A stretch of DNA of 64,000 nt from Anaerocolumna sp. MB42-C2. GTDB lineage: Bacteria; Bacillota; Clostridia; Lachnospirales; Lachnospiraceae. A program made the translations under genes and the position numbers. The DNA lies in assembly GCF_030913705.1 (NCBI RefSeq), contig NZ_CP133190.1:124001-188000 (forward strand), in the 5' to 3' direction. Positions 1-64,000 of the stretch are shown piece by piece. How positions within the stretch are numbered: the first letter of the stretch is position 1; each line of letters opens with the position of its first letter. A model generated the notes under the pieces. It saw only the letters and a program-made list of their open reading frames with translations, was not told the DNA's origin and made no database searches.

Positions 1-902
1 GCTGTGCGACAGAGAAAAATACGGAGACAGTTGTAACCGCAATTGTTGGGATGATAGGAATACAGCCTACTATTGAAGCGATAAAAGCAGGAAAAGATAT
101 TGCTATTGCGAATAAAGAAACGTTAGTAACCGCTGGACATATTATTATGCCATTAGTAAAGGAATACGGTGTTAAGCTGTTACCTGTTGACAGTGAACAT
201 TCTGCTATTTTTCAAGCGCTTAACAAAGAAGAGACAAATGCGATCAGCCGAATTATTTTAACAGCGTCCGGTGGACCTTTTCGTGGTAAAAAAAGAAATG
301 ATTTAGAGAACATACAGGTGGAAGACGCACTGAAACATCCTAACTGGTCTATGGGAAGAAAGATTACCATTGATTCATCCACTATGGTCAATAAAGGGCT
401 GGAAGTTATGGAAGCCAAATGGTTATTTCAAGTTGATTTGGATAGAATACAAGTAGTAATACAGCCCCAGAGTGTAATTCATTCTGCCGTAGAATTTGAA
501 GACGGTGGAATTATTGCCCAGATGGGTACACCGGATATGAAACTTCCGATTCAATATGCCTTATATTACCCGTCCAGAAAAAAACTTCCGGGAACAAGGC
601 TTAACTTTTTTGAACTTGGGAAGTTAACATTTGAAGAACCGGATTTCGAAACCTTTAAAGGGTTAGCTTTGGCTTATCAGGCAGCGGTCGAGGGCGGCAG
701 CCTTCCAACGGTTTATAATGCTGCAAATGAATTAGCAGTTGCCAAATTCTTAAACAGGGAAATTAAATACCTGGATATTGTTGATCTTATTGAGGCAGCT
801 GTAAGAAATCACAAAACCATACAAAATCCATCCGTTTCTGAAATTCTTAATATTGAAACAGAAACATATGATTTTATTAAGAAACTTACTGCAAAAAGAT
901 AA
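1..902 (+). CDS. dxr: 1-deoxy-D-xylulose 5-phosphate reductoisomerase, 3' part
   Basis: This is the C-terminal part of DXR (IspC), which converts 1-deoxy-D-xylulose 5-phosphate to 2-C-methyl-D-erythritol 4-phosphate with NADPH in the cytosolic MEP isoprenoid pathway. The frame is open from the window edge, and residues before the first internal Met (TVVTAIVGMIGI) already match the family, so the true start lies upstream. The metal-binding stretch around PVDSEHSAIFQ and the Ser-rich ITIDSSTMVNKGLEVMEA segment are both visible. It is followed directly by rseP, and ispG lies just beyond, the usual firmicute grouping. The identification is firm; only the 5' end is missing. Confidence 0.96.
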   Translation, partial: CATEKNTETVVTAIVGMIGIQPTIEAIKAGKDIAIANKETLVTAGHIIMPLVKEYGVKLLPVDSEHSAIFQALNKEETNAISRIILTASGGPFRGKKRNDLENIQVEDALKHPNWSMGRKITIDSSTMVNKGLEVMEAKWLFQVDLDRIQVVIQPQSVIHSAVEFEDGGIIAQMGTPDMKLPIQYALYYPSRKKLPGTRLNFFELGKLTFEEPDFETFKGLALAYQAAVEGGSLPTVYNAANELAVAKFLNREIKYLDIVDLIEAAVRNHKTIQNPSVSEILNIETETYDFIKKLTAKR

Positions 903-946
903 ATGTGATTGGAATTTATTTTTTTACTAAAATAGAGGAGGTAAGG

Positions 947-2314
947 ATGAATATTATTATTGCAATTTTAATATTTAGTTTAATTATTGTTATTCATGAA
1001 CTGGGTCATTTTCTTCTTGCTAAAAAGAACGGTATATTTGTAACTGAGTTTTCCATTGGTATGGGACCCAGAATAATCTCTTTGGTTAAAACGGAAAAAG
1101 GGTATCGACCCAGGCTTTTTTTAAACCAGCATGAGTTTGAATCTACCCCTGAGTGGAAAGATACTACCAAGTATTCCTGGAAGCTGTTTCCTATCGGCGG
1201 TTCCTGCATAATGATGGGTGAGGACGAGATTGTTGAAGATGATAGAGCTTTTAGCAAAAAAGGTGTATGGGCAAGAATTTCTGTAGTTGTAGCCGGACCG
1301 TTTTTTAATTTTATATTAGCTTTTATATTAGCGATGTTTATAATCGGTGTTGTTGGTTATGATCCTGCATCTATTACAAGTGTGGCAAAAGATTCACCTG
1401 CAGCGAATGCAGGAATTCAGGTTGGTGATGTAGTTACGAATATTAACGGAGATAACATAGATATTGGCAGAGATTTATTAACTTATCTGCAATTTAACCC
1501 AATAAACGGTGATGAGGTAACTTTAACTTATCAAAGAGATGGTAAAAAAAATCCAGTCACCTTAAAACCGCTTATGGTGAAAACATATATGCTGGGATTA
1601 GGTTATACACCAGATAATGCAGCAGCAACGATCAATACCTCCGGTTATGAAAATATGCCTTTATCGAAAGCCGGCTTGCAAAACGGTGATGTTATCGTTA
1701 AGATTAATAATACCGCTATTAAAGACGGCAATGCATTAAATCAGTATTTTCATGATAATCCATTATCAGACCAGCCAGTTTCCATAACATATACCAGGGA
1801 AGGAAAAGAGACAACTGTGGAAATCACACCTGTTTTTATTAATGAAAATTACAGTATAGGAATATCTGTAAATTCAGCGAGAGTTAAAACAGATGCTTTC
1901 GGGGTTGTAAAATATAGTGCAGTTGAAGTAAAATATTGGATTAAAACCACAATCCAGAGTTTAGTTCAGATTATTAAAGGTAAAATCAGCAAAAATGATA
2001 TTGCAGGCCCAGTGGGTATTGTAAGTTATATTGGTGATACTTATCAAGCCAGTAAAAGTGAGGGAATTTTATCCGTATTTTTAAGCTTGTCTTATATAAG
2101 CATTTTACTTAGTGCCAACTTAGGTGTTATGAACCTGCTGCCTATACCGGCACTGGACGGAGGACGACTGGTATTTCTTATATTAGAATTATTCCGTGGT
2201 AAACCTGTGGACCAGAATAAAGAAGGTCTAGTTCATATGATTGGCTTGGTTGCATTAATGATACTCATGGTATTTGTAATGTTTAATGATATCAGCAGAC
2301 TTTTTAATTCATAA
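947..2314 (+). CDS. rseP: RIP metalloprotease RseP (site-2 protease)
   Basis: Membrane-embedded zinc protease that cleaves transmembrane substrates such as anti-sigma factors or signal-peptide remnants. The zinc motif HELGH is at residues 17-21 inside the first membrane helix, and the partner motif LLPIPALDGGRL is near the C-terminus between the last helices. Two PDZ-like regions lie between them (about residues 140-200 and 230-300). I chose ATG 947 because a GAGGAGGT ribosome site sits just before it; an in-frame ATG at 905 would add 14 unsupported residues. The length of 455 aa is slightly long because of the second PDZ. It lies between dxr and ispG and is probably co-transcribed with them. 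Confidence 0.94.
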   Translation: MNIIIAILIFSLIIVIHELGHFLLAKKNGIFVTEFSIGMGPRIISLVKTEKGYRPRLFLNQHEFESTPEWKDTTKYSWKLFPIGGSCIMMGEDEIVEDDRAFSKKGVWARISVVVAGPFFNFILAFILAMFIIGVVGYDPASITSVAKDSPAANAGIQVGDVVTNINGDNIDIGRDLLTYLQFNPINGDEVTLTYQRDGKKNPVTLKPLMVKTYMLGLGYTPDNAAATINTSGYENMPLSKAGLQNGDVIVKINNTAIKDGNALNQYFHDNPLSDQPVSITYTREGKETTVEITPVFINENYSIGISVNSARVKTDAFGVVKYSAVEVKYWIKTTIQSLVQIIKGKISKNDIAGPVGIVSYIGDTYQASKSEGILSVFLSLSYISILLSANLGVMNLLPIPALDGGRLVFLILELFRGKPVDQNKEGLVHMIGLVALMILMVFVMFNDISRLFNS

Positions 2315-2322
2315 GCTGCATT

Positions 2323-2389
2323 ATAAACATAGACTAATTGTTTTAGGCTGGATAACATCTGTCTTAAGGCAGTTAGTCTATGAGTTTAT
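2323..2389 (+). other. long inverted repeat between rseP and ispG
   Basis: ATAGACTAA (2329-2337) pairs with TTAGTCTAT (2373-2381), and flanking ATAAA/TTTAT can extend the stem. The 35-nt loop contains a further short pairing. There is no T tract after it and the ispG ribosome site follows 13 nt later, so it is more likely an intercistronic RNA structure (stability or processing) than a terminator. Confidence 0.5.
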
Positions 2390-2416
2390 AGAGGATAATA
2401 AAGGAGAGCTTCTTTT

Positions 2417-3472
2417 ATGAGAAAAAATACAAAATTAATACAAATTGGAAATAAAGTAATCGGCGGAGGTAATCCGATCCTGATTCAGTCTATGACAAAT
2501 ACGAAAACGGAAGATGTACAAGCTACCGTTAAGCAAATATTAGAACTGGAAGCGGCGGGCTGTGAAATAATAAGGAGTGCAGTTCCTACCATGGAAGCAG
2601 CCAAAGCCTTTCGTGAAATTAAAAAACAGATTCATATACCGTTGGTGGCTGATATCCATTTTGATTACCGCCTGGCGATAGCCGCAATGGAAAACGGTGC
2701 TGATAAAATCCGTATCAATCCGGGTAATATAGGCACTAATGATAAATTAAAAGCAGTAATTGATACGGCGAAAGAAAGAAATATACCGATTCGTGTTGGA
2801 GTGAACAGCGGTTCCTTAGAAAAAGAACTGGTTTCCAAATACCGTGGGGTTACAGCAGAGGGTCTGGTTGAAAGCGCTTTGGATAAAGTTCATATCATTG
2901 AAGACTTGGGTTATGACAATCTGGTAATCAGCATTAAATCTTCAGATGTATTAATGTGTATAAAAGCACATGAGCTTATAGCAGAACAGACTGTATATCC
3001 TTTACATGTGGGGATTACAGAAGCCGGTACCGTAATAGCAGGTAATATTAAGTCTGCTGTTGGATTAGGGATAATGCTTTATGAGGGAATTGGTGATACG
3101 ATTCGAGTGTCATTAACAGGTAACCCCTTAGAGGAAGTGAAAGCTGCAAAAATAATATTAAAAACCTTAGGCCTAAGAAAAGGCGGTGTGGAATTGGTAT
3201 CCTGTCCTACCTGCGGAAGAACCCAGATTGATTTAATAAAATTGGCAAGTGATGTAGAAGATATGATTCAGGATATAGATCTTGATATTAAAGTAGCGGT
3301 AATGGGGTGTGCGGTAAATGGACCTGGTGAGGCGAAAGAGGCTGATATCGGAATTGCCGGCGGAAGAGGAGAAGGTATCCTTATTAAAAAAGGAGAAATT
3401 ATCCGAAAGGTTCCGGAACAGGAACTGTTAACTGCACTCAGGGAAGAATTATTAAAAATGCAAAATTTATAA
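2417..3472 (+). CDS. ispG: (E)-4-hydroxy-3-methylbut-2-enyl-diphosphate synthase
   Basis: IspG (GcpE) is the [4Fe-4S] enzyme that makes HMBPP from methylerythritol cyclodiphosphate, the penultimate MEP-pathway step. The N-terminal TIM-barrel half begins with the typical IQIGNKVIGGGNPILIQSM segment. The C-terminal cluster ligands are visible in SCPTCGRTQ and MGCAVNGPGE. At 351 aa it is the short bacterial form. The start is supported by AAGGAG at 2401-2406, somewhat upstream. Its position after dxr and rseP matches many clostridia and suggests one isoprenoid operon leading towards polC. Confidence 0.97.
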   Translation: MRKNTKLIQIGNKVIGGGNPILIQSMTNTKTEDVQATVKQILELEAAGCEIIRSAVPTMEAAKAFREIKKQIHIPLVADIHFDYRLAIAAMENGADKIRINPGNIGTNDKLKAVIDTAKERNIPIRVGVNSGSLEKELVSKYRGVTAEGLVESALDKVHIIEDLGYDNLVISIKSSDVLMCIKAHELIAEQTVYPLHVGITEAGTVIAGNIKSAVGLGIMLYEGIGDTIRVSLTGNPLEEVKAAKIILKTLGLRKGGVELVSCPTCGRTQIDLIKLASDVEDMIQDIDLDIKVAVMGCAVNGPGEAKEADIGIAGGRGEGILIKKGEIIRKVPEQELLTALREELLKMQNL

Positions 3473-3520
3473 ATAAATCATAGTAACAATAATCAAGTCA
3501 GAAACAATATGACAATACTG

Positions 3521-3684
3521 GTTGTTACTGTTTGCTCCCCTGCAAAAAGCAGCAGTTCCGCGAACAATAACACGTTTCGCGATGCACACAAAACGAGGGG
3601 GCAGCGTTCCTGCGCTGCAATTCTCCGGTTTTCTGTGACAATTCACTCACAAAAAACACCGCGTTGTTGCCTGTGAACAGTAAC
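3521..3684 (-). repeat. 160-bp dispersed repeat, copy A
   Basis: On the minus strand this begins GTTACTGTTCAC and ends with AACAGTAAC, so the ends form an imperfect inverted repeat. It is clearly homologous over its length to the plus-strand copies at 9184 and 10212. It fills most of the 327-bp gap between ispG and polC, where I see no gene. Internal pairs include CAGCG/CGCTG and CTGC/GCAG. I read it as a non-autonomous mobile or structured intergenic element. No transposase lies nearby and I could not identify a target-site duplication. Confidence 0.8.
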
Positions 3685-3805
3685 TACTGGTTTCTCAGGT
3701 TAATAAGTACTATAAATACGATGTTTAAAGCAATTAATAGAACTGCTATATTGAAATTATTATATATAATTTTCAATGTAAATTATTAAGAAAAGGGGAT
3801 TGGAT

Positions 3806-6800
3806 ATGGGGATGCTTTTTTTTGAAGTCTTTGACCAGTTATCAGATCTTCCGAAAAATTTGGAGAATTTTTTTGGGGAAGTTATAGTAGAAAAAGTTTC
3901 CGTATCTAAATCTACTGCGGAAGTTAAAATATATATGCAGAGTAACCGGCTGCTTCAAAGACAGATTATTAAAAAAATGGAATACCAACTTAAAAAACAG
4001 CTTTTTGCGTCAGCTCCGAATTCTGTTGTATTATGTGACAATTACATATTATCAGCCCAATATACACCGGAGAAACTATTTGAAATTTACCATGAGAGTA
4101 TATTAGAGGAATTTCGGGAAAGAAGTATATTAGAATATAATGTTTTTGAATTAGCTGAAATTACTTTCGAAGAAAATGTTATTATTTTTAAATGTGAAGA
4201 GAATTTTCTTATTAGAAAGGTATCCGGCGATGTTATAAAACATCTATCGGATATGTATAAAAACAGATTTCATTTTGATGTAACGGTTCGTTTTGATTAT
4301 TATGAACCGGAGAAAAAAGATGAAGCCGACAAGCCGGAATATGAATTTGTTACCAGAACAGGTGAAATAAGTCGTGAAACTCCATCTTCTTATGCCAGAG
4401 CAGAGCAGAATAAAACGGATGATTTAGCTGCTGCTGCATATGTACAGGAGTTAAGAGAGAATCAGATATCTCAGGGCGGAGAAACTGTTAAATCCGTTAC
4501 TACGAATACCTCCATGGATATCTCCACGGATATCTCCATGGATACGAAAGCAGTTTCAAAAGAGGCCCCTGGTGATAATAAAAACGCGTACGGGAAGAAA
4601 TCCTATGACAAAAGTAAATATAGTTATAAAAAGGTGATTAATGATCCGGATACCATCTATGGGAAAGGATTTGAAGGAGAAGCAATTCCTATTTCGGAAG
4701 TTCAGGATGAAATAGGAGAAGTTGTTATCCGCGGTAAAATATTAAATGTAGAGGCCAGGGAACTTAGGAACGAAAAAACCATTATTATTTTTACCGTTAC
4801 AGATTTCACCGATTCCATACAAGGTAAAATTTTCATTAAAACGGAAGAAGCCGGAGAAGTAATCAATGTATTAAAAAAAGGCCGGTTTATAAAACTTAAA
4901 GGTATGGCTTTAATGGATAAATATGATCATGAAGTTACTATAGGTTCTATTGTAGGTATTAAGACAATACCGGATTTTACTACAACCAAGATGGATACCA
5001 GTCCTGTCAAACGTGTAGAACTCCATGCCCATACCATGATGAGTGATATGGATGCCGTGGTAGATGTAAAAGATTTAGTAAAGAGAGCATTTGCGTGGGG
5101 GCATAAAGCGGTTGCCATTACGGATCATGGAGTTGTACAATCTTTTCCGGAAGCTAATCATACATTAAGTAAAAAGGATTATCCCGAATCAGAATGGGAT
5201 CGACTTAAAGAGTTTAAAGTGATCTATGGTGTAGAAGCATACTTAGTTGATGATTTAAAAGAAATAGTCGTGAATCAAAAGGGACAATCCCTAGATGATT
5301 CTTATATAGTTTTTGATATTGAAACTACTGGTTTTGGCCCGGTAAAGGATAAAATTATTGAAATAGGTGCGGTGAAAGTAGTTAACGGTGAGATCATTGA
5401 CAAATTCAGTACCTTTATCAATCCTGAAATACCGATTCCATATGAAATAGAAGAACTCACCGGCATAAAAGATGAAATGGTGTTAGATTATCCGACTATT
5501 GATATAATTTTACCTAAGTTCTTAGATTTTTGTTCAGGATGTGCTTTGGTTGCACATAATGCTAACTTTGATGTCAGTTTTATTACTAAGAAATCAGAAG
5601 AACTTGGGATTGAAACGGATTTTACCGTAATTGATACGGTTGGATTAGCACGTATTCTATTGCCGGATTTAAGCAGATATAAATTAAATACGGTTGCAAA
5701 GGCTTTAAATATATCCCTTGAGAATCATCACCGTGCCGTAGATGATGCCGGCGCAACAGCTGAAATCTTTGTAAAGTTTGTTGCAATGCTAAAAGATATG
5801 GATGTACATAATATTGATATGATCAATTCTCTGGGTAAGTTGTCACCGGATGCCATAAAAAAACTTCCTACGTATCATGCTATTATTTTAGCATGTAACG
5901 ATATCGGAAGAGTTAACTTATATAAATTAATATCACTGTCTCATATCGAGTATTATAATAAACGGCCCCGTATACCTAAAAGTTTGTTTATGGAAAACAG
6001 AGAAGGCTTGCTGATTGGATCAGCCTGTGAAGCGGGAGAATTATATCAGGCGATATTAAGGGAGCAACCGCCGGAAGAAATCAACAGACTGGTGAATTTT
6101 TATGATTACCTGGAGATACAGCCACTAGGTAATAACGAATTCATGATAAGAAGTGATAAAATAAATATTAATTCTAAAGAAGAATTAATGGATATTAACC
6201 GCAGAATTGTGAAATTAGGTGAAGAATCGGGTAAGCCGGTAGTTGCTACCTGTGATGTGCATTTTTTGGATCCGGAGGATGAAATTTACAGAAGAATTAT
6301 CATGGCCGGTAAGGGATTTAAAGATGCGGATGACCAGGCACCTTTATATTTCCGTACAACCGAGGAAATGCTGGAAGAATTTATGTATTTAGGCAGAGAC
6401 AAAGCATATGAGGTTGTTATTACCAATTCTAATAAAATAGCAGATAGAATAGAAAAAATATCTCCGGTACGTCCAGATAAATGTCCTCCGGTAATTGAGG
6501 ATTCCGATAAAACACTGAGAGATATCTGTTATAATAAAGCTCATTCCATGTATGGTCCGAATCTGCCAAAACAAGTAGAAGAACGTTTGGAACATGAGCT
6601 CCATTCTATTATTACCAACGGTTTTGCCGTTATGTATATTATTGCTCAAAAGCTTGTTTGGAAATCCAATGAAGACGGATATCTGGTAGGTTCCAGAGGT
6701 TCCGTAGGTTCCTCTTTTGTTGCTACCATGTCTGGTATTACCGAGGTTAATCCGTTGGCGGCCCATTATTACTGCACGAACTGCTTTTATTCGGATTTTG

Positions 6801-8380
6801 ATTCCGAAGAGGTGAAAGCATATTCCGGCAGTTCCGGATGTGATATGCCGGATAAACTGTGTCCGGTATGCGGAAAACCTTTGAGTAAAGATGGTCATGA
6901 TATACCGTTTGAAACATTTTTGGGATTTAATGGAGATAAGGAACCGGATATTGACCTTAACTTTTCCGGTGAATACCAGAGTAAGGCACATGATTATACG
7001 GAAGTTATATTTGGTAAAGGACATACTTTCCGTGCCGGAACTATTGGTACTCTGGCCGATAAAACCGCATACGGATATGTCTTAAAGTATTATGAAGAAA
7101 GAGGCCAGCATAGAAGAAGAGCCGAAATTGAACGTATTGTAAGCGGCTGCGTTGGCGTCAGAAGAACAACAGGTCAGCATCCGGGAGGTATTATTGTATT
7201 ACCCCATGGAGAAGAAATCTATTCCTTTACACCGGTACAGCGTCCGGCTAATGATATGACAACGAAAACTATAACCACTCACTTTGATTATCATTCCATT
7301 GACCATAATCTTTTAAAATTAGACATTCTGGGACACGATGATCCTACCATGATTCGTATGTTAGAAGATCTAACCGGATTAGATGCGAAAACTATCCGGC
7401 TTGATGATGAAAAGGTTTTATCCTTATTTGATAACTTAAGTGCGCTGAGTTTAAAACCTGAGGATTTGGGTGGCTGTGATCTGGGATGTCTTGGTATACC
7501 GGAATTTGGAACGGATTTCGTTATGCAGATGCTTCGTGATACAAAACCCAAGAATTTCTCAGACCTTGTCAGAATATCCGGACTTTCCCATGGTACTGAC
7601 GTTTGGCTGAATAATGCCCAGACATTAATAACGGAAGGAAAATGTACCCTTGGAACAGCAATCTGTACCCGTGATGATATTATGACCTATCTCATTCATA
7701 CAGGTGTAGACAGCGGCCATTCCTTTAAAATAATGGAAAGCGTGCGTAAAGGAAAAGGCCTTACTTCTGAAATGGAAGAAGAAATGCTTGCAGCGGGAGT
7801 ACCGGATTGGTATATCTGGTCCTGTAAACGTATTAAATATATGTTCCCGAAAGCCCATGCAGCCGCTTATGTTATGATGGCTTTCCGTATTGCTTACTTT
7901 AAGGTTTATTATCCTTTGGCTTATTACGCCGCTTATTTTAGTATTCGTGCTTCTGCCTTTAACTATGAATTAATGTGTCTTGGCCGTGAAAGGCTGGAAC
8001 GTTATATGGCAGATTATAAGAGAAGAGGTAATGAATTATCCAAGAAAGAACAGGATAGTCTAAAAGATATGAAGATTGTTCAGGAGATGTATGCCAGAGG
8101 TATTGAATTTATGCCAATTGATATTTATAGGGCGAAAGCACATCATTTTCAGATAATTGACAATAAATTAATGCCCTCCTTAAGCACCATAGACGGATTG
8201 GGTGATAAAGCTGCTGATGCGGTAGTGGAGGCAGTCGGTGATGGTAAATTCCTGTCAAGAGATGATTTCAGAAGCCGCTGTAAGGTAAGTTCTACAGTTG
8301 TAGACTTAATGGTGGATTTAGATTTATTGGGTGATTTGCCGATATCCAATCAGATTTCCTTGATGGACTTTTTACAGTGA
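3806..8380 (+). CDS. polC: DNA polymerase III alpha subunit, PolC type
   Basis: Replicative DNA polymerase with built-in proofreading, typical of low-GC Gram-positives. In order it shows an N-terminal domain, a variable linker with short STDISMD-type repeats (about residues 235-250), an OB-fold, and a PHP domain beginning at RVELHAHT (about 400). The DEDDh exonuclease (DIETTGFG, about 502) is inserted into the PHP domain. A zinc-type cysteine region (about 989-1030) and the catalytic palm with PDIDLNFSG (about 1046) follow. I prefer ATG 3806, 6 nt after AAAAGGGGA; TTG 3800 abuts that site and ATG 3812 is also possible. The length of about 1,524 aa is somewhat longer than average because of the linker. 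Confidence 0.97.
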   Translation: MGMLFFEVFDQLSDLPKNLENFFGEVIVEKVSVSKSTAEVKIYMQSNRLLQRQIIKKMEYQLKKQLFASAPNSVVLCDNYILSAQYTPEKLFEIYHESILEEFRERSILEYNVFELAEITFEENVIIFKCEENFLIRKVSGDVIKHLSDMYKNRFHFDVTVRFDYYEPEKKDEADKPEYEFVTRTGEISRETPSSYARAEQNKTDDLAAAAYVQELRENQISQGGETVKSVTTNTSMDISTDISMDTKAVSKEAPGDNKNAYGKKSYDKSKYSYKKVINDPDTIYGKGFEGEAIPISEVQDEIGEVVIRGKILNVEARELRNEKTIIIFTVTDFTDSIQGKIFIKTEEAGEVINVLKKGRFIKLKGMALMDKYDHEVTIGSIVGIKTIPDFTTTKMDTSPVKRVELHAHTMMSDMDAVVDVKDLVKRAFAWGHKAVAITDHGVVQSFPEANHTLSKKDYPESEWDRLKEFKVIYGVEAYLVDDLKEIVVNQKGQSLDDSYIVFDIETTGFGPVKDKIIEIGAVKVVNGEIIDKFSTFINPEIPIPYEIEELTGIKDEMVLDYPTIDIILPKFLDFCSGCALVAHNANFDVSFITKKSEELGIETDFTVIDTVGLARILLPDLSRYKLNTVAKALNISLENHHRAVDDAGATAEIFVKFVAMLKDMDVHNIDMINSLGKLSPDAIKKLPTYHAIILACNDIGRVNLYKLISLSHIEYYNKRPRIPKSLFMENREGLLIGSACEAGELYQAILREQPPEEINRLVNFYDYLEIQPLGNNEFMIRSDKININSKEELMDINRRIVKLGEESGKPVVATCDVHFLDPEDEIYRRIIMAGKGFKDADDQAPLYFRTTEEMLEEFMYLGRDKAYEVVITNSNKIADRIEKISPVRPDKCPPVIEDSDKTLRDICYNKAHSMYGPNLPKQVEERLEHELHSIITNGFAVMYIIAQKLVWKSNEDGYLVGSRGSVGSSFVATMSGITEVNPLAAHYYCTNCFYSDFDSEEVKAYSGSSGCDMPDKLCPVCGKPLSKDGHDIPFETFLGFNGDKEPDIDLNFSGEYQSKAHDYTEVIFGKGHTFRAGTIGTLADKTAYGYVLKYYEERGQHRRRAEIERIVSGCVGVRRTTGQHPGGIIVLPHGEEIYSFTPVQRPANDMTTKTITTHFDYHSIDHNLLKLDILGHDDPTMIRMLEDLTGLDAKTIRLDDEKVLSLFDNLSALSLKPEDLGGCDLGCLGIPEFGTDFVMQMLRDTKPKNFSDLVRISGLSHGTDVWLNNAQTLITEGKCTLGTAICTRDDIMTYLIHTGVDSGHSFKIMESVRKGKGLTSEMEEEMLAAGVPDWYIWSCKRIKYMFPKAHAAAYVMMAFRIAYFKVYYPLAYYAAYFSIRASAFNYELMCLGRERLERYMADYKRRGNELSKKEQDSLKDMKIVQEMYARGIEFMPIDIYRAKAHHFQIIDNKLMPSLSTIDGLGDKAADAVVEAVGDGKFLSRDDFRSRCKVSSTVVDLMVDLDLLGDLPISNQISLMDFLQ

Positions 8381-8417
8381 AAATTATCAGCAAGTAAAAT
8401 GATGCAAAACAGAAAGA

Positions 8418-8449
8418 AACTGCCGTACTAAGAAATTAGAGCGGCAGTT
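8418..8449 (+). terminator. weak hairpin after polC
   Basis: AACTGCCG (8418-8425) pairs with CGGCAGTT (8442-8449) over a 16-nt loop, 38 bases after the polC stop. No real T tract follows, so termination here is uncertain. It may instead protect the 3' end of the message. Confidence 0.4.
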
Positions 8450-8563
8450 ATGCTTAAAATCAATATCTATATATAATATTGATCAGTATAGTTATTATAT
8501 AATAAGTGATTTACCATATTGAATCTATTATTAAAATTTTTTGAAAAACTTTAATAATAGTAC

Positions 8564-8592
8564 TTGCAATCTTAATAAAAATGTTATATAAT
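8564..8592 (+). promoter_or_regulatory. SigA-type promoter of tRNA-Glu
   Basis: TTGCAA (8564-8569) and TATAAT (8587-8592) are separated by 17 bp. The predicted start falls a few bases before the tRNA 5' end at 8607, as expected for a stand-alone tRNA gene. Confidence 0.8.
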
Positions 8593-8606
8593 ACTAAATG
8601 TTGTAA

Positions 8607-8678
8607 GGCTCATTGGTCAAGTGGTCAAGATGTGGCATTCTCAGTGCTGAGACAGGGGTTCGACTCCCCTATGAGCTG
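8607..8678 (+). tRNA. tRNA-Glu (anticodon CUC)
   Basis: The 72-nt sequence folds as a cloverleaf. The acceptor stem is GGCTCAT with ATGAGCT, the anticodon stem is TGGCA/TGCTG with loop TTCTCAG (anticodon CTC), and the T arm is AGGGG-TTCGACT-CCCCT. The 3' CCA is not encoded. The overall layout resembles firmicute glutamate tRNAs. It stands alone, with its own promoter upstream and a terminator just downstream. As tRNA-Glu it is also the class of tRNA used as substrate by HemA, encoded later in the window, although there is no direct linkage. Confidence 0.92.
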
Positions 8679-8697
8679 TTTTAAATAAATAGATATA

Positions 8698-8735
8698 AAA
8701 AAACTGAAACATATTTTATGTGTTTCAGTTTTTTA
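8698..8735 (+). terminator. terminator of tRNA-Glu
   Basis: AAACTGAAACA (8701-8711) pairs perfectly with TGTTTCAGTTT (8721-8731) across a 9-nt loop and runs into a T tract. Confidence 0.88.
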
Positions 8736-8743
8736 GTGTCCGC

Positions 8744-8773
8744 AAAAAAAGGATAGACATTAATTGTCTATCC
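8744..8773 (-). terminator. terminator of the small membrane protein gene
   Basis: GGATAGACA (8751-8759) and TGTCTATCC (8765-8773) form a 9-bp stem with a 5-nt loop. Read on the minus strand it is followed by seven T residues. It lies just beyond the stop of the minus-strand gene at 8793 and faces the tRNA terminator. Confidence 0.85.
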
Positions 8774-8792
8774 TATTAGGTAATATTAAATA

Positions 8793-9050
8793 CTACTTAT
8801 AAGTATTATGATATTTGTTCGAAGATTTAAAATTATAGATCGGGCATAAAATTCTCCATTTTTTGTGAGAAAGAGCTCTGGAGCTACCGGATCGTATGAA
8901 GCGGTAATAGGAATAATCCAAAACTTTATTAAAAATAAAAACTGTAACAGCAAAAATAACTACCCAAGGAATAATGGGTTCAATCGGTAATAAAAAATAT
9001 TTTATATAAGTATTCCAAATCATCTCATTGGTTAATAAATCAGCTAACAT
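8793..9050 (-). CDS. small membrane protein of unknown function
   Basis: An 85-residue protein I do not recognise. One strongly hydrophobic segment (IIPWVVIFAVTVFIFNKVL, about residues 25-43) is followed by a basic, aromatic-rich tail (YSYYRFIRSGSSRALSHKKWR), which suggests a single-pass membrane protein with a cytoplasmic tail. Coding is supported by a GGAGG ribosome site 7 nt before the ATG, a TTTACA-17-TATACT promoter upstream and an intrinsic terminator directly after the stop. It forms a complete single-gene unit between tRNA-Glu and a 160-bp repeat. No function can be assigned. Confidence 0.7.
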   Translation of the reverse strand: MLADLLTNEMIWNTYIKYFLLPIEPIIPWVVIFAVTVFIFNKVLDYSYYRFIRSGSSRALSHKKWRILCPIYNFKSSNKYHNTYK

Positions 9051-9115
9051 ATCCTACCTCCGTTTTCTTAGTGCATAAATACCTGCTTTTGGCAGATTCC
9101 ATTTAAATTATATAT

Positions 9116-9144
9116 AGTATAGTGTATAAGTGTTTCACTGTAAA
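9116..9144 (-). promoter_or_regulatory. promoter of the small membrane protein gene
   Basis: On the minus strand TTTACA (9139-9144) and TATACT (9116-9121) are spaced by 17 bp, about 65 bp before the start codon at 9050. Confidence 0.6.
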
Positions 9145-9183
9145 GTTAGAATTTGATTAAAATAGATAATGTTGCATTCATTA

Positions 9184-9340
9184 GTTACTGTTCACTGGCA
9201 ACAACTAGACGTGTTTTTTGTGAGTGTATTGTCAAAGAAAACCGGAGAATTGCAGCGCAGGAACGCTGTCTCCTCGTTTTGTTTGCATCGCAAAGCGTGT
9301 TATTGTTCACGGAACGGCTGCTTTTTGCAGGGCAGCGAAT
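9184..9340 (+). repeat. 160-bp dispersed repeat, copy B
   Basis: Begins GTTACTGTTCAC and follows copies A and C over its length, but its 3' end has decayed: the closing GTGAACAATAAC seen in copy C is not recognisable here. The internal 12-mer read as GTTATTGTTCAC is retained near 9298. It occupies most of the gap between the small membrane protein and the PilZ gene. The short frames that cross it are shared with the other copies but accumulate replacement changes, so I treat it as non-coding. Confidence 0.78.
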
Positions 9341-9484
9341 CTACATATCCCTAATAATTTATCAAAATATGTAACAATAGGCAAAATAAGGTATTATATT
9401 GACGACAAGATATTTCCATATAATCCCTGTTTAAATTGATTCTCCGCTGTCCATATGTTAAAATTCCTATAGGAGGAGAGCGGT

Positions 9485-10114
9485 ATGAGGTTAATTGATT
9501 TGCCGGATCATGCTAAATTGGAGCTTCGTTTTATGTTTAAAGGTAAAAATTATAGTATGAAAGTGGAAGCACAGATGAATTTAGTAAATACCATATTCAT
9601 ACAAGCAATTAGTTGTAATGGGGCACCTATAGATAATATGGAAGTAAATGATCCGGTTTTAATTTATAAAACTGAAAAGGGATTATATTTATTTAAAGAT
9701 GCGGAATATAAACTGGTACATATTAAAGGAGTTAATATGTATGCTGTAACCTGTCAGAAGGAAGCAGATAAAATAAATCGTCGATCAGCATACCGCGTCT
9801 ATATTAATGAACCGATAAAACTGAAGTTAACCAAACTGAACGGAACTAAAATTGAACTATCAGGAATTTTAAAAGATCTAAGCTTAACAGGTATGGGTAT
9901 TATTTTACCATATAAAGGCGATGACATAAAAACTATGGAGATACAACTGGAGCTTGGTAGAAACACCGATATAAACTTAATCGGAAGAATAGTAAGGATA
10001 AAGGAATTGGCTAATAATAAGGGTTATCTTTATGGCTGTAGTTTTCAGACACAAAAAGAGGCGCTTAGCCGTTACATCATCAGCCGGCAAATGCGTAACA
10101 AAATCCATGAGTAA
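9485..10114 (+). CDS. PilZ-domain protein (putative c-di-GMP effector)
   Basis: A 209-aa protein with a YcgR-like layout: an N-terminal beta-rich domain (about residues 1-95) followed by a PilZ domain. The c-di-GMP signature is visible as NRRSAYRV (RxxxR, about residue 99-104) and DLSLTGMG (D/NxSxxG, about 137-144). By family knowledge such proteins bind cyclic di-GMP and alter motility, adhesion or secretion; the target here is unknown. The start has an excellent AGGAGGAG site. It stands alone between two copies of the 160-bp repeat, so its neighbours say nothing about its role. Confidence 0.85.
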   Translation: MRLIDLPDHAKLELRFMFKGKNYSMKVEAQMNLVNTIFIQAISCNGAPIDNMEVNDPVLIYKTEKGLYLFKDAEYKLVHIKGVNMYAVTCQKEADKINRRSAYRVYINEPIKLKLTKLNGTKIELSGILKDLSLTGMGIILPYKGDDIKTMEIQLELGRNTDINLIGRIVRIKELANNKGYLYGCSFQTQKEALSRYIISRQMRNKIHE

Positions 10115-10157
10115 TAAAATCTAAAAATAACAATAATAAAAATCATGAGTAACAATA

Positions 10158-10183
10158 AAAGGGCAGGACGCGTTCCTGCCCTT
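10158..10183 (+). terminator. hairpin after the PilZ gene
   Basis: AAGGGCAGGA pairs with TCCTGCCCTT around a short loop, 44 nt after the stop. The stem is strong but followed by TAATAATG rather than a T run, so it is a probable but imperfect terminator. Confidence 0.6.
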
Positions 10184-10211
10184 AATAATGCCGGATAAAG
10201 AGATTATTTTG

Positions 10212-10371
10212 ATTACTGTTCACAGACAACGCAACGTGTTCTTTGTGAGTGTATTGACACAGAAAACCGGCGAATTGCAGCGTAGGAATGCTGTCTCCTC
10301 GTTTTGTGTGCATCGCGAAGCGTGTTATTGTTCACAACACTGCTGGTTTTTGCAGGGATGTGAACAATAAC
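10212..10371 (+). repeat. 160-bp dispersed repeat, copy C (most intact)
   Basis: Runs from ATTACTGTTCAC to GTGAACAATAAC. The internal GTTATTGTTCAC (10324-10335) is a perfect inverted match of the terminal GTGAACAATAAC (10360-10371), and the 5' end can compete for the same partner. The copy lies directly between the PilZ hairpin and the alaS promoter and accounts for most of the gap there. It is the best copy for defining the element's ends. Confidence 0.82.
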
Positions 10372-10411
10372 CGTATTTTATTTTACATTCTGTATCAATC
10401 CGTACATTTTA

Positions 10412-10440
10412 TTGACAAATATTTAATTAATACTTATAAT
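10412..10440 (+). promoter_or_regulatory. consensus SigA promoter of alaS
   Basis: Exact TTGACA (10412-10417) and exact TATAAT (10435-10440) with 17-bp spacing. A leader of about 65 nt to the alaS start leaves no room for a T-box. Confidence 0.88.
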
Positions 10441-10511
10441 AAATTACTAGCGATTCACCTAATTAAGGGAATTAACGAAATATGATAAATTATGCGCAGG
10501 AGGCAGATAGA

Positions 10512-13151
10512 GTGAAGGCATACGGAGTAAATGAACTAAGGAAAATGTACTTAGATTTCTTTGAAAGCAAAGATCATCTTAAAATGAACAGTTTTTCTCT
10601 TGTTCCTCAAAATGACAAGAGTTTATTATTAATTAATTCAGGTATGGCACCATTAAAACCATATTTTACAGGACAGGAGATTCCGCCTCGTAACAGAATA
10701 ACTACCTGTCAGAAATGCATCCGTACCGGCGATATTGAAAATGTCGGTAAAACAGCAAGACATGGTACTTTCTTTGAGATGCTGGGCAATTTCTCATTTG
10801 GGGATTATTTTAAAACGGAAGCAATACATTGGTCCTGGGAATTCTTAACAGAAGTTGTAGGGCTAGAAGCTAACCGCCTATATCCTTCAGTTTATTTAGA
10901 TGATGATGAAGCTTTTGATATATGGAATAAAGAGATTGGTATTCCGGCAGAAAATATCTTTCGTTTTGGTAAAGAGGATAATTTCTGGGAACACGGTGCA
11001 GGCCCTTGTGGTCCTTGTTCTGAAATCTATTATGACCGAGGCGAAAAATATGGCTGCAAAAAACCGGATTGTACGGTAGGTTGTGAATGTGATCGTTATA
11101 TTGAAGTTTGGAATAATGTTTTTACTCAGTTTGAAGGGGACGGCAACGGTAATTATACGGAACTAAGTAATAAAAACATAGATACCGGTATGGGTCTTGA
11201 GAGGCTGGCAACAGTAGTACAGGATGTAGACTCTATTTTTGATGTGGATACAATAAAGGCTCTTCGTGATAAAGTATGTGAAGTAGCTGGTGTTGCTTAC
11301 AAGAAGGATGCAAAGATTGATGTATCTATACGACTGATTACGGATCATATCCGTTCCGTAACGTTTATGATCTCAGATGGCATCATCCCGTCAAACGAAG
11401 GCAGGGGTTATGTCCTCAGAAGATTATTAAGACGTGCTGCTAGACATGGAAGATTATTAGGGATAAAAGACCGTTTTCTTGCCACGCTTAGTACAACCGT
11501 TATTAAGGAATCCAAAGACGGATATCCGGAACTGGAAGAGAAAAAAGATTATATCCTAAAATTATTAACCATAGAAGAAGATAATTTTAACAAGACCATA
11601 GATCAGGGGCTTACCATTTTATCAGAATTAGAAGATACGATGGTAAAGGATGGAACAAAGACTTTATCCGGTGAGGATGCATTTAAGTTATATGATACCT
11701 ATGGATTTCCACTGGATTTAACAAAAGAGATATTAGAAGAAAAAGGGTTCAAAGTGGATGAAGAGGGCTTTCAGAAAGCAATGAAAGTCCAGAGAGAGAC
11801 TGCAAGAAGTGCGCGTGCTGTTACAAATTATATGGGAACGGATGAAACAGTATATCAGCAATTAGATCCTGTCTTAACTTCCGCTTTTGTTGGATATGAT
11901 AAGGTTTCCCATTCTTCAAAAATCATGGCGTTAACTACGGAATCAGAAGTAACAGAGGAATTAATAGCTGGACAGAGCGGAACCATATTTACAGAGGAAA
12001 CTCCGTTTTATGCAACCAGCGGCGGTCAGGCTGCCGATACCGGTATTATCACTACAGTAGATGCAGAATTCGAAGTAGAAGATACCATTAAATTACAAGG
12101 TGGCAAAATCGGACATGTCGGTAAAGTAACCCGGGGTCTGTTTAAATTATCAGAAAAAGTTAATTTGAGCATAGATGTTAACAGAAGATTAGCTACCGGC
12201 AAAAATCACAGTGCAACTCACCTTTTGCAGAAAGCCCTGCGTTTAGTATTAGGTTCTCACGTAGAACAGGCAGGTTCTTTAGTAACGAATGAAAGACTTC
12301 GCTTCGACTTTACTCATTTCTCTGCCCTGACTAAGGAAGAAATCCAGAGAGTAGAAGAAATCGTTAATGCTGAAATAGCGGAAGCTCTGCCGGTTCATAC
12401 GGATATTATGACAATTGAAGAGGCTAAGAAAACCGGTGCGATGGCACTATTTGGCGAAAAATATGGTGATAATGTAAGAGTAGTATCCATGGGAGGATTC
12501 AGCAAGGAATTATGCGGCGGAACCCATGTAAGTAATACCGGTAATATACTTGTATTTAAAATTGTATCTGAGACAGGTGTAGCTGCCGGTGTAAGAAGAA
12601 TTGAAGCACTTACTGCTGTTGGAGTTTTCGCTTATTATAACGAACTTGAGAAAGAGTTAAATCTTGCAGCAAAAGCAGCTAAAACTGAACCGGTTAATTT
12701 AACCAAGAAAATAGAAGCTTTCCAGGAAGAAATCAAGGCCTTGCTGTCTGAAAATGAAAAATTAAAAAATAAATTAGCAAAAGATGCATTAGGTGATGTA
12801 ATGAATCAGGTTACGGAAGTGAAAGGTGTTAAATTATTAGCAGCAAAAGTGCCTGATGTAGATATGAATGGATTACGTAATCTTGGTGATCAATTAAAAG
12901 ATAAATTAGGTGATGGTGTAGTAATCTTAGCTTCGGCAATGGCTGATAAGGTCAATTTAATAGCTATGGCAACGGATACTGCAATGGCAAAAGGTGCTCA
13001 TGCAGGAAACCTAATTAAGGAACTGGCTGTTTTAGTAGGCGGTGGTGGTGGCGGCCGTCCAAATATGGCGCAAGCCGGCGGCAAGAATCCCGCGGGAATT
13101 GATGCTGTAGTGGAAAAGGCACCAAAAACTTTAGAAAACCAATTAAAATAA
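10512..13151 (+). CDS. alaS: alanyl-tRNA synthetase
   Basis: Charges tRNA-Ala with alanine and edits mischarged Ser/Gly. The class II catalytic core begins YGVNELRKMYLDFFESKDH. The editing domain carries NHSATHLLQKAL (zinc histidines about 566 and 570) and ELCGGTH (about 665-671). A C-terminal coiled coil and Gly-rich C-Ala domain (VLVGGGGGGRPNMAQAGG) follow. I place the start at GTG 10512, where AGGAGG lies 8 nt upstream and the protein opens MKAYGVNEL as in the family; an in-frame ATG at 10482 has no ribosome site. Length is 879 aa. It has its own consensus promoter. Confidence 0.96.
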   Translation: MKAYGVNELRKMYLDFFESKDHLKMNSFSLVPQNDKSLLLINSGMAPLKPYFTGQEIPPRNRITTCQKCIRTGDIENVGKTARHGTFFEMLGNFSFGDYFKTEAIHWSWEFLTEVVGLEANRLYPSVYLDDDEAFDIWNKEIGIPAENIFRFGKEDNFWEHGAGPCGPCSEIYYDRGEKYGCKKPDCTVGCECDRYIEVWNNVFTQFEGDGNGNYTELSNKNIDTGMGLERLATVVQDVDSIFDVDTIKALRDKVCEVAGVAYKKDAKIDVSIRLITDHIRSVTFMISDGIIPSNEGRGYVLRRLLRRAARHGRLLGIKDRFLATLSTTVIKESKDGYPELEEKKDYILKLLTIEEDNFNKTIDQGLTILSELEDTMVKDGTKTLSGEDAFKLYDTYGFPLDLTKEILEEKGFKVDEEGFQKAMKVQRETARSARAVTNYMGTDETVYQQLDPVLTSAFVGYDKVSHSSKIMALTTESEVTEELIAGQSGTIFTEETPFYATSGGQAADTGIITTVDAEFEVEDTIKLQGGKIGHVGKVTRGLFKLSEKVNLSIDVNRRLATGKNHSATHLLQKALRLVLGSHVEQAGSLVTNERLRFDFTHFSALTKEEIQRVEEIVNAEIAEALPVHTDIMTIEEAKKTGAMALFGEKYGDNVRVVSMGGFSKELCGGTHVSNTGNILVFKIVSETGVAAGVRRIEALTAVGVFAYYNELEKELNLAAKAAKTEPVNLTKKIEAFQEEIKALLSENEKLKNKLAKDALGDVMNQVTEVKGVKLLAAKVPDVDMNGLRNLGDQLKDKLGDGVVILASAMADKVNLIAMATDTAMAKGAHAGNLIKELAVLVGGGGGGRPNMAQAGGKNPAGIDAVVEKAPKTLENQLK

Positions 13152-13185
13152 TTCATAAAAAATTAAAACCATGTATAAAAAATGG

Positions 13186-13213
13186 TTGACGAAAAAAAAT
13201 TTTATGCTATAAT
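13186..13213 (+). promoter_or_regulatory. SigA-type promoter of rpsU
   Basis: TTGACG (13186-13191) and TATAAT (13208-13213), 16 bp apart, directly after alaS. It drives a leader of about 75 nt before the S21 start. Confidence 0.78.
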
Positions 13214-13292
13214 CATAATAGTGCTATTCAAAAAATACCCAAACAGTTGTATAGGCACAATACACAACTGGAGGGAGGTTAGGTGTGAGACT

Positions 13293-13469
13293 ATGTCAAA
13301 TGTTATTGTAAAAGATAATGAGACTTTAGATAGTGCTCTACGTCGATTCAAGAGAAACTGTGCGAAGGCAGGTATTCAACAAGAAATCCGTAAAAGAGAG
13401 CATTATGAAAAGCCGAGTGTAAGACGTAAGAAAAAGTCTGAAGCAGCTCGTAAGCGTAAATTTAAATAG
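13293..13469 (+). CDS. rpsU: 30S ribosomal protein S21
   Basis: A 58-aa, highly basic protein, [19 protein letters not shown] onward, ending in a [13 protein letters not shown] tail: a textbook S21, which binds near the anti-Shine-Dalgarno end of 16S rRNA on the small subunit. The frame stays open upstream to 13182, but that stretch contains the promoter, so I use ATG 13293. A Shine-Dalgarno-like GAGGGAGG lies 14 nt upstream and a closer TTAGG may also contribute. A terminator follows immediately, so rpsU is a short unit of its own ahead of the sporulation run. Confidence 0.97.
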
Positions 13470-13488
13470 TGGATAATATCTACAAAGG

Positions 13489-13524
13489 TAAGCCCTTGAG
13501 CCCATATGGTTCAGGGGTTTTTAT
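13489..13524 (+). terminator. terminator of rpsU
   Basis: AGCCCTTGAGCC and GGTTCAGGGGTT form a long stem with a few G-U pairs, then TTTTTATTT. Confidence 0.85.
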
Positions 13525-13540
13525 TTGCGCATGTTATGTC

Positions 13541-13567
13541 ATAAGACATGAATTATTCCCATATATT
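13541..13567 (+). promoter_or_regulatory. possible SigE promoter of yqfC
   Basis: ATA (13541-13543) and CATATATT (13560-13567) are 16 bp apart, resembling the mother-cell SigE pattern (ATA, 16 bp, CATACANT). It precedes yqfC, which is SigE-controlled in Bacillus subtilis. The -10 match is imperfect. Confidence 0.4.
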
Positions 13568-13602
13568 CTATAATAGCACTTAAATAGTATGGAGTGGTAT
13601 GG

Positions 13603-13977
13603 ATGAACAAAAAAGTCAAATCCAATCATAAGAAATTCAAGCAAAAATCCAATAAAGAATTATATAATCATATTGATAAAAAGAAAAAAAAGGAAGAAAC
13701 AGAACGTATAACTTATCTCGAAATACTCTCCAGTCAATTAAAACTCCCCTCCGATATGCTGGCAGGAGCTCCGATTGTTACTGCATTAGGCAGAAATGAG
13801 GTATGCATAGAGAATTATAAGGGAATTCTTGAGTATAACAGTGCACTGATTAAAATACTTACTAAAATTGGATGTATTCATATTGAGGGTAAAAATCTTA
13901 ATATTTCCTATTTTACCAACGATGAAATGAAAATAACCGGCATGATTTTTTCTATTAATTATGTAAACAATAAATAA
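13603..13977 (+). CDS. yqfC: YqfC-family sporulation protein
   Basis: A 124-aa member of the YabP/YqfC family, genes of which are expressed in the mother cell during spore formation. A lysine-rich N-terminus is followed by the family core (LPSDMLAGAPIVTALGRNEV, IENYKGILEY, VNYV-type strands), predicted all-beta. ATG 13603 is preceded by GGAG at 8 nt; GTG 13594 is possible but less likely. Biochemical function is unknown in the family. It leads yqfD, phoH, an HD protein and ybeY, the same order as in Bacillus, which supports the assignment. Confidence 0.86.
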   Translation: MNKKVKSNHKKFKQKSNKELYNHIDKKKKKEETERITYLEILSSQLKLPSDMLAGAPIVTALGRNEVCIENYKGILEYNSALIKILTKIGCIHIEGKNLNISYFTNDEMKITGMIFSINYVNNK

Positions 13978-14033
13978 TTCTGCACAATGAAACAAAAGCA
14001 AAATCTTAAATTTTTAGTACTGGAGGTCCAAAC

Positions 14034-15275
14034 ATGCTGATAAAGCTATTTCGCTGGTTGCGCGGTTACTTATTGATAAGAATGAAAGGTCAGTCTCCGG
14101 AGCGGTTTATAAATCTATGCAGTAATCGATACATATATCTTTGGGATTTAAATAATTTTGAGGGAGAATATGAATTCCGTATTCTGCTGAAGGACTATTT
14201 AAAACTGAAACCGATCGCGAAAAAAACTGGAACAATACCATATATCAAAAAAAAATATGGTTTACCTTTTATTGTTCATAGATATCGAAAAAGGAAAGGA
14301 TATGCGGCTGGGATTTTGCTTTTTTGTGTTATACTGTACATACTTTCTCTTTATATATGGGATATTAGTATATTAGGCGGACATTCCTATACACCTGAGG
14401 CTATGCTGAAATTCTTAAAATCCAATGAAATTTATATCGGGTTACAGAAAAGAAATATAGATTGCCAGGAAATTGAAGAATTGATAAGAGGAACTTATAA
14501 GGATATCGGATGGGTTTCTGCCGAAATAAAAGGTACAAGGTTAATTGTTAAAATTACGGAAACGAATATGCCTGCACCTGCAGTTACAGCAACAAAGAAT
14601 TGCCACATCATAGCATCAAAAGATTGCATTATAACAAAAATAATCACACGGACCGGAACTCCCAAAGTAGAAGTAGGTTCCGTGGTTAAAAAGGGTGATA
14701 TACTTGTATCCGGTGTTGTGGATATAATAGGTGATAACGACATTTTATTAAATCGGAAACCTGTAATTGCCGATGCTGATGTAATAGGTAAAACGTTATA
14801 TAGCTATAAAGATAAAATACCTTTAAATTATATCCAGAAATCGTACACCGGAAGAAGTAAAACCAGTTATAATATTTCATTTTTTCTGAAAAAAATAAAT
14901 TTATATAAACCTAGAATTCCTTATAGTAAGTATGATATAATTGTGGATGAATCTATGCTTCATGTGACTGACAATTTTTACCTGCCGGTTAGTTATTTCA
15001 AAATAAAATATCCGGAATATGTAGAAATTAAAAAGAAGTACTCAAAAGAAGAAGTAACGGCTTTAGCAAAAGAAAAATTAAAACGATTTTTGGATGAATT
15101 GAAAGAAAAAGATGTTTTAATTTTAGAAAATAATGTTAAAATAGCAATAGAGAATAATACCTGTATAGCGTCTGGTAAAATAGTCGTACAGGAATCTGTT
15201 AAAGATTTTAAATCTATTGACGACAGCGAGTGGAGGATTATAGATACAGATGAGTCTGATGGAAACGATAATTGA
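14034..15275 (+). CDS. yqfD: sporulation protein YqfD
   Basis: A 413-aa member of the YqfD/SpoIV-type family. The N-terminal domain (about residues 1-85) includes LIRMKGQSPERFINLCSNR, followed by a single hydrophobic segment (AAGILLFCVILYILSLYIW, about 88-106) and a large domain with a GTRLIVKITE motif. This predicts a single-pass membrane protein with a big extracytoplasmic part. It starts with a TGGAGG site 7-8 nt upstream. Its 3' end overlaps the phoH start by 26 bp, implying coupled translation. In Bacillus the gene is linked to SigE-dependent sporulation; the molecular role is unknown. Confidence 0.87.
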   Translation: MLIKLFRWLRGYLLIRMKGQSPERFINLCSNRYIYLWDLNNFEGEYEFRILLKDYLKLKPIAKKTGTIPYIKKKYGLPFIVHRYRKRKGYAAGILLFCVILYILSLYIWDISILGGHSYTPEAMLKFLKSNEIYIGLQKRNIDCQEIEELIRGTYKDIGWVSAEIKGTRLIVKITETNMPAPAVTATKNCHIIASKDCIITKIITRTGTPKVEVGSVVKKGDILVSGVVDIIGDNDILLNRKPVIADADVIGKTLYSYKDKIPLNYIQKSYTGRSKTSYNISFFLKKINLYKPRIPYSKYDIIVDESMLHVTDNFYLPVSYFKIKYPEYVEIKKKYSKEEVTALAKEKLKRFLDELKEKDVLILENNVKIAIENNTCIASGKIVVQESVKDFKSIDDSEWRIIDTDESDGNDN

Positions 15276-16320
15276 TGTGCCGGCTGAACATGAAAAGAAT
15301 ATATTCGGACAGTTCGACGCTTATGTGAAAATGATTGAAAAGACTTTAAATGTGACTGTTATAGTGAGAAACGGTGAGATAAAACTAATAGGGGAAAATG
15401 ATAATGTCTCGAAAGCAAAAAGTGTTTTTGTACAATTAATTGAATTATCCAGAAGAGGAAATACCATTACCGAGCAAAATGTAAGTTACGCACTTTCCTT
15501 ATGTTTTGAAAATAAAGAGTCTGCCATAGTTGAGATTGATAAGGATTTAATCTGCCATACTATATCAGGCAAACCGATAAAACCAAAAACTTTAGGGCAG
15601 AAGTCCTATGTGGATTTGATTCGTAAAAAGATGATCACTTTTGGTATCGGCCCGGCTGGAACCGGTAAAACTTATTTGGCAATGGCAATGGCGATAACTG
15701 CTTTTAAAAATGATGATGTAAGCAGAATCATATTAACGAGACCTGCAATTGAAGCAGGAGAAAAACTGGGTTTTTTGCCGGGAGACTTACAAAGTAAGGT
15801 AGATCCATATTTAAGGCCGTTATATGATGCATTGTATCAGATTATGGGTGCAGAAGGATATCTTAAAAATACGGAAAAAGGTCTGATTGAAGTTGCTCCT
15901 TTAGCGTATATGAGAGGCAGAACTTTAGAGAATGCGTTTATAATCCTGGATGAAGCACAGAATACTACACCGGCACAGATGAAAATGTTTTTGACTCGTA
16001 TTGGATTTGGGTCCAAAGTTATTATCACAGGAGACTTATCTCAAAAAGACTTACCCATGGGGACACAGTCCGGATTAGATACCGCAATAAAGGTTCTAAG
16101 CAAAATTGATGATATAGGATTTTCTTATTTGACCGGACAGGATGTTGTAAGACATCCTTTGGTTCAAAAGATAGTTATGGCTTATGAGGCCTACGAAAGT
16201 AAAATCAGTAAAACAGATGTTAAGGAAAGTCGCTCAAAATTTCAAAGAAAACATTTAAATGGCACAAAGGTAACTAACTACCAGCATAATACAGATAAAA
16301 CAAATAGACGAAAGAGATAA
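15250..16320 (+). CDS. phoH: PhoH-family ATPase
   Basis: A 356-aa cytoplasmic ATPase related to the helicase core of superfamily 1. It has an N-terminal KH-like region (about residues 1-100), Walker A GPAGTGKT (about 135-142) and Walker B ILDEAQN (about 233-239), with the PAQMKMFLTRIG and GDLSQ family motifs after it. By its conserved linkage to ybeY and RNase genes it is thought to act in RNA metabolism; the substrate is not known. ATG 15250 lies inside yqfD and is served by GGAGG at 15232. The C-terminal 30 residues are basic and probably disordered. Confidence 0.93.
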   Translation: MSLMETIIDVPAEHEKNIFGQFDAYVKMIEKTLNVTVIVRNGEIKLIGENDNVSKAKSVFVQLIELSRRGNTITEQNVSYALSLCFENKESAIVEIDKDLICHTISGKPIKPKTLGQKSYVDLIRKKMITFGIGPAGTGKTYLAMAMAITAFKNDDVSRIILTRPAIEAGEKLGFLPGDLQSKVDPYLRPLYDALYQIMGAEGYLKNTEKGLIEVAPLAYMRGRTLENAFIILDEAQNTTPAQMKMFLTRIGFGSKVIITGDLSQKDLPMGTQSGLDTAIKVLSKIDDIGFSYLTGQDVVRHPLVQKIVMAYEAYESKISKTDVKESRSKFQRKHLNGTKVTNYQHNTDKTNRRKR

Positions 16321-16338
16321 AGTCTGTTAAACAGACAG

Positions 16339-17700
16339 ATGGGGGTTTTTGTGAAACATCTTAGTACTGCCGGGAAAAGTCTGCCTATGTCATCACTAAG
16401 CGGAATATTAGGAATGCTGTCAGTTCTCGTTATAGTATTCTTTGGCCGTATGAATGGTGCAGACTTAGCTACAATTTTAAAAGTAAGTGTACTTTCCGTA
16501 GTTCTCTTATTCATCGCTGTGTTTTATATCTTGTATCAGCATAAAGAAATCAAAGAGCTGCCGGGTTTTTCGATTATTTTTACAATAATCTATATAGGTT
16601 CCTTAGTGATTATAATGATGACAAAAGAAAGACCGGAATTAACGGTATGGATGTCCGGCGGTTTGTTAATAGCAGTTTTGTTTAATATGTACCTGGGTTT
16701 TTTTGTTATGTTTAATTTCATATTGATCAGCAGTCTGGCAGGAAAACTGGATATAGAATATATTGTGTATCTGCTTATTCTGGGTGCTTTGATGTGCCTG
16801 CTTTCCGGTTTTATGAAGAAGATGACAACACTTGGGTATACTGCAATTATTATTTTGTCCATGCAGCTTATTCTAATTTTTATCATTAACAATTTTATAC
16901 TGAAAAACTCATTGAAGATTACTGCTTTTTATTCATTAGCGTCCAGTTTGTTCTCCATTGGTTTATCCTATGGGATATATAACATTTATATAAAAAAGTA
17001 TAAAGCTGCCTTAAAATCTCAGGTGGATGAGCCAAACATATGGAATAAAGAATCGAATCATAGGATTGATACTGTTATTACTGATACCGAAAGTGATAAA
17101 TTAACCATGGATTACAATACAGCAGAATTCTCTGATGCAGAAATCTCTTCGGAGCAGATGCAGGTACATACTATGGAAGAAATACTGGATTCAGAATTTC
17201 CTTTACTGCTCCGCTTGAGACAACATTCCTTAAAAGTGTACAAGCATTCTCTGCTAATCAGTGAAATTGCAGCGATGGCTGCAAAAGCGGTTGGAGCGGA
17301 TGAAAATAAGGCAAAAGCCGGTGGTCTTTATCATGAAATTGGAAGAATAGAAAATAAAGAATATGTGGAGGAGGGAGTAAAATTAGCAGAAGATTATCAC
17401 CTGCCTGCTTTTATTACTGATATTATACGTCAGCATAATATAAAATATGAAAAACCAAAATCTCCCGAAGCTGCTATTATTATGATAACCATCAGTGTTA
17501 TCGCTACCAAAGAGTATCTGGAAAAGCAAGGGCAAGGTAATGGCGTTGACAAGCAGTCAGTTATTATCCCGATTGAAAAGATAGTTGATAATGTTTTTCA
17601 AATGCGGTTAACCAGAGGCAGTTTGGACGAATCCGGATTAACATTAAAACAATATAATCATTTAAAAGAATTTTTTCTAAATATGGAACAGGTTTTATAA
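16339..17700 (+). CDS. HD-domain membrane protein, PgpH/YqfF-like, shortened
   Basis: Occupies the place of yqfF/pgpH, the membrane c-di-AMP phosphodiesterase, between phoH and ybeY. About seven hydrophobic segments (residues 15-220) are followed by a cytoplasmic HD domain (about 285-450). Two features differ from the family. The extracellular 7TMR-HDED domain that normally precedes the helices is absent (453 aa rather than about 700 or more). The metal-binding HD pair reads YHEIGR (about 330-335) where the family has LHDIGK. The other histidines, in RQHSLKVYKHS and IIRQHN, remain. It may be a weak enzyme or a binding-only protein. Start at ATG 16339; GTG 16351 is an alternative. Confidence 0.83.
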   Translation: MGVFVKHLSTAGKSLPMSSLSGILGMLSVLVIVFFGRMNGADLATILKVSVLSVVLLFIAVFYILYQHKEIKELPGFSIIFTIIYIGSLVIIMMTKERPELTVWMSGGLLIAVLFNMYLGFFVMFNFILISSLAGKLDIEYIVYLLILGALMCLLSGFMKKMTTLGYTAIIILSMQLILIFIINNFILKNSLKITAFYSLASSLFSIGLSYGIYNIYIKKYKAALKSQVDEPNIWNKESNHRIDTVITDTESDKLTMDYNTAEFSDAEISSEQMQVHTMEEILDSEFPLLLRLRQHSLKVYKHSLLISEIAAMAAKAVGADENKAKAGGLYHEIGRIENKEYVEEGVKLAEDYHLPAFITDIIRQHNIKYEKPKSPEAAIIMITISVIATKEYLEKQGQGNGVDKQSVIIPIEKIVDNVFQMRLTRGSLDESGLTLKQYNHLKEFFLNMEQVL

Positions 17701-17780
17701 GCAAAAGAAATAGTTATAATTACATAACAGTAATTATAATGTTTCAGAATCGAGTGGGATTAGGATAGAGAGGAACTATA

Positions 17781-18278
17781 ATGACGTTAAATATAGAATA
17801 TGAGACGGAAATAAAATTGGATTTTGATTATGAAAGTATTATTGAAAAAGTAGTTAAAAAGTCTCTTGACAGGGAGAAATGTCCATATGAAGTGGAACTA
17901 AATGTGATTTTAACGGGTAATCAGGAAATGAAAGAAATCAATAAGGAATATAGGAATATAGATACACCTACTGATGTGTTATCATTTCCTATGATTGATT
18001 ACGAAACCCCGGCAGATTTCTCCGGCCTTGAAGAAGAGGAAGATAATTATTTTAATCCGGAGACAGGTGAACTTTTACTTGGGGATATTATTATATCCGT
18101 TGAAAAGGTTATGGAGCAGGCAAAACAATATGGCCACTCTTTAAAGCGGGAGCTTGCATTTTTAACGGCACATAGTATGATGCATTTATTCGGATACGAT
18201 CATATGGAAGAGGAAGAAAGAATAATTATGGAAGAAAAGCAAAAGAATGTGTTGGACGAGCTTCAAATCTATCGCTAA
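17781..18278 (+). CDS. ybeY: endoribonuclease YbeY, rRNA maturation factor
   Basis: Zinc-dependent single-strand endoribonuclease involved in 16S rRNA 3'-end maturation and ribosome quality control. The metal motif is visible as HSMMHLFGYDH (HxxxHxxxxxH, about residues 131-141); many homologues have Gly-x-Leu where this one has SMM. The N-terminal part has the RNIDTPTDVLSFP signature. Length 165 aa is normal. An AGAGGAAC site precedes the ATG. It closes the yqfC-to-ybeY block, the conserved firmicute order. Confidence 0.95.
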   Translation: MTLNIEYETEIKLDFDYESIIEKVVKKSLDREKCPYEVELNVILTGNQEMKEINKEYRNIDTPTDVLSFPMIDYETPADFSGLEEEEDNYFNPETGELLLGDIIISVEKVMEQAKQYGHSLKRELAFLTAHSMMHLFGYDHMEEEERIIMEEKQKNVLDELQIYR

Positions 18279-18304
18279 AGCTTTTAAAAACAGGAGATAA
18301 AAAT

Positions 18305-19414
18305 ATGAAAAAGAATATAACTTTATTAATTGTCTTTGTCTTAATTATGATCCTTTCCATGGCAGGATGTAAAAAGAAAGATAATAACCAAATCGAACCG
18401 ACAATTACTCCGACAGTTACAGCGACTGTAACCCCGACAGTTACTCCAACCCCAACGCCTACCGTAAAACCTGAAAGTCACGATGGAGAAACAAAAAGTA
18501 AGTTAACCGGCTTATGGGTTTCGAAAAAAATTAGTAATAAAAGACCTTATGCCATTATGTTTAATAATATTAAGAAAGCTTCCCCGCAAAGTGGAACTTC
18601 TGAAGCATCTATTCTATATGAGGTTTTGGTAGAAGGCGGGATAACCAGAATGATGGGTATATATGAAGATCTCAATAAAACCAGAATCGGATCGGTCCGC
18701 AGTGCAAGACATTATTTTGTCAGTATCGCAGATGAATATGATGCAATTTATGTTCATTATGGAGAGACTACCTATGCAACAAAGAAAATAAAAGCTTTAG
18801 GTATTGATAATCTGAGCGGTTTGACCGGTATTGGGGATACGGTTTTTTATCGGGACCATTCCATACCTGCTCCACATAATGCGTTTGCAACAAAAGAGGG
18901 TATACTTAAAGGAACGAAAATGAAAGGATATGAAACAGAGTATCCTAAGGATTATGAAGGGCATTTTTCTTTCTATGATGAGGATAAGGATTTAAGCTCA
19001 GATAAAAACGTCAACAAATTAACACTTAAATTTTCCAATTATGCCAGTCCATATTTTATTTATGACAGTAAAGAAAAGTTATATGATCGTTTTCAATATG
19101 ATACCAAGCATATAGATTATAATACAGGCAAACAGTTGGCCTATAAAAATATTATCGTTCAGTTTGTCAAGGAATGGAACATAGATAAAAATGGGTATCA
19201 AACGATGGAACTTGAAAATGCGGAAGGAAAGGGTTATTATATAACGAACGGCAAAAAAGTTGATATTACCTGGAAAAAGAATGAAAGTACCAGAAAAATG
19301 AGGTATTATGATTCACAAGGGAATGAGTTAACAATTAATCCGGGAAAAACATATATAGCGCTTTTCCCTAAGGACAGAACAGAAGATGTAGTACTTTCGG
19401 ACAAAGGGCAATAA
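18305..19414 (+). CDS. DUF3048 (YerB-like) lipoprotein
   Basis: A 369-aa secreted lipoprotein. The signal peptide ends in lipobox LSMAGC with the acylated Cys at residue 22. A Thr/Pro-rich stretch of TVTPT-type repeats (about residues 30-55) forms a flexible stalk, then the DUF3048 region begins at KRPYAIMFNN and continues through RIGSVRSARHYF. Function is not established for the family; it is expected on the outer face of the cell membrane. It starts 26 bp after ybeY and ends in a clear terminator. Confidence 0.88.
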   Translation: MKKNITLLIVFVLIMILSMAGCKKKDNNQIEPTITPTVTATVTPTVTPTPTPTVKPESHDGETKSKLTGLWVSKKISNKRPYAIMFNNIKKASPQSGTSEASILYEVLVEGGITRMMGIYEDLNKTRIGSVRSARHYFVSIADEYDAIYVHYGETTYATKKIKALGIDNLSGLTGIGDTVFYRDHSIPAPHNAFATKEGILKGTKMKGYETEYPKDYEGHFSFYDEDKDLSSDKNVNKLTLKFSNYASPYFIYDSKEKLYDRFQYDTKHIDYNTGKQLAYKNIIVQFVKEWNIDKNGYQTMELENAEGKGYYITNGKKVDITWKKNESTRKMRYYDSQGNELTINPGKTYIALFPKDRTEDVVLSDKGQ

Positions 19415-19454
19415 AAGATAATCTAATTTATTTGTTTAACTAAAGAATAATTAT

Positions 19455-19492
19455 CATAAGCCGCCCCTCTTCAGGCGGCCGGCTTATGTTTA
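19455..19492 (+). terminator. terminator after the DUF3048 gene
   Basis: CATAAGCCG and CGGCTTATG enclose a second GC-rich pairing (GCCC/GGCG-type); the stem runs 19455-19488 and is followed by TTTATAT. Confidence 0.8.
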
Positions 19493-19506
19493 TATAGGAG
19501 GATTTT

Positions 19507-21135
19507 ATGGGAACAGGTAAGAAAAGTAACAGTTTTTTGGTGCAGGGAGGAATCTTGGCAGTCGCTTCCATAATAGTGCGGCTAATTGGCCTGCTTTATC
19601 GTATTCCCTTAAATAACATTATTGGAGATGAGGGAATTGGTTATTATTCCAATGCATTTAATATTTATAATATTGCTTTAATTCTCTCTTCCTATAGTTT
19701 ACCTCTTGCCGTTTCAAAACTGGTTGCAGACAGGAGGGTTAAAAAGCAGTACCGCAATTCCTACCGTATATTCCTGTCCGCTATGGCTTTTGCCATAATC
19801 ATAGGTACCATAGCATCTCTTATTATTTATTTTGGTGCGGATTTTTTGGCTAATGCATTAAATAAGTCACCTCGAAGTGCGATACCTTTAAGAATCTTGG
19901 CGCCGACTATCTTTGTTTTTGCTGTTATGGGAGTTTTACGGGGTTTTTTTCAGGGAAAGAACACAATGCTGCCAACTGCCATATCACAAGTACTGGAACA
20001 GATTCTGAATGCGATTGTCAGCATCGTAGCAGCATATTATTTAATGAAAGAACACAGCGCTTCGCCGGATATAGCAGCATTTGGAGCCGCGGGTGGTACG
20101 TTGGGTACCTTTATTGGAGCTTGTACGGCACTTATTTTTCTGGCATTTATTTTTGCCTTATATAAACCGATTATAGATAAACAGCTAAGGAGGGATACGG
20201 AAAGTATACGAGAATCCTATCCTGATGTGTTCAAAGCACTTTTAATTACCATAGTACCGGTTATCTTAAGTCAGACGGTATATCAGATCAGTGGAGTGAT
20301 TGACGGATCTATTTTTGGACATGTCCTCGCTGGTAAAGGTCTGGAGGAAACGGCAAGAAGTGAGTTGTGGGGTATTTATTCCACGAAATATAATTTGCTT
20401 ATTAATGTTCCCGTATCCATTGCATCCGCTATGGGTGTAGCCATTATCCCAAGTCTTGTAGCTTCAAAAACAGGTGGAACAAACTATGAAGTGAAAAACA
20501 AAGTACATCAAGCCATTAAGTTTAATATGATGATTGCAATACCGGCAGCGGTAGGTATGGGAGTATTAGCCTCACCGATTCTGCAGTTATTATTTAGGGA
20601 TGCAAGGGTATTACCGGCAAACCTATTACGTATTGGCTCTATAGCTATCGTTACATATGCACTATCAACCATTACCAATGCGGTTTTACAGGGAATTAAT
20701 ATGATGAGGATTCCGGTTATTCATTCTGCAATATCACTGGCTATTCACATAATCCTGCTCTACATACTATTACAATTCTTTAATTTAAGCACTTATGCAT
20801 TGGTTATTGGAAATGTGACATTTTCATTGGTCGTATGTATTTTAAACTGGATTTCAGTTGGAAAGAATCTAAATTATAAACAGGAAGTAAAAAACACTTT
20901 CTTAATACCGGCGGTTTGTTCTGTGATTATGGGAGCACTTGCTTTTTTAACTTATTTAGGAATGCACAGATTAACCGGAATAAATTCCATCAGTACATTG
21001 GTTGCCGTTTTTGTTTCTGTTTTAACATATGGTTGTTTATTATTATTATTTAAGGGACTTACTGAGGAAGAATTACGAGAAATGCCTATGGGTAGAACGC
21101 TTGTTCGGATTGCAGATAAAATACATTTGTTGTAA
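19507..21135 (+). CDS. MOP-superfamily lipid flippase (SpoVB/YtgP/MurJ-like)
   Basis: A 542-aa polytopic membrane protein with about 14 hydrophobic segments, of the polysaccharide-transport branch of the MOP superfamily. The N-terminal SFLVQGGILAVASIIVRLIG and the GFFQGKNTMLPTAISQVLEQ segment after the first four helices are typical of YtgP and SpoVB. These proteins flip lipid-linked peptidoglycan or polysaccharide precursors. I cannot tell from sequence alone whether this is the vegetative (MurJ-type) or the sporulation (SpoVB) homologue. It has an AGGAGG site and is preceded by a terminator, so it begins a new unit. Confidence 0.88.
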   Translation: MGTGKKSNSFLVQGGILAVASIIVRLIGLLYRIPLNNIIGDEGIGYYSNAFNIYNIALILSSYSLPLAVSKLVADRRVKKQYRNSYRIFLSAMAFAIIIGTIASLIIYFGADFLANALNKSPRSAIPLRILAPTIFVFAVMGVLRGFFQGKNTMLPTAISQVLEQILNAIVSIVAAYYLMKEHSASPDIAAFGAAGGTLGTFIGACTALIFLAFIFALYKPIIDKQLRRDTESIRESYPDVFKALLITIVPVILSQTVYQISGVIDGSIFGHVLAGKGLEETARSELWGIYSTKYNLLINVPVSIASAMGVAIIPSLVASKTGGTNYEVKNKVHQAIKFNMMIAIPAAVGMGVLASPILQLLFRDARVLPANLLRIGSIAIVTYALSTITNAVLQGINMMRIPVIHSAISLAIHIILLYILLQFFNLSTYALVIGNVTFSLVVCILNWISVGKNLNYKQEVKNTFLIPAVCSVIMGALAFLTYLGMHRLTGINSISTLVAVFVSVLTYGCLLLLFKGLTEEELREMPMGRTLVRIADKIHLL

Positions 21136-21269
21136 GAAAAAGAAGTAATTAAATTTTTTAGAAGATAGAATTAGAAACAAGGAAACGATATAGATGAAAT
21201 TATAGATTATATTTTGTAGTATAAAGTGGGAAAAACTAGTGAATACTTAATGCCAAAGGAGTGATTTTT

Positions 21270-22013
21270 GTGAAAATCAAGAAGGCATTAGTTTATTTCA
21301 TTAGTTTTTTTTCATTATCAGTAATGTTCTCCGCCTGTTATTATATAAGTTATAAAAATGCATTAAAAGATTTTAATGAAAGTGCGGTTGAAAGAAATAA
21401 TGAATTAATAGCTTCACTAGAGAAAAACGGATATCTGCAGATAGGTGGCCAGATTGCAGAAGACAAGCAGTCAAAAACACAGGAGACGGTACAAAGTACC
21501 GAAGCTGATGCGGAAAAAACAGTTGAAAATACGACAGATACAAGTATACCGGTCGATCAGGTGAAGGAAGATACTATCCTGCCTACAACCCAATATACCT
21601 TACAGACATACGATATAAAGACTGGAGTTACCAATGAAGAAGTATTACCAACACCAAGTTATTTAATAGGTTTAGACCGTGAGGAAGTAATCCAATACCT
21701 CAACGATTATATGCAGGATTTGCCGTTAAATGAATTTCAAAAAGGTTTGATTTCCTTTGAGGTTGTTAAATTTTCTAAAGACGATATCACTTTGAAAAAA
21801 ACATATAATGCAGATAATGCGGTATATAAGTATTATCTTAAAGCACAGAACGGTTATATCATTGCTTATTACGGAGATCAGAAGACAGTATTTGATTATA
21901 CGGGAGTATCAACAAATAATCTTTCTGCTACTGAACAGCAAAAGCTTGAAGAGGGTATCCCTGTCAAAAACCTGGACGAGTTATATGCCCTGCTGGAGAA
22001 CTATTCCAGTTAA
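21270..22013 (+). CDS. secreted/anchored protein with a BofC-like C-terminus
   Basis: A 247-aa protein with one N-terminal hydrophobic segment (VYFISFFSLSVMFSACYYI, about residues 8-26) that could act as a signal anchor, followed by a charged, Thr/Glu-rich linker (about 30-110). The C-terminal 100 residues (YYLKAQNGYIIAYYGDQKT, LDELYALLENYSS) resemble BofC-like domains, which in Bacillus restrain the SpoIVB protease in pro-SigK activation. That similarity is by eye only. GTG 21270 is chosen because AAAGGAG is 9 nt upstream; GTG 21261 would abut it. Confidence 0.6.
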   Translation: MKIKKALVYFISFFSLSVMFSACYYISYKNALKDFNESAVERNNELIASLEKNGYLQIGGQIAEDKQSKTQETVQSTEADAEKTVENTTDTSIPVDQVKEDTILPTTQYTLQTYDIKTGVTNEEVLPTPSYLIGLDREEVIQYLNDYMQDLPLNEFQKGLISFEVVKFSKDDITLKKTYNADNAVYKYYLKAQNGYIIAYYGDQKTVFDYTGVSTNNLSATEQQKLEEGIPVKNLDELYALLENYSS

Positions 22014-22079
22014 AAAGATAGTATTAAATTTTAGTTAGAAAACAGAATGAATGTGCAGATAAGTTTGTCGATTGAAAAA

Positions 22080-22135
22080 GGATTTGCTATTAATAAATTT
22101 GAGTTAATTTCTGAAATTTATTAAATAGTAAATCC
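22080..22135 (+). terminator. long AT-rich hairpin, probable terminator
   Basis: The segment from 22080 (GGATTTGCTATTAATAAATTT, 21 nt less one base at the end) pairs almost perfectly with 22114-22135, then TTTAAATTTT. It lies 66 bp after the BofC-like gene. The rest of the 289-bp gap to the HAD gene shows no gene. Confidence 0.7.
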
Positions 22136-22302
22136 TTTAAATTTTATCCTGAAGGATGTAACTATTTCGCCATTCATAGATAAGCTGTAAATGTTGCAAT
22201 TTAGTAAAAAATGTAATAAACTACTTAAGGATGGCGTAAGATTTACACTTAGAGAGCATGGACTTTAGTGTAAATAAGGTAGAAAAAGTGGGAGGATTAT
22301 AT

Positions 22303-22956
22303 ATGATAGATAGTGTCGTTTTTGATATGGATGGTGTATTGTTTGATACGGAAAGAGTGTGTAATGACGTCTGGCTTCAGGTTGGAGAAGAAATGAAAAT
22401 AAAGGATATGAGTATAGCAATAACAAAATGTGTAGGATTAAATACAGTTGATACTAGACAGTTCTTCTTAAAACAGTTTGGAGCTGATTTCCCTTATGAA
22501 AAGTTTAAGGAACGTTCGTCCGTATTATTTAAGGAAAGGATAGAAACAGAGGGGCTTCTGATAAAACCTGGCGTGTTTGAAGTGCTTAATTTTTTACAGG
22601 AGAATGATTATAAAATAGCATTAGCTACGTCAACAAATAAAGCCAGTGTTATAAATTACCTTAACAAGGCAGAACTTGCTCATTATTTTCAGGCAATTGT
22701 AACGGGAGATATGGTTGAACATGGCAAACCAAATCCTGAAATCTATCAAAAAGCATGCATGGAGCTTGGCTCCAAACCGGAATTCAGCATCGCCATAGAG
22801 GATTCCCCCAATGGTTTAAAAGCTGCCTATCATGCCGGTTTAAAACCAATTATGGTACCGGATTTAATTCAGCCGGATGAAGAACTTAAGAAATTAATTT
22901 ATGGCAAATTTGATTCCTTGTTTGAAGTAAAAGATTACCTGCAAAACCTTAAGTAG
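22303..22956 (+). CDS. HAD-family phosphatase / beta-phosphoglucomutase-like
   Basis: A 217-aa HAD hydrolase of the capped PGMB-like class. Motif I is DMDGVLFD (nucleophile Asp at about residue 8), motif II is ALATSTN (about 105-111), the Lys loop is HGKPNPEIY, and motif IV is IEDSPNGLKAA. Such enzymes act on small sugar phosphates or phosphate esters; the substrate cannot be read from the sequence. I place the start at ATG 22303 after GGGAGG; an upstream in-frame ATG at 22258 lacks a site. It is convergent with the AraC-type regulator and may be unrelated to the fucose genes. Confidence 0.85.
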   Translation: MIDSVVFDMDGVLFDTERVCNDVWLQVGEEMKIKDMSIAITKCVGLNTVDTRQFFLKQFGADFPYEKFKERSSVLFKERIETEGLLIKPGVFEVLNFLQENDYKIALATSTNKASVINYLNKAELAHYFQAIVTGDMVEHGKPNPEIYQKACMELGSKPEFSIAIEDSPNGLKAAYHAGLKPIMVPDLIQPDEELKKLIYGKFDSLFEVKDYLQNLK

Positions 22957-22971
22957 AGCGTTGAATACATA

Positions 22972-23838
22972 TCAATATACCGGTATATAATTAAGTTTTC
23001 TGTATTTTGCCGGTGTAATCCCTTTATATTTCTTAAAGGATTTGATAAAATAACTTAAATCATTAAAACCGACGCCATATGAGATATCCGTTATGGACGT
23101 GTCTGTATTAAGCAATTGGTAACAGGCACGTTCCACACGGTAATAATTTAAATAATCAATCGGACTTTTATGAGTCATTTCCTGAAAAAAGCGGCAAAAA
23201 TATTTTGGTGACATACCGGCTGCCTTAGATAACTGATCTAAGGTAATCTGGTCAGGGTAGGAATTTTCTATCAATTCCAGCACCTGTTTTAATTGAAGAA
23301 TACGTCTATGATTCTGCGGTGTCTGCAGGGAATCGGTCACATAATCACCATGTTCTAATATAATACCCAGAAACTGATAGAGGCAGCCTTGTACGATAAG
23401 CTGGTATCCGTAGCTTTTATGATCCATTACGTCAAATAATTGCCAAACTGCTTTATGAAATTCAGATGATTGCTTTTTATAGAATTGATTTATATTAATG
23501 ACATGGTTCATAATATCCTGGATATATTTCTGGCAGACAGTATCTTTTTTCATAAGCATATTCATATCAAATACAATGCATTCGTATATACAATTATTTG
23601 GTATACCGGCATGTAACGTCCCGCTGTTAATAAATATTACATCTCCGTGTTCTGCCTGAAATTCATTTTCATCCAGAGATACGGTAAAAGAACCCTCTAA
23701 AATACGAATAATTTCATATTCTACATGCCAGTGATACGGCATGGCATATTGGGGGTGCTGACTGTCGATATGGTAAAATTCTATAGGAAAATCAAAGGTT
23801 CCGCGTATTTTTCTTTCATTATAATCTATATATTGCAT
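22972..23838 (-). CDS. AraC-family regulator, probable fucose regulator
   Basis: A 288-aa transcription factor with an N-terminal cupin-type sensor domain (about residues 15-110; YHWHVEYEIIRILEGSF) and a C-terminal pair of AraC helix-turn-helices (about 185-285; LDQLSKAAGMSPKYFCRFF and ITDISYGVGFNDLSYFIKSFKKYKG). It is divergent from fucI and shares a 137-bp control region with it, so regulation of L-fucose use is the natural inference. The ATG has a GGGGGA ribosome site. Confidence 0.9.
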   Translation of the reverse strand: MQYIDYNERKIRGTFDFPIEFYHIDSQHPQYAMPYHWHVEYEIIRILEGSFTVSLDENEFQAEHGDVIFINSGTLHAGIPNNCIYECIVFDMNMLMKKDTVCQKYIQDIMNHVININQFYKKQSSEFHKAVWQLFDVMDHKSYGYQLIVQGCLYQFLGIILEHGDYVTDSLQTPQNHRRILQLKQVLELIENSYPDQITLDQLSKAAGMSPKYFCRFFQEMTHKSPIDYLNYYRVERACYQLLNTDTSITDISYGVGFNDLSYFIKSFKKYKGITPAKYRKLNYIPVY

Positions 23839-23875
23839 ATGATCCCCCGAATGTGAAAATTGTTATATTTTTTGC

Positions 23876-23920
23876 TATTATATCACAAGTATTAAAATAC
23901 ATTCAAGTATATACTATAAT
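23876..23920. promoter_or_regulatory. divergent promoters of the AraC gene and fucI
   Basis: Plus strand: TTAAAA (23892-23897), 17 bp, TATAAT (23915-23920) for fucI; the poor -35 suits activator dependence. Minus strand: TTGAAT (23901-23906), 18 bp, TATAAT (23877-23882) for the regulator. Two direct CAAGTAT repeats (23886-23892 and 23904-23910, 18 bp apart) overlap both and are candidate regulator half-sites. Confidence 0.6.
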
Positions 23921-23975
23921 AGAAATGAAGTTAGTATTACCTGTCAAATTATTTTATTAACGGAGGTATTTTATA

Positions 23976-25769
23976 ATGGCTAAAAGCAGATTAATTGGAG
24001 ATTATCCTGTAATCGGAATCAGACCCACTATTGATGGACGAAGAGGAGTTCTTAAGGTACGTGAATCACTGGAAGAACAGACTATGAATATGGCTAAGGC
24101 AGCAGCAGAACTGTTTACTAAGAATTTAAGATATTCCAACGGAGAACCGGTGAAAGTTGTTCTAGCCGATACTACGATTGGACGTGTTGCGGAAGCAGCA
24201 GCCTGCGCTGATAAATTTAAGAAAGCAGGTGTGGATATTACTCTTACTGTTACACCTTGCTGGTGTTACGGTTCTGAAACTATGGATATGGACCCAATGA
24301 CGATTAAAGGTGTTTGGGGATTTAACGGTACAGAAAGGCCGGGAGCAGTTTATCTGGCAGCTGTGTTAGCAGGACATGCACAAAAAGGACTTCCTGCATT
24401 CGGCATATACGGACATGATGTGCAGAATGCCGATGATACGGATATACCTGAGGATGTAAAAGAAAAGTTATTACGTTTCGGACGTGCAGCTGTTGCAGCG
24501 GCAACTATGAGAGGTAAATCTTATTTACAGATCGGTTCGATCTGTATGGGTATTGCAGGTTCCATTATTAATCCTGAGTTCTTTGAAGAATATTTAGGAA
24601 TGAGAGTTGAATCCGTGGATGAAGTTGAAATTATCCGCAGAATGACAGAAGATATTTATGATAAAGGGGAATATGAAAAAGCATTAGCCTGGACAAAAGC
24701 AAACTGTCCGGAAGGCTTCGATAAAAATCCGGCAGAAATACAGAAATCCCCGGAACAGAAAGAAAAAGACTGGGAATTCGTAGTTAAAATGATGTGTATT
24801 ATCAAGGATTTATACAACGGTAATCCAAATCTTCCCGATGATGCTAAGGAAGAAAGAGTCGGTCATAATGCAATAGCAGGTGGTTTCCAGGGCCAAAGAC
24901 AATGGACTGATTTTTATCCAAACTGTGACTTCCCGGAAGCAATGCTTAATTCTTCTTTTGACTGGGAAGGTGCAAGAGAGCCTTATATTCTTGCAACCGA
25001 AAATGATACTTTAAACGGTACCAGCATGTTATTCGGTAAATTATTAACCAATACGGCACAAATTTTTGCTGACGTAAGAACCTACTGGAGTCCGGAAGCA
25101 GTTAAAAAAGCCACCGGATATGATCTTGAAGGAGTGGCTAAGGAATCCAAAGGTTTCATACATTTAATCAATTCCGGAGCAGCCTGTATTGATGCCTGTG
25201 GTGAAGTAAAAGATGCCAAGGGTAATGGTATCATCAAACCTTTCTGGGAAATGACAGAAGACGACCAAAAAGCCTGCTTAAAAGCAACTACCTGGAATGC
25301 AGCCGATATCGGTTATTTCAGAGGCGGCGGATATTCCTCCAGATTTTTAACAAGAAGTGAAATGCCGGTTACCATGATGCGTTTAAATATTGTAAAAGGG
25401 TTAGGTCCGGTAATGCAATTAGTTGAGGGTTATACAGTAAATCTTCCGGAAGAAGTTTCAGACAAGTTATGGAAGAGGACAGACTATACCTGGCCATGTA
25501 CCTGGTTTGCTCCAAGACTTACCGGAACTGGTGCATTTAAATCCGCTTATGACGTTATGAATAATTGGGGCGCTAACCATGGTGCTATCAGTTATGGCCA
25601 CATCGGTGCCGATATCCTCACCTTATGTTCCATCTTAAGAATACCGGTATGTATGCATAATGTGCCGGAAGATAAAATATTCAGACCTGCAGCCTGGAAT
25701 GCATTCGGAATGGATAAAGAAGGCCAGGATTACAGAGCTTGTGAAGCTTATGGTCCGCTTTATAAATAA
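23976..25769 (+). CDS. fucI: L-fucose isomerase
   Basis: Converts L-fucose to L-fuculose, the first step of the phosphorylative fucose pathway, in the cytoplasm with Mn2+. The 597-aa protein is the usual length and opens with the family pattern [23 protein letters not shown]. The [17 protein letters not shown] and [14 protein letters not shown] segments are typical. An ACGGAGG site precedes the ATG. It heads a three-gene unit with a kinase and FucU, divergent from an AraC-type regulator. D-arabinose isomerase activity is common in this family. Confidence 0.96.
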
Positions 25770-25786
25770 TAAAGGAGGGTTTAGCC

Positions 25787-27253
25787 GTGAAAAAAGTATT
25801 AGCATTTGATTTTGGAGCTTCCAGCGGAAGAGCTATGCTTGGTATTTACGACGGTTCCTCAATACAGTTAAAGGAAATTCACCGGTTTTCCAATGATCCC
25901 GTTATGGTTAACGGAACGATGTACTGGGATATTCTCCGATTATTTCATGAAATAAAGCAGGGATTATTAAAAGCAAAACATGAGTCGGAATTTGACAGTA
26001 TCGGAATCGATACCTGGGGTGTTGACTTTGGTCTGCTTGATAAGGATGGTAATTTACTGGAGAATCCGATACATTACAGGGATAAGCGGACTTTGGGAAT
26101 GCTTGAGAAAAGTTTTGAAAAATTGCCGAAAACAGAATTCTACAGCATAACCGGCAATCAGTTTATGGAAATAAACACAGCGTTCCAGTTATTATCCCTG
26201 AAGCTAAACAGAACAGAATTATTAGATCGAACAGATAAAATGCTATTAACACCGGATTTATTTAACTTCATGTTAACCGGAGTAAAAGCATCGGAATATT
26301 CTATTGCTTCAACCAGTCAGCTTTTGGATGCAAAGAAAGGTATCTGGTCAGATAAGGTTATTGAAACTCTTGGTTTACCAAAGAAAATATTTGCGCCGGT
26401 TGTGGCAAGCGGAACTAAAATAGGAGTTCTTTCGGACGAAATCTGCGAGGAACTTGGTGTTAAAAAATGTGATGTCATTGCCGTAGCCGGACATGATACT
26501 CAAAGCGCCTTAGTTGCAGTACCGGCAGAAGAAGATAATTTCATATTCATAAGCTGCGGTACCTGGTCCCTGATCGGAACGGAACTGGATAAGCCTCTAA
26601 TCAATGAAAAATCCGATTATTACAATATAACCAACGAAGGCGGTTATGGCGGTAAAGCTTCTTTTCTTAAAAATATAACCGGTTTGTGGCTGATACAGGA
26701 AAGCAGAAGACAATGGATCAGGGAAGGTCAGGAATACAATTTCAGTAAATTGGAAGAGTTAGCGCTTGGTGCAAAAGCATTTGCCTGTTTTATTGATCCG
26801 GATGCCACAGAATTCTCATCCTCAGGGGATATTCCCTCGCGAATCCGGGAGTACTGCAGACGCACCGGACAGATGATACCGGAATCAGTGGGTGAGATAG
26901 TACGATGTATCAATGAAAGTCTTGCTTTAAAATATCATTATGCACTGGAGCAAATCAGCGATTGTACCGGACATGTATATAATAAGATTCATATGGTAGG
27001 CGGAGGAATCCAAAGTAAACAACTTTGCCAGTTTACGGCGAATGCAAGCGGATGTTTCGTAACGGCCGGACCGGTTGAAGCTACGGTTCTTGGTAATGTA
27101 GCCCTCCAGCTAATGGCATCCGGTCAGATTAAGGATATAACCGAGGCAAGAAAAATAATCGGCCAGTCACCTGACATTGTAAAATATGAACCTAAAGAGA
27201 AAGAGGCCTGGGAAGAAGCCTATAAGCGTTATAAAGAAATCGTCCTGAAGTAA
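25787..27253 (+). CDS. FGGY-family carbohydrate kinase, rhamnulokinase-like, probably L-fuculokinase
   Basis: A 488-aa sugar kinase with the FGGY fold: the N-terminal phosphate loop FDFGASSGRAM, the substrate region GIDTWGVDFGLLD and the C-terminal MVGGGIQSKQLCQ and AGPVEATVLGN motifs. By sequence it is closer to rhamnulokinase (RhaB) than to enterobacterial FucK. Its position 17 bp after fucI and just before fucU makes L-fuculose the likely substrate, phosphorylated to L-fuculose 1-phosphate. The ribosome site is AAAGGAGG. No aldolase gene follows in the window. Confidence 0.86.
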   Translation: MKKVLAFDFGASSGRAMLGIYDGSSIQLKEIHRFSNDPVMVNGTMYWDILRLFHEIKQGLLKAKHESEFDSIGIDTWGVDFGLLDKDGNLLENPIHYRDKRTLGMLEKSFEKLPKTEFYSITGNQFMEINTAFQLLSLKLNRTELLDRTDKMLLTPDLFNFMLTGVKASEYSIASTSQLLDAKKGIWSDKVIETLGLPKKIFAPVVASGTKIGVLSDEICEELGVKKCDVIAVAGHDTQSALVAVPAEEDNFIFISCGTWSLIGTELDKPLINEKSDYYNITNEGGYGGKASFLKNITGLWLIQESRRQWIREGQEYNFSKLEELALGAKAFACFIDPDATEFSSSGDIPSRIREYCRRTGQMIPESVGEIVRCINESLALKYHYALEQISDCTGHVYNKIHMVGGGIQSKQLCQFTANASGCFVTAGPVEATVLGNVALQLMASGQIKDITEARKIIGQSPDIVKYEPKEKEAWEEAYKRYKEIVLK

Positions 27254-27318
27254 GAGTGTTTTTTATAGAGCAAAACTGCTGTGTAAATAATTAGTACAAT
27301 AAATTTATGGAGGTCATT

Positions 27319-27759
27319 ATGTTAAAAGGTATACCAGCAATTTTATCACCGGAGTTATTAAAAGTACTGTGTGAGATGGGACACAGTGACCGTTTGGTTA
27401 TCTCAGACGGTAATTTTCCTGCGGAATCCATGGGAAAAAATGCGATAGTTATTCGTTGTGACGGACATGGAGTTCCGGAACTATTAGATGCTATATTAAA
27501 AGTGTTTCCTTTAGATACTTATACCGATAAGCCGGTTAACCTCATGGAGGTTATGCCTGGTGATGCGGTTGAAACACCTATTTGGGATACTTATAAAGAA
27601 ATTGTAACAAAATATGATAATCGCGGTGAAAAAGCAGTAGGAGGTATCGAGAGATTTAAATTTTATGAAGAAGCTAAAACAGCTTATGCTATTATAGCTA
27701 CCAGTGAAAAGGCCCTATATGCTAATATTATGCTGCAAAAAGGTGTTGTTGTAGAATAA
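27319..27759 (+). CDS. fucU: L-fucose mutarotase (RbsD/FucU family)
   Basis: A 146-aa cytoplasmic mutarotase that interconverts the alpha and beta anomers of fucose, feeding the isomerase. The catalytic His lies in LCEMGHSDRLVISDGNFPAE, and the IRCDGHGVPELLDAIL and GIERFKFYEEAK segments are family hallmarks. I start at ATG 27319 after TGGAGG; ATG 27307 precedes that site. It closes the fucose unit, and a strong terminator follows. Confidence 0.93.
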   Translation: MLKGIPAILSPELLKVLCEMGHSDRLVISDGNFPAESMGKNAIVIRCDGHGVPELLDAILKVFPLDTYTDKPVNLMEVMPGDAVETPIWDTYKEIVTKYDNRGEKAVGGIERFKFYEEAKTAYAIIATSEKALYANIMLQKGVVVE

Positions 27760-27805
27760 CCATTTTTTTATATCCGTTATTTTAATTCATAAATACTATT
27801 AATAG

Positions 27806-27872
27806 AAAACGGACTTGATGTTTGAGGTGTCATAATTTTTATTAACCTCAATATATCAGGTCTGTTTTTATT
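27806..27872 (+). terminator. terminator of the fucose operon
   Basis: AAAACGGAC-TTGAT-TTGAGGT pairs with ACCTCA-ATATCA-GGTCTGTTTT (3' arm 27845-27868), followed by a T run. Confidence 0.8.
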
Positions 27873-27953
27873 TAACAGGATAGTTCTGAGAAATTTCTTG
27901 TTAAATAAAAGTCAAATAGATGAAATTCTTGTTTATGTTTAAAAAGTTTATGA

Positions 27954-28139
27954 TATAATGAAAGCGGAATGAGGAATTGCAAGTCGTCTTGCAATGCCGA
28001 TTGGAGCAACAAGACCATGAACATGAATTTTGTTCATGGTATAATGAAAGCGGAATGAGGAATTGCAAGTCGTCTTGCAATGCCGATTGGAGCAACAAGA
28101 CCAGGAACATGGTTTTGTTCATGGTATAATGAAAGCGGA
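27954..28139 (+). repeat. 86-bp tandem repeat with internal hairpins upstream of hemA
   Basis: Two full units (27954-28039 and 28040-28124) and a 15-bp third start (28125-28139), nearly identical. Every unit opens TATAATGAAAGCGGAA. It contains the perfect hairpin ATTGCAAG-TCGT-CTTGCAAT and ends with CATGAACA/TGTTCATG, so the next TATAAT directly follows a stem. The 464-bp gap between fucU and hemA also holds the fucose terminator but no gene. I know of no riboswitch class it matches. Confidence 0.88.
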
Positions 28140-28223
28140 AAAAGGAACTGATGATCTGGTATGTAATTATGATTCATTGTTCTGACAGAAATACGCGGGA
28201 AACAGACAGAGAGAGGTTTACCA

Positions 28224-29381
28224 ATGAATATTTATAATATTAGTATAAGTTATAAAACAGCTCCCGTTGAAATAAGAGAGTTATTGGCATTTCAGAAGGA
28301 AGAAAAAATAGATTTTATGAAAGCTGCACTGCAAAAAAGTGATGTCAGTGAATGTGTCCTGATAACCACCTGTAATCGGACAGAAGTATATGCTGTCGGA
28401 GGTAAAATGGCGTCAGATCAGATTATGCAGTTATTAGTGGAAAGAAAAAGATTAAATTATGACCATGTGATAAAATATTATTTTAGGTACCAGAATGAAA
28501 AAGCAGTGAAACATTTATTTCAGGTTACCTGCGGTTTAGATTCTATGTTGATTGGCGAAGATGAAATTCTGGGTCAGGTAAAAGAGGATTATCAATTAGC
28601 CTTACAGGCGGGTACGACGGATTTTTTACTGAATACCTTATTTCGAATTGCTATTACCTGTGCCAAAAAAGTAAAAACGGAAACCAAAATTTCGAAAACC
28701 TCAATTTCTATCGGTACCTTAGCAGCAAATGAAGTAGTTCACTTTTCAAATAAAGATCAGTTGAAAAAAGTTTTAATTATAGGATTATCCGGTAAATTCG
28801 GTACCATAGTAATGAAAAATTTGTACCATAATAAAAATGTTGAAATTATGGGGACGATACGTAACCATAATATACCGGACGAATTAGTTATATCCTACCC
28901 TGAAGTTAAAATGATTGATTATCATAAACGGTATGATACAATGAAAGAAGCAGATGTCATAATCAGTGCAACTTCAAGTCCGCATTATACCATTACAGCA
29001 GAAGAATTAAAGAAGCATATATCAGATAAAAAGGAACAATTGTATATGGACTTGGCGGTACCAACAGACATAGACAAGAATATTGAAAAATTAGAGAATG
29101 TGAAGCTGATAGATATTGATTATTTTAAACAAGTTGCTGAAGTAAATAATAATTTAAAACTTCAGGAAATTGAGGCAGCAAAACTAATCATTGATAAACA
29201 GGTGGATGAATTCTATAAAGAAATAAATTTTAGGAATTTTATTCCCCGGATGAATGAATTAAAAGAAATATTTGAAAATCAACCATTTGAAAGTATAATG
29301 TATAAGATCCGGAATCAAGTAACCAATGATGAGTTGAAAGTGATAATACAAAGCTTGACAAAATTAACTGAAAATAAATAA
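28224..29381 (+). CDS. hemA: glutamyl-tRNA reductase
   Basis: First committed enzyme of C5-pathway tetrapyrrole synthesis: reduces glutamyl-tRNA to glutamate-1-semialdehyde with NADPH. The catalytic Cys is residue 50 in TTCNRTEVYA, the GEDEILGQVK motif (about 113-122) is intact, and the Rossmann region follows at VLIIGLSGKFG (about 187). At 385 aa it is slightly shorter than many homologues, mainly at the C-terminal dimerisation helix. It starts a six-gene tetrapyrrole run after a short leader and the 86-bp repeats. Confidence 0.95.
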   Translation: MNIYNISISYKTAPVEIRELLAFQKEEKIDFMKAALQKSDVSECVLITTCNRTEVYAVGGKMASDQIMQLLVERKRLNYDHVIKYYFRYQNEKAVKHLFQVTCGLDSMLIGEDEILGQVKEDYQLALQAGTTDFLLNTLFRIAITCAKKVKTETKISKTSISIGTLAANEVVHFSNKDQLKKVLIIGLSGKFGTIVMKNLYHNKNVEIMGTIRNHNIPDELVISYPEVKMIDYHKRYDTMKEADVIISATSSPHYTITAEELKKHISDKKEQLYMDLAVPTDIDKNIEKLENVKLIDIDYFKQVAEVNNNLKLQEIEAAKLIIDKQVDEFYKEINFRNFIPRMNELKEIFENQPFESIMYKIRNQVTNDELKVIIQSLTKLTENK

Positions 29382-29407
29382 TACATAAAGGTTTAAGGAG
29401 ATTTAAC

Positions 29408-30037
29408 GTGGCATATTTTCCAATGTTTGTGGATTTAAAAGATGAATTGTGTATTGTAATCGGCGGTGGAATGGTTGCCTGCAGGAAAATAAGAGTCTTA
29501 TTGGAATTTGAAGCAGAAGTAGTTGTTGTTGCCCCGGAATTTTGTGAATGCGTAATGGTTTTAAAGGATAAAATCACATTGATAAATAAATTCTATGAAG
29601 CTACTGATATAAAAGATGCATTCTTAGTAATAGCAGCGACAGATGACATACAATTAAACACAAGGATATCCAGGGAATGCAAGGGACTTAGAATCCCTGT
29701 AAATGTAGTTGATAAAAAGGAAGAATGCAGTTTTATATTTCCGGCCTACGTTAAGAAAGGTGCCATAACCGTGGGTATAACCAGTTCCGGCAAAAGTCCT
29801 GTTATTTCAAAAAGAATTAAAAGCAGAATAAAAGAAGTTATACCTGATTACATGGAAGAACTGGTTGAGATTCTCGGCGATATAAGGGATGAGGTACAGT
29901 TCTTGTTTGAACAGGAGGCAGAGAGGAAACTGGTTTATAAACAGTTAGTGGAATTGGGCTGTTTAAAACAAGGTAAACTGACAAAAACGGATATACAGGA
30001 TGTTATAAAGAGAGTAAAAGAAAATCAGGAAATCTAA
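29408..30037 (+). CDS. precorrin-2 dehydrogenase / sirohydrochlorin ferrochelatase-like
   Basis: A 209-aa homologue of the N-terminal half of CysG (SirC/Met8 type), which oxidises precorrin-2 to sirohydrochlorin with NAD+. The Rossmann motif IVIGGGMVACRK (about residues 16-27) and the ITSSGKSPVISKRIK segment are visible. No methyltransferase domain is attached; that activity lies in the CobA-HemD fusion downstream. It begins at GTG 29408 after AAGGAG. Whether it also inserts iron or cobalt cannot be decided here. Confidence 0.88.
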   Translation: MAYFPMFVDLKDELCIVIGGGMVACRKIRVLLEFEAEVVVVAPEFCECVMVLKDKITLINKFYEATDIKDAFLVIAATDDIQLNTRISRECKGLRIPVNVVDKKEECSFIFPAYVKKGAITVGITSSGKSPVISKRIKSRIKEVIPDYMEELVEILGDIRDEVQFLFEQEAERKLVYKQLVELGCLKQGKLTKTDIQDVIKRVKENQEI

Positions 30038-30058
30038 CGAATTATTGCGGAGGAATCA

Positions 30059-30940
30059 GTGAAACAACATATTAAAATAGGAACAAGAAAAAGTAAACTT
30101 GCAATGGTACAAACGGAAATGGTTGTGGATGCAATAAAAAAAGCAAATCCTGATATAGAAATTGAACTGGTTCCGATGACCACTATGGGAGATCAGATTT
30201 TGGATAAACCGTTAGAAAGTTTTGGTGGTAAAGGAGCGTTTATCAATGAGTTTGAAGATGCCATGCTTACGGGGAAAATTGATATAGCGGTACATAGTGC
30301 AAAAGATATGCCAATCAATCTTCCAAAGGGACTGTCAATTCTTGCCGTATCCTTAAGGGAAGACTTAAGAGACGTACTTGTAACCAGAAAAAATTGCCCG
30401 CTTCCACCTAACGGTATCGTCGGAACCAGCAGCTTAAGAAGACAGATTCAGATAGAGGAATTATACCCGGTACAGGTAAAAAACCTGAGGGGCAATGTCG
30501 GTACCAGGCTATTAAAATTGCAAAATGAAGAATACGACGGTATTATTTTGGCGGCAGCCGGCTTAAAAAGGCTTAACCTGCAAGAGGATAAGGAATATGA
30601 TTTTGAATATTTAGATGAGGAGAGATTTATTCCTGCGGCTGGGCAGGGTATCATAGCTATAGAGGGAAGAGCGGATGCTGCCTTACAAGGAGTATTGCAA
30701 TCATTTAATAATATGGAATCCATGTATAATCTGGAGACAGAAAGAGAAGTATTAAAACTTCTTAATGCAGGATGCAGTGAGCCTATCGGAGTTTATTCCC
30801 ATATTGATAAAGATAAGATAACTCTTCGAGTAATATATAAATATAAAGATAAAGTAATCCGGGTTAAAGGAACTTCCGGAATCGAAGAAAGATTACTTTT
30901 AGCAAAAAAACTGGTAAATGAAATCCTTAATCTGGAGTAA
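30059..30940 (+). CDS. hemC: hydroxymethylbilane synthase (porphobilinogen deaminase)
   Basis: Polymerises four porphobilinogen units to hydroxymethylbilane on a covalent dipyrromethane cofactor. The cofactor-binding Cys lies in LNAGCSEPIGVY (about residue 240). The N-terminal IGTRKSKLAMVQTEMV and the VHSAKDMP motif are textbook. Length 293 aa is normal. Start at GTG 30059, preceded by GGAGG at 6-7 nt. It is 21 bp from the preceding gene and clearly co-transcribed. Confidence 0.96.
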   Translation: MKQHIKIGTRKSKLAMVQTEMVVDAIKKANPDIEIELVPMTTMGDQILDKPLESFGGKGAFINEFEDAMLTGKIDIAVHSAKDMPINLPKGLSILAVSLREDLRDVLVTRKNCPLPPNGIVGTSSLRRQIQIEELYPVQVKNLRGNVGTRLLKLQNEEYDGIILAAAGLKRLNLQEDKEYDFEYLDEERFIPAAGQGIIAIEGRADAALQGVLQSFNNMESMYNLETEREVLKLLNAGCSEPIGVYSHIDKDKITLRVIYKYKDKVIRVKGTSGIEERLLLAKKLVNEILNLE

Positions 30941-31039
30941 TCTAGTTTAGTTAAAAAGTTTTTTAATTCAGATTAATGAGGTTTTATTAAAACGTATAGG
31001 AACCACTACGAATTAAATGTATACTGGCAGGAGATTTAT

Positions 31040-32548
31040 ATGGATAAAAATGGGATGGTTTATTTGGTAGGTGCCGGACCGGGTGATCCGGAACTGCTGA
31101 CCTTAAAAGGAAAAGCAAGATTAGAGGAATGTGAAGTAGTAATTTATGACAGATTAGCTTCTGATTCTTTGCTGGATTTCGTGCCTTTAAAAAGTGAGAA
31201 AATTTATGTAGGTAAAGAAGTCGGAAGACATAGCTTTAATCAGGAAGCCATAAATCAAATTATTGTAGAAAAAGCCTTAGAGGGGAAAAGGGTTGTTCGC
31301 TTAAAAGGCGGTGATCCTTTCGTATTCGGAAGGGGCGGAGAAGAAGTAATGGCTTTACAAAAGGCCGGTATACCATTTCAGGTAATACCGGGAATCACAT
31401 CAGCGATTGCAGCTGCAACATATGCGGGAATACCCGTAACCCATAGAGGTATCAGCAGAAGTTTTCACGTTGTTACAGGTCATACGAAGGATACTGATAA
31501 TGAGCTCGCGGAAAATTTTGAAACTTTGGCTAAATTAGAGGGAACTCTTATTTTTTTAATGGGAATGGGCAATTTATCGCGTATTGTTAAGGAATTGATA
31601 AGATATGGTAAGGATGGCAATACTCCGGCAGCAGTTATTTCAAAGGGGACTACAATTCAGCAAAAAACGGTTAGGGGTACTTTAGTTACCATAGAGGAAA
31701 AAGTAAAGGAAGAGAAGGTTGTGGCACCGGCTGTTATCCTTATTGGAGCTGTTACGGATCTTGATATGAATGCGGTACAATATGGCAAGTTGTCAGGGTT
31801 AAAGATAGGCGTGACCGGCACTCCTGAATTAGCGGAGAAAATAGCGAATCAGTTAAGAAATGAGAAAGCTTATGTAGATAATCTAAGCTTTTTATATGTG
31901 AAAGAATCGGAGAAACTTGCTGAACTAAAAAGCGCTGTCGATAGTATTTCAGAATATACCTGGATTGTGTTTACCAGTACGAATGGAGTTGATCTGTTTT
32001 TTCAATATTTAAAGGAAAACCAATTTGATTATCGTAAGTTAGGTCATATTTCTTTTGCGGCAGTTGGAAATGGGACAAAAGAAGCCCTTATGAGGCAGGG
32101 ATTTATGGCAGATTATGTGCCGGAGTTATATACAACCGTATTCTTAGCTAACGGACTGGTTAAATTATTAACAAAAGAAGATAAAGTACTGATTCCACGA
32201 GCTGCGAATGGTTCAAAGGATTTAACGAAAATTTTAAGCGATTATTTAGTACCTTATACGGACATTAAATTATATTCAATTGAGATAGATCAGGAAAAGC
32301 GTAAAAGGATAATTTCAGAACTGATAGATTATGATTATATAACTTTCGCCAGTGCTTCAGGTGTTGAGGGTTTTTTTAAAGAAGCAGACAGTTTAATACT
32401 TAATACCGAGAAAACTAAGATTATCTGCATTGGTGATATTACAGCGAAGAAACTACGAGAATACGGAGTAACGAATTACTGTATAGCAAGAGAATATAGT
32501 GTACCTGGATTGGTTTCTTGTATTATAGAAGATACCAATAGGATATAG
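31040..32548 (+). CDS. cobA-hemD: uroporphyrinogen-III C-methyltransferase / uroporphyrinogen-III synthase fusion
   Basis: A 502-aa two-domain enzyme. Residues 1-245 are SUMT (CobA): VYLVGAGPGDPELLTLKG, RLKGGDPFVFGRGGEE and PVTHRGISRSF are its SAM and substrate motifs. Residues about 255-500 are the HemD uroporphyrinogen-III synthase fold, more divergent, with WIVFTSTNGVDLFF and ITFASASGVEGFF. Together they close hydroxymethylbilane to uroporphyrinogen III and methylate it to precorrin-2, steering flux to siroheme and cobalamin. The fusion is common in clostridia. A GGAG site precedes the ATG. Confidence 0.94.
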   Translation: MDKNGMVYLVGAGPGDPELLTLKGKARLEECEVVIYDRLASDSLLDFVPLKSEKIYVGKEVGRHSFNQEAINQIIVEKALEGKRVVRLKGGDPFVFGRGGEEVMALQKAGIPFQVIPGITSAIAAATYAGIPVTHRGISRSFHVVTGHTKDTDNELAENFETLAKLEGTLIFLMGMGNLSRIVKELIRYGKDGNTPAAVISKGTTIQQKTVRGTLVTIEEKVKEEKVVAPAVILIGAVTDLDMNAVQYGKLSGLKIGVTGTPELAEKIANQLRNEKAYVDNLSFLYVKESEKLAELKSAVDSISEYTWIVFTSTNGVDLFFQYLKENQFDYRKLGHISFAAVGNGTKEALMRQGFMADYVPELYTTVFLANGLVKLLTKEDKVLIPRAANGSKDLTKILSDYLVPYTDIKLYSIEIDQEKRKRIISELIDYDYITFASASGVEGFFKEADSLILNTEKTKIICIGDITAKKLREYGVTNYCIAREYSVPGLVSCIIEDTNRI

Positions 32549-32664
32549 GATTTAATTTTAATTAAAGTCTGGGTACGTTTACACAACGTGACACTAATTG
32601 ACCTATGCAACTTTAATTATATGATAAAAAAGATATATAAAACGATGTTATTCAGGAGGATAAT

Positions 32665-33633
32665 ATGATTAGGAGAAGACGGCTTCGAGTAAATGAAACG
32701 ATACGGGCATTAGTCAGAGAAACCAATATACAGATAACGGATCTTGTATATCCAATCTTTGTAGTGGAGGGGGAAAATCAAAAAAATCCTGTGGATTCCA
32801 TGCCTGGAATTTATCAATATTCTATAGACAGATTGGAAGAAGAATTAGAGCGTATTAAAATAAGCGGAGTAAAAAGCATACTGATCTTCGGAATTCCGGA
32901 ACATAAGGATGAAGTGGGTAGTCAGGCTTATGATGAGAATGGAATTGTACAAAATGCAATCCGTTTTATAAAGGAAAACTATCCGGATTTCGTTGTGATT
33001 GCTGATATCTGCCTTTGTGAATATACGTCTCATGGTCATTGTGGTTTAATTAAGGACGGAATGATACTAAATGATGAAACATTACCTTTATTAGCTGAAG
33101 CTGCGGTTACCTGTGCAAAAGCAGGAGCTGATATAATAGCTCCATCCGATATGATGGATGGTCATATCCATGCGATCCGTATTGCACTGGATGAAAAAGG
33201 ATATCTTCATACTCCTATTATGGCCTACAGTGCGAAATATTCTTCCGGATATTATTCTCCTTTTCGTGATGCGGCGCATTCCGCACCGGCATTCGGTGAC
33301 CGTAAAACCTATCAGATGGATTATGCTAACGTGAAAGAGGCTGTGCGTGAAGTAAAGGATGATATTGAAGAGGGGGCCGATATTGTTATGGTTAAACCAG
33401 CTTTAGCTTATTTGGATGTCATTAAAACGGTTGCACTTGAGACAGATTATCCTATTGCTGCTTATAATGTAAGCGGTGAATTTGCTATGGTGAAAGCAGC
33501 AGCTTTAAATGGATGGATTGATGAGAAAAAGATTGTGATGGAAAATTTGATTGCAATGAAAAGGGCAGGTGCTAAAATAATTATTACCTATCATGCACTG
33601 GATGTTGCCGGCTGGATAGCCACTAATGAGTAG
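32665..33633 (+). CDS. hemB: porphobilinogen synthase (ALA dehydratase)
   Basis: Condenses two 5-aminolevulinate molecules to porphobilinogen. Both Schiff-base lysines are visible, in AYSAKYSSGYYSPFRD (about 194) and VMVKPALAYLDV (about 246). The zinc-type cysteines are in DICLCEYTSHGHCG (about 115-128). Length 322 aa is normal. An AGGAGG site precedes the ATG. The gene order hemA-sirC-hemC-cobA/hemD-hemB-hemL matches many anaerobic firmicutes. Confidence 0.96.
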   Translation: MIRRRRLRVNETIRALVRETNIQITDLVYPIFVVEGENQKNPVDSMPGIYQYSIDRLEEELERIKISGVKSILIFGIPEHKDEVGSQAYDENGIVQNAIRFIKENYPDFVVIADICLCEYTSHGHCGLIKDGMILNDETLPLLAEAAVTCAKAGADIIAPSDMMDGHIHAIRIALDEKGYLHTPIMAYSAKYSSGYYSPFRDAAHSAPAFGDRKTYQMDYANVKEAVREVKDDIEEGADIVMVKPALAYLDVIKTVALETDYPIAAYNVSGEFAMVKAAALNGWIDEKKIVMENLIAMKRAGAKIIITYHALDVAGWIATNE

Positions 33634-33657
33634 TTATGAAAATTAGATTAGGAAAGG

Positions 33658-33701
33658 TTGCCGTGCTGTGATTCTTCACATATTACGTGGCAATATCACA
33701 G
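33658..33701 (+). other. interleaved inverted repeats upstream of hemL
   Basis: TTGCC (33658-33662) can pair with GGCAA (33689-33693), and CTGTGAT (33666-33672) with ATCACAG (33695-33701). The pairs interleave (A-B-A'-B'), so an RNA could form a pseudoknot or switch between two stems 33 nt before the start codon of hemL. Confidence 0.4.
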
Positions 33702-33733
33702 ATTGATTTAAACGGTATTAATGGAGACAGAAC

Positions 33734-35008
33734 ATGAAAAATCAAACATCAGAAATATTGTATAAGGAAGCAGTCGGAATTTTACCGGGTGGTGTGAACA
33801 GTCCGGTCAGAGCTTTTAGAGCGGTAGGCAGAACTCCGGTTTTTATAGAAAAAGCAAAAGGCAGCAGAATTTATGATGTAGACGGTAATGAATACATTGA
33901 TTATGTATGTTCCTGGGGTCCTGCTATTTTAGGTCATGCCCAGGAAGCTGTTATAGAAGCGGTTAACAAGGCAGTAAGGGATGGTTTGACTTTTGGAGCG
34001 CCTACTAAAAAAGAAGTGATATTGGCTGAATTAATCAATCAGATAATGCCTTCCATGGAAATGGTACGTTTAGTGAGTTCTGGGACAGAAGCCGTTATGA
34101 GTGCCATCCGGACTGCCAGAGGTTTCACAAAAAAGGATATGATAATCAAATTCAGAGGGTGTTACCACGGTCATTCAGACGGTTTACTAGTGAAGGCAGG
34201 TTCCGGAGCGCTTACCCAGGCAGTACCTGACAGTGCAGGTGTTCCTAAATCATATACCAAGAATACCCTAATTGCAGAGTATAATGATAAATCATCCGTA
34301 CAGCAATTATTTGATGAATATAAAGGAAAAATTGCCGCGGTTGTTGTGGAACCGGTAGCCGCCAATATGGGTGTGGTTCTTCCGGAAGAAGATTTTTTAC
34401 CTTTCTTAAGAAATATTACGGAAGAGAATGATGCTTTACTTATTTTTGATGAAGTAATTACAGGCTTTCGTTTAGGAATCGGCGGAGCTCAGGATTATTA
34501 TAAAATAAAACCGGATCTTACAACCCTTGGGAAAATTGTAGGCGGAGGGATGCCAATCGGAGCTTATGGCGGAAGAAAAGACATTATGCAGATGGTATCA
34601 CCCTTAGGACCTGTTTACCAGGCAGGAACCTTATCAGGAAATCCCGTAGCAACAGCGGCCGGAATAAAAACTCTTGAAATATTAAATGATAATCCTCAAT
34701 ATTATAAAGAAATGGAATGGAAAGCAATGCAACTAGCAACTGCTTTTACGGAACGTAACAAAGACAAAAAGGAATCGATTCAGGTGAACCGGATTGGTTC
34801 CCTGGTATGTGCTTTTTTTACAGATCATAAAGTAAAAGATTATAATTCTGCTATTACTTCCGATACCGCTAAGTATTCTGAGTATTTTGGAAAAATGATG
34901 GATAATGGAATTTATATCGCTCCGTCACAGTTTGAAGCCATGTTTGTATCGGCTGCCCACACAGAGGCAGATATTAAGGCAACCTGTCAGGTAATAAAAA
35001 ATATATAA
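33734..35008 (+). CDS. hemL: glutamate-1-semialdehyde 2,1-aminomutase
   Basis: PLP enzyme converting glutamate-1-semialdehyde to 5-aminolevulinate. The PLP lysine is in TTLGKIVGGGMPIGAYGG (about residue 268), with the DEVITGFR motif before it. The N-terminal GILPGGVNSPVRAF is a family signature. Length 424 aa is normal. It is the last gene of the tetrapyrrole run and ends at a strong two-way terminator. The 100-bp spacer before it contains the possible pseudoknot listed separately. Confidence 0.96.
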   Translation: MKNQTSEILYKEAVGILPGGVNSPVRAFRAVGRTPVFIEKAKGSRIYDVDGNEYIDYVCSWGPAILGHAQEAVIEAVNKAVRDGLTFGAPTKKEVILAELINQIMPSMEMVRLVSSGTEAVMSAIRTARGFTKKDMIIKFRGCYHGHSDGLLVKAGSGALTQAVPDSAGVPKSYTKNTLIAEYNDKSSVQQLFDEYKGKIAAVVVEPVAANMGVVLPEEDFLPFLRNITEENDALLIFDEVITGFRLGIGGAQDYYKIKPDLTTLGKIVGGGMPIGAYGGRKDIMQMVSPLGPVYQAGTLSGNPVATAAGIKTLEILNDNPQYYKEMEWKAMQLATAFTERNKDKKESIQVNRIGSLVCAFFTDHKVKDYNSAITSDTAKYSEYFGKMMDNGIYIAPSQFEAMFVSAAHTEADIKATCQVIKNI

Positions 35009-35044
35009 AAGCAGTTTTTGCATTTAATAGTTAAAATAGATCTG

Positions 35045-35101
35045 CTGCAAAATAAAAAATAACTTTACTTATGCTCAAGTAAAGTTATTTTTATTTTGCA
35101 G
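35045..35101. terminator. bidirectional terminator between hemL and pdxT
   Basis: About 25 bp of near-perfect stem (AACTTTACTT/AAGTAAAGTT at the core) with an A/T-rich outer part, so T runs occur on both strands. It separates two convergent units. Confidence 0.9.
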
Positions 35102-35133
35102 TCAGTCCGAATTTAATAATACGAATCAAGGAA

Positions 35134-35724
35134 TTATTCCTTTATATTAGATATTGTCTTTTCATGAATCATGTTAATAAAATAGCTATGAATCGCTGTG
35201 TTATCGGTAAGTTCTGGGTGGAAAGCAATCCCTAATTGATGCTGATACCGTACAGCAATAATCCGGTTTTCTACTACAGCTAAAATGCTGACTTCACTAT
35301 TTACTGATCGAATATATGGTGCCCGGATAAATTTCATAGGAACGATTCCTAAATCAGCAAAATTACTTTCCATATAGAAACTTCCGGTTTGACGCCCGTA
35401 TGCATTTCGCTTGACAGTAACTGGCAGGGTTCCGAAATGAACCGTATCGGAATCTGAAATTTCCGAAGCAAGCAATATTAATCCTGCACAGGTACCCATT
35501 ACAGGCAACCCGTTAATGAGTTTATTTTTGAGTGGCTCATAAAGTCCAGCATCCCGTAATAACTTACCCATTACAGTACTTTCTCCGCCTGGCAGGATGA
35601 GTCCGTCTAAATGTCTTTCAATATCTGAACGTTTGCGTATTTCAAAATAATCAACATCTAATTTTTTCAGGGTATTTTCGTGTTCGATAAAAGCTCCTTG
35701 AAGTGCCAAAACACCGATTATCAT
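35134..35724 (-). CDS. pdxT: pyridoxal 5'-phosphate synthase glutaminase subunit
   Basis: Class I glutamine amidotransferase that supplies ammonia to PdxS. The nucleophile Cys lies in MGTCAGLILLA (about residue 79) and the catalytic His/Glu pair in IAFHPELT (about 170-175). Length 196 aa is normal. Its start codon follows the pdxS stop immediately, so the two subunits are translated together. Firm identification. Confidence 0.96.
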   Translation of the reverse strand: MIIGVLALQGAFIEHENTLKKLDVDYFEIRKRSDIERHLDGLILPGGESTVMGKLLRDAGLYEPLKNKLINGLPVMGTCAGLILLASEISDSDTVHFGTLPVTVKRNAYGRQTGSFYMESNFADLGIVPMKFIRAPYIRSVNSEVSILAVVENRIIAVRYQHQLGIAFHPELTDNTAIHSYFINMIHEKTISNIKE

Positions 35725-36600
35725 TTAGATACCCCTTTCTGCCATAAGGAGTTTAATTTCATTCTCATTAATTCCAACCATAGCTTCACCCAGGTCTTTG
35801 GATAACTCAGCTATCAGCTTAGAGTCATTATAATTAGTGACGGCTTTTACAATAGCAGCCGCTCTTTTTGCCGGATTACCGGATTTGAAGATACCGGAAC
35901 CTACAAAGACTCCCTCTGCTCCAAGCTGCATCATCAGTGCAGTATCTGCAGGTGTTGCAATTCCGCCGGCTGCAAAATTGACGACCGGAAGTTTTCTGCT
36001 ATTATGAACAAACAGAACTAAATCATATGAAACCTGCATTTCTTTAGCTGCCTGATATAGTTCATCCTCTCTTAGTGCAGTTAAACGAGCAATTTCTCCG
36101 TTCATCCGTCTCATGTGCCGAACTGCCTGCACAATATCCCCGGTCCCCGGTTCACCTTTGGTGCGAATCATGGAGGCACCCTCATTAATACGTCTTAAAG
36201 CTTCTCCTAAATTTTTTGCACCACATACAAACGGTACAGTAAACTTTTTTTTATTTATATGATAAACATCATCTGCAGGTGAGAGAACTTCGCTTTCGTC
36301 GATGTAGTCAATATCGATGGCTTCTAAAATCTGTGCTTCTGCAAAATGACCGATTCTGCATTTAGCCATTACCGGAATAGATACGGCTTCTTGTATGCCT
36401 TGTATCATTTTCGGATCACTCATTCTAGCCACTCCACCGACGGCTCTGATATCTGCCGGTATTCTATCTAATGCCATAACAGCACAAGCACCTGCTTCCT
36501 CTGCGATGATAGCCTGTTCAGGTGTAGTTACATCCATAATTACCCCACCTTTTAACATCTGGGCTAATTCTTTATTCAGTTCATATCGGTTCTCTTTCAT
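35725..36600 (-). CDS. pdxS: pyridoxal 5'-phosphate synthase lyase subunit
   Basis: TIM-barrel synthase making PLP directly from ribose 5-phosphate, glyceraldehyde 3-phosphate and PdxT-derived ammonia. Catalytic lysines are in [10 protein letters not shown] (about 83) and [13 protein letters not shown] (about 150). [16 protein letters not shown] is a family hallmark. ATG 36600 is chosen because GGAGG lies 5 nt upstream; the frame also opens at a TTG 15 nt earlier. PLP serves several enzymes in this window, including HemL and the aminotransferase. Confidence 0.97.
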
Positions 36601-36645
36601 ATAACCTCCAATCAATAATCATATATTTAACACTTATCCGGATAG

Positions 36646-36667
36646 TATAACTGTCTAAGCAGTTATA
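36646..36667. promoter_or_regulatory. 8-bp inverted repeat upstream of pdxS
   Basis: TATAACTG-TCTAAG-CAGTTATA, perfect arms, 46 bp before the pdxS start. It is a plausible operator; no cognate regulator is encoded nearby. Confidence 0.4.
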
Positions 36668-36695
36668 GTTATGAGAACAGTATACTGCATTCTGA

Positions 36696-36733
36696 CACTG
36701 TTAAAATAGCCAATATAAATTATTTTAACAGTG
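36696..36733. promoter_or_regulatory. 13-bp perfect inverted repeat between pdxS and the flavoprotein gene
   Basis: CACTGTTAAAATA (36696-36708) and TATTTTAACAGTG (36721-36733) are perfect complements across a 12-bp spacer in the 462-bp divergent gap. No T run follows, so it is more likely an operator or RNA element than a terminator. The rest of the gap holds the 22-bp-range repeat at 36646, a 160-bp-element end at 36891 and no gene. Confidence 0.55.
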
Positions 36734-36890
36734 CCAGATTTGAATTATTTGAAAACAGATATTAATATAAATGAAGTTTTGGTTTAAATGTGATAAAAAT
36801 ACTCTTTTTTGTATCATTTTTAACATGACAGATGGTTATTTAACTGGTATGATAGTAAACATATTGTTTTTTTCAGAATGTCGTATGGGA

Positions 36891-36902
36891 GTGAACAGTA
36901 AC
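36891..36902. repeat. possible end fragment of the 160-bp element
   Basis: GTGAACAGTAAC is identical to the end of copy A (3673-3684) but is not accompanied by the rest of the element. It could be a decayed remnant or chance. Confidence 0.35.
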
Positions 36903-37062
36903 GGTTTGCTCACTATGAATATATATTCTTTCATATAATGCTTGAAATAAACATAGGATTATGGTTAAAATATAGTTAACATATAGCTAATATCAGGAAG
37001 AATATATAATTCTTTTATTTGATCCTTATTATTAATTAAAATAAGCTGGGAGGATTCCCTTA

Positions 37063-38283
37063 ATGAGTAATATAATAATTATCGGGGGCGGTGCATCCGG
37101 ACTGGTAGCAGCAATCTATGCAGCCAGGAATAATAATACGGTCACCATTCTGGAACATAAAGATAAGATTGGGAAAAAATTACTGGCTACCGGTAACGGA
37201 AAGTGTAATTATACTAATAGGAACCAAAAGGCAGAACATTACAGAGGAAATGACATTTCATTTGCTATGAAAGTATTGTCTGGGTTTGGAGTAGAACAGA
37301 CTATAGATTTATTTAAAGAACTTGGAATTTATCCAAAAGAGAAAAACGGTTATGTATATCCCAATTCAGAACAGGCATCTTCCGTGGTAGAAGTACTCCG
37401 TTTGGAGCTGTTACAGCTGAAAGTCAGGATTATTACCGAAACCCATGTAAAACAGATAGTTAAACAAACGGATCAATTTCAAGTTATAACGGACAAGGAC
37501 TCCTATTTAGCTGATCAGGTAATATTGGCGGCAGGCGGCTGTGCGTCACCGAATCTAGGATCCGACGGAAGTGGTTATCAATTAGCCAAAAGTTTAGGTC
37601 ACCGGGTTATAAAACCCTTGCCGGCTCTGGTGCAATTAAAATCCGGTTCCAAATATTTCAAAACTTTGTCGGGTGTCAGGACGGAAGCGCAGATTGCTTT
37701 ATATATCAATGATATGTTAGCTGTAAAAGAGCAGGGTGAGTTATTATTAGCAGCTTACGGTCTGTCCGGAATTCCAGTTTTACAGATTAGCAGATTTGCA
37801 TCGAAAGCATTAAGTGAAAATAAAAAAGTACATCTTGTTATAGATTATCTGCCCCATATGACGTTTGAAGAGGCTTACAAACTCATATCTTCCAGAATAA
37901 CCAGAAATCCTTACAGAACCGTGGAAGAGAATCTGATTGGATTATTAAATAATAAATTAATATTTGTTGGATTAAAAGAGGCCGGAGTGGAACCAACTAA
38001 ACTCAGTAACTCTGTTAATAAGAATCAAATAAATGATTTGGTAAAGCAATTAAAGGGATGGCGTGTTATCATAACAGAGCCCAATTCCTTTGAACAGGCA
38101 CAGGTTAGCGCCGGAGGGGTTGATACAACAGAGATAAATCCGGAAACCCTGGAATCAAAGTTAATAAAAGGATTATATATTACCGGTGAAATAATCGACG
38201 TTGATGGAACCTGCGGAGGTTATAATCTTCAGTGGGCCTGGTCCACCGGTGTTTTAGCCGGAATGAATTGCGGAATGAAATAG
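37063..38283 (+). CDS. HI0933-family flavoprotein (NAD(P)/FAD-dependent oxidoreductase)
   Basis: A 406-aa FAD protein of the HI0933/BaiN type. The dinucleotide fold is IIIIGGGASGLVAAIYAAR (residues 3-21), followed by GKKLLATGNGKCNYTN, the family's flavin-contact segment, and a C-terminal GEIIDVDGTCGGYNLQWAWSTG. Homologues are annotated as aminoacetone oxidases or as flavin reductases of bile-acid metabolism; the physiological substrate is not known here. A GGGAGG site precedes the ATG. Another flavoprotein follows 102 bp later. Confidence 0.87.
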   Translation: MSNIIIIGGGASGLVAAIYAARNNNTVTILEHKDKIGKKLLATGNGKCNYTNRNQKAEHYRGNDISFAMKVLSGFGVEQTIDLFKELGIYPKEKNGYVYPNSEQASSVVEVLRLELLQLKVRIITETHVKQIVKQTDQFQVITDKDSYLADQVILAAGGCASPNLGSDGSGYQLAKSLGHRVIKPLPALVQLKSGSKYFKTLSGVRTEAQIALYINDMLAVKEQGELLLAAYGLSGIPVLQISRFASKALSENKKVHLVIDYLPHMTFEEAYKLISSRITRNPYRTVEENLIGLLNNKLIFVGLKEAGVEPTKLSNSVNKNQINDLVKQLKGWRVIITEPNSFEQAQVSAGGVDTTEINPETLESKLIKGLYITGEIIDVDGTCGGYNLQWAWSTGVLAGMNCGMK

Positions 38284-38385
38284 TTGGATGTTGAAAGAAA
38301 ATATTCAAAGAGAGGAATGCCTTAAGGATTCTTTCAACAATTAGAGGCAGTATTGCAGGATTACTTGTAGTACTAAACGATTCAT

Positions 38386-39984
38386 ATGATTCAAATAAAT
38401 CAGTTGAAAATAAAGATTGATCACTCAAGGGAAGAATTAAAGAAATTAATTGCGAAACAACTAAAGATATCCGAGTCTGAAATTATAGAGTATTCCTTAA
38501 TTAAAAGATCCATTGATGCAAGAAAAAAGAATGATATCCTTTTTGTATACAGCGTGGAAGTGAAAGTTTCTCAGGAAAATAAGGTAATAAAGCGGGTTCA
38601 TAACCCCAATATATTATTGGGAGAAAGAAAGAAATATAATTTTAAAGCAACCGGTGAAGAGAAACTTAAAAACAGGCCGGTTATTATAGGAACCGGCCCG
38701 GCAGGGCTGTTCTGCGGACTTATGTTAGCGAAAAACGGGTATCGGCCTCTTCTTATCGAACGGGGAGATGAAGTAAGAAACCGTATCAAGGCAGTTGAAC
38801 AATATTGGGAAAACAACGAATTAAATCTTAATTCTAATGTACAATTCGGTGAGGGCGGCGCAGGCACTTTTTCCGATGGAAAGCTTAATACCTTGGTAAA
38901 AGATGAATACGGAAGAAATCTGAAAGTTCTGGAAGTGTTTGCGGAACACGGTGCTCCCGGTGAAATATTATATCTGAATAAACCACACATCGGAACGGAT
39001 CAGCTTAGGTGCGTTGTGAAGGGAATCCGTGAAGAAATCATATCGTTAGGCGGAGAGGTAAGATTTAATACCTGTCTTACTGACATATTTATAGAAAACG
39101 GTCAATTAACCGGTATAGAGGTAAATGAGACAGAGCGGATTGATTGCGGTGTTTTAGTTATAGCAATAGGACATAGTGCAAGAGACACCTTTGAATTAAT
39201 ATATAAGAGGGGCCTTAAATTATCTTCTAAATCCTTTGCCATCGGTGTAAGAATTGAACATCCGCAGTTATTAATCAATAAAAATCAGTATGGAGAGTCT
39301 TTCCCAAAGCTCCCGGCTGCAGATTATAAATTGGCCTATAAAACCAGTACAGGAAGGAGCATTTATTCTTTCTGTATGTGTCCGGGAGGTTTTGTAGTGA
39401 ATGCTTCTTCTGAAAAGGGAGGAATTGCTGTAAATGGTATGAGTAATCATGCAAGGGATGAGGAAAATGCCAACAGCGCTTTAATTATCACCGTAACTCC
39501 GGCGGATTTCCCTAAAATAGCAGAAGTTCCGGAAGTTTTGTCAGGGGTGGAATTTCAACGCACTTGGGAAAGAAAAGCATATCAAATCGGTAATGGAAAT
39601 ATACCGGTACAATTATTCGGAGACTTGTTAAATAATCAGCCGAGTGTTACAATAGGCCATATTAAACCCAACATAAAAGGAAAATACGAACTTGCGAATT
39701 TAAGACAATGCCTTCCTGAATATGTAATAACATCCCTATCGGAAGGAATTAAGGCTTTTGACAGAATGATACCCGGTTATGCCGATGAGGAAGCAGTGCT
39801 CTCAGGAGTGGAGACCAGGACTTCTTCTCCGATTAGAATGGAACGAAATGAACAGTTTGAGTCCAATATATCCGGAATCTATCCCTGCGGGGAAGGAGCT
39901 GGGTATGCCGGCGGCATTACATCCGCTGCCATGGATGGTATTAAAGTTTTTGAAGCTATCGCAAATCGCTATGCAATTACCTAA
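38386..39984 (+). CDS. FAD-dependent dehydrogenase, COG2509 type
   Basis: A 532-aa flavoprotein with an N-terminal alpha/beta extension (about residues 1-90; SREELKKLIAKQLKISESEI, SIDARKK) before the FAD fold at PVIIGTGPAGLFCGLMLAK (about 98-116). NVQFGEGGAGTFSDGKLNT and the C-terminal GEGAGYAGGITSAAMDGIK are characteristic of this uncharacterised family common in clostridia. The reaction is unknown. There is no strong Shine-Dalgarno before the ATG. It is followed 27 bp later by proB, perhaps in one transcript. Confidence 0.86.
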   Translation: MIQINQLKIKIDHSREELKKLIAKQLKISESEIIEYSLIKRSIDARKKNDILFVYSVEVKVSQENKVIKRVHNPNILLGERKKYNFKATGEEKLKNRPVIIGTGPAGLFCGLMLAKNGYRPLLIERGDEVRNRIKAVEQYWENNELNLNSNVQFGEGGAGTFSDGKLNTLVKDEYGRNLKVLEVFAEHGAPGEILYLNKPHIGTDQLRCVVKGIREEIISLGGEVRFNTCLTDIFIENGQLTGIEVNETERIDCGVLVIAIGHSARDTFELIYKRGLKLSSKSFAIGVRIEHPQLLINKNQYGESFPKLPAADYKLAYKTSTGRSIYSFCMCPGGFVVNASSEKGGIAVNGMSNHARDEENANSALIITVTPADFPKIAEVPEVLSGVEFQRTWERKAYQIGNGNIPVQLFGDLLNNQPSVTIGHIKPNIKGKYELANLRQCLPEYVITSLSEGIKAFDRMIPGYADEEAVLSGVETRTSSPIRMERNEQFESNISGIYPCGEGAGYAGGITSAAMDGIKVFEAIANRYAIT

Positions 39985-40011
39985 GATTTTTAAGTTTGAA
40001 AGGAGCATTTT

Positions 40012-40863
40012 ATGTCTTTTAACAGAGCGGCAATTAAGGATAAAAAAAGAATAGTAATAAAAATCGGTTCGTCTTCATTAACTCATGAAATCACAAACAG
40101 CTTAAATTTGTCCAAAATGGAAAAGCTGATAAGAATATTAACAGATTTAAGGAATCAGGGTAAGGATGTGATATTAGTATCTTCCGGAGCTATTGCAGTA
40201 GGAAGGGAGACCTTAGGATTAAAAGAAAAACCCAGAGATAAAACCGTTAAACAGGCTTGTGCCGCAGTGGGACAGGCCAGATTAATGATGGTATACCAGA
40301 AATTATTTGCGGAATATAATCAGGTACCGGCACAAATTTTAATGACTAAATATACAATGATTAATGATATCAGCAGAAAAAATGCAAGGAATACCTTTGA
40401 AGAATTATTAAATATGGGAGTTATTCCTATTGTAAATGAAAATGATACGGTATCCACCGATGAGTTGGAATTTGGTGATAATGATACCTTATCTGCTCTC
40501 GTAGCAGCACTTGTAAATGCAGATATGCTGATTTTGTTATCCGATATTGACGGGTTATATACTGACGATCCACGTAAAAATAAGGATGCTGCCTTTATTG
40601 ATTATGTAGAAGTCATTGATGATAAACTCAGTGAGATGGGGAAAGATTCATCCACATCTGTAGGAACCGGAGGTATGGCAACTAAAATTTCAGCCGCCAG
40701 GATAGCAACCGATTCCGGCGCAGACATGATTATTGCAAATGGAGAAGATGTATACATAATTAATGAAATTATGGAAGGCAAAAATGTGGGAACCTTATTT
40801 AAAGCTCATAAAGATGAGCATTTTGTTTTATTGGATTATATACGTACAAAACAGTATCCCTGA
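40012..40863 (+). CDS. proB: glutamate 5-kinase (no PUA domain)
   Basis: Phosphorylates glutamate to gamma-glutamyl phosphate, first step of proline synthesis. The amino-acid kinase fold is complete (KIGSSSLTHE, VSSGAIAVGRETLG, NENDTVSTDELEFGDND, GTGGMATKI). At 283 aa it lacks the C-terminal PUA domain of the E. coli enzyme, a common short form. AAGGAG precedes the ATG. proA lies about 0.9 kb on, separated by two small genes; proC is a separate unit at 49246. Confidence 0.95.
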   Translation: MSFNRAAIKDKKRIVIKIGSSSLTHEITNSLNLSKMEKLIRILTDLRNQGKDVILVSSGAIAVGRETLGLKEKPRDKTVKQACAAVGQARLMMVYQKLFAEYNQVPAQILMTKYTMINDISRKNARNTFEELLNMGVIPIVNENDTVSTDELEFGDNDTLSALVAALVNADMLILLSDIDGLYTDDPRKNKDAAFIDYVEVIDDKLSEMGKDSSTSVGTGGMATKISAARIATDSGADMIIANGEDVYIINEIMEGKNVGTLFKAHKDEHFVLLDYIRTKQYP

Positions 40864-40944
40864 TATTTGGGGGAATATTTGAAAGTACTACAAATGCTTA
40901 AGAAAGGTAATTAAGGTGCAGAACCGGGTAAAATATAGGTATGC

Positions 40945-41166
40945 ATGGGTAAAAATATGGATGATAAAAAGTTAACCAGGATAAATGAGTTATATCATAA
41001 ATCTCAAAATGAGGGATTAACAGAAGAAGAAAAGATAGAACAGGCAGATCTAAGAAATGAGTACATTCAGGCGGTGCGAAAAAATCTCAGAGGTACGCTT
41101 AATCAGGTTTCGATTTTAAATCCGGACGGAACAGTTACGGAATTGGCTAAGAAAGATAAACAATAG
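40945..41166 (+). CDS. DUF896 (YnzC-like) small protein
   Basis: A 73-aa soluble protein of the DUF896/YnzC family: LTRINELYHKSQNEGLTEEEKIEQADLR followed by YIQAVRKNLRGTLNQVSIL, which in known members forms a short helical hairpin. Function is unknown. The ribosome site is weak; ATG 40945 is used, and ATG 40957 is equally credible by family alignment. The stop abuts the next start codon exactly, so it is coupled to the folate gene. Confidence 0.85.
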   Translation: MGKNMDDKKLTRINELYHKSQNEGLTEEEKIEQADLRNEYIQAVRKNLRGTLNQVSILNPDGTVTELAKKDKQ

Positions 41167-41727
41167 ATGGAAAAGAATGAAATACGTAAATCCATAAAAG
41201 AGTTAAAAAAACATTTACCGGAATCGGATCGAGTGGTTTATAGTGAACGTATTCTGGAGCAATTATATGAAATCTCTGAATTTAAGAAATGTAAAAGGAT
41301 CTTCTGTTATGTATCATTTAATCAGGAAGTCATAACTACTTCCCTTATAACAACTGCTCTAAAGCAGGGTAAAAAAACAGCGGTCCCCAAAGTAACACAG
41401 GAGGGTTTGAAGTTTTTTTATATAAATTCACTAAAGGATTTAACCCCGGGTGTGCTTGGAATATTGGAACCAACGACGATAGAAGAAGCGATTCCCGATC
41501 CATTGGATGAGAATCTGATTATAGTACCCGGATTGGCATTCGATGAATATAAAAATCGAATTGGATATGGCAAGGGTTATTATGATTCTTTTTTTAGACA
41601 ATATGCTTCCTGTCCTTTAAAAAAAATTGCGTTAGCATATGATTTTCAAGTACAAAAGAAAATACCGGTCGAAGAGTCTGACATTAAAGTTGATTCTATA
41701 ATAACTCAATACGGCATAATCAAATAA
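41167..41727 (+). CDS. 5-formyltetrahydrofolate cyclo-ligase
   Basis: A 186-aa enzyme that converts 5-formyl-THF to 5,10-methenyl-THF using ATP, returning this storage form to the folate pool. The nucleotide-binding signature RIGYGKGYYDSFF (about residues 135-147) and the VPGLAFDEYKNR segment are clear. Length is normal. Translation starts directly after the DUF896 stop. It sits between proB and proA, an arrangement that looks accidental rather than functional. Confidence 0.93.
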   Translation: MEKNEIRKSIKELKKHLPESDRVVYSERILEQLYEISEFKKCKRIFCYVSFNQEVITTSLITTALKQGKKTAVPKVTQEGLKFFYINSLKDLTPGVLGILEPTTIEEAIPDPLDENLIIVPGLAFDEYKNRIGYGKGYYDSFFRQYASCPLKKIALAYDFQVQKKIPVEESDIKVDSIITQYGIIK

Positions 41728-41773
41728 TATTTTTATTTAAATTAAATTATGAAAATATAGAAAGGATGGTCCT

Positions 41774-43018
41774 ATGAAATATTTAGAAGAAATCGGTTTT
41801 AAAGCGAAAAAAGCGGCTGCTCTGTTAAATGTTTTAGGCGTGGAACGCAAAAATGAAGGACTTCAAAACGCAGCCAGGTTTTTACTTGAGAATGAATCCG
41901 ATATATTAAAGGCGAATGAATTAGACATAACAGCAGCCAGGGAAAATGGGATGACAGAGGCCTTAATTGACCGTTTACGCTTAAATCAAAACCGTATTGA
42001 AGCCATGGCTAAAGGTCTGCTTGCAATAGTTGATTTAAATGATCCGGTTGGGGAAGTCATTTCCATGACTACAAGACCAAACGGATTAACGATTGGCCAA
42101 AAAAGAGTACCGATAGGTGTGATCGGAATTATATATGAATCCCGCCCTAATGTTACAGCAGATGCTTTCGGATTATGCTTTAAGACAGGAAATGCCGTTA
42201 TATTACGCGGCGGAAGTGATGCAATCCATTCTAATATTGCAATTGTAAATGTAATCAGGGAAGCGCTGAAAAAAGTTGGCCTTTGTGAAAATTCCATACA
42301 GTTAATTGAGGACACTGACAGAGAAACAGCCAAGGAAATGATGCGTTTAAACCAATACATTGATGTATTGATTCCAAGAGGTGGGGCCGGGCTAATTCGT
42401 ACCGTTGTTGAGAACAGTACAATTCCCGTTATAGAGACTGGAACCGGTAATTGCCATGTATATGTAGATGAATACGCTGATTTTGATATGGCGTTAAATA
42501 TTATTGATAATGCAAAAACACACCGGTTGGGTGTATGCAATGCATGTGAATCTCTTGTAATACACAGCAAAGTAGCTGATAAATTTATCCCTCTGGTATA
42601 TAAACGATTAACTGATAAAAAAATTGTTTTTCGCGCCGATGAAAGGGCAAGAATAATTTGTGATAAAATGGAACCTGCTACTGAAGAGGATTATGGAAAA
42701 GAATATTTAGACCGTTTTATCTCATTAAAAGTTGTTGATTCCATTGACGAAGCAATTGAACATATTAATTATTATAATACCAAACATTCTGAGGCAATTA
42801 TCACGAATGATTACAGCCATGCCCTGAAGTTTTTAAATGAAATCGACGCTGCTGCGGTTTACGTTAATGCTTCTACAAGATTTACAGACGGAGGCGAATT
42901 CGGATTTGGGGCAGAAATCGGAATCAGCACGCAGAAATTACACGCCCGAGGCCCTATGGGGCTGGTAGCGCTGACATCGACCAAATATATTATATTTGGT
43001 AATGGGCAAATTCGATAG
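41774..43018 (+). CDS. proA: gamma-glutamyl phosphate reductase
   Basis: Reduces gamma-glutamyl phosphate to glutamate-5-semialdehyde with NADPH, second step of proline synthesis. The catalytic Cys lies in [15 protein letters not shown] (about residue 256). [17 protein letters not shown] and the C-terminal [17 protein letters not shown] are family hallmarks. Length 414 aa is normal. An AAAGGATGG site precedes the ATG. It works with ProB upstream and ProC further downstream. Confidence 0.96.
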
Positions 43019-43060
43019 ATTTAAAAATTATTTAGAACTAATGTTATATGAATGTCTTTG

Positions 43061-43110
43061 GGATATGTGTTAATGGATAAGATGCTGTGCTTTATCTTTA
43101 ACATGTATCC
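43061..43110 (+). terminator. hairpin after proA
   Basis: GGATATGTGTTAA pairs with TTAACATGTATCC around a smaller internal GATAA/TTATC stem. Only a weak T tract follows. Probably ends the proB-proA transcript. Confidence 0.55.
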
Positions 43111-43139
43111 CTTAAATTATGTTTTTATTAAAAAATAAG

Positions 43140-43183
43140 AATAGACAATTGCGTAAAAACATATTTTTATGCAATTGTCTATT
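43140..43183. terminator. second perfect hairpin between proA and the MazG-like gene
   Basis: ATAGACAATTGC-rich arm (43141-43152) pairs perfectly with GCAATTGTCTAT (43171-43182), with A and T runs in the loop side. May act as a terminator or transcript-end stabiliser. Confidence 0.5.
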
Positions 43184-43276
43184 AATATTGGGAGTATAAG
43201 GAGTTATTACAACAGCAGAGAGATTTTATAAGTTAACTGGTTCAAATTTTTTTCTTGACTGACAGGAGGTTAAATT

Positions 43277-43777
43277 ATGACTAAATTGCATAGGTTGATA
43301 AAAAGATGTATAGAACAAAACAACCCAAATCTAGGAACGGCTGAATCATTTAGTAATGCGTTGAAAGATTTAGGACGGTGGGTATTAACTCTTTATAGTA
43401 ACGGAAAATTAACATTTGAAGGTGATAAAAAACATAATTTGAATCTACATGAAGTTTTAAATATCAAGGATTATGTAAATGAAATAGGGGAACAATTTAT
43501 AGGACTTGGGTATTTTGACGGCAGAGAGAGAGATTTTTTTGAAATGATAGCATTGTGTCACAAAGATTTATCACAAACTTTGGAAGAGTTTTATAATGGG
43601 TATCACCCTTGTTACACTTATTACAGGGAAGATAGTGAACCAAAAGGTATACCGGCAGAATTAGCTAATGTTATAATAAGGATATTTGAGATATGTTATC
43701 AATATGATATTGATATTGAAACGTTATTGTTAGAAAAATTTGAATATATAAAGCATAAAAATTCTGCCAGTACATAA
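43277..43777 (+). CDS. MazG-like nucleotide pyrophosphohydrolase family protein
   Basis: A 166-aa all-alpha protein resembling MazG-like/phage-type NTP pyrophosphohydrolases, which cleave NTPs to NMP and PPi to clear non-canonical nucleotides. The two acidic helices are recognisable as MIALCHKDLSQTLEEFYNG (about residues 95-113) and GIPAELANVIIRIFEICYQYDIDIETLL (about 128-155). The second normally reads ELADVIIR; here the metal-ligand Asp is Asn, so activity is uncertain. A CAGGAGG site precedes the ATG. It stands alone, with no mobile-element genes nearby. Confidence 0.72.
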   Translation: MTKLHRLIKRCIEQNNPNLGTAESFSNALKDLGRWVLTLYSNGKLTFEGDKKHNLNLHEVLNIKDYVNEIGEQFIGLGYFDGRERDFFEMIALCHKDLSQTLEEFYNGYHPCYTYYREDSEPKGIPAELANVIIRIFEICYQYDIDIETLLLEKFEYIKHKNSAST

Positions 43778-44054
43778 ACGGGAGATATAAAAGTGAATGA
43801 ATAAAGACAATATAATAAGCCTGGCGATGAATCTTACTTAATGAAAAAAACATAAAAATATAAACCAAATTATCTATATCAAATAGATTGCATTGGGTTG
43901 TAATTTTTCTGCGATTCATATATAATCTTACTGTTACAGAGTGCTATCAATAATTTGCCGGTACTAGTAGAGAAACCTTTTATCTGGCTTATATGATTTT
44001 TAAGTATTTTAAAAATCATGCCAGTATATATTATTTAGAAAGTTGAGATTAGTT

Positions 44055-45503
44055 ATGAATTATATGGAAATTGATTTAGATAAAATAAATTGCTTAGGAG
44101 TTGAGCCCAGCAAAGAACCGGAACGTCAATATTATTTTATGGCTAAATGCAGGGAATGGGTAAAAGCTAAAGAAGAGGAAACAGGTAAACCATTAACGTT
44201 CATTACCCAGACATTTGGGTGTCAGATGAATGCGAAAGATTCTGAGAAATTAGCAGGAATTCTGGAAAAAATTGGTTTCCAAGAAACGAATACCGAAGAA
44301 GCTGACTTTGTTATATATAATACCTGTACCGTAAGAGAAAATGCAAATACCAGGGTATACGGAAGACTGGGTTACCTGAATAGCCTAAAAAAGAAAAATC
44401 CCAATATGATGATTGCATTATGCGGCTGCATGATGCAGGAGGATGCAGTAGTTGAAAAGATAAGAAAAAGTTACCGTTTTGTGGACATCGTATTCGGGAC
44501 TCACAATATATTTAAACTGGCTGAATTAATCTATAACAGATTATCCTCCAGGGGAATGATTATTGATATATGGAAAGATACGGAACAAATTGTAGAGGAT
44601 CTTCCAAGTGAAAGAAAATACAAATTTAAAGCAGGGGTTAATATTATGTATGGCTGTAACAATTTTTGCAGCTACTGTATCGTACCTTATGTACGGGGCA
44701 GGGAAAGAAGCCGTAATCCGGAAGATATAATAAATGAAATTAGAGATCTGGTAGCAGATGGGGTTATGGAAATTATGCTTTTAGGCCAGAATGTTAATTC
44801 CTATGGTAAAACCCTTAGCACACCTATGTCTTTTGCAGACCTGTTAAAGGAAATTGAAAAAATTGAGGGACTGAAAAGAATCCGTTTTATGACTTCCCAT
44901 CCGAAAGATCTATCCGATTCTTTAATTGAAGTCATGAAAAATTCCACTAAAATTTGCAACCATCTGCATTTGCCCGTACAGTCAGGCAGCAGCAAGATAC
45001 TAAAAATAATGAACCGCAGGTACTCCAAAGAAGATTATTTATCCTTGGTTGATCGCATAAAAACCGCAATGCCAAATATTTCCCTGACAACAGATATTAT
45101 TGTAGGTTTTCCGGGAGAAACGGAAGAGGATTTTTTAGAGACTTTAGATGTGATAAAAAAAGTTAGATATGACAGTGCATATACATTCCTATATTCCAAA
45201 AGATCCGGTACTCCTGCGGCTAATATGGACAATCAGGTAGAAGAATCAGAGGCCAAGGAACGGTTTGACCGGCTGTTAAAGGTTATTCAGGAGATATCCG
45301 CTGACCTTACGAAGACCCAAAAGGGTGAAATACAGGAAATTCTGGTTGAAGAAGTAAATGATCAAAATAATTCCCTATTAACCGGAAGATTAAGTAATAA
45401 TATGCTGGTGCATTTTAACGGGACTCCGGATATGATTGGCACTCTGCTTAAAGTAAAACTAACGGAATGTAAAGGCTTTTATTATATTGGTGAGAGAATA
45501 TAG
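44055..45503 (+). CDS. miaB: tRNA-2-methylthio-N6-dimethylallyladenosine synthase
   Basis: Radical-SAM methylthiotransferase that modifies A37 of tRNAs reading UNN codons. It has the UPF0004 domain (ITQTFGCQMNAKDSEKL, with later cluster cysteines CTVRE and CGCMMQ), the radical-SAM CNNFCSYCIVPYVRGRE (about residue 199-215) and a C-terminal TRAM domain. Start choice is uncertain because the ribosome site is weak: ATG 44055 is used, TTG 44043 and ATG 44064 are alternatives. Length is about 482 aa. Confidence 0.95.
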   Translation: MNYMEIDLDKINCLGVEPSKEPERQYYFMAKCREWVKAKEEETGKPLTFITQTFGCQMNAKDSEKLAGILEKIGFQETNTEEADFVIYNTCTVRENANTRVYGRLGYLNSLKKKNPNMMIALCGCMMQEDAVVEKIRKSYRFVDIVFGTHNIFKLAELIYNRLSSRGMIIDIWKDTEQIVEDLPSERKYKFKAGVNIMYGCNNFCSYCIVPYVRGRERSRNPEDIINEIRDLVADGVMEIMLLGQNVNSYGKTLSTPMSFADLLKEIEKIEGLKRIRFMTSHPKDLSDSLIEVMKNSTKICNHLHLPVQSGSSKILKIMNRRYSKEDYLSLVDRIKTAMPNISLTTDIIVGFPGETEEDFLETLDVIKKVRYDSAYTFLYSKRSGTPAANMDNQVEESEAKERFDRLLKVIQEISADLTKTQKGEIQEILVEEVNDQNNSLLTGRLSNNMLVHFNGTPDMIGTLLKVKLTECKGFYYIGERI

Positions 45504-45663
45504 TGAAAATGATCTATTTTGATTCTTATTTTTATGTAGGAAACTTTTGATAAGAAGATTTTTACTTTTACACTGTAATAGGGCGATTAGTATAATAATT
45601 CAAAAAAATATCGATTATTTTCGTTATATTATGACATAATGCATAAAAATTTAGGAAGTATAC

Positions 45664-45692
45664 TTGACATACTGAGCAAAACAGTATAAAAT
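45664..45692 (+). promoter_or_regulatory. SigA-type promoter of rny
   Basis: TTGACA (45664-45669), 17 bp, TAAAAT (45687-45692; part of TATAAAAT). Leader of about 45 nt to the start. Confidence 0.75.
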
Positions 45693-45741
45693 TTAAGTGT
45701 TGTATCTTTGTACAATGAAAATTAAATAAGGAGGTGCTCCT

Positions 45742-47298
45742 GTGCAAGAAATACTAAAAATAGTTATAGCTATTTTAGTAACCTTGGTAGTAGTTGCTCC
45801 TCTTGTTTGGCATTTTGCTATAGCCTATCGAATCAAAGTCGTTGAGGCTAAGATTGGATCTGCAGAAGAAAAAGCAAGAGAAATCATAGATGAAGCTTTA
45901 AAAACAGCTGAAACTAAGAAGAGAGAAGCCTTACTCGAAGCAAAAGAAGAGTCCTTAAAGACTAAGAATGAACTAGAGAAGGAAACTAAGGAAAGAAGAG
46001 CAGAAGTGCAGCGCTACGAGAAACGTGTTCTTTCTAAAGAAGAAACTTTGGACAGGAAGACGGAAGCACTTGAGAAGAAAGAATCTAAGCTTACTGCAAA
46101 AGAAGCAGAACTTGACAGAATCAAGGCAGAAGCAGAAGAACTTCACGGCAGACAATTGCAGGAGTTAGAAAAAATTTCTGGACTTACCTCCGAACAAGCG
46201 AAAGAATATCTTTTAAAAACTGTTGAAGACGAAGTTAAACATGAAACGGCAATGTTAGTAAAAGAACTTGAAAGCAAGGCAAAAGAAGAAGCTGACAAAA
46301 AAGCAAAGGATTATGTTGTAACAGCAATTCAAAAATGTGCTGCAGATCATGTAGCAGAGACAACCATATCCGTTGTTCAACTTCCAAATGATGAGATGAA
46401 AGGAAGAATCATTGGTAGGGAAGGGCGTAATATACGTACTTTGGAAACCTTAACCGGTGTTGACTTAATCATCGATGATACACCGGAGGCAGTTATTTTA
46501 TCCGGTTTTGATCCAATCAGAAGAGAAATAGCAAGAATTGCTCTTGAAAAACTGATTGTAGATGGAAGAATCCATCCGGCAAGAATTGAAGAGATGGTTG
46601 AAAAAGCTCAAAAAGAAGTTGAAGTCATGATTCGAGAAGAAGGTGAAGCAGCAACACTTGAAGTTGGTGTTCATGGAATTCATCCGGAACTTGTACGATT
46701 ACTTGGTAAAATGAAGTTTAGAACAAGCTATGGACAAAATGCTTTGAAACATTCGATTGAAGTAGCCCATTTATCAGGATTATTGGCTGGCGAAATCGGT
46801 GTAGATATCAGGATGGCAAAAAGGGCTGGATTACTACATGATATTGGAAAATCTGTTGATCACGAGATGGAAGGCTCACATATTCAAATTGGTGTTGATT
46901 TGTGCAGAAAGCATAAGGAATCTCCGATTGTTATTAATGCGGTAGAGTCACATCATGGTGACGTTGAACCTGAGTCATTAATTGCTTGTATCGTACAGGC
47001 TGCCGATACTATATCAGCGGCAAGACCTGGTGCAAGAAGAGAAACATTGGAAACATATACAAACAGATTGAAACAGTTAGAAGATATATCAAACAGCTTT
47101 AAAGGGGTAGATAAGTCATTTGCAATTCAGGCAGGTAGAGAAGTCCGTATTATGGTTATACCGGATCAGATTACAGATGCCGATATGATTTTACTTGCGC
47201 GTGACATATCAAAACAGATTGAAACGGAATTAGAATATCCGGGTCAGATTAAAGTAAATGTAATCAGAGAATCGAGAGTTACTGATTACGCAAAATAA
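45742..47298 (+). CDS. rny: ribonuclease Y
   Basis: Membrane-anchored endoribonuclease that starts bulk mRNA decay. A single N-terminal helix (about residues 1-25) is followed by a long charged coiled coil (about 30-200), a KH domain ([17 protein letters not shown], about 215) and an HD domain ([12 protein letters not shown] ... [13 protein letters not shown], about 335-380). All catalytic residues are present. Length 518 aa is typical. It starts at GTG 45742 after an AGGAGGTG site and has its own promoter and terminator. Confidence 0.97.
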
Positions 47299-47314
47299 TT
47301 TTATTAAGTTTATA

Positions 47315-47357
47315 GCGAAATCTTTATAGAGAAATTTATAAAGATTTCGCTTTTTTT
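47315..47357 (+). terminator. terminator of rny
   Basis: GCGAAATCTTTATA (47315-47328) pairs with TATAAAGATTTCGC (47337-47350), then TTTTTTT. Confidence 0.92.
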
Positions 47358-47665
47358 ATTTCACGGGAAAGTTCTCCGAACTTTCCTGTGAAATAAAAAG
47401 CCCGACCGGCAGGATGCGCATGACGCACTTAAGGAAGATGTCACTGTCGTGGCAGCGCGTCAGCGCTAGAGTCTGGCTTGCCAGACTCTTATTCATTCCA
47501 TAGGAAAGTTCTCCGAACTTCCCTATGAAATAAAAAGCCCGACCGGCAGGATGCACATGACGCGCAAGGGGTAGATTGTCACTAAAGTGACAGCGCGTCA
47601 GCGCTAGAGTCTGGTAAACCAGACTCTTTCTTGTTTACTGGAAAAGTTCTCCGAACACCCTTATT
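47358..47665. repeat. tandem array of a 137-bp palindromic unit
   Basis: Two full units (about 47358-47494 and 47495-47631) and the start of a third (to about 47665), period 137-138 bp. Each unit opens with a long hairpin around GTTCTCCGAAC. It then has the shared block AAAAAGCCCGACCGGCAGGATG, here cut at 20 bases as AAAAGCCCGACCGGCAGGAT, followed by TGACGC...GCGTCA enclosing TGTCAC/GTGACA-type arms. It closes with AGAGTCTGG-n4-CCAGACTCT. Differences between units tend to preserve pairing. With the aspartate aminotransferase promoter it accounts for the 689-bp gap; no gene is supported. Confidence 0.88.
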
Positions 47666-47844
47666 AAAAACCTTATCGGGTTGGATATGTAGGAACACAC
47701 CGCGGTTTTTTTTGGAGGATTGAGCTAAGTTTCCAGTAATTAATAGCTTTCCCGCGAATTTGAAGTACATGGATCCTGAAATGTCTTTTATGCAAAAACA
47801 AATGTATGCTTCAGATTTACATAAATTTTAATTTTTTAATAATT

Positions 47845-47873
47845 TTTACTTGAAATCTATATCCAGATATAAT
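47845..47873 (+). promoter_or_regulatory. possible promoter of the aminotransferase gene
   Basis: TTTACT (47845-47850), 17 bp, TATAAT (47868-47873), about 115 bp before the start codon. The -35 is weak. Confidence 0.5.
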
Positions 47874-47987
47874 ACAATACTAGAGAAACTTTAAAAAGTG
47901 TATATTTGTATACAATAAACCAATTGTAAGACAGCGAATTCTTTGGAATGTTCAATTCCATTGAAGCGCTTTATAAGGAGGATAACG

Positions 47988-49184
47988 ATGTCATTAGAAC
48001 TATCAAAGAAAGCGCAGGCAGTAAAGCCTTCATCAACTCTGGCAATCACTGCAAAAGCAAAAGAATTAAAAACACAAGGAATTGATGTAGTAGGATTTGG
48101 AGCAGGGGAACCGGATTTTAATACGCCTGACAATATTTGTGAAGCAGCTATTAAGGCAATTCATGATGGTTTTACAAAATACACTGATGCATCAGGTACC
48201 TTAGAGTTAAAACAGGCTGTTTGTAAAAAATTTGAGACTTTCAACAAATTAAGTTATAAACCAAACCAGATTGTAATAAGCAACGGAGGAAAGCATTCTT
48301 TAACCAACGTATTTGAAGCAATCCTTAACCCCGGAGATGAGGTAATCATTCCTGCACCATTTTGGTTAAGTTATCCTGAGATTGTAAAACTTGCAGGTGG
48401 AGTTCCTGTAATCGTTAATGCCAGTAAAGAACAGAAATATAAAATCACGGCGGTACAGATAGCAGCGGCCTGCACTGAAAAAACGAAAGCATTTATCTTA
48501 AATACACCAAACAATCCGACCGGTATGATATATACACGGGAAGAATTAGAGGCGATAGCCAAAGTTGCAGTTGAAAAGGACATCTATGTAGTTGCAGATG
48601 AAATGTATGAAAATTTAATCTATGGAGATGAAGAACAAGTCAGTATAGCATCCCTTAATGATGAAATTTATAAAAGAACTATTACCTGCAGTGGTGTTGC
48701 AAAAAGCTATTCCATGACGGGATGGAGAATCGGTTATACAGGTTCTTCCGCAGAAATTGCTAAATTAATGGGCAGTGTACAAAGCCATCAGACTTCGAAT
48801 CCTAACTCAATTGCCCAGAAGGCAGCTACCGAAGCTTTAAATGGCCCTCAGGATACGGTAGCAGCGATGAGTAATGAATTTAACAGAAGAAGAGAATACA
48901 TGGTAGAAAGAGTTGCATCCATGCCGTTAATTGATGCATTAACTCCACAGGGGGCTTTTTATCTGTTTGTTGATGTAAGTAAAGTTCTTGAGAAAGAATA
49001 TAAAGGTAATAAAATAGCTACAGGAGATAAACTTGCAGAAATTTTAATTAACGATTATAATATAGCTGTTATACCTTGCGGTGATTTTGGTTTTGATGAT
49101 CATATCCGTTTATCTTATGCCATCAGCCAGGAACAGATTAAAAAAGGTATGGACCGTATAGAAGATTTCTTAAAGACATTATAA
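47988..49184 (+). CDS. class I pyridoxal-phosphate aminotransferase, probably aspartate aminotransferase
   Basis: A 398-aa PLP enzyme of the AspC/AAT-Ib type common in firmicutes, moving the amino group between aspartate and 2-oxoglutarate. VVGFGAGEPDFNTPDNI, NTPNNPTGMIY, ADEMYENLIY and the PLP-lysine motif SGVAKSYSMTGWRIGY (Lys about 237) are visible. The start is ATG 47988 with AAGGAGG 5-6 nt upstream; the frame is open further upstream without a site. Other amino-acid substrates are possible. proC follows 61 bp later. Confidence 0.91.
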   Translation: MSLELSKKAQAVKPSSTLAITAKAKELKTQGIDVVGFGAGEPDFNTPDNICEAAIKAIHDGFTKYTDASGTLELKQAVCKKFETFNKLSYKPNQIVISNGGKHSLTNVFEAILNPGDEVIIPAPFWLSYPEIVKLAGGVPVIVNASKEQKYKITAVQIAAACTEKTKAFILNTPNNPTGMIYTREELEAIAKVAVEKDIYVVADEMYENLIYGDEEQVSIASLNDEIYKRTITCSGVAKSYSMTGWRIGYTGSSAEIAKLMGSVQSHQTSNPNSIAQKAATEALNGPQDTVAAMSNEFNRRREYMVERVASMPLIDALTPQGAFYLFVDVSKVLEKEYKGNKIATGDKLAEILINDYNIAVIPCGDFGFDDHIRLSYAISQEQIKKGMDRIEDFLKTL

Positions 49185-49245
49185 TAGTGAATAGATAACT
49201 AAATCAAGACTTTCAAGGTGAATTAAAATTCAGGAGGATAATGCA

Positions 49246-50046
49246 ATGGCGATGATGGGATTTATTGGAGCTGGTAATATGGGATATCCCATGATACGGG
49301 GAGCCAAAACGGCTTTTGGTACGGAGCAGGTCATATTTACAGACGTTAGTTTAGAAAGATGCGAATTCGTTAAACTGGAAACAGGACTAAATTATGTTCG
49401 TGATAATAAATCCATTGCTGCCGCCTGTAAATATATTGTATTAGCAGTAAAACCTCAATTTTATGAAGATGTTTTTAAGGATATAAAAGATATTTTAACA
49501 AAGGAACAGGTAATTATATCCATTGCTGCCGGTATAACCATTGAGAATGTTAAATCGGGATTAGGCGGCACCGTAAGGATAGTGAGGGCGATGCCTAATA
49601 CACCGGCTATGGTAACGGAGGGTATGTCTGGAGTTTGCTATTCACAGGATTCTTATAATGATGAAGAAAAAGAAATAATCCACCGATTATTTTCGTCTTT
49701 CGGACAGTACCAGATCTTTGATGAGAAGTTAATGAACGCAGTGGTATGCGCAAATGGAAGTTCTCCTGCTTACGTATATATGTTTATTGAGGCTTTGGCT
49801 GACAGTGTAGTTAAGTACGGAATTCCAAGAGATAAGGCATATACTTTGGTTGCGCAGACAGTTCTTGGAGCGGCTAAGATGGTATTAGAAACCGGAGAGC
49901 ATCCCGGTAAATTAAAAGATCAGGTTTGCTCACCGGGAGGAACTACAATTGCTGCAGTAGCCGCTCTTGAGGAATATGGATTCCGCAATGCTATTATAAA
50001 AGCGACGGACGCCTGTTATGAAAAGGCTATTTCCTTAAAGAAATAA
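49246..50046 (+). CDS. proC: pyrroline-5-carboxylate reductase
   Basis: Final step of proline synthesis: reduces pyrroline-5-carboxylate with NAD(P)H. The Rossmann motif is MGFIGAGNMGYPMIRGA (about residues 4-20); AVKPQFYEDV and the C-terminal DQVCSPGGTTIAAVAALEE are family hallmarks. Length 266 aa is normal. CAGGAGG precedes the ATG. It is separate from proBA (40-43 kb) but shares this part of the chromosome. Confidence 0.95.
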   Translation: MAMMGFIGAGNMGYPMIRGAKTAFGTEQVIFTDVSLERCEFVKLETGLNYVRDNKSIAAACKYIVLAVKPQFYEDVFKDIKDILTKEQVIISIAAGITIENVKSGLGGTVRIVRAMPNTPAMVTEGMSGVCYSQDSYNDEEKEIIHRLFSSFGQYQIFDEKLMNAVVCANGSSPAYVYMFIEALADSVVKYGIPRDKAYTLVAQTVLGAAKMVLETGEHPGKLKDQVCSPGGTTIAAVAALEEYGFRNAIIKATDACYEKAISLKK

Positions 50047-50203
50047 GTAAGGTCTGATACGATGTAATAATAACAAGTCTTATATTAATATATATAACTG
50101 ATTTATATAGTCTTATATTTAGTTTGAAACTACCCGGACTTTGTTACTTATAACATACCAGATACATAAATCATATAATAAATTAATCATACTTTGATTC
50201 TAA

Positions 50204-50239
50204 AAGTCCTAAGTCTGTTATTACAAAGATTTAGGGCTT
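50204..50239 (+). other. 13-bp hairpin just before the NUDIX gene
   Basis: AAGTCCTAAGTCT and AGATTTAGGGCTT form a full stem with two G-U pairs, 27 nt before the start and without a T run. The A/T-rich 219-bp gap after proC shows nothing else. Confidence 0.45.
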
Positions 50240-50265
50240 ATACCATATAAATAGGGGGATGTTTA

Positions 50266-50799
50266 GTGAGCGAATATAAAAGGTTAAAAAGGACATTGAT
50301 AAATAAAGGACATATAATTGATTTTTATAATGATACCATGGAATTACCCAACGGTAATACTGCGGACTGGGATTTTATCGGTCATAAGGGAGCTGCGGCT
50401 ATTATTCCGGTGGATAAAGATGGCAAGATTATTATGGTAAGACAATACCGTAATGCAATTGAAAAATATTCTTTGGAAATTCCTGCCGGAGGTATTAATC
50501 CGGGGGAAGATATGAAATCCTGTGCTGCGCGGGAATTGGAAGAAGAGACGGGATTTCGTACGGATTGTGTGGAACATTTAATTGATTTATATACTACCGT
50601 AGCCTTTAGTAATGAAAAAATCGGTATCTATTATACTACAAATTTAATTCCCTCTAAACAGAATCTGGATGAGGACGAGTTTGTAACCATAGAGAGATAC
50701 TCGGTAGAGGAATTAGTGCAGTTCATATTTGACGGAATCATTGATGACGCTAAAACTATTTCAGCTATATTAGCATATAAAACTAAAATGGGTTTATAA
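50266..50799 (+). CDS. NUDIX hydrolase, ADP-ribose pyrophosphatase type
   Basis: A 177-aa NUDIX enzyme that likely splits ADP-ribose to AMP and ribose 5-phosphate. The complete NUDIX box (GX5EX7REUXEEXGU) runs from Gly75 to Phe97, and the upstream VRQYRNAIEKYSLEIPAGGI strand matches the ADP-ribose subfamily. GTG 50266 is preceded by AGGGGGA. It is followed by a terminator at 50885, so it is transcribed alone or from the aminotransferase/proC side. Confidence 0.91.
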   Translation: MSEYKRLKRTLINKGHIIDFYNDTMELPNGNTADWDFIGHKGAAAIIPVDKDGKIIMVRQYRNAIEKYSLEIPAGGINPGEDMKSCAARELEEETGFRTDCVEHLIDLYTTVAFSNEKIGIYYTTNLIPSKQNLDEDEFVTIERYSVEELVQFIFDGIIDDAKTISAILAYKTKMGL

Positions 50800-50884
50800 A
50801 GAGTATGCATAAATTCCAGTAAAATTTTTCAAAAGTAAACATAGATTATATTATTCGCTGCAAAGTAAATAAAATGTTGTAGAA

Positions 50885-50922
50885 AATGCCGATATCTATT
50901 TCCTATCGGCATTATTTTTATT
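50885..50922 (+). terminator. terminator before spoIIM
   Basis: AATGCCGATA (50885-50894) pairs with TATCGGCATT (50904-50913), then ATTTTTATT. Confidence 0.85.
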
Positions 50923-50996
50923 CTAAAGACATATGTTAGTGTTAGCAGTCAGTAAATTGATCAAGCATTACCTAATGTAAAAACCGGAGGGATTTT

Positions 50997-51605
50997 ATGC
51001 GTTTTATACGATTACAATTAAGAAAACTAGGAGAGGTGAAACTAGGTTTATTTATTTTGGCGACAGGTATCGTGTTAGGGTTTCTATTTTCCAGGATTTT
51101 CAAGGGATATTATTGGAACTCCATGGAACTCATTAATACGGATTATTTATATAAAATAAGAGATACGGCAATTGATTATCCGGTGTTATTAAGGTATGTT
51201 TTGTGGAATATCTACCGCAGTTTTATTTTGTTTTGGATTATCAGCGCTACTGCAATCGGTATACCGTATATGGCACTTTGTATTCTTTATGGAGGATTTC
51301 AGTGCGGGTTTTTCCTTACGGTTATATTAATGCGATATAACCTGAAAGGAATATTGCTTATATTTGGTTATACTTTTCCGCATTACCTGATTTATATACC
51401 GGTAGCTATTTTATGTCTGCGCACCGGATATTGGTTATGCCGGAGTATGTATTATGACAATAAATTAGGACGAAAAGGAAAAGCGGAAAAAATTGCAAGA
51501 CATATTATATTAATTATTCTGCTGTCATTGGTATTACTTATCGGTGCTTTATTAGAAACCTATGTTTCTTCTTTTCTGTTGAAAAAAATACTGCTGTTAT
51601 TTTAG
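50997..51605 (+). CDS. spoIIM: stage II sporulation protein M
   Basis: A 202-aa polytopic membrane protein of the SpoIIM family, part of the SpoIID-SpoIIM-SpoIIP complex that thins septal peptidoglycan and drives engulfment in the mother cell. About five hydrophobic segments are visible (for example residues 16-35, 75-95, 100-120), with the family stretch LCILYGGFQCGFFLTV and FPHYLIYIPVAI. A GGAGGG site precedes the ATG. The spoIIM-xerD neighbourhood is usual in clostridia. Confidence 0.9.
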   Translation: MRFIRLQLRKLGEVKLGLFILATGIVLGFLFSRIFKGYYWNSMELINTDYLYKIRDTAIDYPVLLRYVLWNIYRSFILFWIISATAIGIPYMALCILYGGFQCGFFLTVILMRYNLKGILLIFGYTFPHYLIYIPVAILCLRTGYWLCRSMYYDNKLGRKGKAEKIARHIILIILLSLVLLIGALLETYVSSFLLKKILLLF

Positions 51606-51644
51606 AAATTTCCAATAATTTATAATTTAAATCAAAAATACAGT

Positions 51645-51673
51645 TTGCATTTATAGTTGGTACCAACTATAAT
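51645..51673 (+). promoter_or_regulatory. xerD promoter with an operator-like palindrome filling the spacer
   Basis: TTGCAT (51645-51650) and TATAAT (51668-51673) are 17 bp apart. A 22-bp perfect palindrome (51651-51672; core ATAGTTGGTACCAACTAT) spans exactly the spacer and into the -10, where a bound dimer would block RNA polymerase. Confidence 0.78.
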
Positions 51674-51737
51674 GTAAAGAGTGAATAAAGCATAATAGAT
51701 AGGTGATCTATCATGTATAATAAAGGAGATAAATTAC

Positions 51738-52622
51738 ATGAAGGCGGCATTGCAGGATTTTATTACATATATGTCGGAAGTGAAAAAGGCATCTGTAAAT
51801 ACAATTATGTCTTATCAAAATGACTTGACCAAATTGATAAAACATTTGGCTGATCAGAACGTTACAGACATTGGGAAAATAAACGAAACAAACTTAAACT
51901 CCTATATATTAAATATGGAACGGGAGGGTATGTCCCCGGCGACGGTTTCAAGAAACATTGCCTCCATTAAGGCATTTATCTTATATCTGGTTAGAAAGGG
52001 AAGATTGCAAAATGATCCGACTGAAAGAATGCATGCTCCCAAAGTTGAAAAAAAACCGCCTCAGACATTATCTCTGGACCAAATAAATGGATTAATGGAA
52101 CAGCCCGATATTACTACAATGAAAGGAATTCGGGACAAAGCGATGCTGGAGCTTTTATATGCTACAGGAATACGAGTATCCGAATTGATTTCAATTCGCC
52201 TGGAGGATATTAATTTAAAAAACAGATTTTTAACATGTTGTAATGCCAGTAAAGAGCGTATAATACCTTTTGGCAATATGGCAAAACAAGCACTTGAGAA
52301 TTATTTTATGAAAGCCAGAACAGAACTGGTTGGTAATATGGACACGAATATCTGTTTTACTAATTTATCCGGCGAACCTATGAGCAGGCAGGGATTTTGG
52401 AAGATAATCAAAAGTTATGGTAAGATTGCAGGGATTGAAGATGAGATTACCCCTCAGATATTAAGAAATTCCTTTGCAGTACATATGATTGATAACGGAG
52501 CTGACATTCAAAGTATTCAGGAACTATTAGGACATTCTGATGTAGCCACCACCCAGGTATATATGCAGAATAGAAATAAAAAAGTAAGAGAAGTTTATGC
52601 ACAAGCTCATCCAAGAGCCTAA
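51738..52622 (+). CDS. xerD: XerD-like tyrosine recombinase
   Basis: A 294-aa site-specific recombinase of the XerC/XerD family, expected to resolve chromosome dimers at dif. It has an N-terminal SAM-like DNA-binding domain (about 1-85) and the catalytic domain (about 105-290). Visible catalytic residues are Arg146 (ATGIRVSEL), Arg243, His about 266 (LLGHSD) and Tyr about 275 (TTQVYMQ). The box II HxLRH motif reads QILRN, so the usual His is Gln240. An AAAGGAG site precedes the ATG. Placement after spoIIM supports XerD, though the variation leaves some doubt about activity. Confidence 0.85.
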   Translation: MKAALQDFITYMSEVKKASVNTIMSYQNDLTKLIKHLADQNVTDIGKINETNLNSYILNMEREGMSPATVSRNIASIKAFILYLVRKGRLQNDPTERMHAPKVEKKPPQTLSLDQINGLMEQPDITTMKGIRDKAMLELLYATGIRVSELISIRLEDINLKNRFLTCCNASKERIIPFGNMAKQALENYFMKARTELVGNMDTNICFTNLSGEPMSRQGFWKIIKSYGKIAGIEDEITPQILRNSFAVHMIDNGADIQSIQELLGHSDVATTQVYMQNRNKKVREVYAQAHPRA

Positions 52623-52694
52623 ATAGTGTTTTGCAATGAGAAAATTAAGAAAGCAAGAATAAGTAAGTTAGTCTTAAGAGGTTCGTTATAAAGG

Positions 52695-52740
52695 GCGTGT
52701 TGCAAAACTATTACATTGATGGTTTTACAGCACGCTTTTA
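52695..52740 (+). terminator. terminator after xerD
   Basis: GCGTGTTGCAAAAC (52695-52708) pairs with GTTTTACAGCACGC (52722-52735), then TTTTA. It lies between convergent xerD and the DAHP synthase gene. Confidence 0.8.
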
Positions 52741-52766
52741 TAATAATATTAAAAGTCTCCCATAAC

Positions 52767-53795
52767 TTACAGATGGTCAGCTATTGTGTAAATCAGCTTT
52801 TCTGATTCGTCCCAACCCAAGCAGGCATCGGTAATGGATTTACCATAGACATGATTGGATACTTTTTGATTGCCCGGTTCAATATAACTTTCTATCATAA
52901 CACCTTTTACTAGTCCTGAGATATCTGAATTTACTGAACGGCTGTGTAATACTTCCCTTACAATTCTTGGTTGTTCATAATATAATTTATTGGAATTAGC
53001 GTGGTTTGCATCTACAATTACAGCCGGATTTGCAAGATCCCTTTCATTATACATCTCAAGGAGACGTATCAGATCTTCATAATGATAGTTGGGAATGGAT
53101 TGTCCATGTTTATTGACTGCACCTCTTAAGATAGTATGGGCAAGGGGATTACCTGAAGTCTGCACTTCATAAGCACGATACAAAAATGTATGATTGCCTT
53201 GGGCTGCAACACAGGAATTCAACATAACTGAAAAATCACCGCTGGTAGGATTTTTCATTCCGGCCGGACAATCCATACCGCTGATCGTTAATCTGTGCTG
53301 TTGATCTTCTACAGAACGTGCGCCAACCGCAACATAGGATAAGATATCTTCCACATAAGGCCAATTTTCCGGATAAAGCATTTCATCCGCGGCTGTTAAT
53401 CCGGTTTCTGCTATAGCCCGTAAATGCATTTTACGCATAGCAATCAGGCCTTCCTGCAAGTCAGGTTCCTTTTCCGGATCCGGTTGATGTACAATACCTT
53501 TATAACCCTCACCGGTTGTTCTTGGCTTATTGGTATAGATTCTTGGAATGATAATAATTTTATCTTTGACTTTATCCTGCACTTTGGCAAGTCTGCTGAT
53601 ATAATCACAGACAGAATCTTCATTGTCTGCGGAACACGGTCCTATAATAACGATAAATTTATCGGAGCCCCCGGTAAAAACTTCTTTAATCTGATTATCT
53701 CTTTCCTTTTTTACTATAGCATCTTTTTCCGGTATTGGATACATCTGAAGCAATTCAGAAGGTGAGATGACTTTTTTCACAAACTTAAAACTCAT
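52767..53795 (-). CDS. aroF: 3-deoxy-7-phosphoheptulonate (DAHP) synthase, class I
   Basis: First shikimate-pathway enzyme, joining phosphoenolpyruvate and erythrose 4-phosphate. The 342-aa protein follows the E. coli AroF/G/H layout: IIGPCSADNEDSV, IPRIYTNKPRTTGEGYKG, GARSVEDQQHR (substrate Arg and His), GMDCPAGMKNPTSG, and VDANHANSNK. An N-terminal segment of about 40 residues as in the feedback-regulated form is present, but which aromatic acid inhibits it cannot be read. AAAGGAG precedes the ATG. The symbol is by family; aroG or aroH would be equally apt. Confidence 0.92.
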   Translation of the reverse strand: MSFKFVKKVISPSELLQMYPIPEKDAIVKKERDNQIKEVFTGGSDKFIVIIGPCSADNEDSVCDYISRLAKVQDKVKDKIIIIPRIYTNKPRTTGEGYKGIVHQPDPEKEPDLQEGLIAMRKMHLRAIAETGLTAADEMLYPENWPYVEDILSYVAVGARSVEDQQHRLTISGMDCPAGMKNPTSGDFSVMLNSCVAAQGNHTFLYRAYEVQTSGNPLAHTILRGAVNKHGQSIPNYHYEDLIRLLEMYNERDLANPAVIVDANHANSNKLYYEQPRIVREVLHSRSVNSDISGLVKGVMIESYIEPGNQKVSNHVYGKSITDACLGWDESEKLIYTIADHL

Positions 53796-54049
53796 AGTAA
53801 AGCTCCTTTCACTTTAGCATATTTATTAGGTAATTGCGAAACTGTATAGCTTTTGAATATACCATGCTATTGATACTTGTTTCTAACTTCGGAGGCCCTC
53901 CGGGATAGATTCATCTCTAAAATTGCATTAAGTACATGACATATAGAGATTTTATGTGAGTTTCGTAATTTACTCTAGTGTATTAATATACATTTAGTGT
54001 ATTTTAAACTTTTTTAATTAGTAAGTCAATGAAATAAATATTTTCTTTC

Positions 54050-54508
54050 TTATTTAACATTCACATATTCTGTAACAAAATCTGTAAAAAGAATTCCGTT
54101 TAAATGATCGATTTCATGGCAGAAGCATTTTGCCAGATTTCCCGTACCTGTAAGAGTAATAGTTTCACCCTTTTCATTCAAAGCCTGTATGATTACTTTC
54201 GCAGGTCGGTTTAATTTTCCCCAGGTACCAGGTATACTTAAACATCCCTCAATTACTTCCTGTGTGCCCTCTTTCTCCATAATGACCGGATTAACCAGTT
54301 TTAACAGTCCATCTCCCATATCAATTACGATAAGCCGTTTTAATATACCTACCTGGGGAGCGGCCAGTCCGCCGCCGATTTCAGAATAATACATAGTTTC
54401 CGCCATATCATCTAAGAGCTGCCGTATCTTATCATCTACCTGAACTACATTTTTACTTGTTTTCCTAAGTATGGGGTCATTTTTCAGACGTATCTGTCTT
54501 AATGCCAT
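54050..54508 (-). CDS. def: peptide deformylase
   Basis: Removes the formyl group from the N-terminal methionine of new proteins. All three metal motifs are present: GGGLAAPQVG (about residues 45-54), EGCLSIPG with metal Cys89, and HEIDHLNG with His131 and His135. The length, 152 aa, is that of the short class. Its start overlaps the end of the HTH gene by 10 bp, and its GGAGG ribosome site lies within that gene, so the two are translationally coupled. Confidence 0.95.
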   Translation of the reverse strand: MALRQIRLKNDPILRKTSKNVVQVDDKIRQLLDDMAETMYYSEIGGGLAAPQVGILKRLIVIDMGDGLLKLVNPVIMEKEGTQEVIEGCLSIPGTWGKLNRPAKVIIQALNEKGETITLTGTGNLAKCFCHEIDHLNGILFTDFVTEYVNVK

Positions 54509-54744
54509 AAGTATTTACCTCCTCTTTGTACAGACCTGGATTTATGCTCACTCGCTTCAAACAAAAATACTTCTTCTATAGGAAAGCCAAATACTTTCGA
54601 TATATCGTATGCCAGCCAAATAGAGGGTTCATACTTTTCCGTTTCAATGGCAATAATTGCTTGTCTTGATACGCCCACAAGAGCTCCAAGCCGTTCCTGG
54701 GTCATTCCCATGGATTCACGAAGTTCTCTAATTCTATTTTTCAT
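54499..54744 (-). CDS. HTH XRE-family regulator
   Basis: An 81-aa, single-domain Cro/C1-type helix-turn-helix protein of the YgzD type: MKNRIRELRESMGMTQERLGALVGVSRQAIIAIETEKYEPS, then IWLAYDISKVFGFPIEEVFLFE. It probably binds its own promoter. ATG 54744 has AAAGG upstream; the frame also opens at a TTG 18 nt earlier. It shares a transcript with def, which is unusual since def is more often with fmt or priA, but nothing suggests a toxin-antitoxin pair. Confidence 0.88.
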   Translation of the reverse strand: MKNRIRELRESMGMTQERLGALVGVSRQAIIAIETEKYEPSIWLAYDISKVFGFPIEEVFLFEASEHKSRSVQRGGKYLWH

Positions 54745-54800
54745 GAATTGTCTGCCTTTCAATTGATATGCTTTTATTTAAGTAATGTTTACCTTACAAT

Positions 54801-54829
54801 AATATAACATTCAATATTTCATATGTCAA
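54801..54829 (-). promoter_or_regulatory. promoter of the HTH-def unit
   Basis: On the minus strand TTGACA (54824-54829), 17 bp, TATATT (54801-54806). Two copies of ACCTTAC/AACCTTAC (54791-54797, 54833-54840) flank it and may be regulator sites. Confidence 0.7.
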
Positions 54830-54859
54830 GCCAACCTTACATGCGAAAATGAGTTGTAG

Positions 54860-54888
54860 TTGAATAATTTTATATTAAATTATATAAT
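54860..54888 (+). promoter_or_regulatory. promoter of the pyrimidine-nucleoside phosphorylase gene
   Basis: TTGAAT (54860-54865), 17 bp, TATAAT (54883-54888), about 105 bp upstream of the start. Confidence 0.75.
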
Positions 54889-54995
54889 GACATGTATGAG
54901 ATACATTATAAAGTAAATATTTAATAAATAATGTTTTTTAAGTGTTACTTCAGATAATGCAAAAAAAGTATTGTAGTTAATTAGGAGGTACCATT

Positions 54996-56321
54996 ATGGG
55001 AATGTATGATTTAATCATGAAAAAGAAATCTGGAAAAACTTTAACAGAAGAGGAAATAACATATATAGTAAATGGATTTACAAAAGGAGAAATACCGGAT
55101 TACCAAATGTCCGCATTTCTTATGGCAGTATGTCTAAAAGGGATGAATAAAGCAGAGACAATCGCTTTAACCATGGCTATGGCACACAGCGGTGATATGC
55201 TGGATTTATCCGAAATTGAAGGCATTAAAGTAGATAAACACAGTACCGGTGGTGTTGGAGATAAGACATCCCTTGTACTAAGCCCAATGGTGGCAGCCTT
55301 AGGAGTTCCGGTTGCTAAAATGTCCGGACGTGGATTGGGACATACCGGTGGAACCATAGATAAATTAGAAAGCTTTCCCGGCTTTTCCACCGCTATACCT
55401 ACCCGGCAGTTTATTGAAAATGTCAACCGAATGAAGATGGCAATTGTAGGGCAGACAGCGAATCTTGCACCTGCAGATAAAAAGATATATGCTTTAAGGG
55501 ATGTTACAGCAACGGTTGATAATATTTCACTTATTGCAAGCAGTATTATGAGTAAAAAGATAGCCTCCGGAGCCGATGTAATTGTATTGGATGTGAAAAC
55601 AGGCAGTGGTGCATTTATGAAAACCTTAGAAGATTCCATCGCTTTAGCTGAAGCAATGGTGGAAATCGGGAATGGAGTCGGAAGAGAAACCTATGCCGTT
55701 ATAACCGATATGAATCAGCCGCTGGGACGTGCTGTGGGTAATTCCATAGAAGTAGCCGAAGCAATTCAAACACTGAACGGAAATGGTCCCGAAGATTTAT
55801 TGGAAGTTAGTTTAACACTAGGAAGTTATATGTTACTTGGTGCGAAAAGAGCAGGTTCTGTGGAAGAAGCCAGAAAATTATTGCAGCAAACCATCTCAGA
55901 CCGCTCGGCACTGAACAAATTAGGTGAGTTCGTCCGTACACAAGGCGGGGATAACAGTGCGGTTTATAATACGGAGCTGTTTCCGAAAGCATCTATAATG
56001 GAAGAGGTAATTGCAGACAGAGAGGGTTATATATCCAAAATTTTTACAGATGAGGTTGGTATGACATCCCTGGTATTAGGCGGAGGGCGAGAAACCAAGG
56101 ATAGTATAATTGATTTAAGCGTAGGTATCTATATCCATAAGAAATTAGGAGATAAAGTAAAAGCAGGTGAATCTTTAGCAACTTTATATGGTAATAATGC
56201 AGAGAAAGTAAAAGCAGCAAAAGAGAGATATCGCAAAGCTTATACTATAGAGGAGTCTAAACCAGATCTTATGAAATGCGTTTATGGAATTGTTACGAAA
56301 GATGGTCTGATTCGATTTTAA
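54996..56321 (+). CDS. pyrimidine-nucleoside phosphorylase
   Basis: A 441-aa enzyme that splits uridine, thymidine or deoxyuridine with phosphate to base and (deoxy)ribose 1-phosphate. The family signature is clear (KMSGRGLGHTGGTIDKLES, about residues 107-125), with the phosphate loop KHSTGGVGDKTS before it and the C-terminal beta domain. I favour the broad-specificity Pdp over strict thymidine phosphorylase by firmicute precedent. AGGAGG precedes the ATG. Together with the purine phosphorylase and BMP importer downstream it forms a nucleoside-salvage neighbourhood. Confidence 0.94.
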   Translation: MGMYDLIMKKKSGKTLTEEEITYIVNGFTKGEIPDYQMSAFLMAVCLKGMNKAETIALTMAMAHSGDMLDLSEIEGIKVDKHSTGGVGDKTSLVLSPMVAALGVPVAKMSGRGLGHTGGTIDKLESFPGFSTAIPTRQFIENVNRMKMAIVGQTANLAPADKKIYALRDVTATVDNISLIASSIMSKKIASGADVIVLDVKTGSGAFMKTLEDSIALAEAMVEIGNGVGRETYAVITDMNQPLGRAVGNSIEVAEAIQTLNGNGPEDLLEVSLTLGSYMLLGAKRAGSVEEARKLLQQTISDRSALNKLGEFVRTQGGDNSAVYNTELFPKASIMEEVIADREGYISKIFTDEVGMTSLVLGGGRETKDSIIDLSVGIYIHKKLGDKVKAGESLATLYGNNAEKVKAAKERYRKAYTIEESKPDLMKCVYGIVTKDGLIRF

Positions 56322-56343
56322 TAACTGGAAGGAATAATCTTTT

Positions 56344-56670
56344 ATGGGTAACAAGCAGGATGAAGTCAAATTTTTGAAAAAAACGAGAGAAGACAAAGTA
56401 ATACAAAAGCAGCGAAAGGACGATGATAAGTTAAAAAGGCAGTCCAGGATGAAAGAAATGTTCCAAAGAAACAAGTTAAAAAAAGAGCAAAAGAAACATA
56501 TTATCTATCTGAATATTATTCAGACTGGTATACTGGTTGTTGTAATTTATACGGAAATACTTTCATTTTACGGATATGTTTCCAAGGTGTATTCAATAAT
56601 AGGGCTATTCATTTTATGCATCAGTTGTATCGTTATCATGAAAAAGATCAAGAAAAAACTGCAACTATAA
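56344..56670 (+). CDS. small basic membrane protein of unknown function
   Basis: A 108-aa protein I do not recognise. Residues 1-50 are extremely charged and lysine-rich (KDDDKLKRQSRMKEMFQRN), probably helical. Two hydrophobic segments follow (about 52-72, LNIIQTGILVVVIYTEIL; 82-99, YSIIGLFILCISCIVI), ending in a KKIKKKLQL tail. Both ends should lie in the cytoplasm, where the basic part might touch nucleic acid or membrane lipids. It starts 22 bp after the phosphorylase gene with a GGAAGGA site. Confidence 0.7.
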   Translation: MGNKQDEVKFLKKTREDKVIQKQRKDDDKLKRQSRMKEMFQRNKLKKEQKKHIIYLNIIQTGILVVVIYTEILSFYGYVSKVYSIIGLFILCISCIVIMKKIKKKLQL

Positions 56671-56700
56671 TATTCGTATGAAAGCAAGGGAGGAAAAAGA

Positions 56701-57285
56701 TTGGAACAGGAAAGAATACCGAAACCAGGTCAGATTTATAGACATTTTAAAAATAATTTTTATCAGATCATTACGGTTGCCACCCACACGGAGACCGAAG
56801 AAAAAATGGTAGTTTACCAGGCTCTATATGGTAATTATAAAACCTATGCAAGACCACTTTCCATGTTTATGAGTGAAGTAGATATGGTGAAATATCCCAA
56901 TATAAAACAAAAGTATCGTTTTGAGCAGGTAATTATCAAAGAGGAAGATGTTAAAGAGTCTTTAGACAATTTTGCATTAACAGCAAATGAAGAGGTAAAA
57001 AAGAATACTGCTTCGGACCTAAAGGTATCAGAACAGGGGATAAACGAAGTTCATGAAGAAGGCAGCATTAATCCTGTACTCCTGGAATTTTTAGAAGCAG
57101 ATTCCTATGAAGAAAAGCTCGCCATTCTTACTCACAAAAAGAAATACATTACGGATAAGATTCTGAATGATATGGCTGTATCCATTGATTGTACTTTAGA
57201 TGAGGGTGCTATAGAGGAACGAATTGCTGAGTTTGCTTATTGTCTGCAAACCCATGCGCGTTTTGAAAATAGGCGATTACGATAG
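56701..57285 (+). CDS. DUF1653-containing protein
   Basis: A 194-aa soluble protein. The N-terminal 75 residues are a DUF1653 domain (PKPGQIYRHFKNNFYQIITVATHTE, VVYQALYG, YARPLSMFMSEVD), a small beta domain of unknown role. The C-terminal half is acidic then helical and unlike anything I know. It begins at TTG 56701 with an excellent GGGAGG site 8 nt upstream. A strong terminator ends the unit that begins with the pyrimidine phosphorylase. Confidence 0.82.
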   Translation: MEQERIPKPGQIYRHFKNNFYQIITVATHTETEEKMVVYQALYGNYKTYARPLSMFMSEVDMVKYPNIKQKYRFEQVIIKEEDVKESLDNFALTANEEVKKNTASDLKVSEQGINEVHEEGSINPVLLEFLEADSYEEKLAILTHKKKYITDKILNDMAVSIDCTLDEGAIEERIAEFAYCLQTHARFENRRLR

Positions 57286-57395
57286 GAAATAATATTAATA
57301 ACTGACTAGATATGTAAACAGTAGATAGGAAAATTAGTTTAAACTTATTAAACTACTGAACCCAAGTTTAAAAGTAGCTTACTTAAGAAAAATTT

Positions 57396-57440
57396 TTAAA
57401 AACCGAAGGAACACCTACAGTGTGTTTTTTCGGTTTTTTG
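57396..57440 (+). terminator. terminator after the DUF1653 gene
   Basis: AAAAACCGAA (57398-57407) pairs with TTCGGTTTTT (57429-57438), with GAACAC/GTGT inside, then a T run. Confidence 0.88.
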
Positions 57441-57512
57441 CACTTATTATTGTAAACAGCATATGATACTTAGAAGCACTTTTTGCGAAAAAAGAATAAG
57501 GAGCTGATTATC

Positions 57513-57854
57513 TTGAAATATATAAAATTAAATTTTGAGATAAAAGATATTGAAATTCAGTTTCATGTCCACGAATTTCAAGGATACTTAAAAACAGCAG
57601 AGGGGCATTATCACAGATGTACTGGAATAACCGGAGAAGCAATTCCAATAGATAAAGTGGATCACATTCACGAGATTGTTTTTCGTACTGATTTTGTAAA
57701 CGGGCATTACCATGAATATATCGGACGTTCTCAAGGCGCCATACAGATTGGGGACAGACACATACACTATATTGAATCATTTACCAATGCCGCGTCAGGC
57801 CATCAGCACGGTTTTCGTCTGATATTGTTACCTCATGACCCAAATGGGGAATGA
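57513..57854 (+). CDS. YmaF-like histidine-rich protein
   Basis: A 113-aa protein with repeated HxH motifs: VHEFQG, GHYHRCTGITG, DHIHEIVFRTD, GHYHEYIGRS, RHIHYIES, GHQHGFRL. This spacing resembles the YmaF family and suggests a metal-binding beta protein; its function is unknown. I start at TTG 57513, 9 nt after AAGGAG; the frame is open upstream to 57483. The stop lies about 100 bp before the purine phosphorylase start, and the promoter for that gene overlaps this region. Confidence 0.75.
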   Translation: MKYIKLNFEIKDIEIQFHVHEFQGYLKTAEGHYHRCTGITGEAIPIDKVDHIHEIVFRTDFVNGHYHEYIGRSQGAIQIGDRHIHYIESFTNAASGHQHGFRLILLPHDPNGE

Positions 57855-57871
57855 ATATTTTTACAACTGCG

Positions 57872-57900
57872 TTGAAGATATTATTTTTTTCTGCTATAAT
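57872..57900 (+). promoter_or_regulatory. promoter of the purine nucleoside phosphorylase gene
   Basis: TTGAAG (57872-57877), 17 bp, TATAAT (57895-57900), 54 bp before the start. Confidence 0.78.
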
Positions 57901-57954
57901 ATAACGCAATATGAAAAATATAGCATGGTAAATAGAGGCAAGAAGGAGATTAAC

Positions 57955-58791
57955 ATGAATCCAGTTTACGAAAAATTAAATCAATGTTATAAAAGTTTCA
58001 GTGAAAAAATCAATTTTCACCCTAAAGTAGCCCTTATTTTGGGGTCTGGGTTGGGAGACTATGCTGAAAGCATTAAAATTGAGGCAGTTCTAGACTACAG
58101 TGAAATAGAAGGGTTCCCGGTATCCACTGTAAAAGGTCATAAAGGAAGATTTGTATTTGGTTATGTTGGTGCTGTACCGGTCGTGATTATGCAGGGAAGA
58201 GTACATTATTATGAAGGTTATCCAATAACCGATGTTGTCTTGCCAGTCAGACTAATGAAGTTAATGGGGGCAGAGGTTTTATTCCTGACGAATGCAGCAG
58301 GCGGAATAAATTATTTTTTCAAAAGCGGTGACTTTATGTTAATCACTGACCACATATCTAATTTTGTTCCATCCCCTTTAATTGGTGAAAATATAGATGA
58401 GCTTGGTTTGCGTTTTCCGGATATGAGCCATGTTTATGATTTGGACTTACAGGAAATTATAAGGGGCACAGCCCAAAATTTAAATATACCGTTGCAGGAA
58501 GGTATTTATGTTCAACTTACCGGTCCTAATTTTGAGACCCCATTTGAAGTTAAGATGTGCAGAATACTGGGAGCAGACGCTGTTGGTATGAGTACGGCCT
58601 GTGAAGCGGTAGCCGCTAACCATATGGGGATGAAAATATGCGGAATTTCCTGTATATCCAATTTATGCGCTGGAATGATGGATCAACCCCTGACTCATGA
58701 AGAGGTACAGGAAACCGCTGATCGTGTAGCTCCTTTATTTAAGAAATTAATTACGGAAACAATTATAAACATTGGTAGTTCACTGGCATAA
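57955..58791 (+). CDS. punA: purine nucleoside phosphorylase (PNP/MTAP family)
   Basis: A 278-aa trimeric-type enzyme that phosphorolyses purine nucleosides to base and pentose 1-phosphate. LILGSGLGDYAE, VKGHKGRFVFG, MQGRVHYYEGYP, LTNAAGGIN and GMSTACEAVAANHMGMK are PNP hallmarks. The last motif fits inosine/guanosine PNP; methylthioadenosine phosphorylase cannot be excluded given mtnA downstream. ATG 57955 has AAGGAG at 6 nt; the upstream part of the open frame contains the promoter. Confidence 0.93.
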   Translation: MNPVYEKLNQCYKSFSEKINFHPKVALILGSGLGDYAESIKIEAVLDYSEIEGFPVSTVKGHKGRFVFGYVGAVPVVIMQGRVHYYEGYPITDVVLPVRLMKLMGAEVLFLTNAAGGINYFFKSGDFMLITDHISNFVPSPLIGENIDELGLRFPDMSHVYDLDLQEIIRGTAQNLNIPLQEGIYVQLTGPNFETPFEVKMCRILGADAVGMSTACEAVAANHMGMKICGISCISNLCAGMMDQPLTHEEVQETADRVAPLFKKLITETIINIGSSLA

Positions 58792-59004
58792 AGGAATTAC
58801 ATGAATCCCGAAAAATATCCTTAACGGGCTAAGTAAAACCGACTGGTCAAAAGCTCCCGCAATGCAGGAAAATAAAACTAATATGCACAGCCTTTACATA
58901 TAATTTATGCTGATAAACTGGTGCGGTATAGAAAAAATTCAAAAAAAGGGAGCAAAAACATCATTGCAAATTAAAGTTTTGAGATTAATTTAAGTAAGAA
59001 GAAA

Positions 59005-59130
59005 GAACGCTGTAAACAGATTTTTTCCAACATCTGTTTGCGGCAGTTTCGCAGGCTAACCTGCGTTAAAAGTACAGCGGTGCTTATTTCTAACTTCTTT
59101 CATCAGATTATGTGCCGCCGCTGACGGCGG
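59005..59130 (+). other. structured intergenic segment before the dehydrogenase gene
   Basis: CGCTGTA (59008-59014) pairs with TACAGCG (59073-59079), enclosing AAACAGAT/ATCTGTTT and CGCAGG-CTAA-CCTGCG. A separate GCCGCCG-CTGA-CGGCGG follows just before the start region. Together they predict a branched RNA. The remaining part of the 353-bp gap (58792-59004) shows no gene. Confidence 0.55.
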
Positions 59131-59144
59131 AATATGAGGTAAAT

Positions 59145-60071
59145 ATGAAAGCATTATATTATGATAAGGTGGCAATGTACCTTGAGGATTATAACAAACC
59201 TGTTCCTGGTCCAAAAGAAAGCTTAATTAAAATATTAATCAGTGCAGTTTGCAATACGGATAAGGAGATACTGAAAGGATATAAACCGGATTTTTTTGGT
59301 GTTTTAGGACATGAATTTGTTGGAGTGGTTTTAGAGTCGAACAACAGGGATTTCATTGGCAAACGGGTGGTTGGTGAAATTAACGCAGGTTGCGGAGAAT
59401 GTATTTATTGTAAAACCGGCCGCAAAACCCACTGTATTAACAGAAAAGTGATTGGTATTGCAGACAAGGACGGTTGTTTTGCGGAATATATGACCATAAA
59501 CACGGAATTATTACATCCCGTACCGGATGATATCCCATCAGAGGTAGCTGTATTTACGGAACCTTTGGCCGCCGCACTGGAGATACTGGAACAAGTTCAT
59601 ATAAAACCGTCTCAAAACGTGGCGGTAATCGGCGATGGAAGATTAGCCTATATGATAACACAAGTTATATCATTAACAGGAGCCGACCTGACTGTCATTG
59701 GAAGACATAAGGAAAAATTAGTAAATTTTAATAATTTTGCCAAAACCGCAATAGAAACGGAGGAGACTTTTGAAGTTGTAATTGATGCTTCCGGCTCACC
59801 TACAGGAATTGTAACTGCCGGCAGATTAGTTCGTAAAAAAGGAACAATTGTTTTAAAAAGTACTTATGCCGGTAAAACTAATATTGACATGAGTTATTTT
59901 GTAGTAAATGAAATTACAATTAAGGGCAGCAGATGCGGTCCTTTTGAACCTGCCTTACAGCTGCTGAAACGAGGTCTTATAACCTTACCGCCAATCGAGT
60001 TGTACGAACTTAAGGATTACGAAAAGGCATTTGAATCCAAAGCGTTTAAAGCAGGTTTTGAATTTAAATAA
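59145..60071 (+). CDS. zinc-dependent medium-chain alcohol dehydrogenase
   Basis: A 308-aa MDR-family oxidoreductase. The GroES-like domain carries GHEFVGVV (catalytic-zinc region, about residues 50-57) and the structural zinc cysteines GCGECIYCKTGRKTHC (about 85-100). The Rossmann fold begins at NVAVIGDGRLAYMITQ (about 158). Length is a little short. ATG 59145 follows GAGGT; the frame is open upstream. The substrate is unknown; its place between a nucleoside phosphorylase and mtnA makes an aldehyde from pentose-phosphate breakdown one possibility. Confidence 0.84.
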   Translation: MKALYYDKVAMYLEDYNKPVPGPKESLIKILISAVCNTDKEILKGYKPDFFGVLGHEFVGVVLESNNRDFIGKRVVGEINAGCGECIYCKTGRKTHCINRKVIGIADKDGCFAEYMTINTELLHPVPDDIPSEVAVFTEPLAAALEILEQVHIKPSQNVAVIGDGRLAYMITQVISLTGADLTVIGRHKEKLVNFNNFAKTAIETEETFEVVIDASGSPTGIVTAGRLVRKKGTIVLKSTYAGKTNIDMSYFVVNEITIKGSRCGPFEPALQLLKRGLITLPPIELYELKDYEKAFESKAFKAGFEFK

Positions 60072-60164
60072 ATCGACTATGAACTATTGTTTTTACCAGG
60101 CAAACAATAATACAGGATTGGACTATTTATTGTATTATAATTACCATTACGAAACGGAGAATCT

Positions 60165-61232
60165 ATGATTAAACTAAATGAAGTTACTCATATTGATAAT
60201 GTAAAATTAAGTGAAGACGGTAAAAAAGTCATAATAATTGATCAGACAAAACTTCCCAATGTAACAGAATATTTGGCGCTTGGAAGTGATAAGGATATCT
60301 ATGATGCCATATTTGAATTAAAGGTAAGAGGCGCCCCGGCAATCGGTATCTGCGCAGGATACGGTATCTATGTATTGGCACAGAATATTAAAGAAGACAC
60401 ATTTGATGAATTTTACAGGGAATTTGTAAAATACAAGGAATATTTAAATTCATCCAGACCAACAGCAGTTAATTTAAGCTGGGCCTTAAACCGGATGGAG
60501 AAAGTTGTACTGTTAAATAAGGATAAAACTACCGATGAAATCATTAAATTATTGGGCGAAGAATGCAGAGCAATCCATAAAGAAGATATTAAAATGTGTG
60601 CTGCTATTTCTGAATATGGTTTGTCCCTGATTCATGACGGTGATGGTATTCTGACTCATTGTAATGCCGGACCGTTAGCAACCTCCCGCTATGGAACAGC
60701 ACTTGGGCCTCTGTTCTTAGGAAAGGAAAAAGGGTTCAATTTCAAGGTTTTTGCAGATGAAACCAGACCTTTACTACAAGGGGCAAGATTAACCTCGTTT
60801 GAGCTTGAGAAAGCAGGTATCGATGTTACCTTAATCTGCGATAATATGGCTAGTATAGTTATGAAAAACGGATGGGTACAGGCCTGCTTCGTCGGCTGTG
60901 ACCGTATCGCTGCCAATGGTGATGCAGCAAATAAAATCGGTACAAGCGGAGTAGCGATATTGGCGAAATATTACGGTATTCCTTTCTATGTATTAGGACC
61001 CACCTCAACAATAGATTTGAATTGCAGAACCGGCGAGGATATTGAAATTGAGCTCAGGGATCCGGAAGAAATCAGAAGTAAATTTTATAAAGAACCGATG
61101 GCTTTAAAAGAAGTGAAATGTTATAATCCGGCATTTGATGTTACAGATCACAATCTAATAACGGGAATTGTAACAGAAAAAGGTATCTGTTATGCCCCTT
61201 ATGAAAAAAGTATTAAGGAACTTTTTGAATAA
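60165..61232 (+). CDS. mtnA: methylthioribose-1-phosphate isomerase (MtnA family)
   Basis: A 355-aa aldose-ketose isomerase converting methylthioribose 1-phosphate to the ribulose form in methionine salvage. [34 protein letters not shown] (catalytic Cys166) and [18 protein letters not shown] (catalytic Asp246) are intact. Length is normal. An ACGGAG site precedes the ATG. Members of the wider family also isomerise ribose 1,5-bisphosphate or related pentose 1-phosphates, and no other mtn gene is present in this window. Confidence 0.92.
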
Positions 61233-61358
61233 AGCATCATAATGGTTGCGTATAAAATTACATAAACAAGGTTATTTATTAGTTTTACTAAAAGATTAAT
61301 GAAATTTATTAATGAAATTTATAAATAAATATAATAGCATAATTTACCTGATAACTTA

Positions 61359-61387
61359 TTGTCAAACGTTCTTAAATGTGTTAACAT
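61359..61387 (+). promoter_or_regulatory. promoter of the BMP lipoprotein gene
   Basis: TTGTCA (61359-61364), 17 bp, TAACAT (61382-61387), upstream of the leader hairpin at 61400. Confidence 0.6.
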
Positions 61388-61399
61388 TGAGAATCATTA

Positions 61400-61440
61400 G
61401 ATAGTTTGGGCAAAAACGCTAAGTCCATTCTATCTTTTTT
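61400..61440 (+). terminator. intrinsic terminator, possibly a leader attenuator of the BMP operon
   Basis: AGATAG-TT-TGGG and TCCA-TT-CTATCT form an interrupted stem with a 13-nt loop, then TTTTTT. It lies after a promoter-like pair but before the lipoprotein, so it may control the importer. ACCCGAATTCGGGT (about 61447-61460) follows as a separate palindrome. Confidence 0.6.
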
Positions 61441-61502
61441 GAGAATAACCCGAATTCGGGTATGCCAGGGAAACTAAAGTCAACCAATAGGAGGTACATA
61501 TT

Positions 61503-62759
61503 ATGAAAAAAAGTAAGATGCAAGTTTTGTTAGTATTTGCTACAGCTTTAACCTTAATGGCTGCCGCATTTACAGGCTGTGCGAAGAAAGATACCACAAC
61601 AAGTGCGGGAGGAAACCAGACAGTTACGGAAGATGCCACTGCTACAGAAACTGCTGATTCAGAAACAACGGCTGATGCAGCAACGAGTGAAGCAGCGACA
61701 GAATCAAAAACCGATGGAGCTGCGTTAAAGATAGCTATCGTTACCAGTCCATCCGGAGTAGATGACGGTTCTTTTAATCAGGATAATTATAATGGTATCT
61801 TAAAGTTTATTGAAGAAAATCCTAATTCGACTGTAACACCGGTTAACGAACCAACCGGAGATACCGCAGCTGCTGTTCAGGCCGTTGCTAATATTGTTGC
61901 AGATTATGATGTAATTGTATGCCCTGGATTTCAATTTGCAGGAATCTCCAGCATTGCATTAGAAAATCCTGATAAAAAATTCATATTAATCGATTCCGAT
62001 CCTGCAGCTCAGGGAGAGCAGAAAGAATTTGATAATATTTATGCAATGACTTTTGCTGAACAGGAAAGTGGATTTTTTGCAGGTATGGCAGCAGCATTGG
62101 AATCAGCGTCAGGTAAAGTTGCCGTTGTAAATGGTGTTGCATATCCATCCAATGTTAATTATCAGTATGGATTTGAATCAGGTGTTAATTATGTGAATGC
62201 ACTTTACGATAAAAAAGTGGAATTTGTTGAGCTGCCGGCTTATGCAGGTACCGACGTAACAAATGCTAATGTTGGCGGTAACTATGTAGGTTCCTTTGCT
62301 GACGAAGCAACCGGTAAAGTGGTTGGTAAAGCTTTAATCGATGAAGGTTGTGATATTATCTTCGTTGCGGCGGGTGCATCCGGTAACGGTGTTTTTACAG
62401 CTGCAAAAGAAGCAAAAGGAGTTAAAGTGATCGGTTGTGACGTTGATCAGTATGATGATGGTGCCAACGGAGATTCCAATGTAGTACTTACTTCTGCTTT
62501 AAAGGTCATGAGCATCAATGTAGACAGAGCATTAAACACTGTTAAAGACGGCAGCTTTAAAGGTCAGAATGTACTTCTTCAGGCTAATACCGATTCTACC
62601 GGATATGTAAGTGCAGATGGCCGTCAGCAATTATCTGCTGATACGATATCTAAATTAAATGAAGCTTATGAATTGGTGAAAGCAGGTACAATTGTACCGG
62701 CATCCAACTTTAATGGAATTACTTCGGATGCTTTTCCAGGACTTCCTGAAAAAAAATAA
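61503..62759 (+). CDS. BMP-family substrate-binding lipoprotein (nucleoside ABC importer)
   Basis: A 418-aa lipoprotein: signal peptide, then lipobox with Cys26 (TGCAKK) and a Thr/Ala/Glu-rich linker (about 30-75). The BMP/PnrA-like domain follows, with KIAIVTSPSGVDDGSFNQDNYNGI and FAEQESGFFAGMAAAL as typical segments. Family members bind purine nucleosides outside the membrane. AGGAGG precedes the ATG. The ATPase gene follows 240 bp later, and the permeases presumably lie beyond the window. Proximity to two nucleoside phosphorylases supports nucleoside uptake. Confidence 0.92.
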   Translation: MKKSKMQVLLVFATALTLMAAAFTGCAKKDTTTSAGGNQTVTEDATATETADSETTADAATSEAATESKTDGAALKIAIVTSPSGVDDGSFNQDNYNGILKFIEENPNSTVTPVNEPTGDTAAAVQAVANIVADYDVIVCPGFQFAGISSIALENPDKKFILIDSDPAAQGEQKEFDNIYAMTFAEQESGFFAGMAAALESASGKVAVVNGVAYPSNVNYQYGFESGVNYVNALYDKKVEFVELPAYAGTDVTNANVGGNYVGSFADEATGKVVGKALIDEGCDIIFVAAGASGNGVFTAAKEAKGVKVIGCDVDQYDDGANGDSNVVLTSALKVMSINVDRALNTVKDGSFKGQNVLLQANTDSTGYVSADGRQQLSADTISKLNEAYELVKAGTIVPASNFNGITSDAFPGLPEKK

Positions 62760-62835
62760 TAGTTTAGGCGGCGGAGAGTTTTAGCCATGTATATGATTAG
62801 GGATATATTTTTATTCCTTTGAATAAGACTTTTAG

Positions 62836-62886
62836 AAGTTTATTGTTTACTACTTGAAAAATTGGTAGAAAATGATAAACTTCTTT
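62836..62886 (+). other. hairpin between lipoprotein and ATPase genes
   Basis: GAAGTTTAT pairs with ATAAACTTC, with CTAC/GGTAG inside. It may stabilise the lipoprotein message and reduce readthrough, giving more binding protein than ATPase, as is common in importer operons. Confidence 0.5.
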
Positions 62887-62919
62887 TGGATAAGATAAGT
62901 TTTTGCTAAAGGAAATGCT

Positions 62920-62953
62920 CGCCAGCGCTAGAGTCTGGCTTGCCAGACTCTTG
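62920..62953. repeat. solitary end of the 137-bp palindromic repeat
   Basis: CAGCGCTAGAGTCTGGCTTG (62923-62942) and the following CCAGACTCTT match the tail of unit 1 of the array at 47461-47490, about 15.5 kb away. Confidence 0.8.
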
Positions 62954-62999
62954 GTTCTAAATAAAAGAAACCAGTAAATATAAGTTAAGGAGACCTATA

Positions 63000-64000
63000 A
63001 TGCCTGAGTATATTGTAGAAATGAAACATATTACAAAGAAATTTCCTGGGATTGTTGCTAACGATGATATTACGATCCAAATAAAAAAAGGGGAAATTTA
63101 TGCATTGCTTGGTGAGAACGGAGCCGGTAAATCAACACTTATGAGTATGCTTTTTGGTATGTATGAACCGGATGAAGGGGAAATATGGATACGCGGCAGT
63201 AAAGTTAAGATTGATTCTCCAAACCATGCTGCAAAATTGAATATAGGGATGGTTCATCAGCATTTTAAGCTGGTACAGAATTATACTATAGCAGAAAATA
63301 TTATTCTGGGAATAGAACCTGTGAAACGATTCGCAGGTATTTTCCCTTATGTAGATGTCCGAAATGCGAATCATAAAATCGAGGAACTATCTAAAAAATA
63401 TGGATTAGAAGTAGATCCGACAAAAAAAATAGAGGATATTAATGTATCCATACAACAGCGTGTTGAAATCTTAAAGATGCTATACCGAGAAGCAGAAATA
63501 TTAATTTTTGATGAGCCTACGGCAGTTCTGACTCCACAGGAAATAGAATTTTTACTGGAAATAATTAAAGAGTTGAGAAAAGGCGGTAAAACCATAATAC
63601 TGATTACCCATAAACTGGAGGAAATTAAAAAAGTAGCTGACCGCTGTGCAGTTTTAAACAGGGGAAAACTGGTAGACGTATTGGATGTAAAAGAAACCTC
63701 CACTAAGCAAATGGCAAATCTTATGGTCGGTCGGGAAGTTAATTTTGAAACGGAAAAAAAACCTGCCGAAATGAAAGAAATTGTGCTGCAGGTTGATCAT
63801 ATGACTTTGAAAAATCAGGATAATTTTGAAGTCGTAAAGGATGTGTCTTTTTCCATTAGGGGCGGTGAAGTATTTGCTATTGCAGGTGTATCCGGCAACG
63901 GACAGGTCGAAATTGCCGATGCTATTGCCGGCTTAACTAAGATAAGCAGCGGAGTGATCAGGTTAAAAGGAACGGATATTACTAATTATAATATCAGGAA
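63000..64000 (+). CDS. nucleoside/sugar-type ABC transporter ATPase, 5' part
   Basis: The first 333 residues of a double ATPase of the RbsA/NupA type. The first nucleotide-binding domain has Walker A GENGAGKST (about residues 39-47), the Q-loop in VHQHFKL, the signature-like NVSIQQRVEILKML and Walker B ILIFDEPTA. The second domain begins near residue 260 and its A-loop VSGNGQ is typically degenerate. The gene runs off the window end. A GGAG site precedes the ATG. It pairs with the BMP lipoprotein to power nucleoside import. Confidence 0.93.
   Translation, partial: MPEYIVEMKHITKKFPGIVANDDITIQIKKGEIYALLGENGAGKSTLMSMLFGMYEPDEGEIWIRGSKVKIDSPNHAAKLNIGMVHQHFKLVQNYTIAENIILGIEPVKRFAGIFPYVDVRNANHKIEELSKKYGLEVDPTKKIEDINVSIQQRVEILKMLYREAEILIFDEPTAVLTPQEIEFLLEIIKELRKGGKTIILITHKLEEIKKVADRCAVLNRGKLVDVLDVKETSTKQMANLMVGREVNFETEKKPAEMKEIVLQVDHMTLKNQDNFEVVKDVSFSIRGGEVFAIAGVSGNGQVEIADAIAGLTKISSGVIRLKGTDITNYNIR

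Follow-up and report, generated by a model that had tools for sequence, protein, structure and literature searches.

The tandem repeat upstream of hemA in Anaerocolumna sp. MB42-C2 belongs to a family of interspersed elements of about 86 bp that is not specific to hemA. Judging from comparisons of filled and unfilled sites in related genomes, the family very probably represents a miniature mobile element with promoter sequence of its own, which inserts into sigma-A promoters just behind the -10 hexamer, in a fixed orientation, and gives rise to promoters in tandem. Its arrays, of one to five units, precede many kinds of genes, including the housekeeping genes hemA, lexA, ftsZ and clpX. Mobile promoters are known; the family described here would be distinguished by entry directly behind the -10 hexamer in a single orientation, which leaves the gene with a promoter, and by the stacking of units.

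Results

A tandem repeat between the fuc genes and hemA

We analyzed a stretch of 64,000 nucleotides (the window; positions 124,001 to 188,000 of NZ_CP133190.1), in which a preliminary description had noted an 86-bp tandem repeat restarting at TATAAT before hemA. Our reading confirms this repeat (Table 1): TATAATGAAAGCGGAA begins at 27954, 28040 and 28125 (spacing of 86 and 85), a repeat search of the window returned an 85-nt direct repeat (27946–28030 and 28032–28116; 94% identity), and a 38-nt repeat family has its third copy at 28113–28150 (92%). Two units (86 and 85 bp) and a third start are thereby placed between the fuc genes and hemA. The six-gene tetrapyrrole operon described behind the repeat is likewise borne out by protein family matches and comprises hemA, a siroheme-synthase N-domain gene, hemC, cobA with a hemD-like second half, hemB and hemL (28224–35008), with the hemD part of the cobA fusion scoring below curated cut-offs. 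Between the fuc genes and the hemA promoter, A/T-rich inverted repeats (27803–27910) possibly form a terminator for the upstream genes.

Table 1. Features of the repeat and its surroundings upstream of hemA (positions in the window).
Feature	Position	Strand	Basis or remark
Putative extended -10 box of the host promoter of hemA (TGATATAAT)	27951–27959	+	Element begins directly 3'
Unit 1 (86 bp), own terminal TATAAT at 28040–28045	27960–28045	+	Direct read, repeat search
Unit 1, hairpin P1	27973–27998	+	Covariation in 74 units
Unit 1, outer closing pairs across the purine-rich 7x7 internal loop	27964–27965 / 28006–28007	+	Covariation in 74 units
Unit 1, hairpin P2	28014–28040	+	5' arm with -35-like TGAACA; 3' arm enters next TATAAT
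Unit 2 (85 bp), terminal TATAAT at 28125–28130	28046–28130	+	Direct read, repeat search
Unit 2, hairpin P1	28059–28084	+	Fold, covariation
Unit 2, hairpin P2	28100–28125	+	Position from the alignment; one arm base differs (CAGGAACA); the minimum-energy fold of this unit uses another hairpin
Remnant start of a third unit, or similar host leader	28131–28150	+	Third copy of the 38-nt family, 92%
hemA, glutamyl-tRNA reductase, first gene of the operon	28224–29381	+	TIGR01035, 272.9 bits (cut-off 209.55)

Each unit had been described as containing two hairpins. The first (ATTGCAAG-TCGT-CTTGCAAT) is present in both units; the second (P2) is perfect in unit 1, and in unit 2 its 5' arm is altered to CAGGAACA, the predicted minimum-energy fold having a different second hairpin (CAACAAGACC paired with GGUUUUGUUC). 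Compared with dinucleotide shuffles, folding gave z = -4.03 for unit 1 and -3.61 for unit 2, with 0 of 200 shuffles as good in each case. The repeat had previously not been matched to any named riboswitch class, and this holds after an Rfam search: at the gathering score, only a tRNA (8607–8678) was found in the window, and a permissive search of 27700–28300 returned four eukaryotic families far below their cut-offs. No terminator-like site was found on the coding strand of 27700–28300.

An interspersed family centered on the genus

While the preliminary description captured the repeat locally, it missed the interspersed and inserted nature of the element. The own genome (G000; a single contig of 6.44 Mb) has seven loci with matches at E < 0.001, namely hemA, an AraC-type gene, a sensor-kinase gene next to what we take to be metK, a gene that we presume to be yaaR-like (its protein has no NCBIfam hit), an unnamed gene, addB and relQ; the other names are the best NCBIfam families of the orthologues. 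A first sequence search found the unit in 8 of 14 further genomes of the genus; 10 genomes representing other genera in the family had none, and 16 from other families gave a single weak match. With a covariance model (R1) built from 74 units, we obtained 196 matches at E 0.01 in 10 of 15 genus genomes. Each of these contained 3 to 62 matches (62 in G002, 41 in G007, 23 in G001, 18 in G006, 12 in G000, 10 each in G011, G012 and G013, 7 in G014, and 3 weaker ones in G009). Among 299 genomes of the family (E 1e-4), 7 match, of which two are of the same genus and five are among the 297 from other genera, and among 391 genomes of the class the own genome alone matches; both searches used stricter filters, with which weak copies can be missed. 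At asnS, the own genome retains a decayed unit (L314:1704–1800; 42.7 bits), detected when this locus was searched with the model alongside the unfilled loci described below; it is absent from the matches listed genome-wide, so old copies may be undercounted.

Units in the five other genera are shorter or changed, follow the same plan and start at or near TGATATAAT; several precede genes that we take, from their translated starts, to be pyrH, glyA, asnS and murA. Such versions lie in stretches L199–L203, L206–L208, L210, L211, L214, L215, L218, L219, L222 and L225. In one of these genera (G128; 18 matches at E 0.5), P2 consists of a short palindrome (ATCATGAACTTGTTCATGAT), and two of the units are spaced by 69 bp. 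The exact 20-base start of the unit occurs in 21 stretches of named genomes. In 16 of them, from Anaerocolumna sedimenticola (including CBA3638, NZ_CP048000.1), Herbinix MAGs and Clostridiales MAGs, the model finds a unit; the five without (L082, L083, L086, L087 and L091, including Prevotellaceae, Bacteroidaceae and Christensenella MAGs) we take for chance matches. Viral contigs gave no exact match to the 20-base start, and plasmids no blastn match to 27760–28300. Searches of databases and of the literature, mostly outside subscription journals, yielded no description of a family of about 86 bp, nor did the literature yield an element entering behind a -10 box in one orientation; the accessible part of PMC2267715 contains nothing on such a family.

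Two covarying hairpins per unit

The alignment underlying the model started from 87 near-full units, of which 76 were kept after near-identical ones were dropped; L134, L135 and L177 (82, 90 and 114 nt compared to ~94) were removed by hand and window unit 2 was added, giving 74 rows. Its units share one order: the host TATAAT, GAAAGCG, P1, the linker ACAAGA, and P2, whose 3' arm enters the next hexamer. The sequence of P1 varies between loci with its pairing kept, and an outer helix of two pairs closes a purine-rich 7x7 internal loop. Both hairpins covary clearly. In the 74 units, 93.3% of cells pair, a value that falls from 93% to 23–41% when the 3' partners are slid, and double changes occur at 17 of 24 pairs compared to 9.5 in shuffles (0 of 500 shuffles reach 17). 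Mutual information computed without a given structure ranks five model pairs on top (35-55, 40-50, 39-51, 76-103 and 21-63); the best 40 column pairs contain 11 stem pairs, the others (e.g. 19-21 and 7-70) not being stem pairs. Such a covarying, structured family is missing from Rfam.

Seven internal-loop columns (20, 23, 29, 60, 61, 64 and 66) hold G or A in 67–74 of the 74 rows, which suggests possible non-standard G-A pairs. As read from the alignment, the outer bases of the P2 5' arm covary with the two bases that precede the hexamer (CC/GG, TC/GA, AA/TT, AC/GT, GC/GC). A strand test counted 59 G-U and 39 A-C pairs (binomial p 0.054), with no excess over shuffles. The sequence GGAG...ATG is present in many of the 74 units and lost in some, and changes in the loop do not look synonymous by eye; read in this way, the alignment makes no convincing case for a leader peptide.

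The ends of the element are not inverted copies of each other (left GAAAGCGG, right ...TTCATGATATAAT), and an inverted-repeat search of 27400–28700 (minimum 12 nt) found no pair matching them. Both borders often read TATAAT, the right one being part of the element's hairpin and predicted promoter and able to differ (TCTAAT, TCCAAT). Like a MITE, the element is short and interspersed, with filled and unfilled sites.

Arrays face the downstream gene and begin at promoters

Arrays were counted in the window and in 100 stretches taken from nine genomes, a total of 101 arrays that covers part of the 196 matches (G007:C2:96264, G013:C84 and G013:C86, among others, and the G009 matches were left out). 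Counting partial units, 58 arrays have one unit, 27 two, 12 three, three have four and one has five. According to a simple ORF-calling script that takes the first long downstream ORF, this ORF lies on the same strand in 91 arrays and on the opposite strand in 4, with none called in 6, at a median distance of 52 nt from the array to the ORF start; upstream, the corresponding numbers are 57, 40 and 4. One opposite-strand call (L115), retained in the count, looks spurious because a + strand gene follows. Directly downstream of the L236 array, a sequence resembling a tRNA gene is visible on the other strand.

Apart from the hem operon, 24 downstream proteins were scanned against NCBIfam, and no common pathway is visible. 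Their best families include addB, relQ, lexA, ftsZ, clpX, recQ, uvrC, dnaE and sufC, as well as asnS, floT, nicotinate phosphoribosyltransferase, [FeFe] hydrogenase and ferritin, names that denote best matches only, since queries were cut at 400 amino acids and several scores fall below curated cut-offs. Going by these names, several of the genes concern DNA repair. The element precedes asnS in G001 and, by eye from translated starts, also in G002 and in G128 from another genus.

At the left flank, 89 of the 101 arrays could be anchored and share the consensus TATGATATAAT (T88 A84 T93 G91 A89 percent), with TG before the hexamer in 77 of the 89. Agreement with TTGACA is highest at a spacer of 17 (on average 2.53 of 6 bases match, compared to 1.4–2.1 at other spacers), where 18 of 89 arrays show at least four matches (0–10 at other spacers). 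This consensus, together with a -35 signal at a spacer of exactly 17, indicates that the left flanks are promoters. The right-end hexamer is TATAAT in 49 of 74 units and differs in 25. Among the latter, TCTAAT (7 of 74) and GCTAAT (2 of 74) add a G-C pair to P2 and weaken the -10, so that in these units the hairpin appears to have been kept at the cost of the promoter.

In the window, unit 1 contains a putative element promoter (TGAACA-16-TATAAT with TG-N before the -10; 28018–28045). A consensus promoter scan of this locus found 4 sites compared to 3.0 (sd 1.7) in shuffles, which is not above chance; it calls the site at 28040 and neither that at 27954, where no -35 exceeds the threshold, nor that at 28125. 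Of three guesses in the preliminary description (tandem promoters, a duplicated ligand-sensing RNA or a copy-variable phase switch), tandem promoters fit best: the first TATAAT is a continuation of the host promoter, and the units close with a hairpin followed by TATAAT.

Insertion immediately behind the -10 hexamer

We read orthologues for 21 loci, chosen for genes that are easy to find in relatives and not at random, and nine of these entered a flank-joining alignment test. At six of the nine (lexA, a [FeFe] hydrogenase-like gene, a ferritin-like gene, the L129 gene, asnS and clpX), the joined flanks of the filled copy reproduce the unfilled orthologue and align gap-free across the junction. 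The identity is 83/90 at lexA and 80/89 at the hydrogenase-like gene, and the inserts at the clean loci measure 86–88 bp for one unit and 259 bp for three. At lexA, G000 has the unfilled site ...CTATGTTATAAT / GGGATAAATTAATGAG, and G006 carries one 87-bp unit exactly at the slash; at the hydrogenase-like gene, the unfilled site of G000 reads ...TGTGATATAAT / AATTCCAGTG, with one 86-bp unit of G006 at the slash. The alignments of these six loci show that the element was inserted into an existing predicted promoter, directly 3' of its -10 hexamer and reading towards the gene.

The remaining three tested loci are not clean: floT (L119) is gapped near the border, at L142 the left side alone aligns, and at L121 the right end of the array could not be placed. 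At L121, the native hexamer is TGTAAT in G000 and G006, and the filled copy also has TGTAAT, which shows that the left -10 belongs to the host. Two loci do not fit the pattern, as the element lies ~55 nt downstream of the native -10 at L126, and L135 retains its native -10 on the downstream side of the element. Units or remains are present in all near relatives shown at relQ (G011, G012 and G014 read), L171b and L115; the unfilled relative is distant at the nicotinate phosphoribosyltransferase locus; L139 and L140 have TGN-TATAAT in unfilled relatives with flanks too diverged; and the orthologous sites of L099, L127, L131 and L149 could not be aligned. When 22 unfilled loci were searched with the model at E 0.1, 21 gave no match, and the weak match at L335 (E 0.037) lies away from the junction.

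Three loci (L246/L248; L326/L328 with L142; L334/L337 with L121) differ in the base that separates TG from the -10 hexamer: the filled copy has A there and unfilled relatives have T, even where the native TGTAAT is kept. This change is unexplained by simple insertion; conversion on insertion or a target preference is possible. The native clpX promoter in G006 and G000 (L335, L336) has a palindrome, GTACACCTGTTCGGTGTAC, just upstream of the -10 that looks like an operator. A copy consisting of the right half only (L148:813–865) follows a terminator-like hairpin and might be what remains of a longer element; the idea that it marks the end of such a parent was discarded, no transposase-like ORF being recognized by eye among the ORFs listed.

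For hemA itself, 10 genes were found in the 15 genus genomes: two loci carry the element and eight have no match to the model. Unfilled leaders of G010, G004, G011, G012 and G014 each contain one TGN-TATAAT in the 330 nt read, and only the flank of G010 visibly resembles that of the window. Of the other unfilled leaders, G008 has two close TATAAT, G009 a TATAAT lacking TG further up, and G002 none that was recognized.

Growth of arrays

Spacing is 85–88 in 33 of 38 neighboring unit pairs, and neighbors are at least 0.96 identical in 17 of the 38 and 0.67–0.94 identical in 21. Between loci of one genome, the median identity of units is 0.83 and single pairs reach 1.0, so identity alone is no proof of tandem duplication. 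We infer that arrays probably grow by two routes, namely tandem duplication and, where neighbors are of different subtype, repeated insertion. By the neighbor-pair measure, the two hemA units are 97% alike in the window and 99% alike in G006, and the G006 units are 91 and 89% identical to window unit 1; this combination suggests that the hemA pairs were probably made or homogenized after the split of the two genomes. Between species, copy number also differs at orthologous loci: at a fructokinase-like (kinase) locus (5, 2 and 1 units in G012, G014 and G011), at the yaaR-like locus (3 in G006, 1 in G000) and at an ftsA-related gene (2 in G006, 1 in G000).

Discussion

Proposed mechanism and alternative explanations

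In the mechanism that we propose, a unit of 86–88 bp, or an array, would enter directly 3' of a host -10 hexamer, pointing towards the gene. As the right end consists of a hairpin and a -10-like hexamer, an inserted copy would usually end in a new -10 beside the untouched host leader, and this new -10 could let further copies stack in tandem. Each unit would add a predicted promoter and a structured leader. In the window, hemA may use its own promoter (-10 at 27954) together with element promoters (-10 at 28040 and, with less certainty, at 28125), and starts are accordingly predicted near 27965, 28051 and perhaps 28136; the longer transcripts would carry one or two structured leaders and may differ in mRNA stability or translation. 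Whereas the insertion pattern is seen directly in the alignments of six loci, we can only conjecture, and with considerable doubt, that the element homes to open promoters by inserting into the melted -10, probably as a folded single strand, so that the transcription bubble would set position and orientation, and that it rebuilds the -10, which would keep it transcribed and open to renewed targeting.

Other explanations account for parts of these data. The strong covariation, the purines kept at seven internal-loop positions, the leader position before genes and the recurrence at asnS would all suit a cis-regulatory RNA (a riboswitch, attenuator or protein-binding leader) common to a regulon and duplicated at hemA. 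Against such an RNA, the genes have no visible common function, orthologues in near relatives have no element, the window locus has no terminator-like site on the coding strand, and Rfam gives no match; we consider it quite improbable. Its specific form, a duplicated ligand-sensing RNA for the hem genes, as once suggested, is rejected on two grounds: unrelated genes follow the unit elsewhere, and 8 of the 10 hemA loci have no match to the model. A strain-variable phase switch for hem expression, for which the differing copy number between species and the near identity of the tandem units in the window might speak, we regard as highly improbable, as no case of switching was seen with one genome per species.

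Two further views concern how copies spread, and we consider each of them unlikely. Recombination between short promoter homologies, by gene conversion or slippage and with no dedicated mobility, would leave only promoter-keeping copies to survive; it is in line with the motif TGATATAAT common to both borders, with the high similarity of neighboring units and with the T-to-A change before the hexamer, which could be conversion. Precise new copies at unrelated loci in several species argue against it, and ~9 bp of homology is little for recombination. The other view holds that the element is REP-like or derived from IS200/IS605 and owes its movement to a Y1 (HUH) transposase, the hairpins close to its two ends and the -10 box serving as end structures and cleavage site. 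The ends of IS200/IS605-type elements comprise a target, a short spacer, a hairpin, a second hairpin and a cleavage-like site, an architecture that the element resembles, and its single orientation and lack of inverted repeats agree with this origin. Against it, Y1_Tnp (PF01797, E 0.001) occurs in 5 of 10 genomes with matches and in 2 of 5 without, a distribution that shows no association and on which we rejected the Y1 transposase link; the family is absent from the carriers G000, G006, G007, G009 and G011, although some carrier genomes are incomplete. A mobile element of the kind favored here would constitute a natural system for promoter rewiring, and it allows target choice by promoters to be tested in bacteria.

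Comparison with known systems

Correia elements have terminal inverted repeats. According to PMC10969869, these Neisseria elements are small, interspersed, often located immediately upstream of genes and furnished with sigma-70-like promoters, as are other MITEs, and they can invert. By comparison, the ~86-bp element is likewise small, interspersed and upstream of genes with promoter-like sequence, but it has no inverted repeats, keeps one orientation, enters behind a host -10 and stacks in tandem. The BOX elements of Streptococcus pneumoniae are composite and foldable, with a variable number of tandem modules, can be transcribed in 5' leaders, and have boxA/boxC ends similar to the inverted repeats of an IS, as stated in PMC3049150. 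Both families are foldable and tandemly repeated, whereas the ~86-bp element repeats the whole unit, each behind a -10 box. REPs are described in PMC3733652 as short dispersed hairpin repeats with RAYT transposases, namely palindromes of 20–40 bp ending in GTAG or CGTC. Compared with this description, the ~86-bp element is also a dispersed hairpin repeat, but it comprises two hairpins in 86 bp, is located at promoters and shows no association with Y1 transposase genes. The bcr1-type repeats of the Bacillus cereus group are mobile and foldable and differ in target and ends; they are not known to occur at promoters in fixed orientation. Putative mobile promoters share the idea that a promoter is copied to new genes; the ~86-bp element is set apart from these as a defined folded unit with precise unfilled sites.
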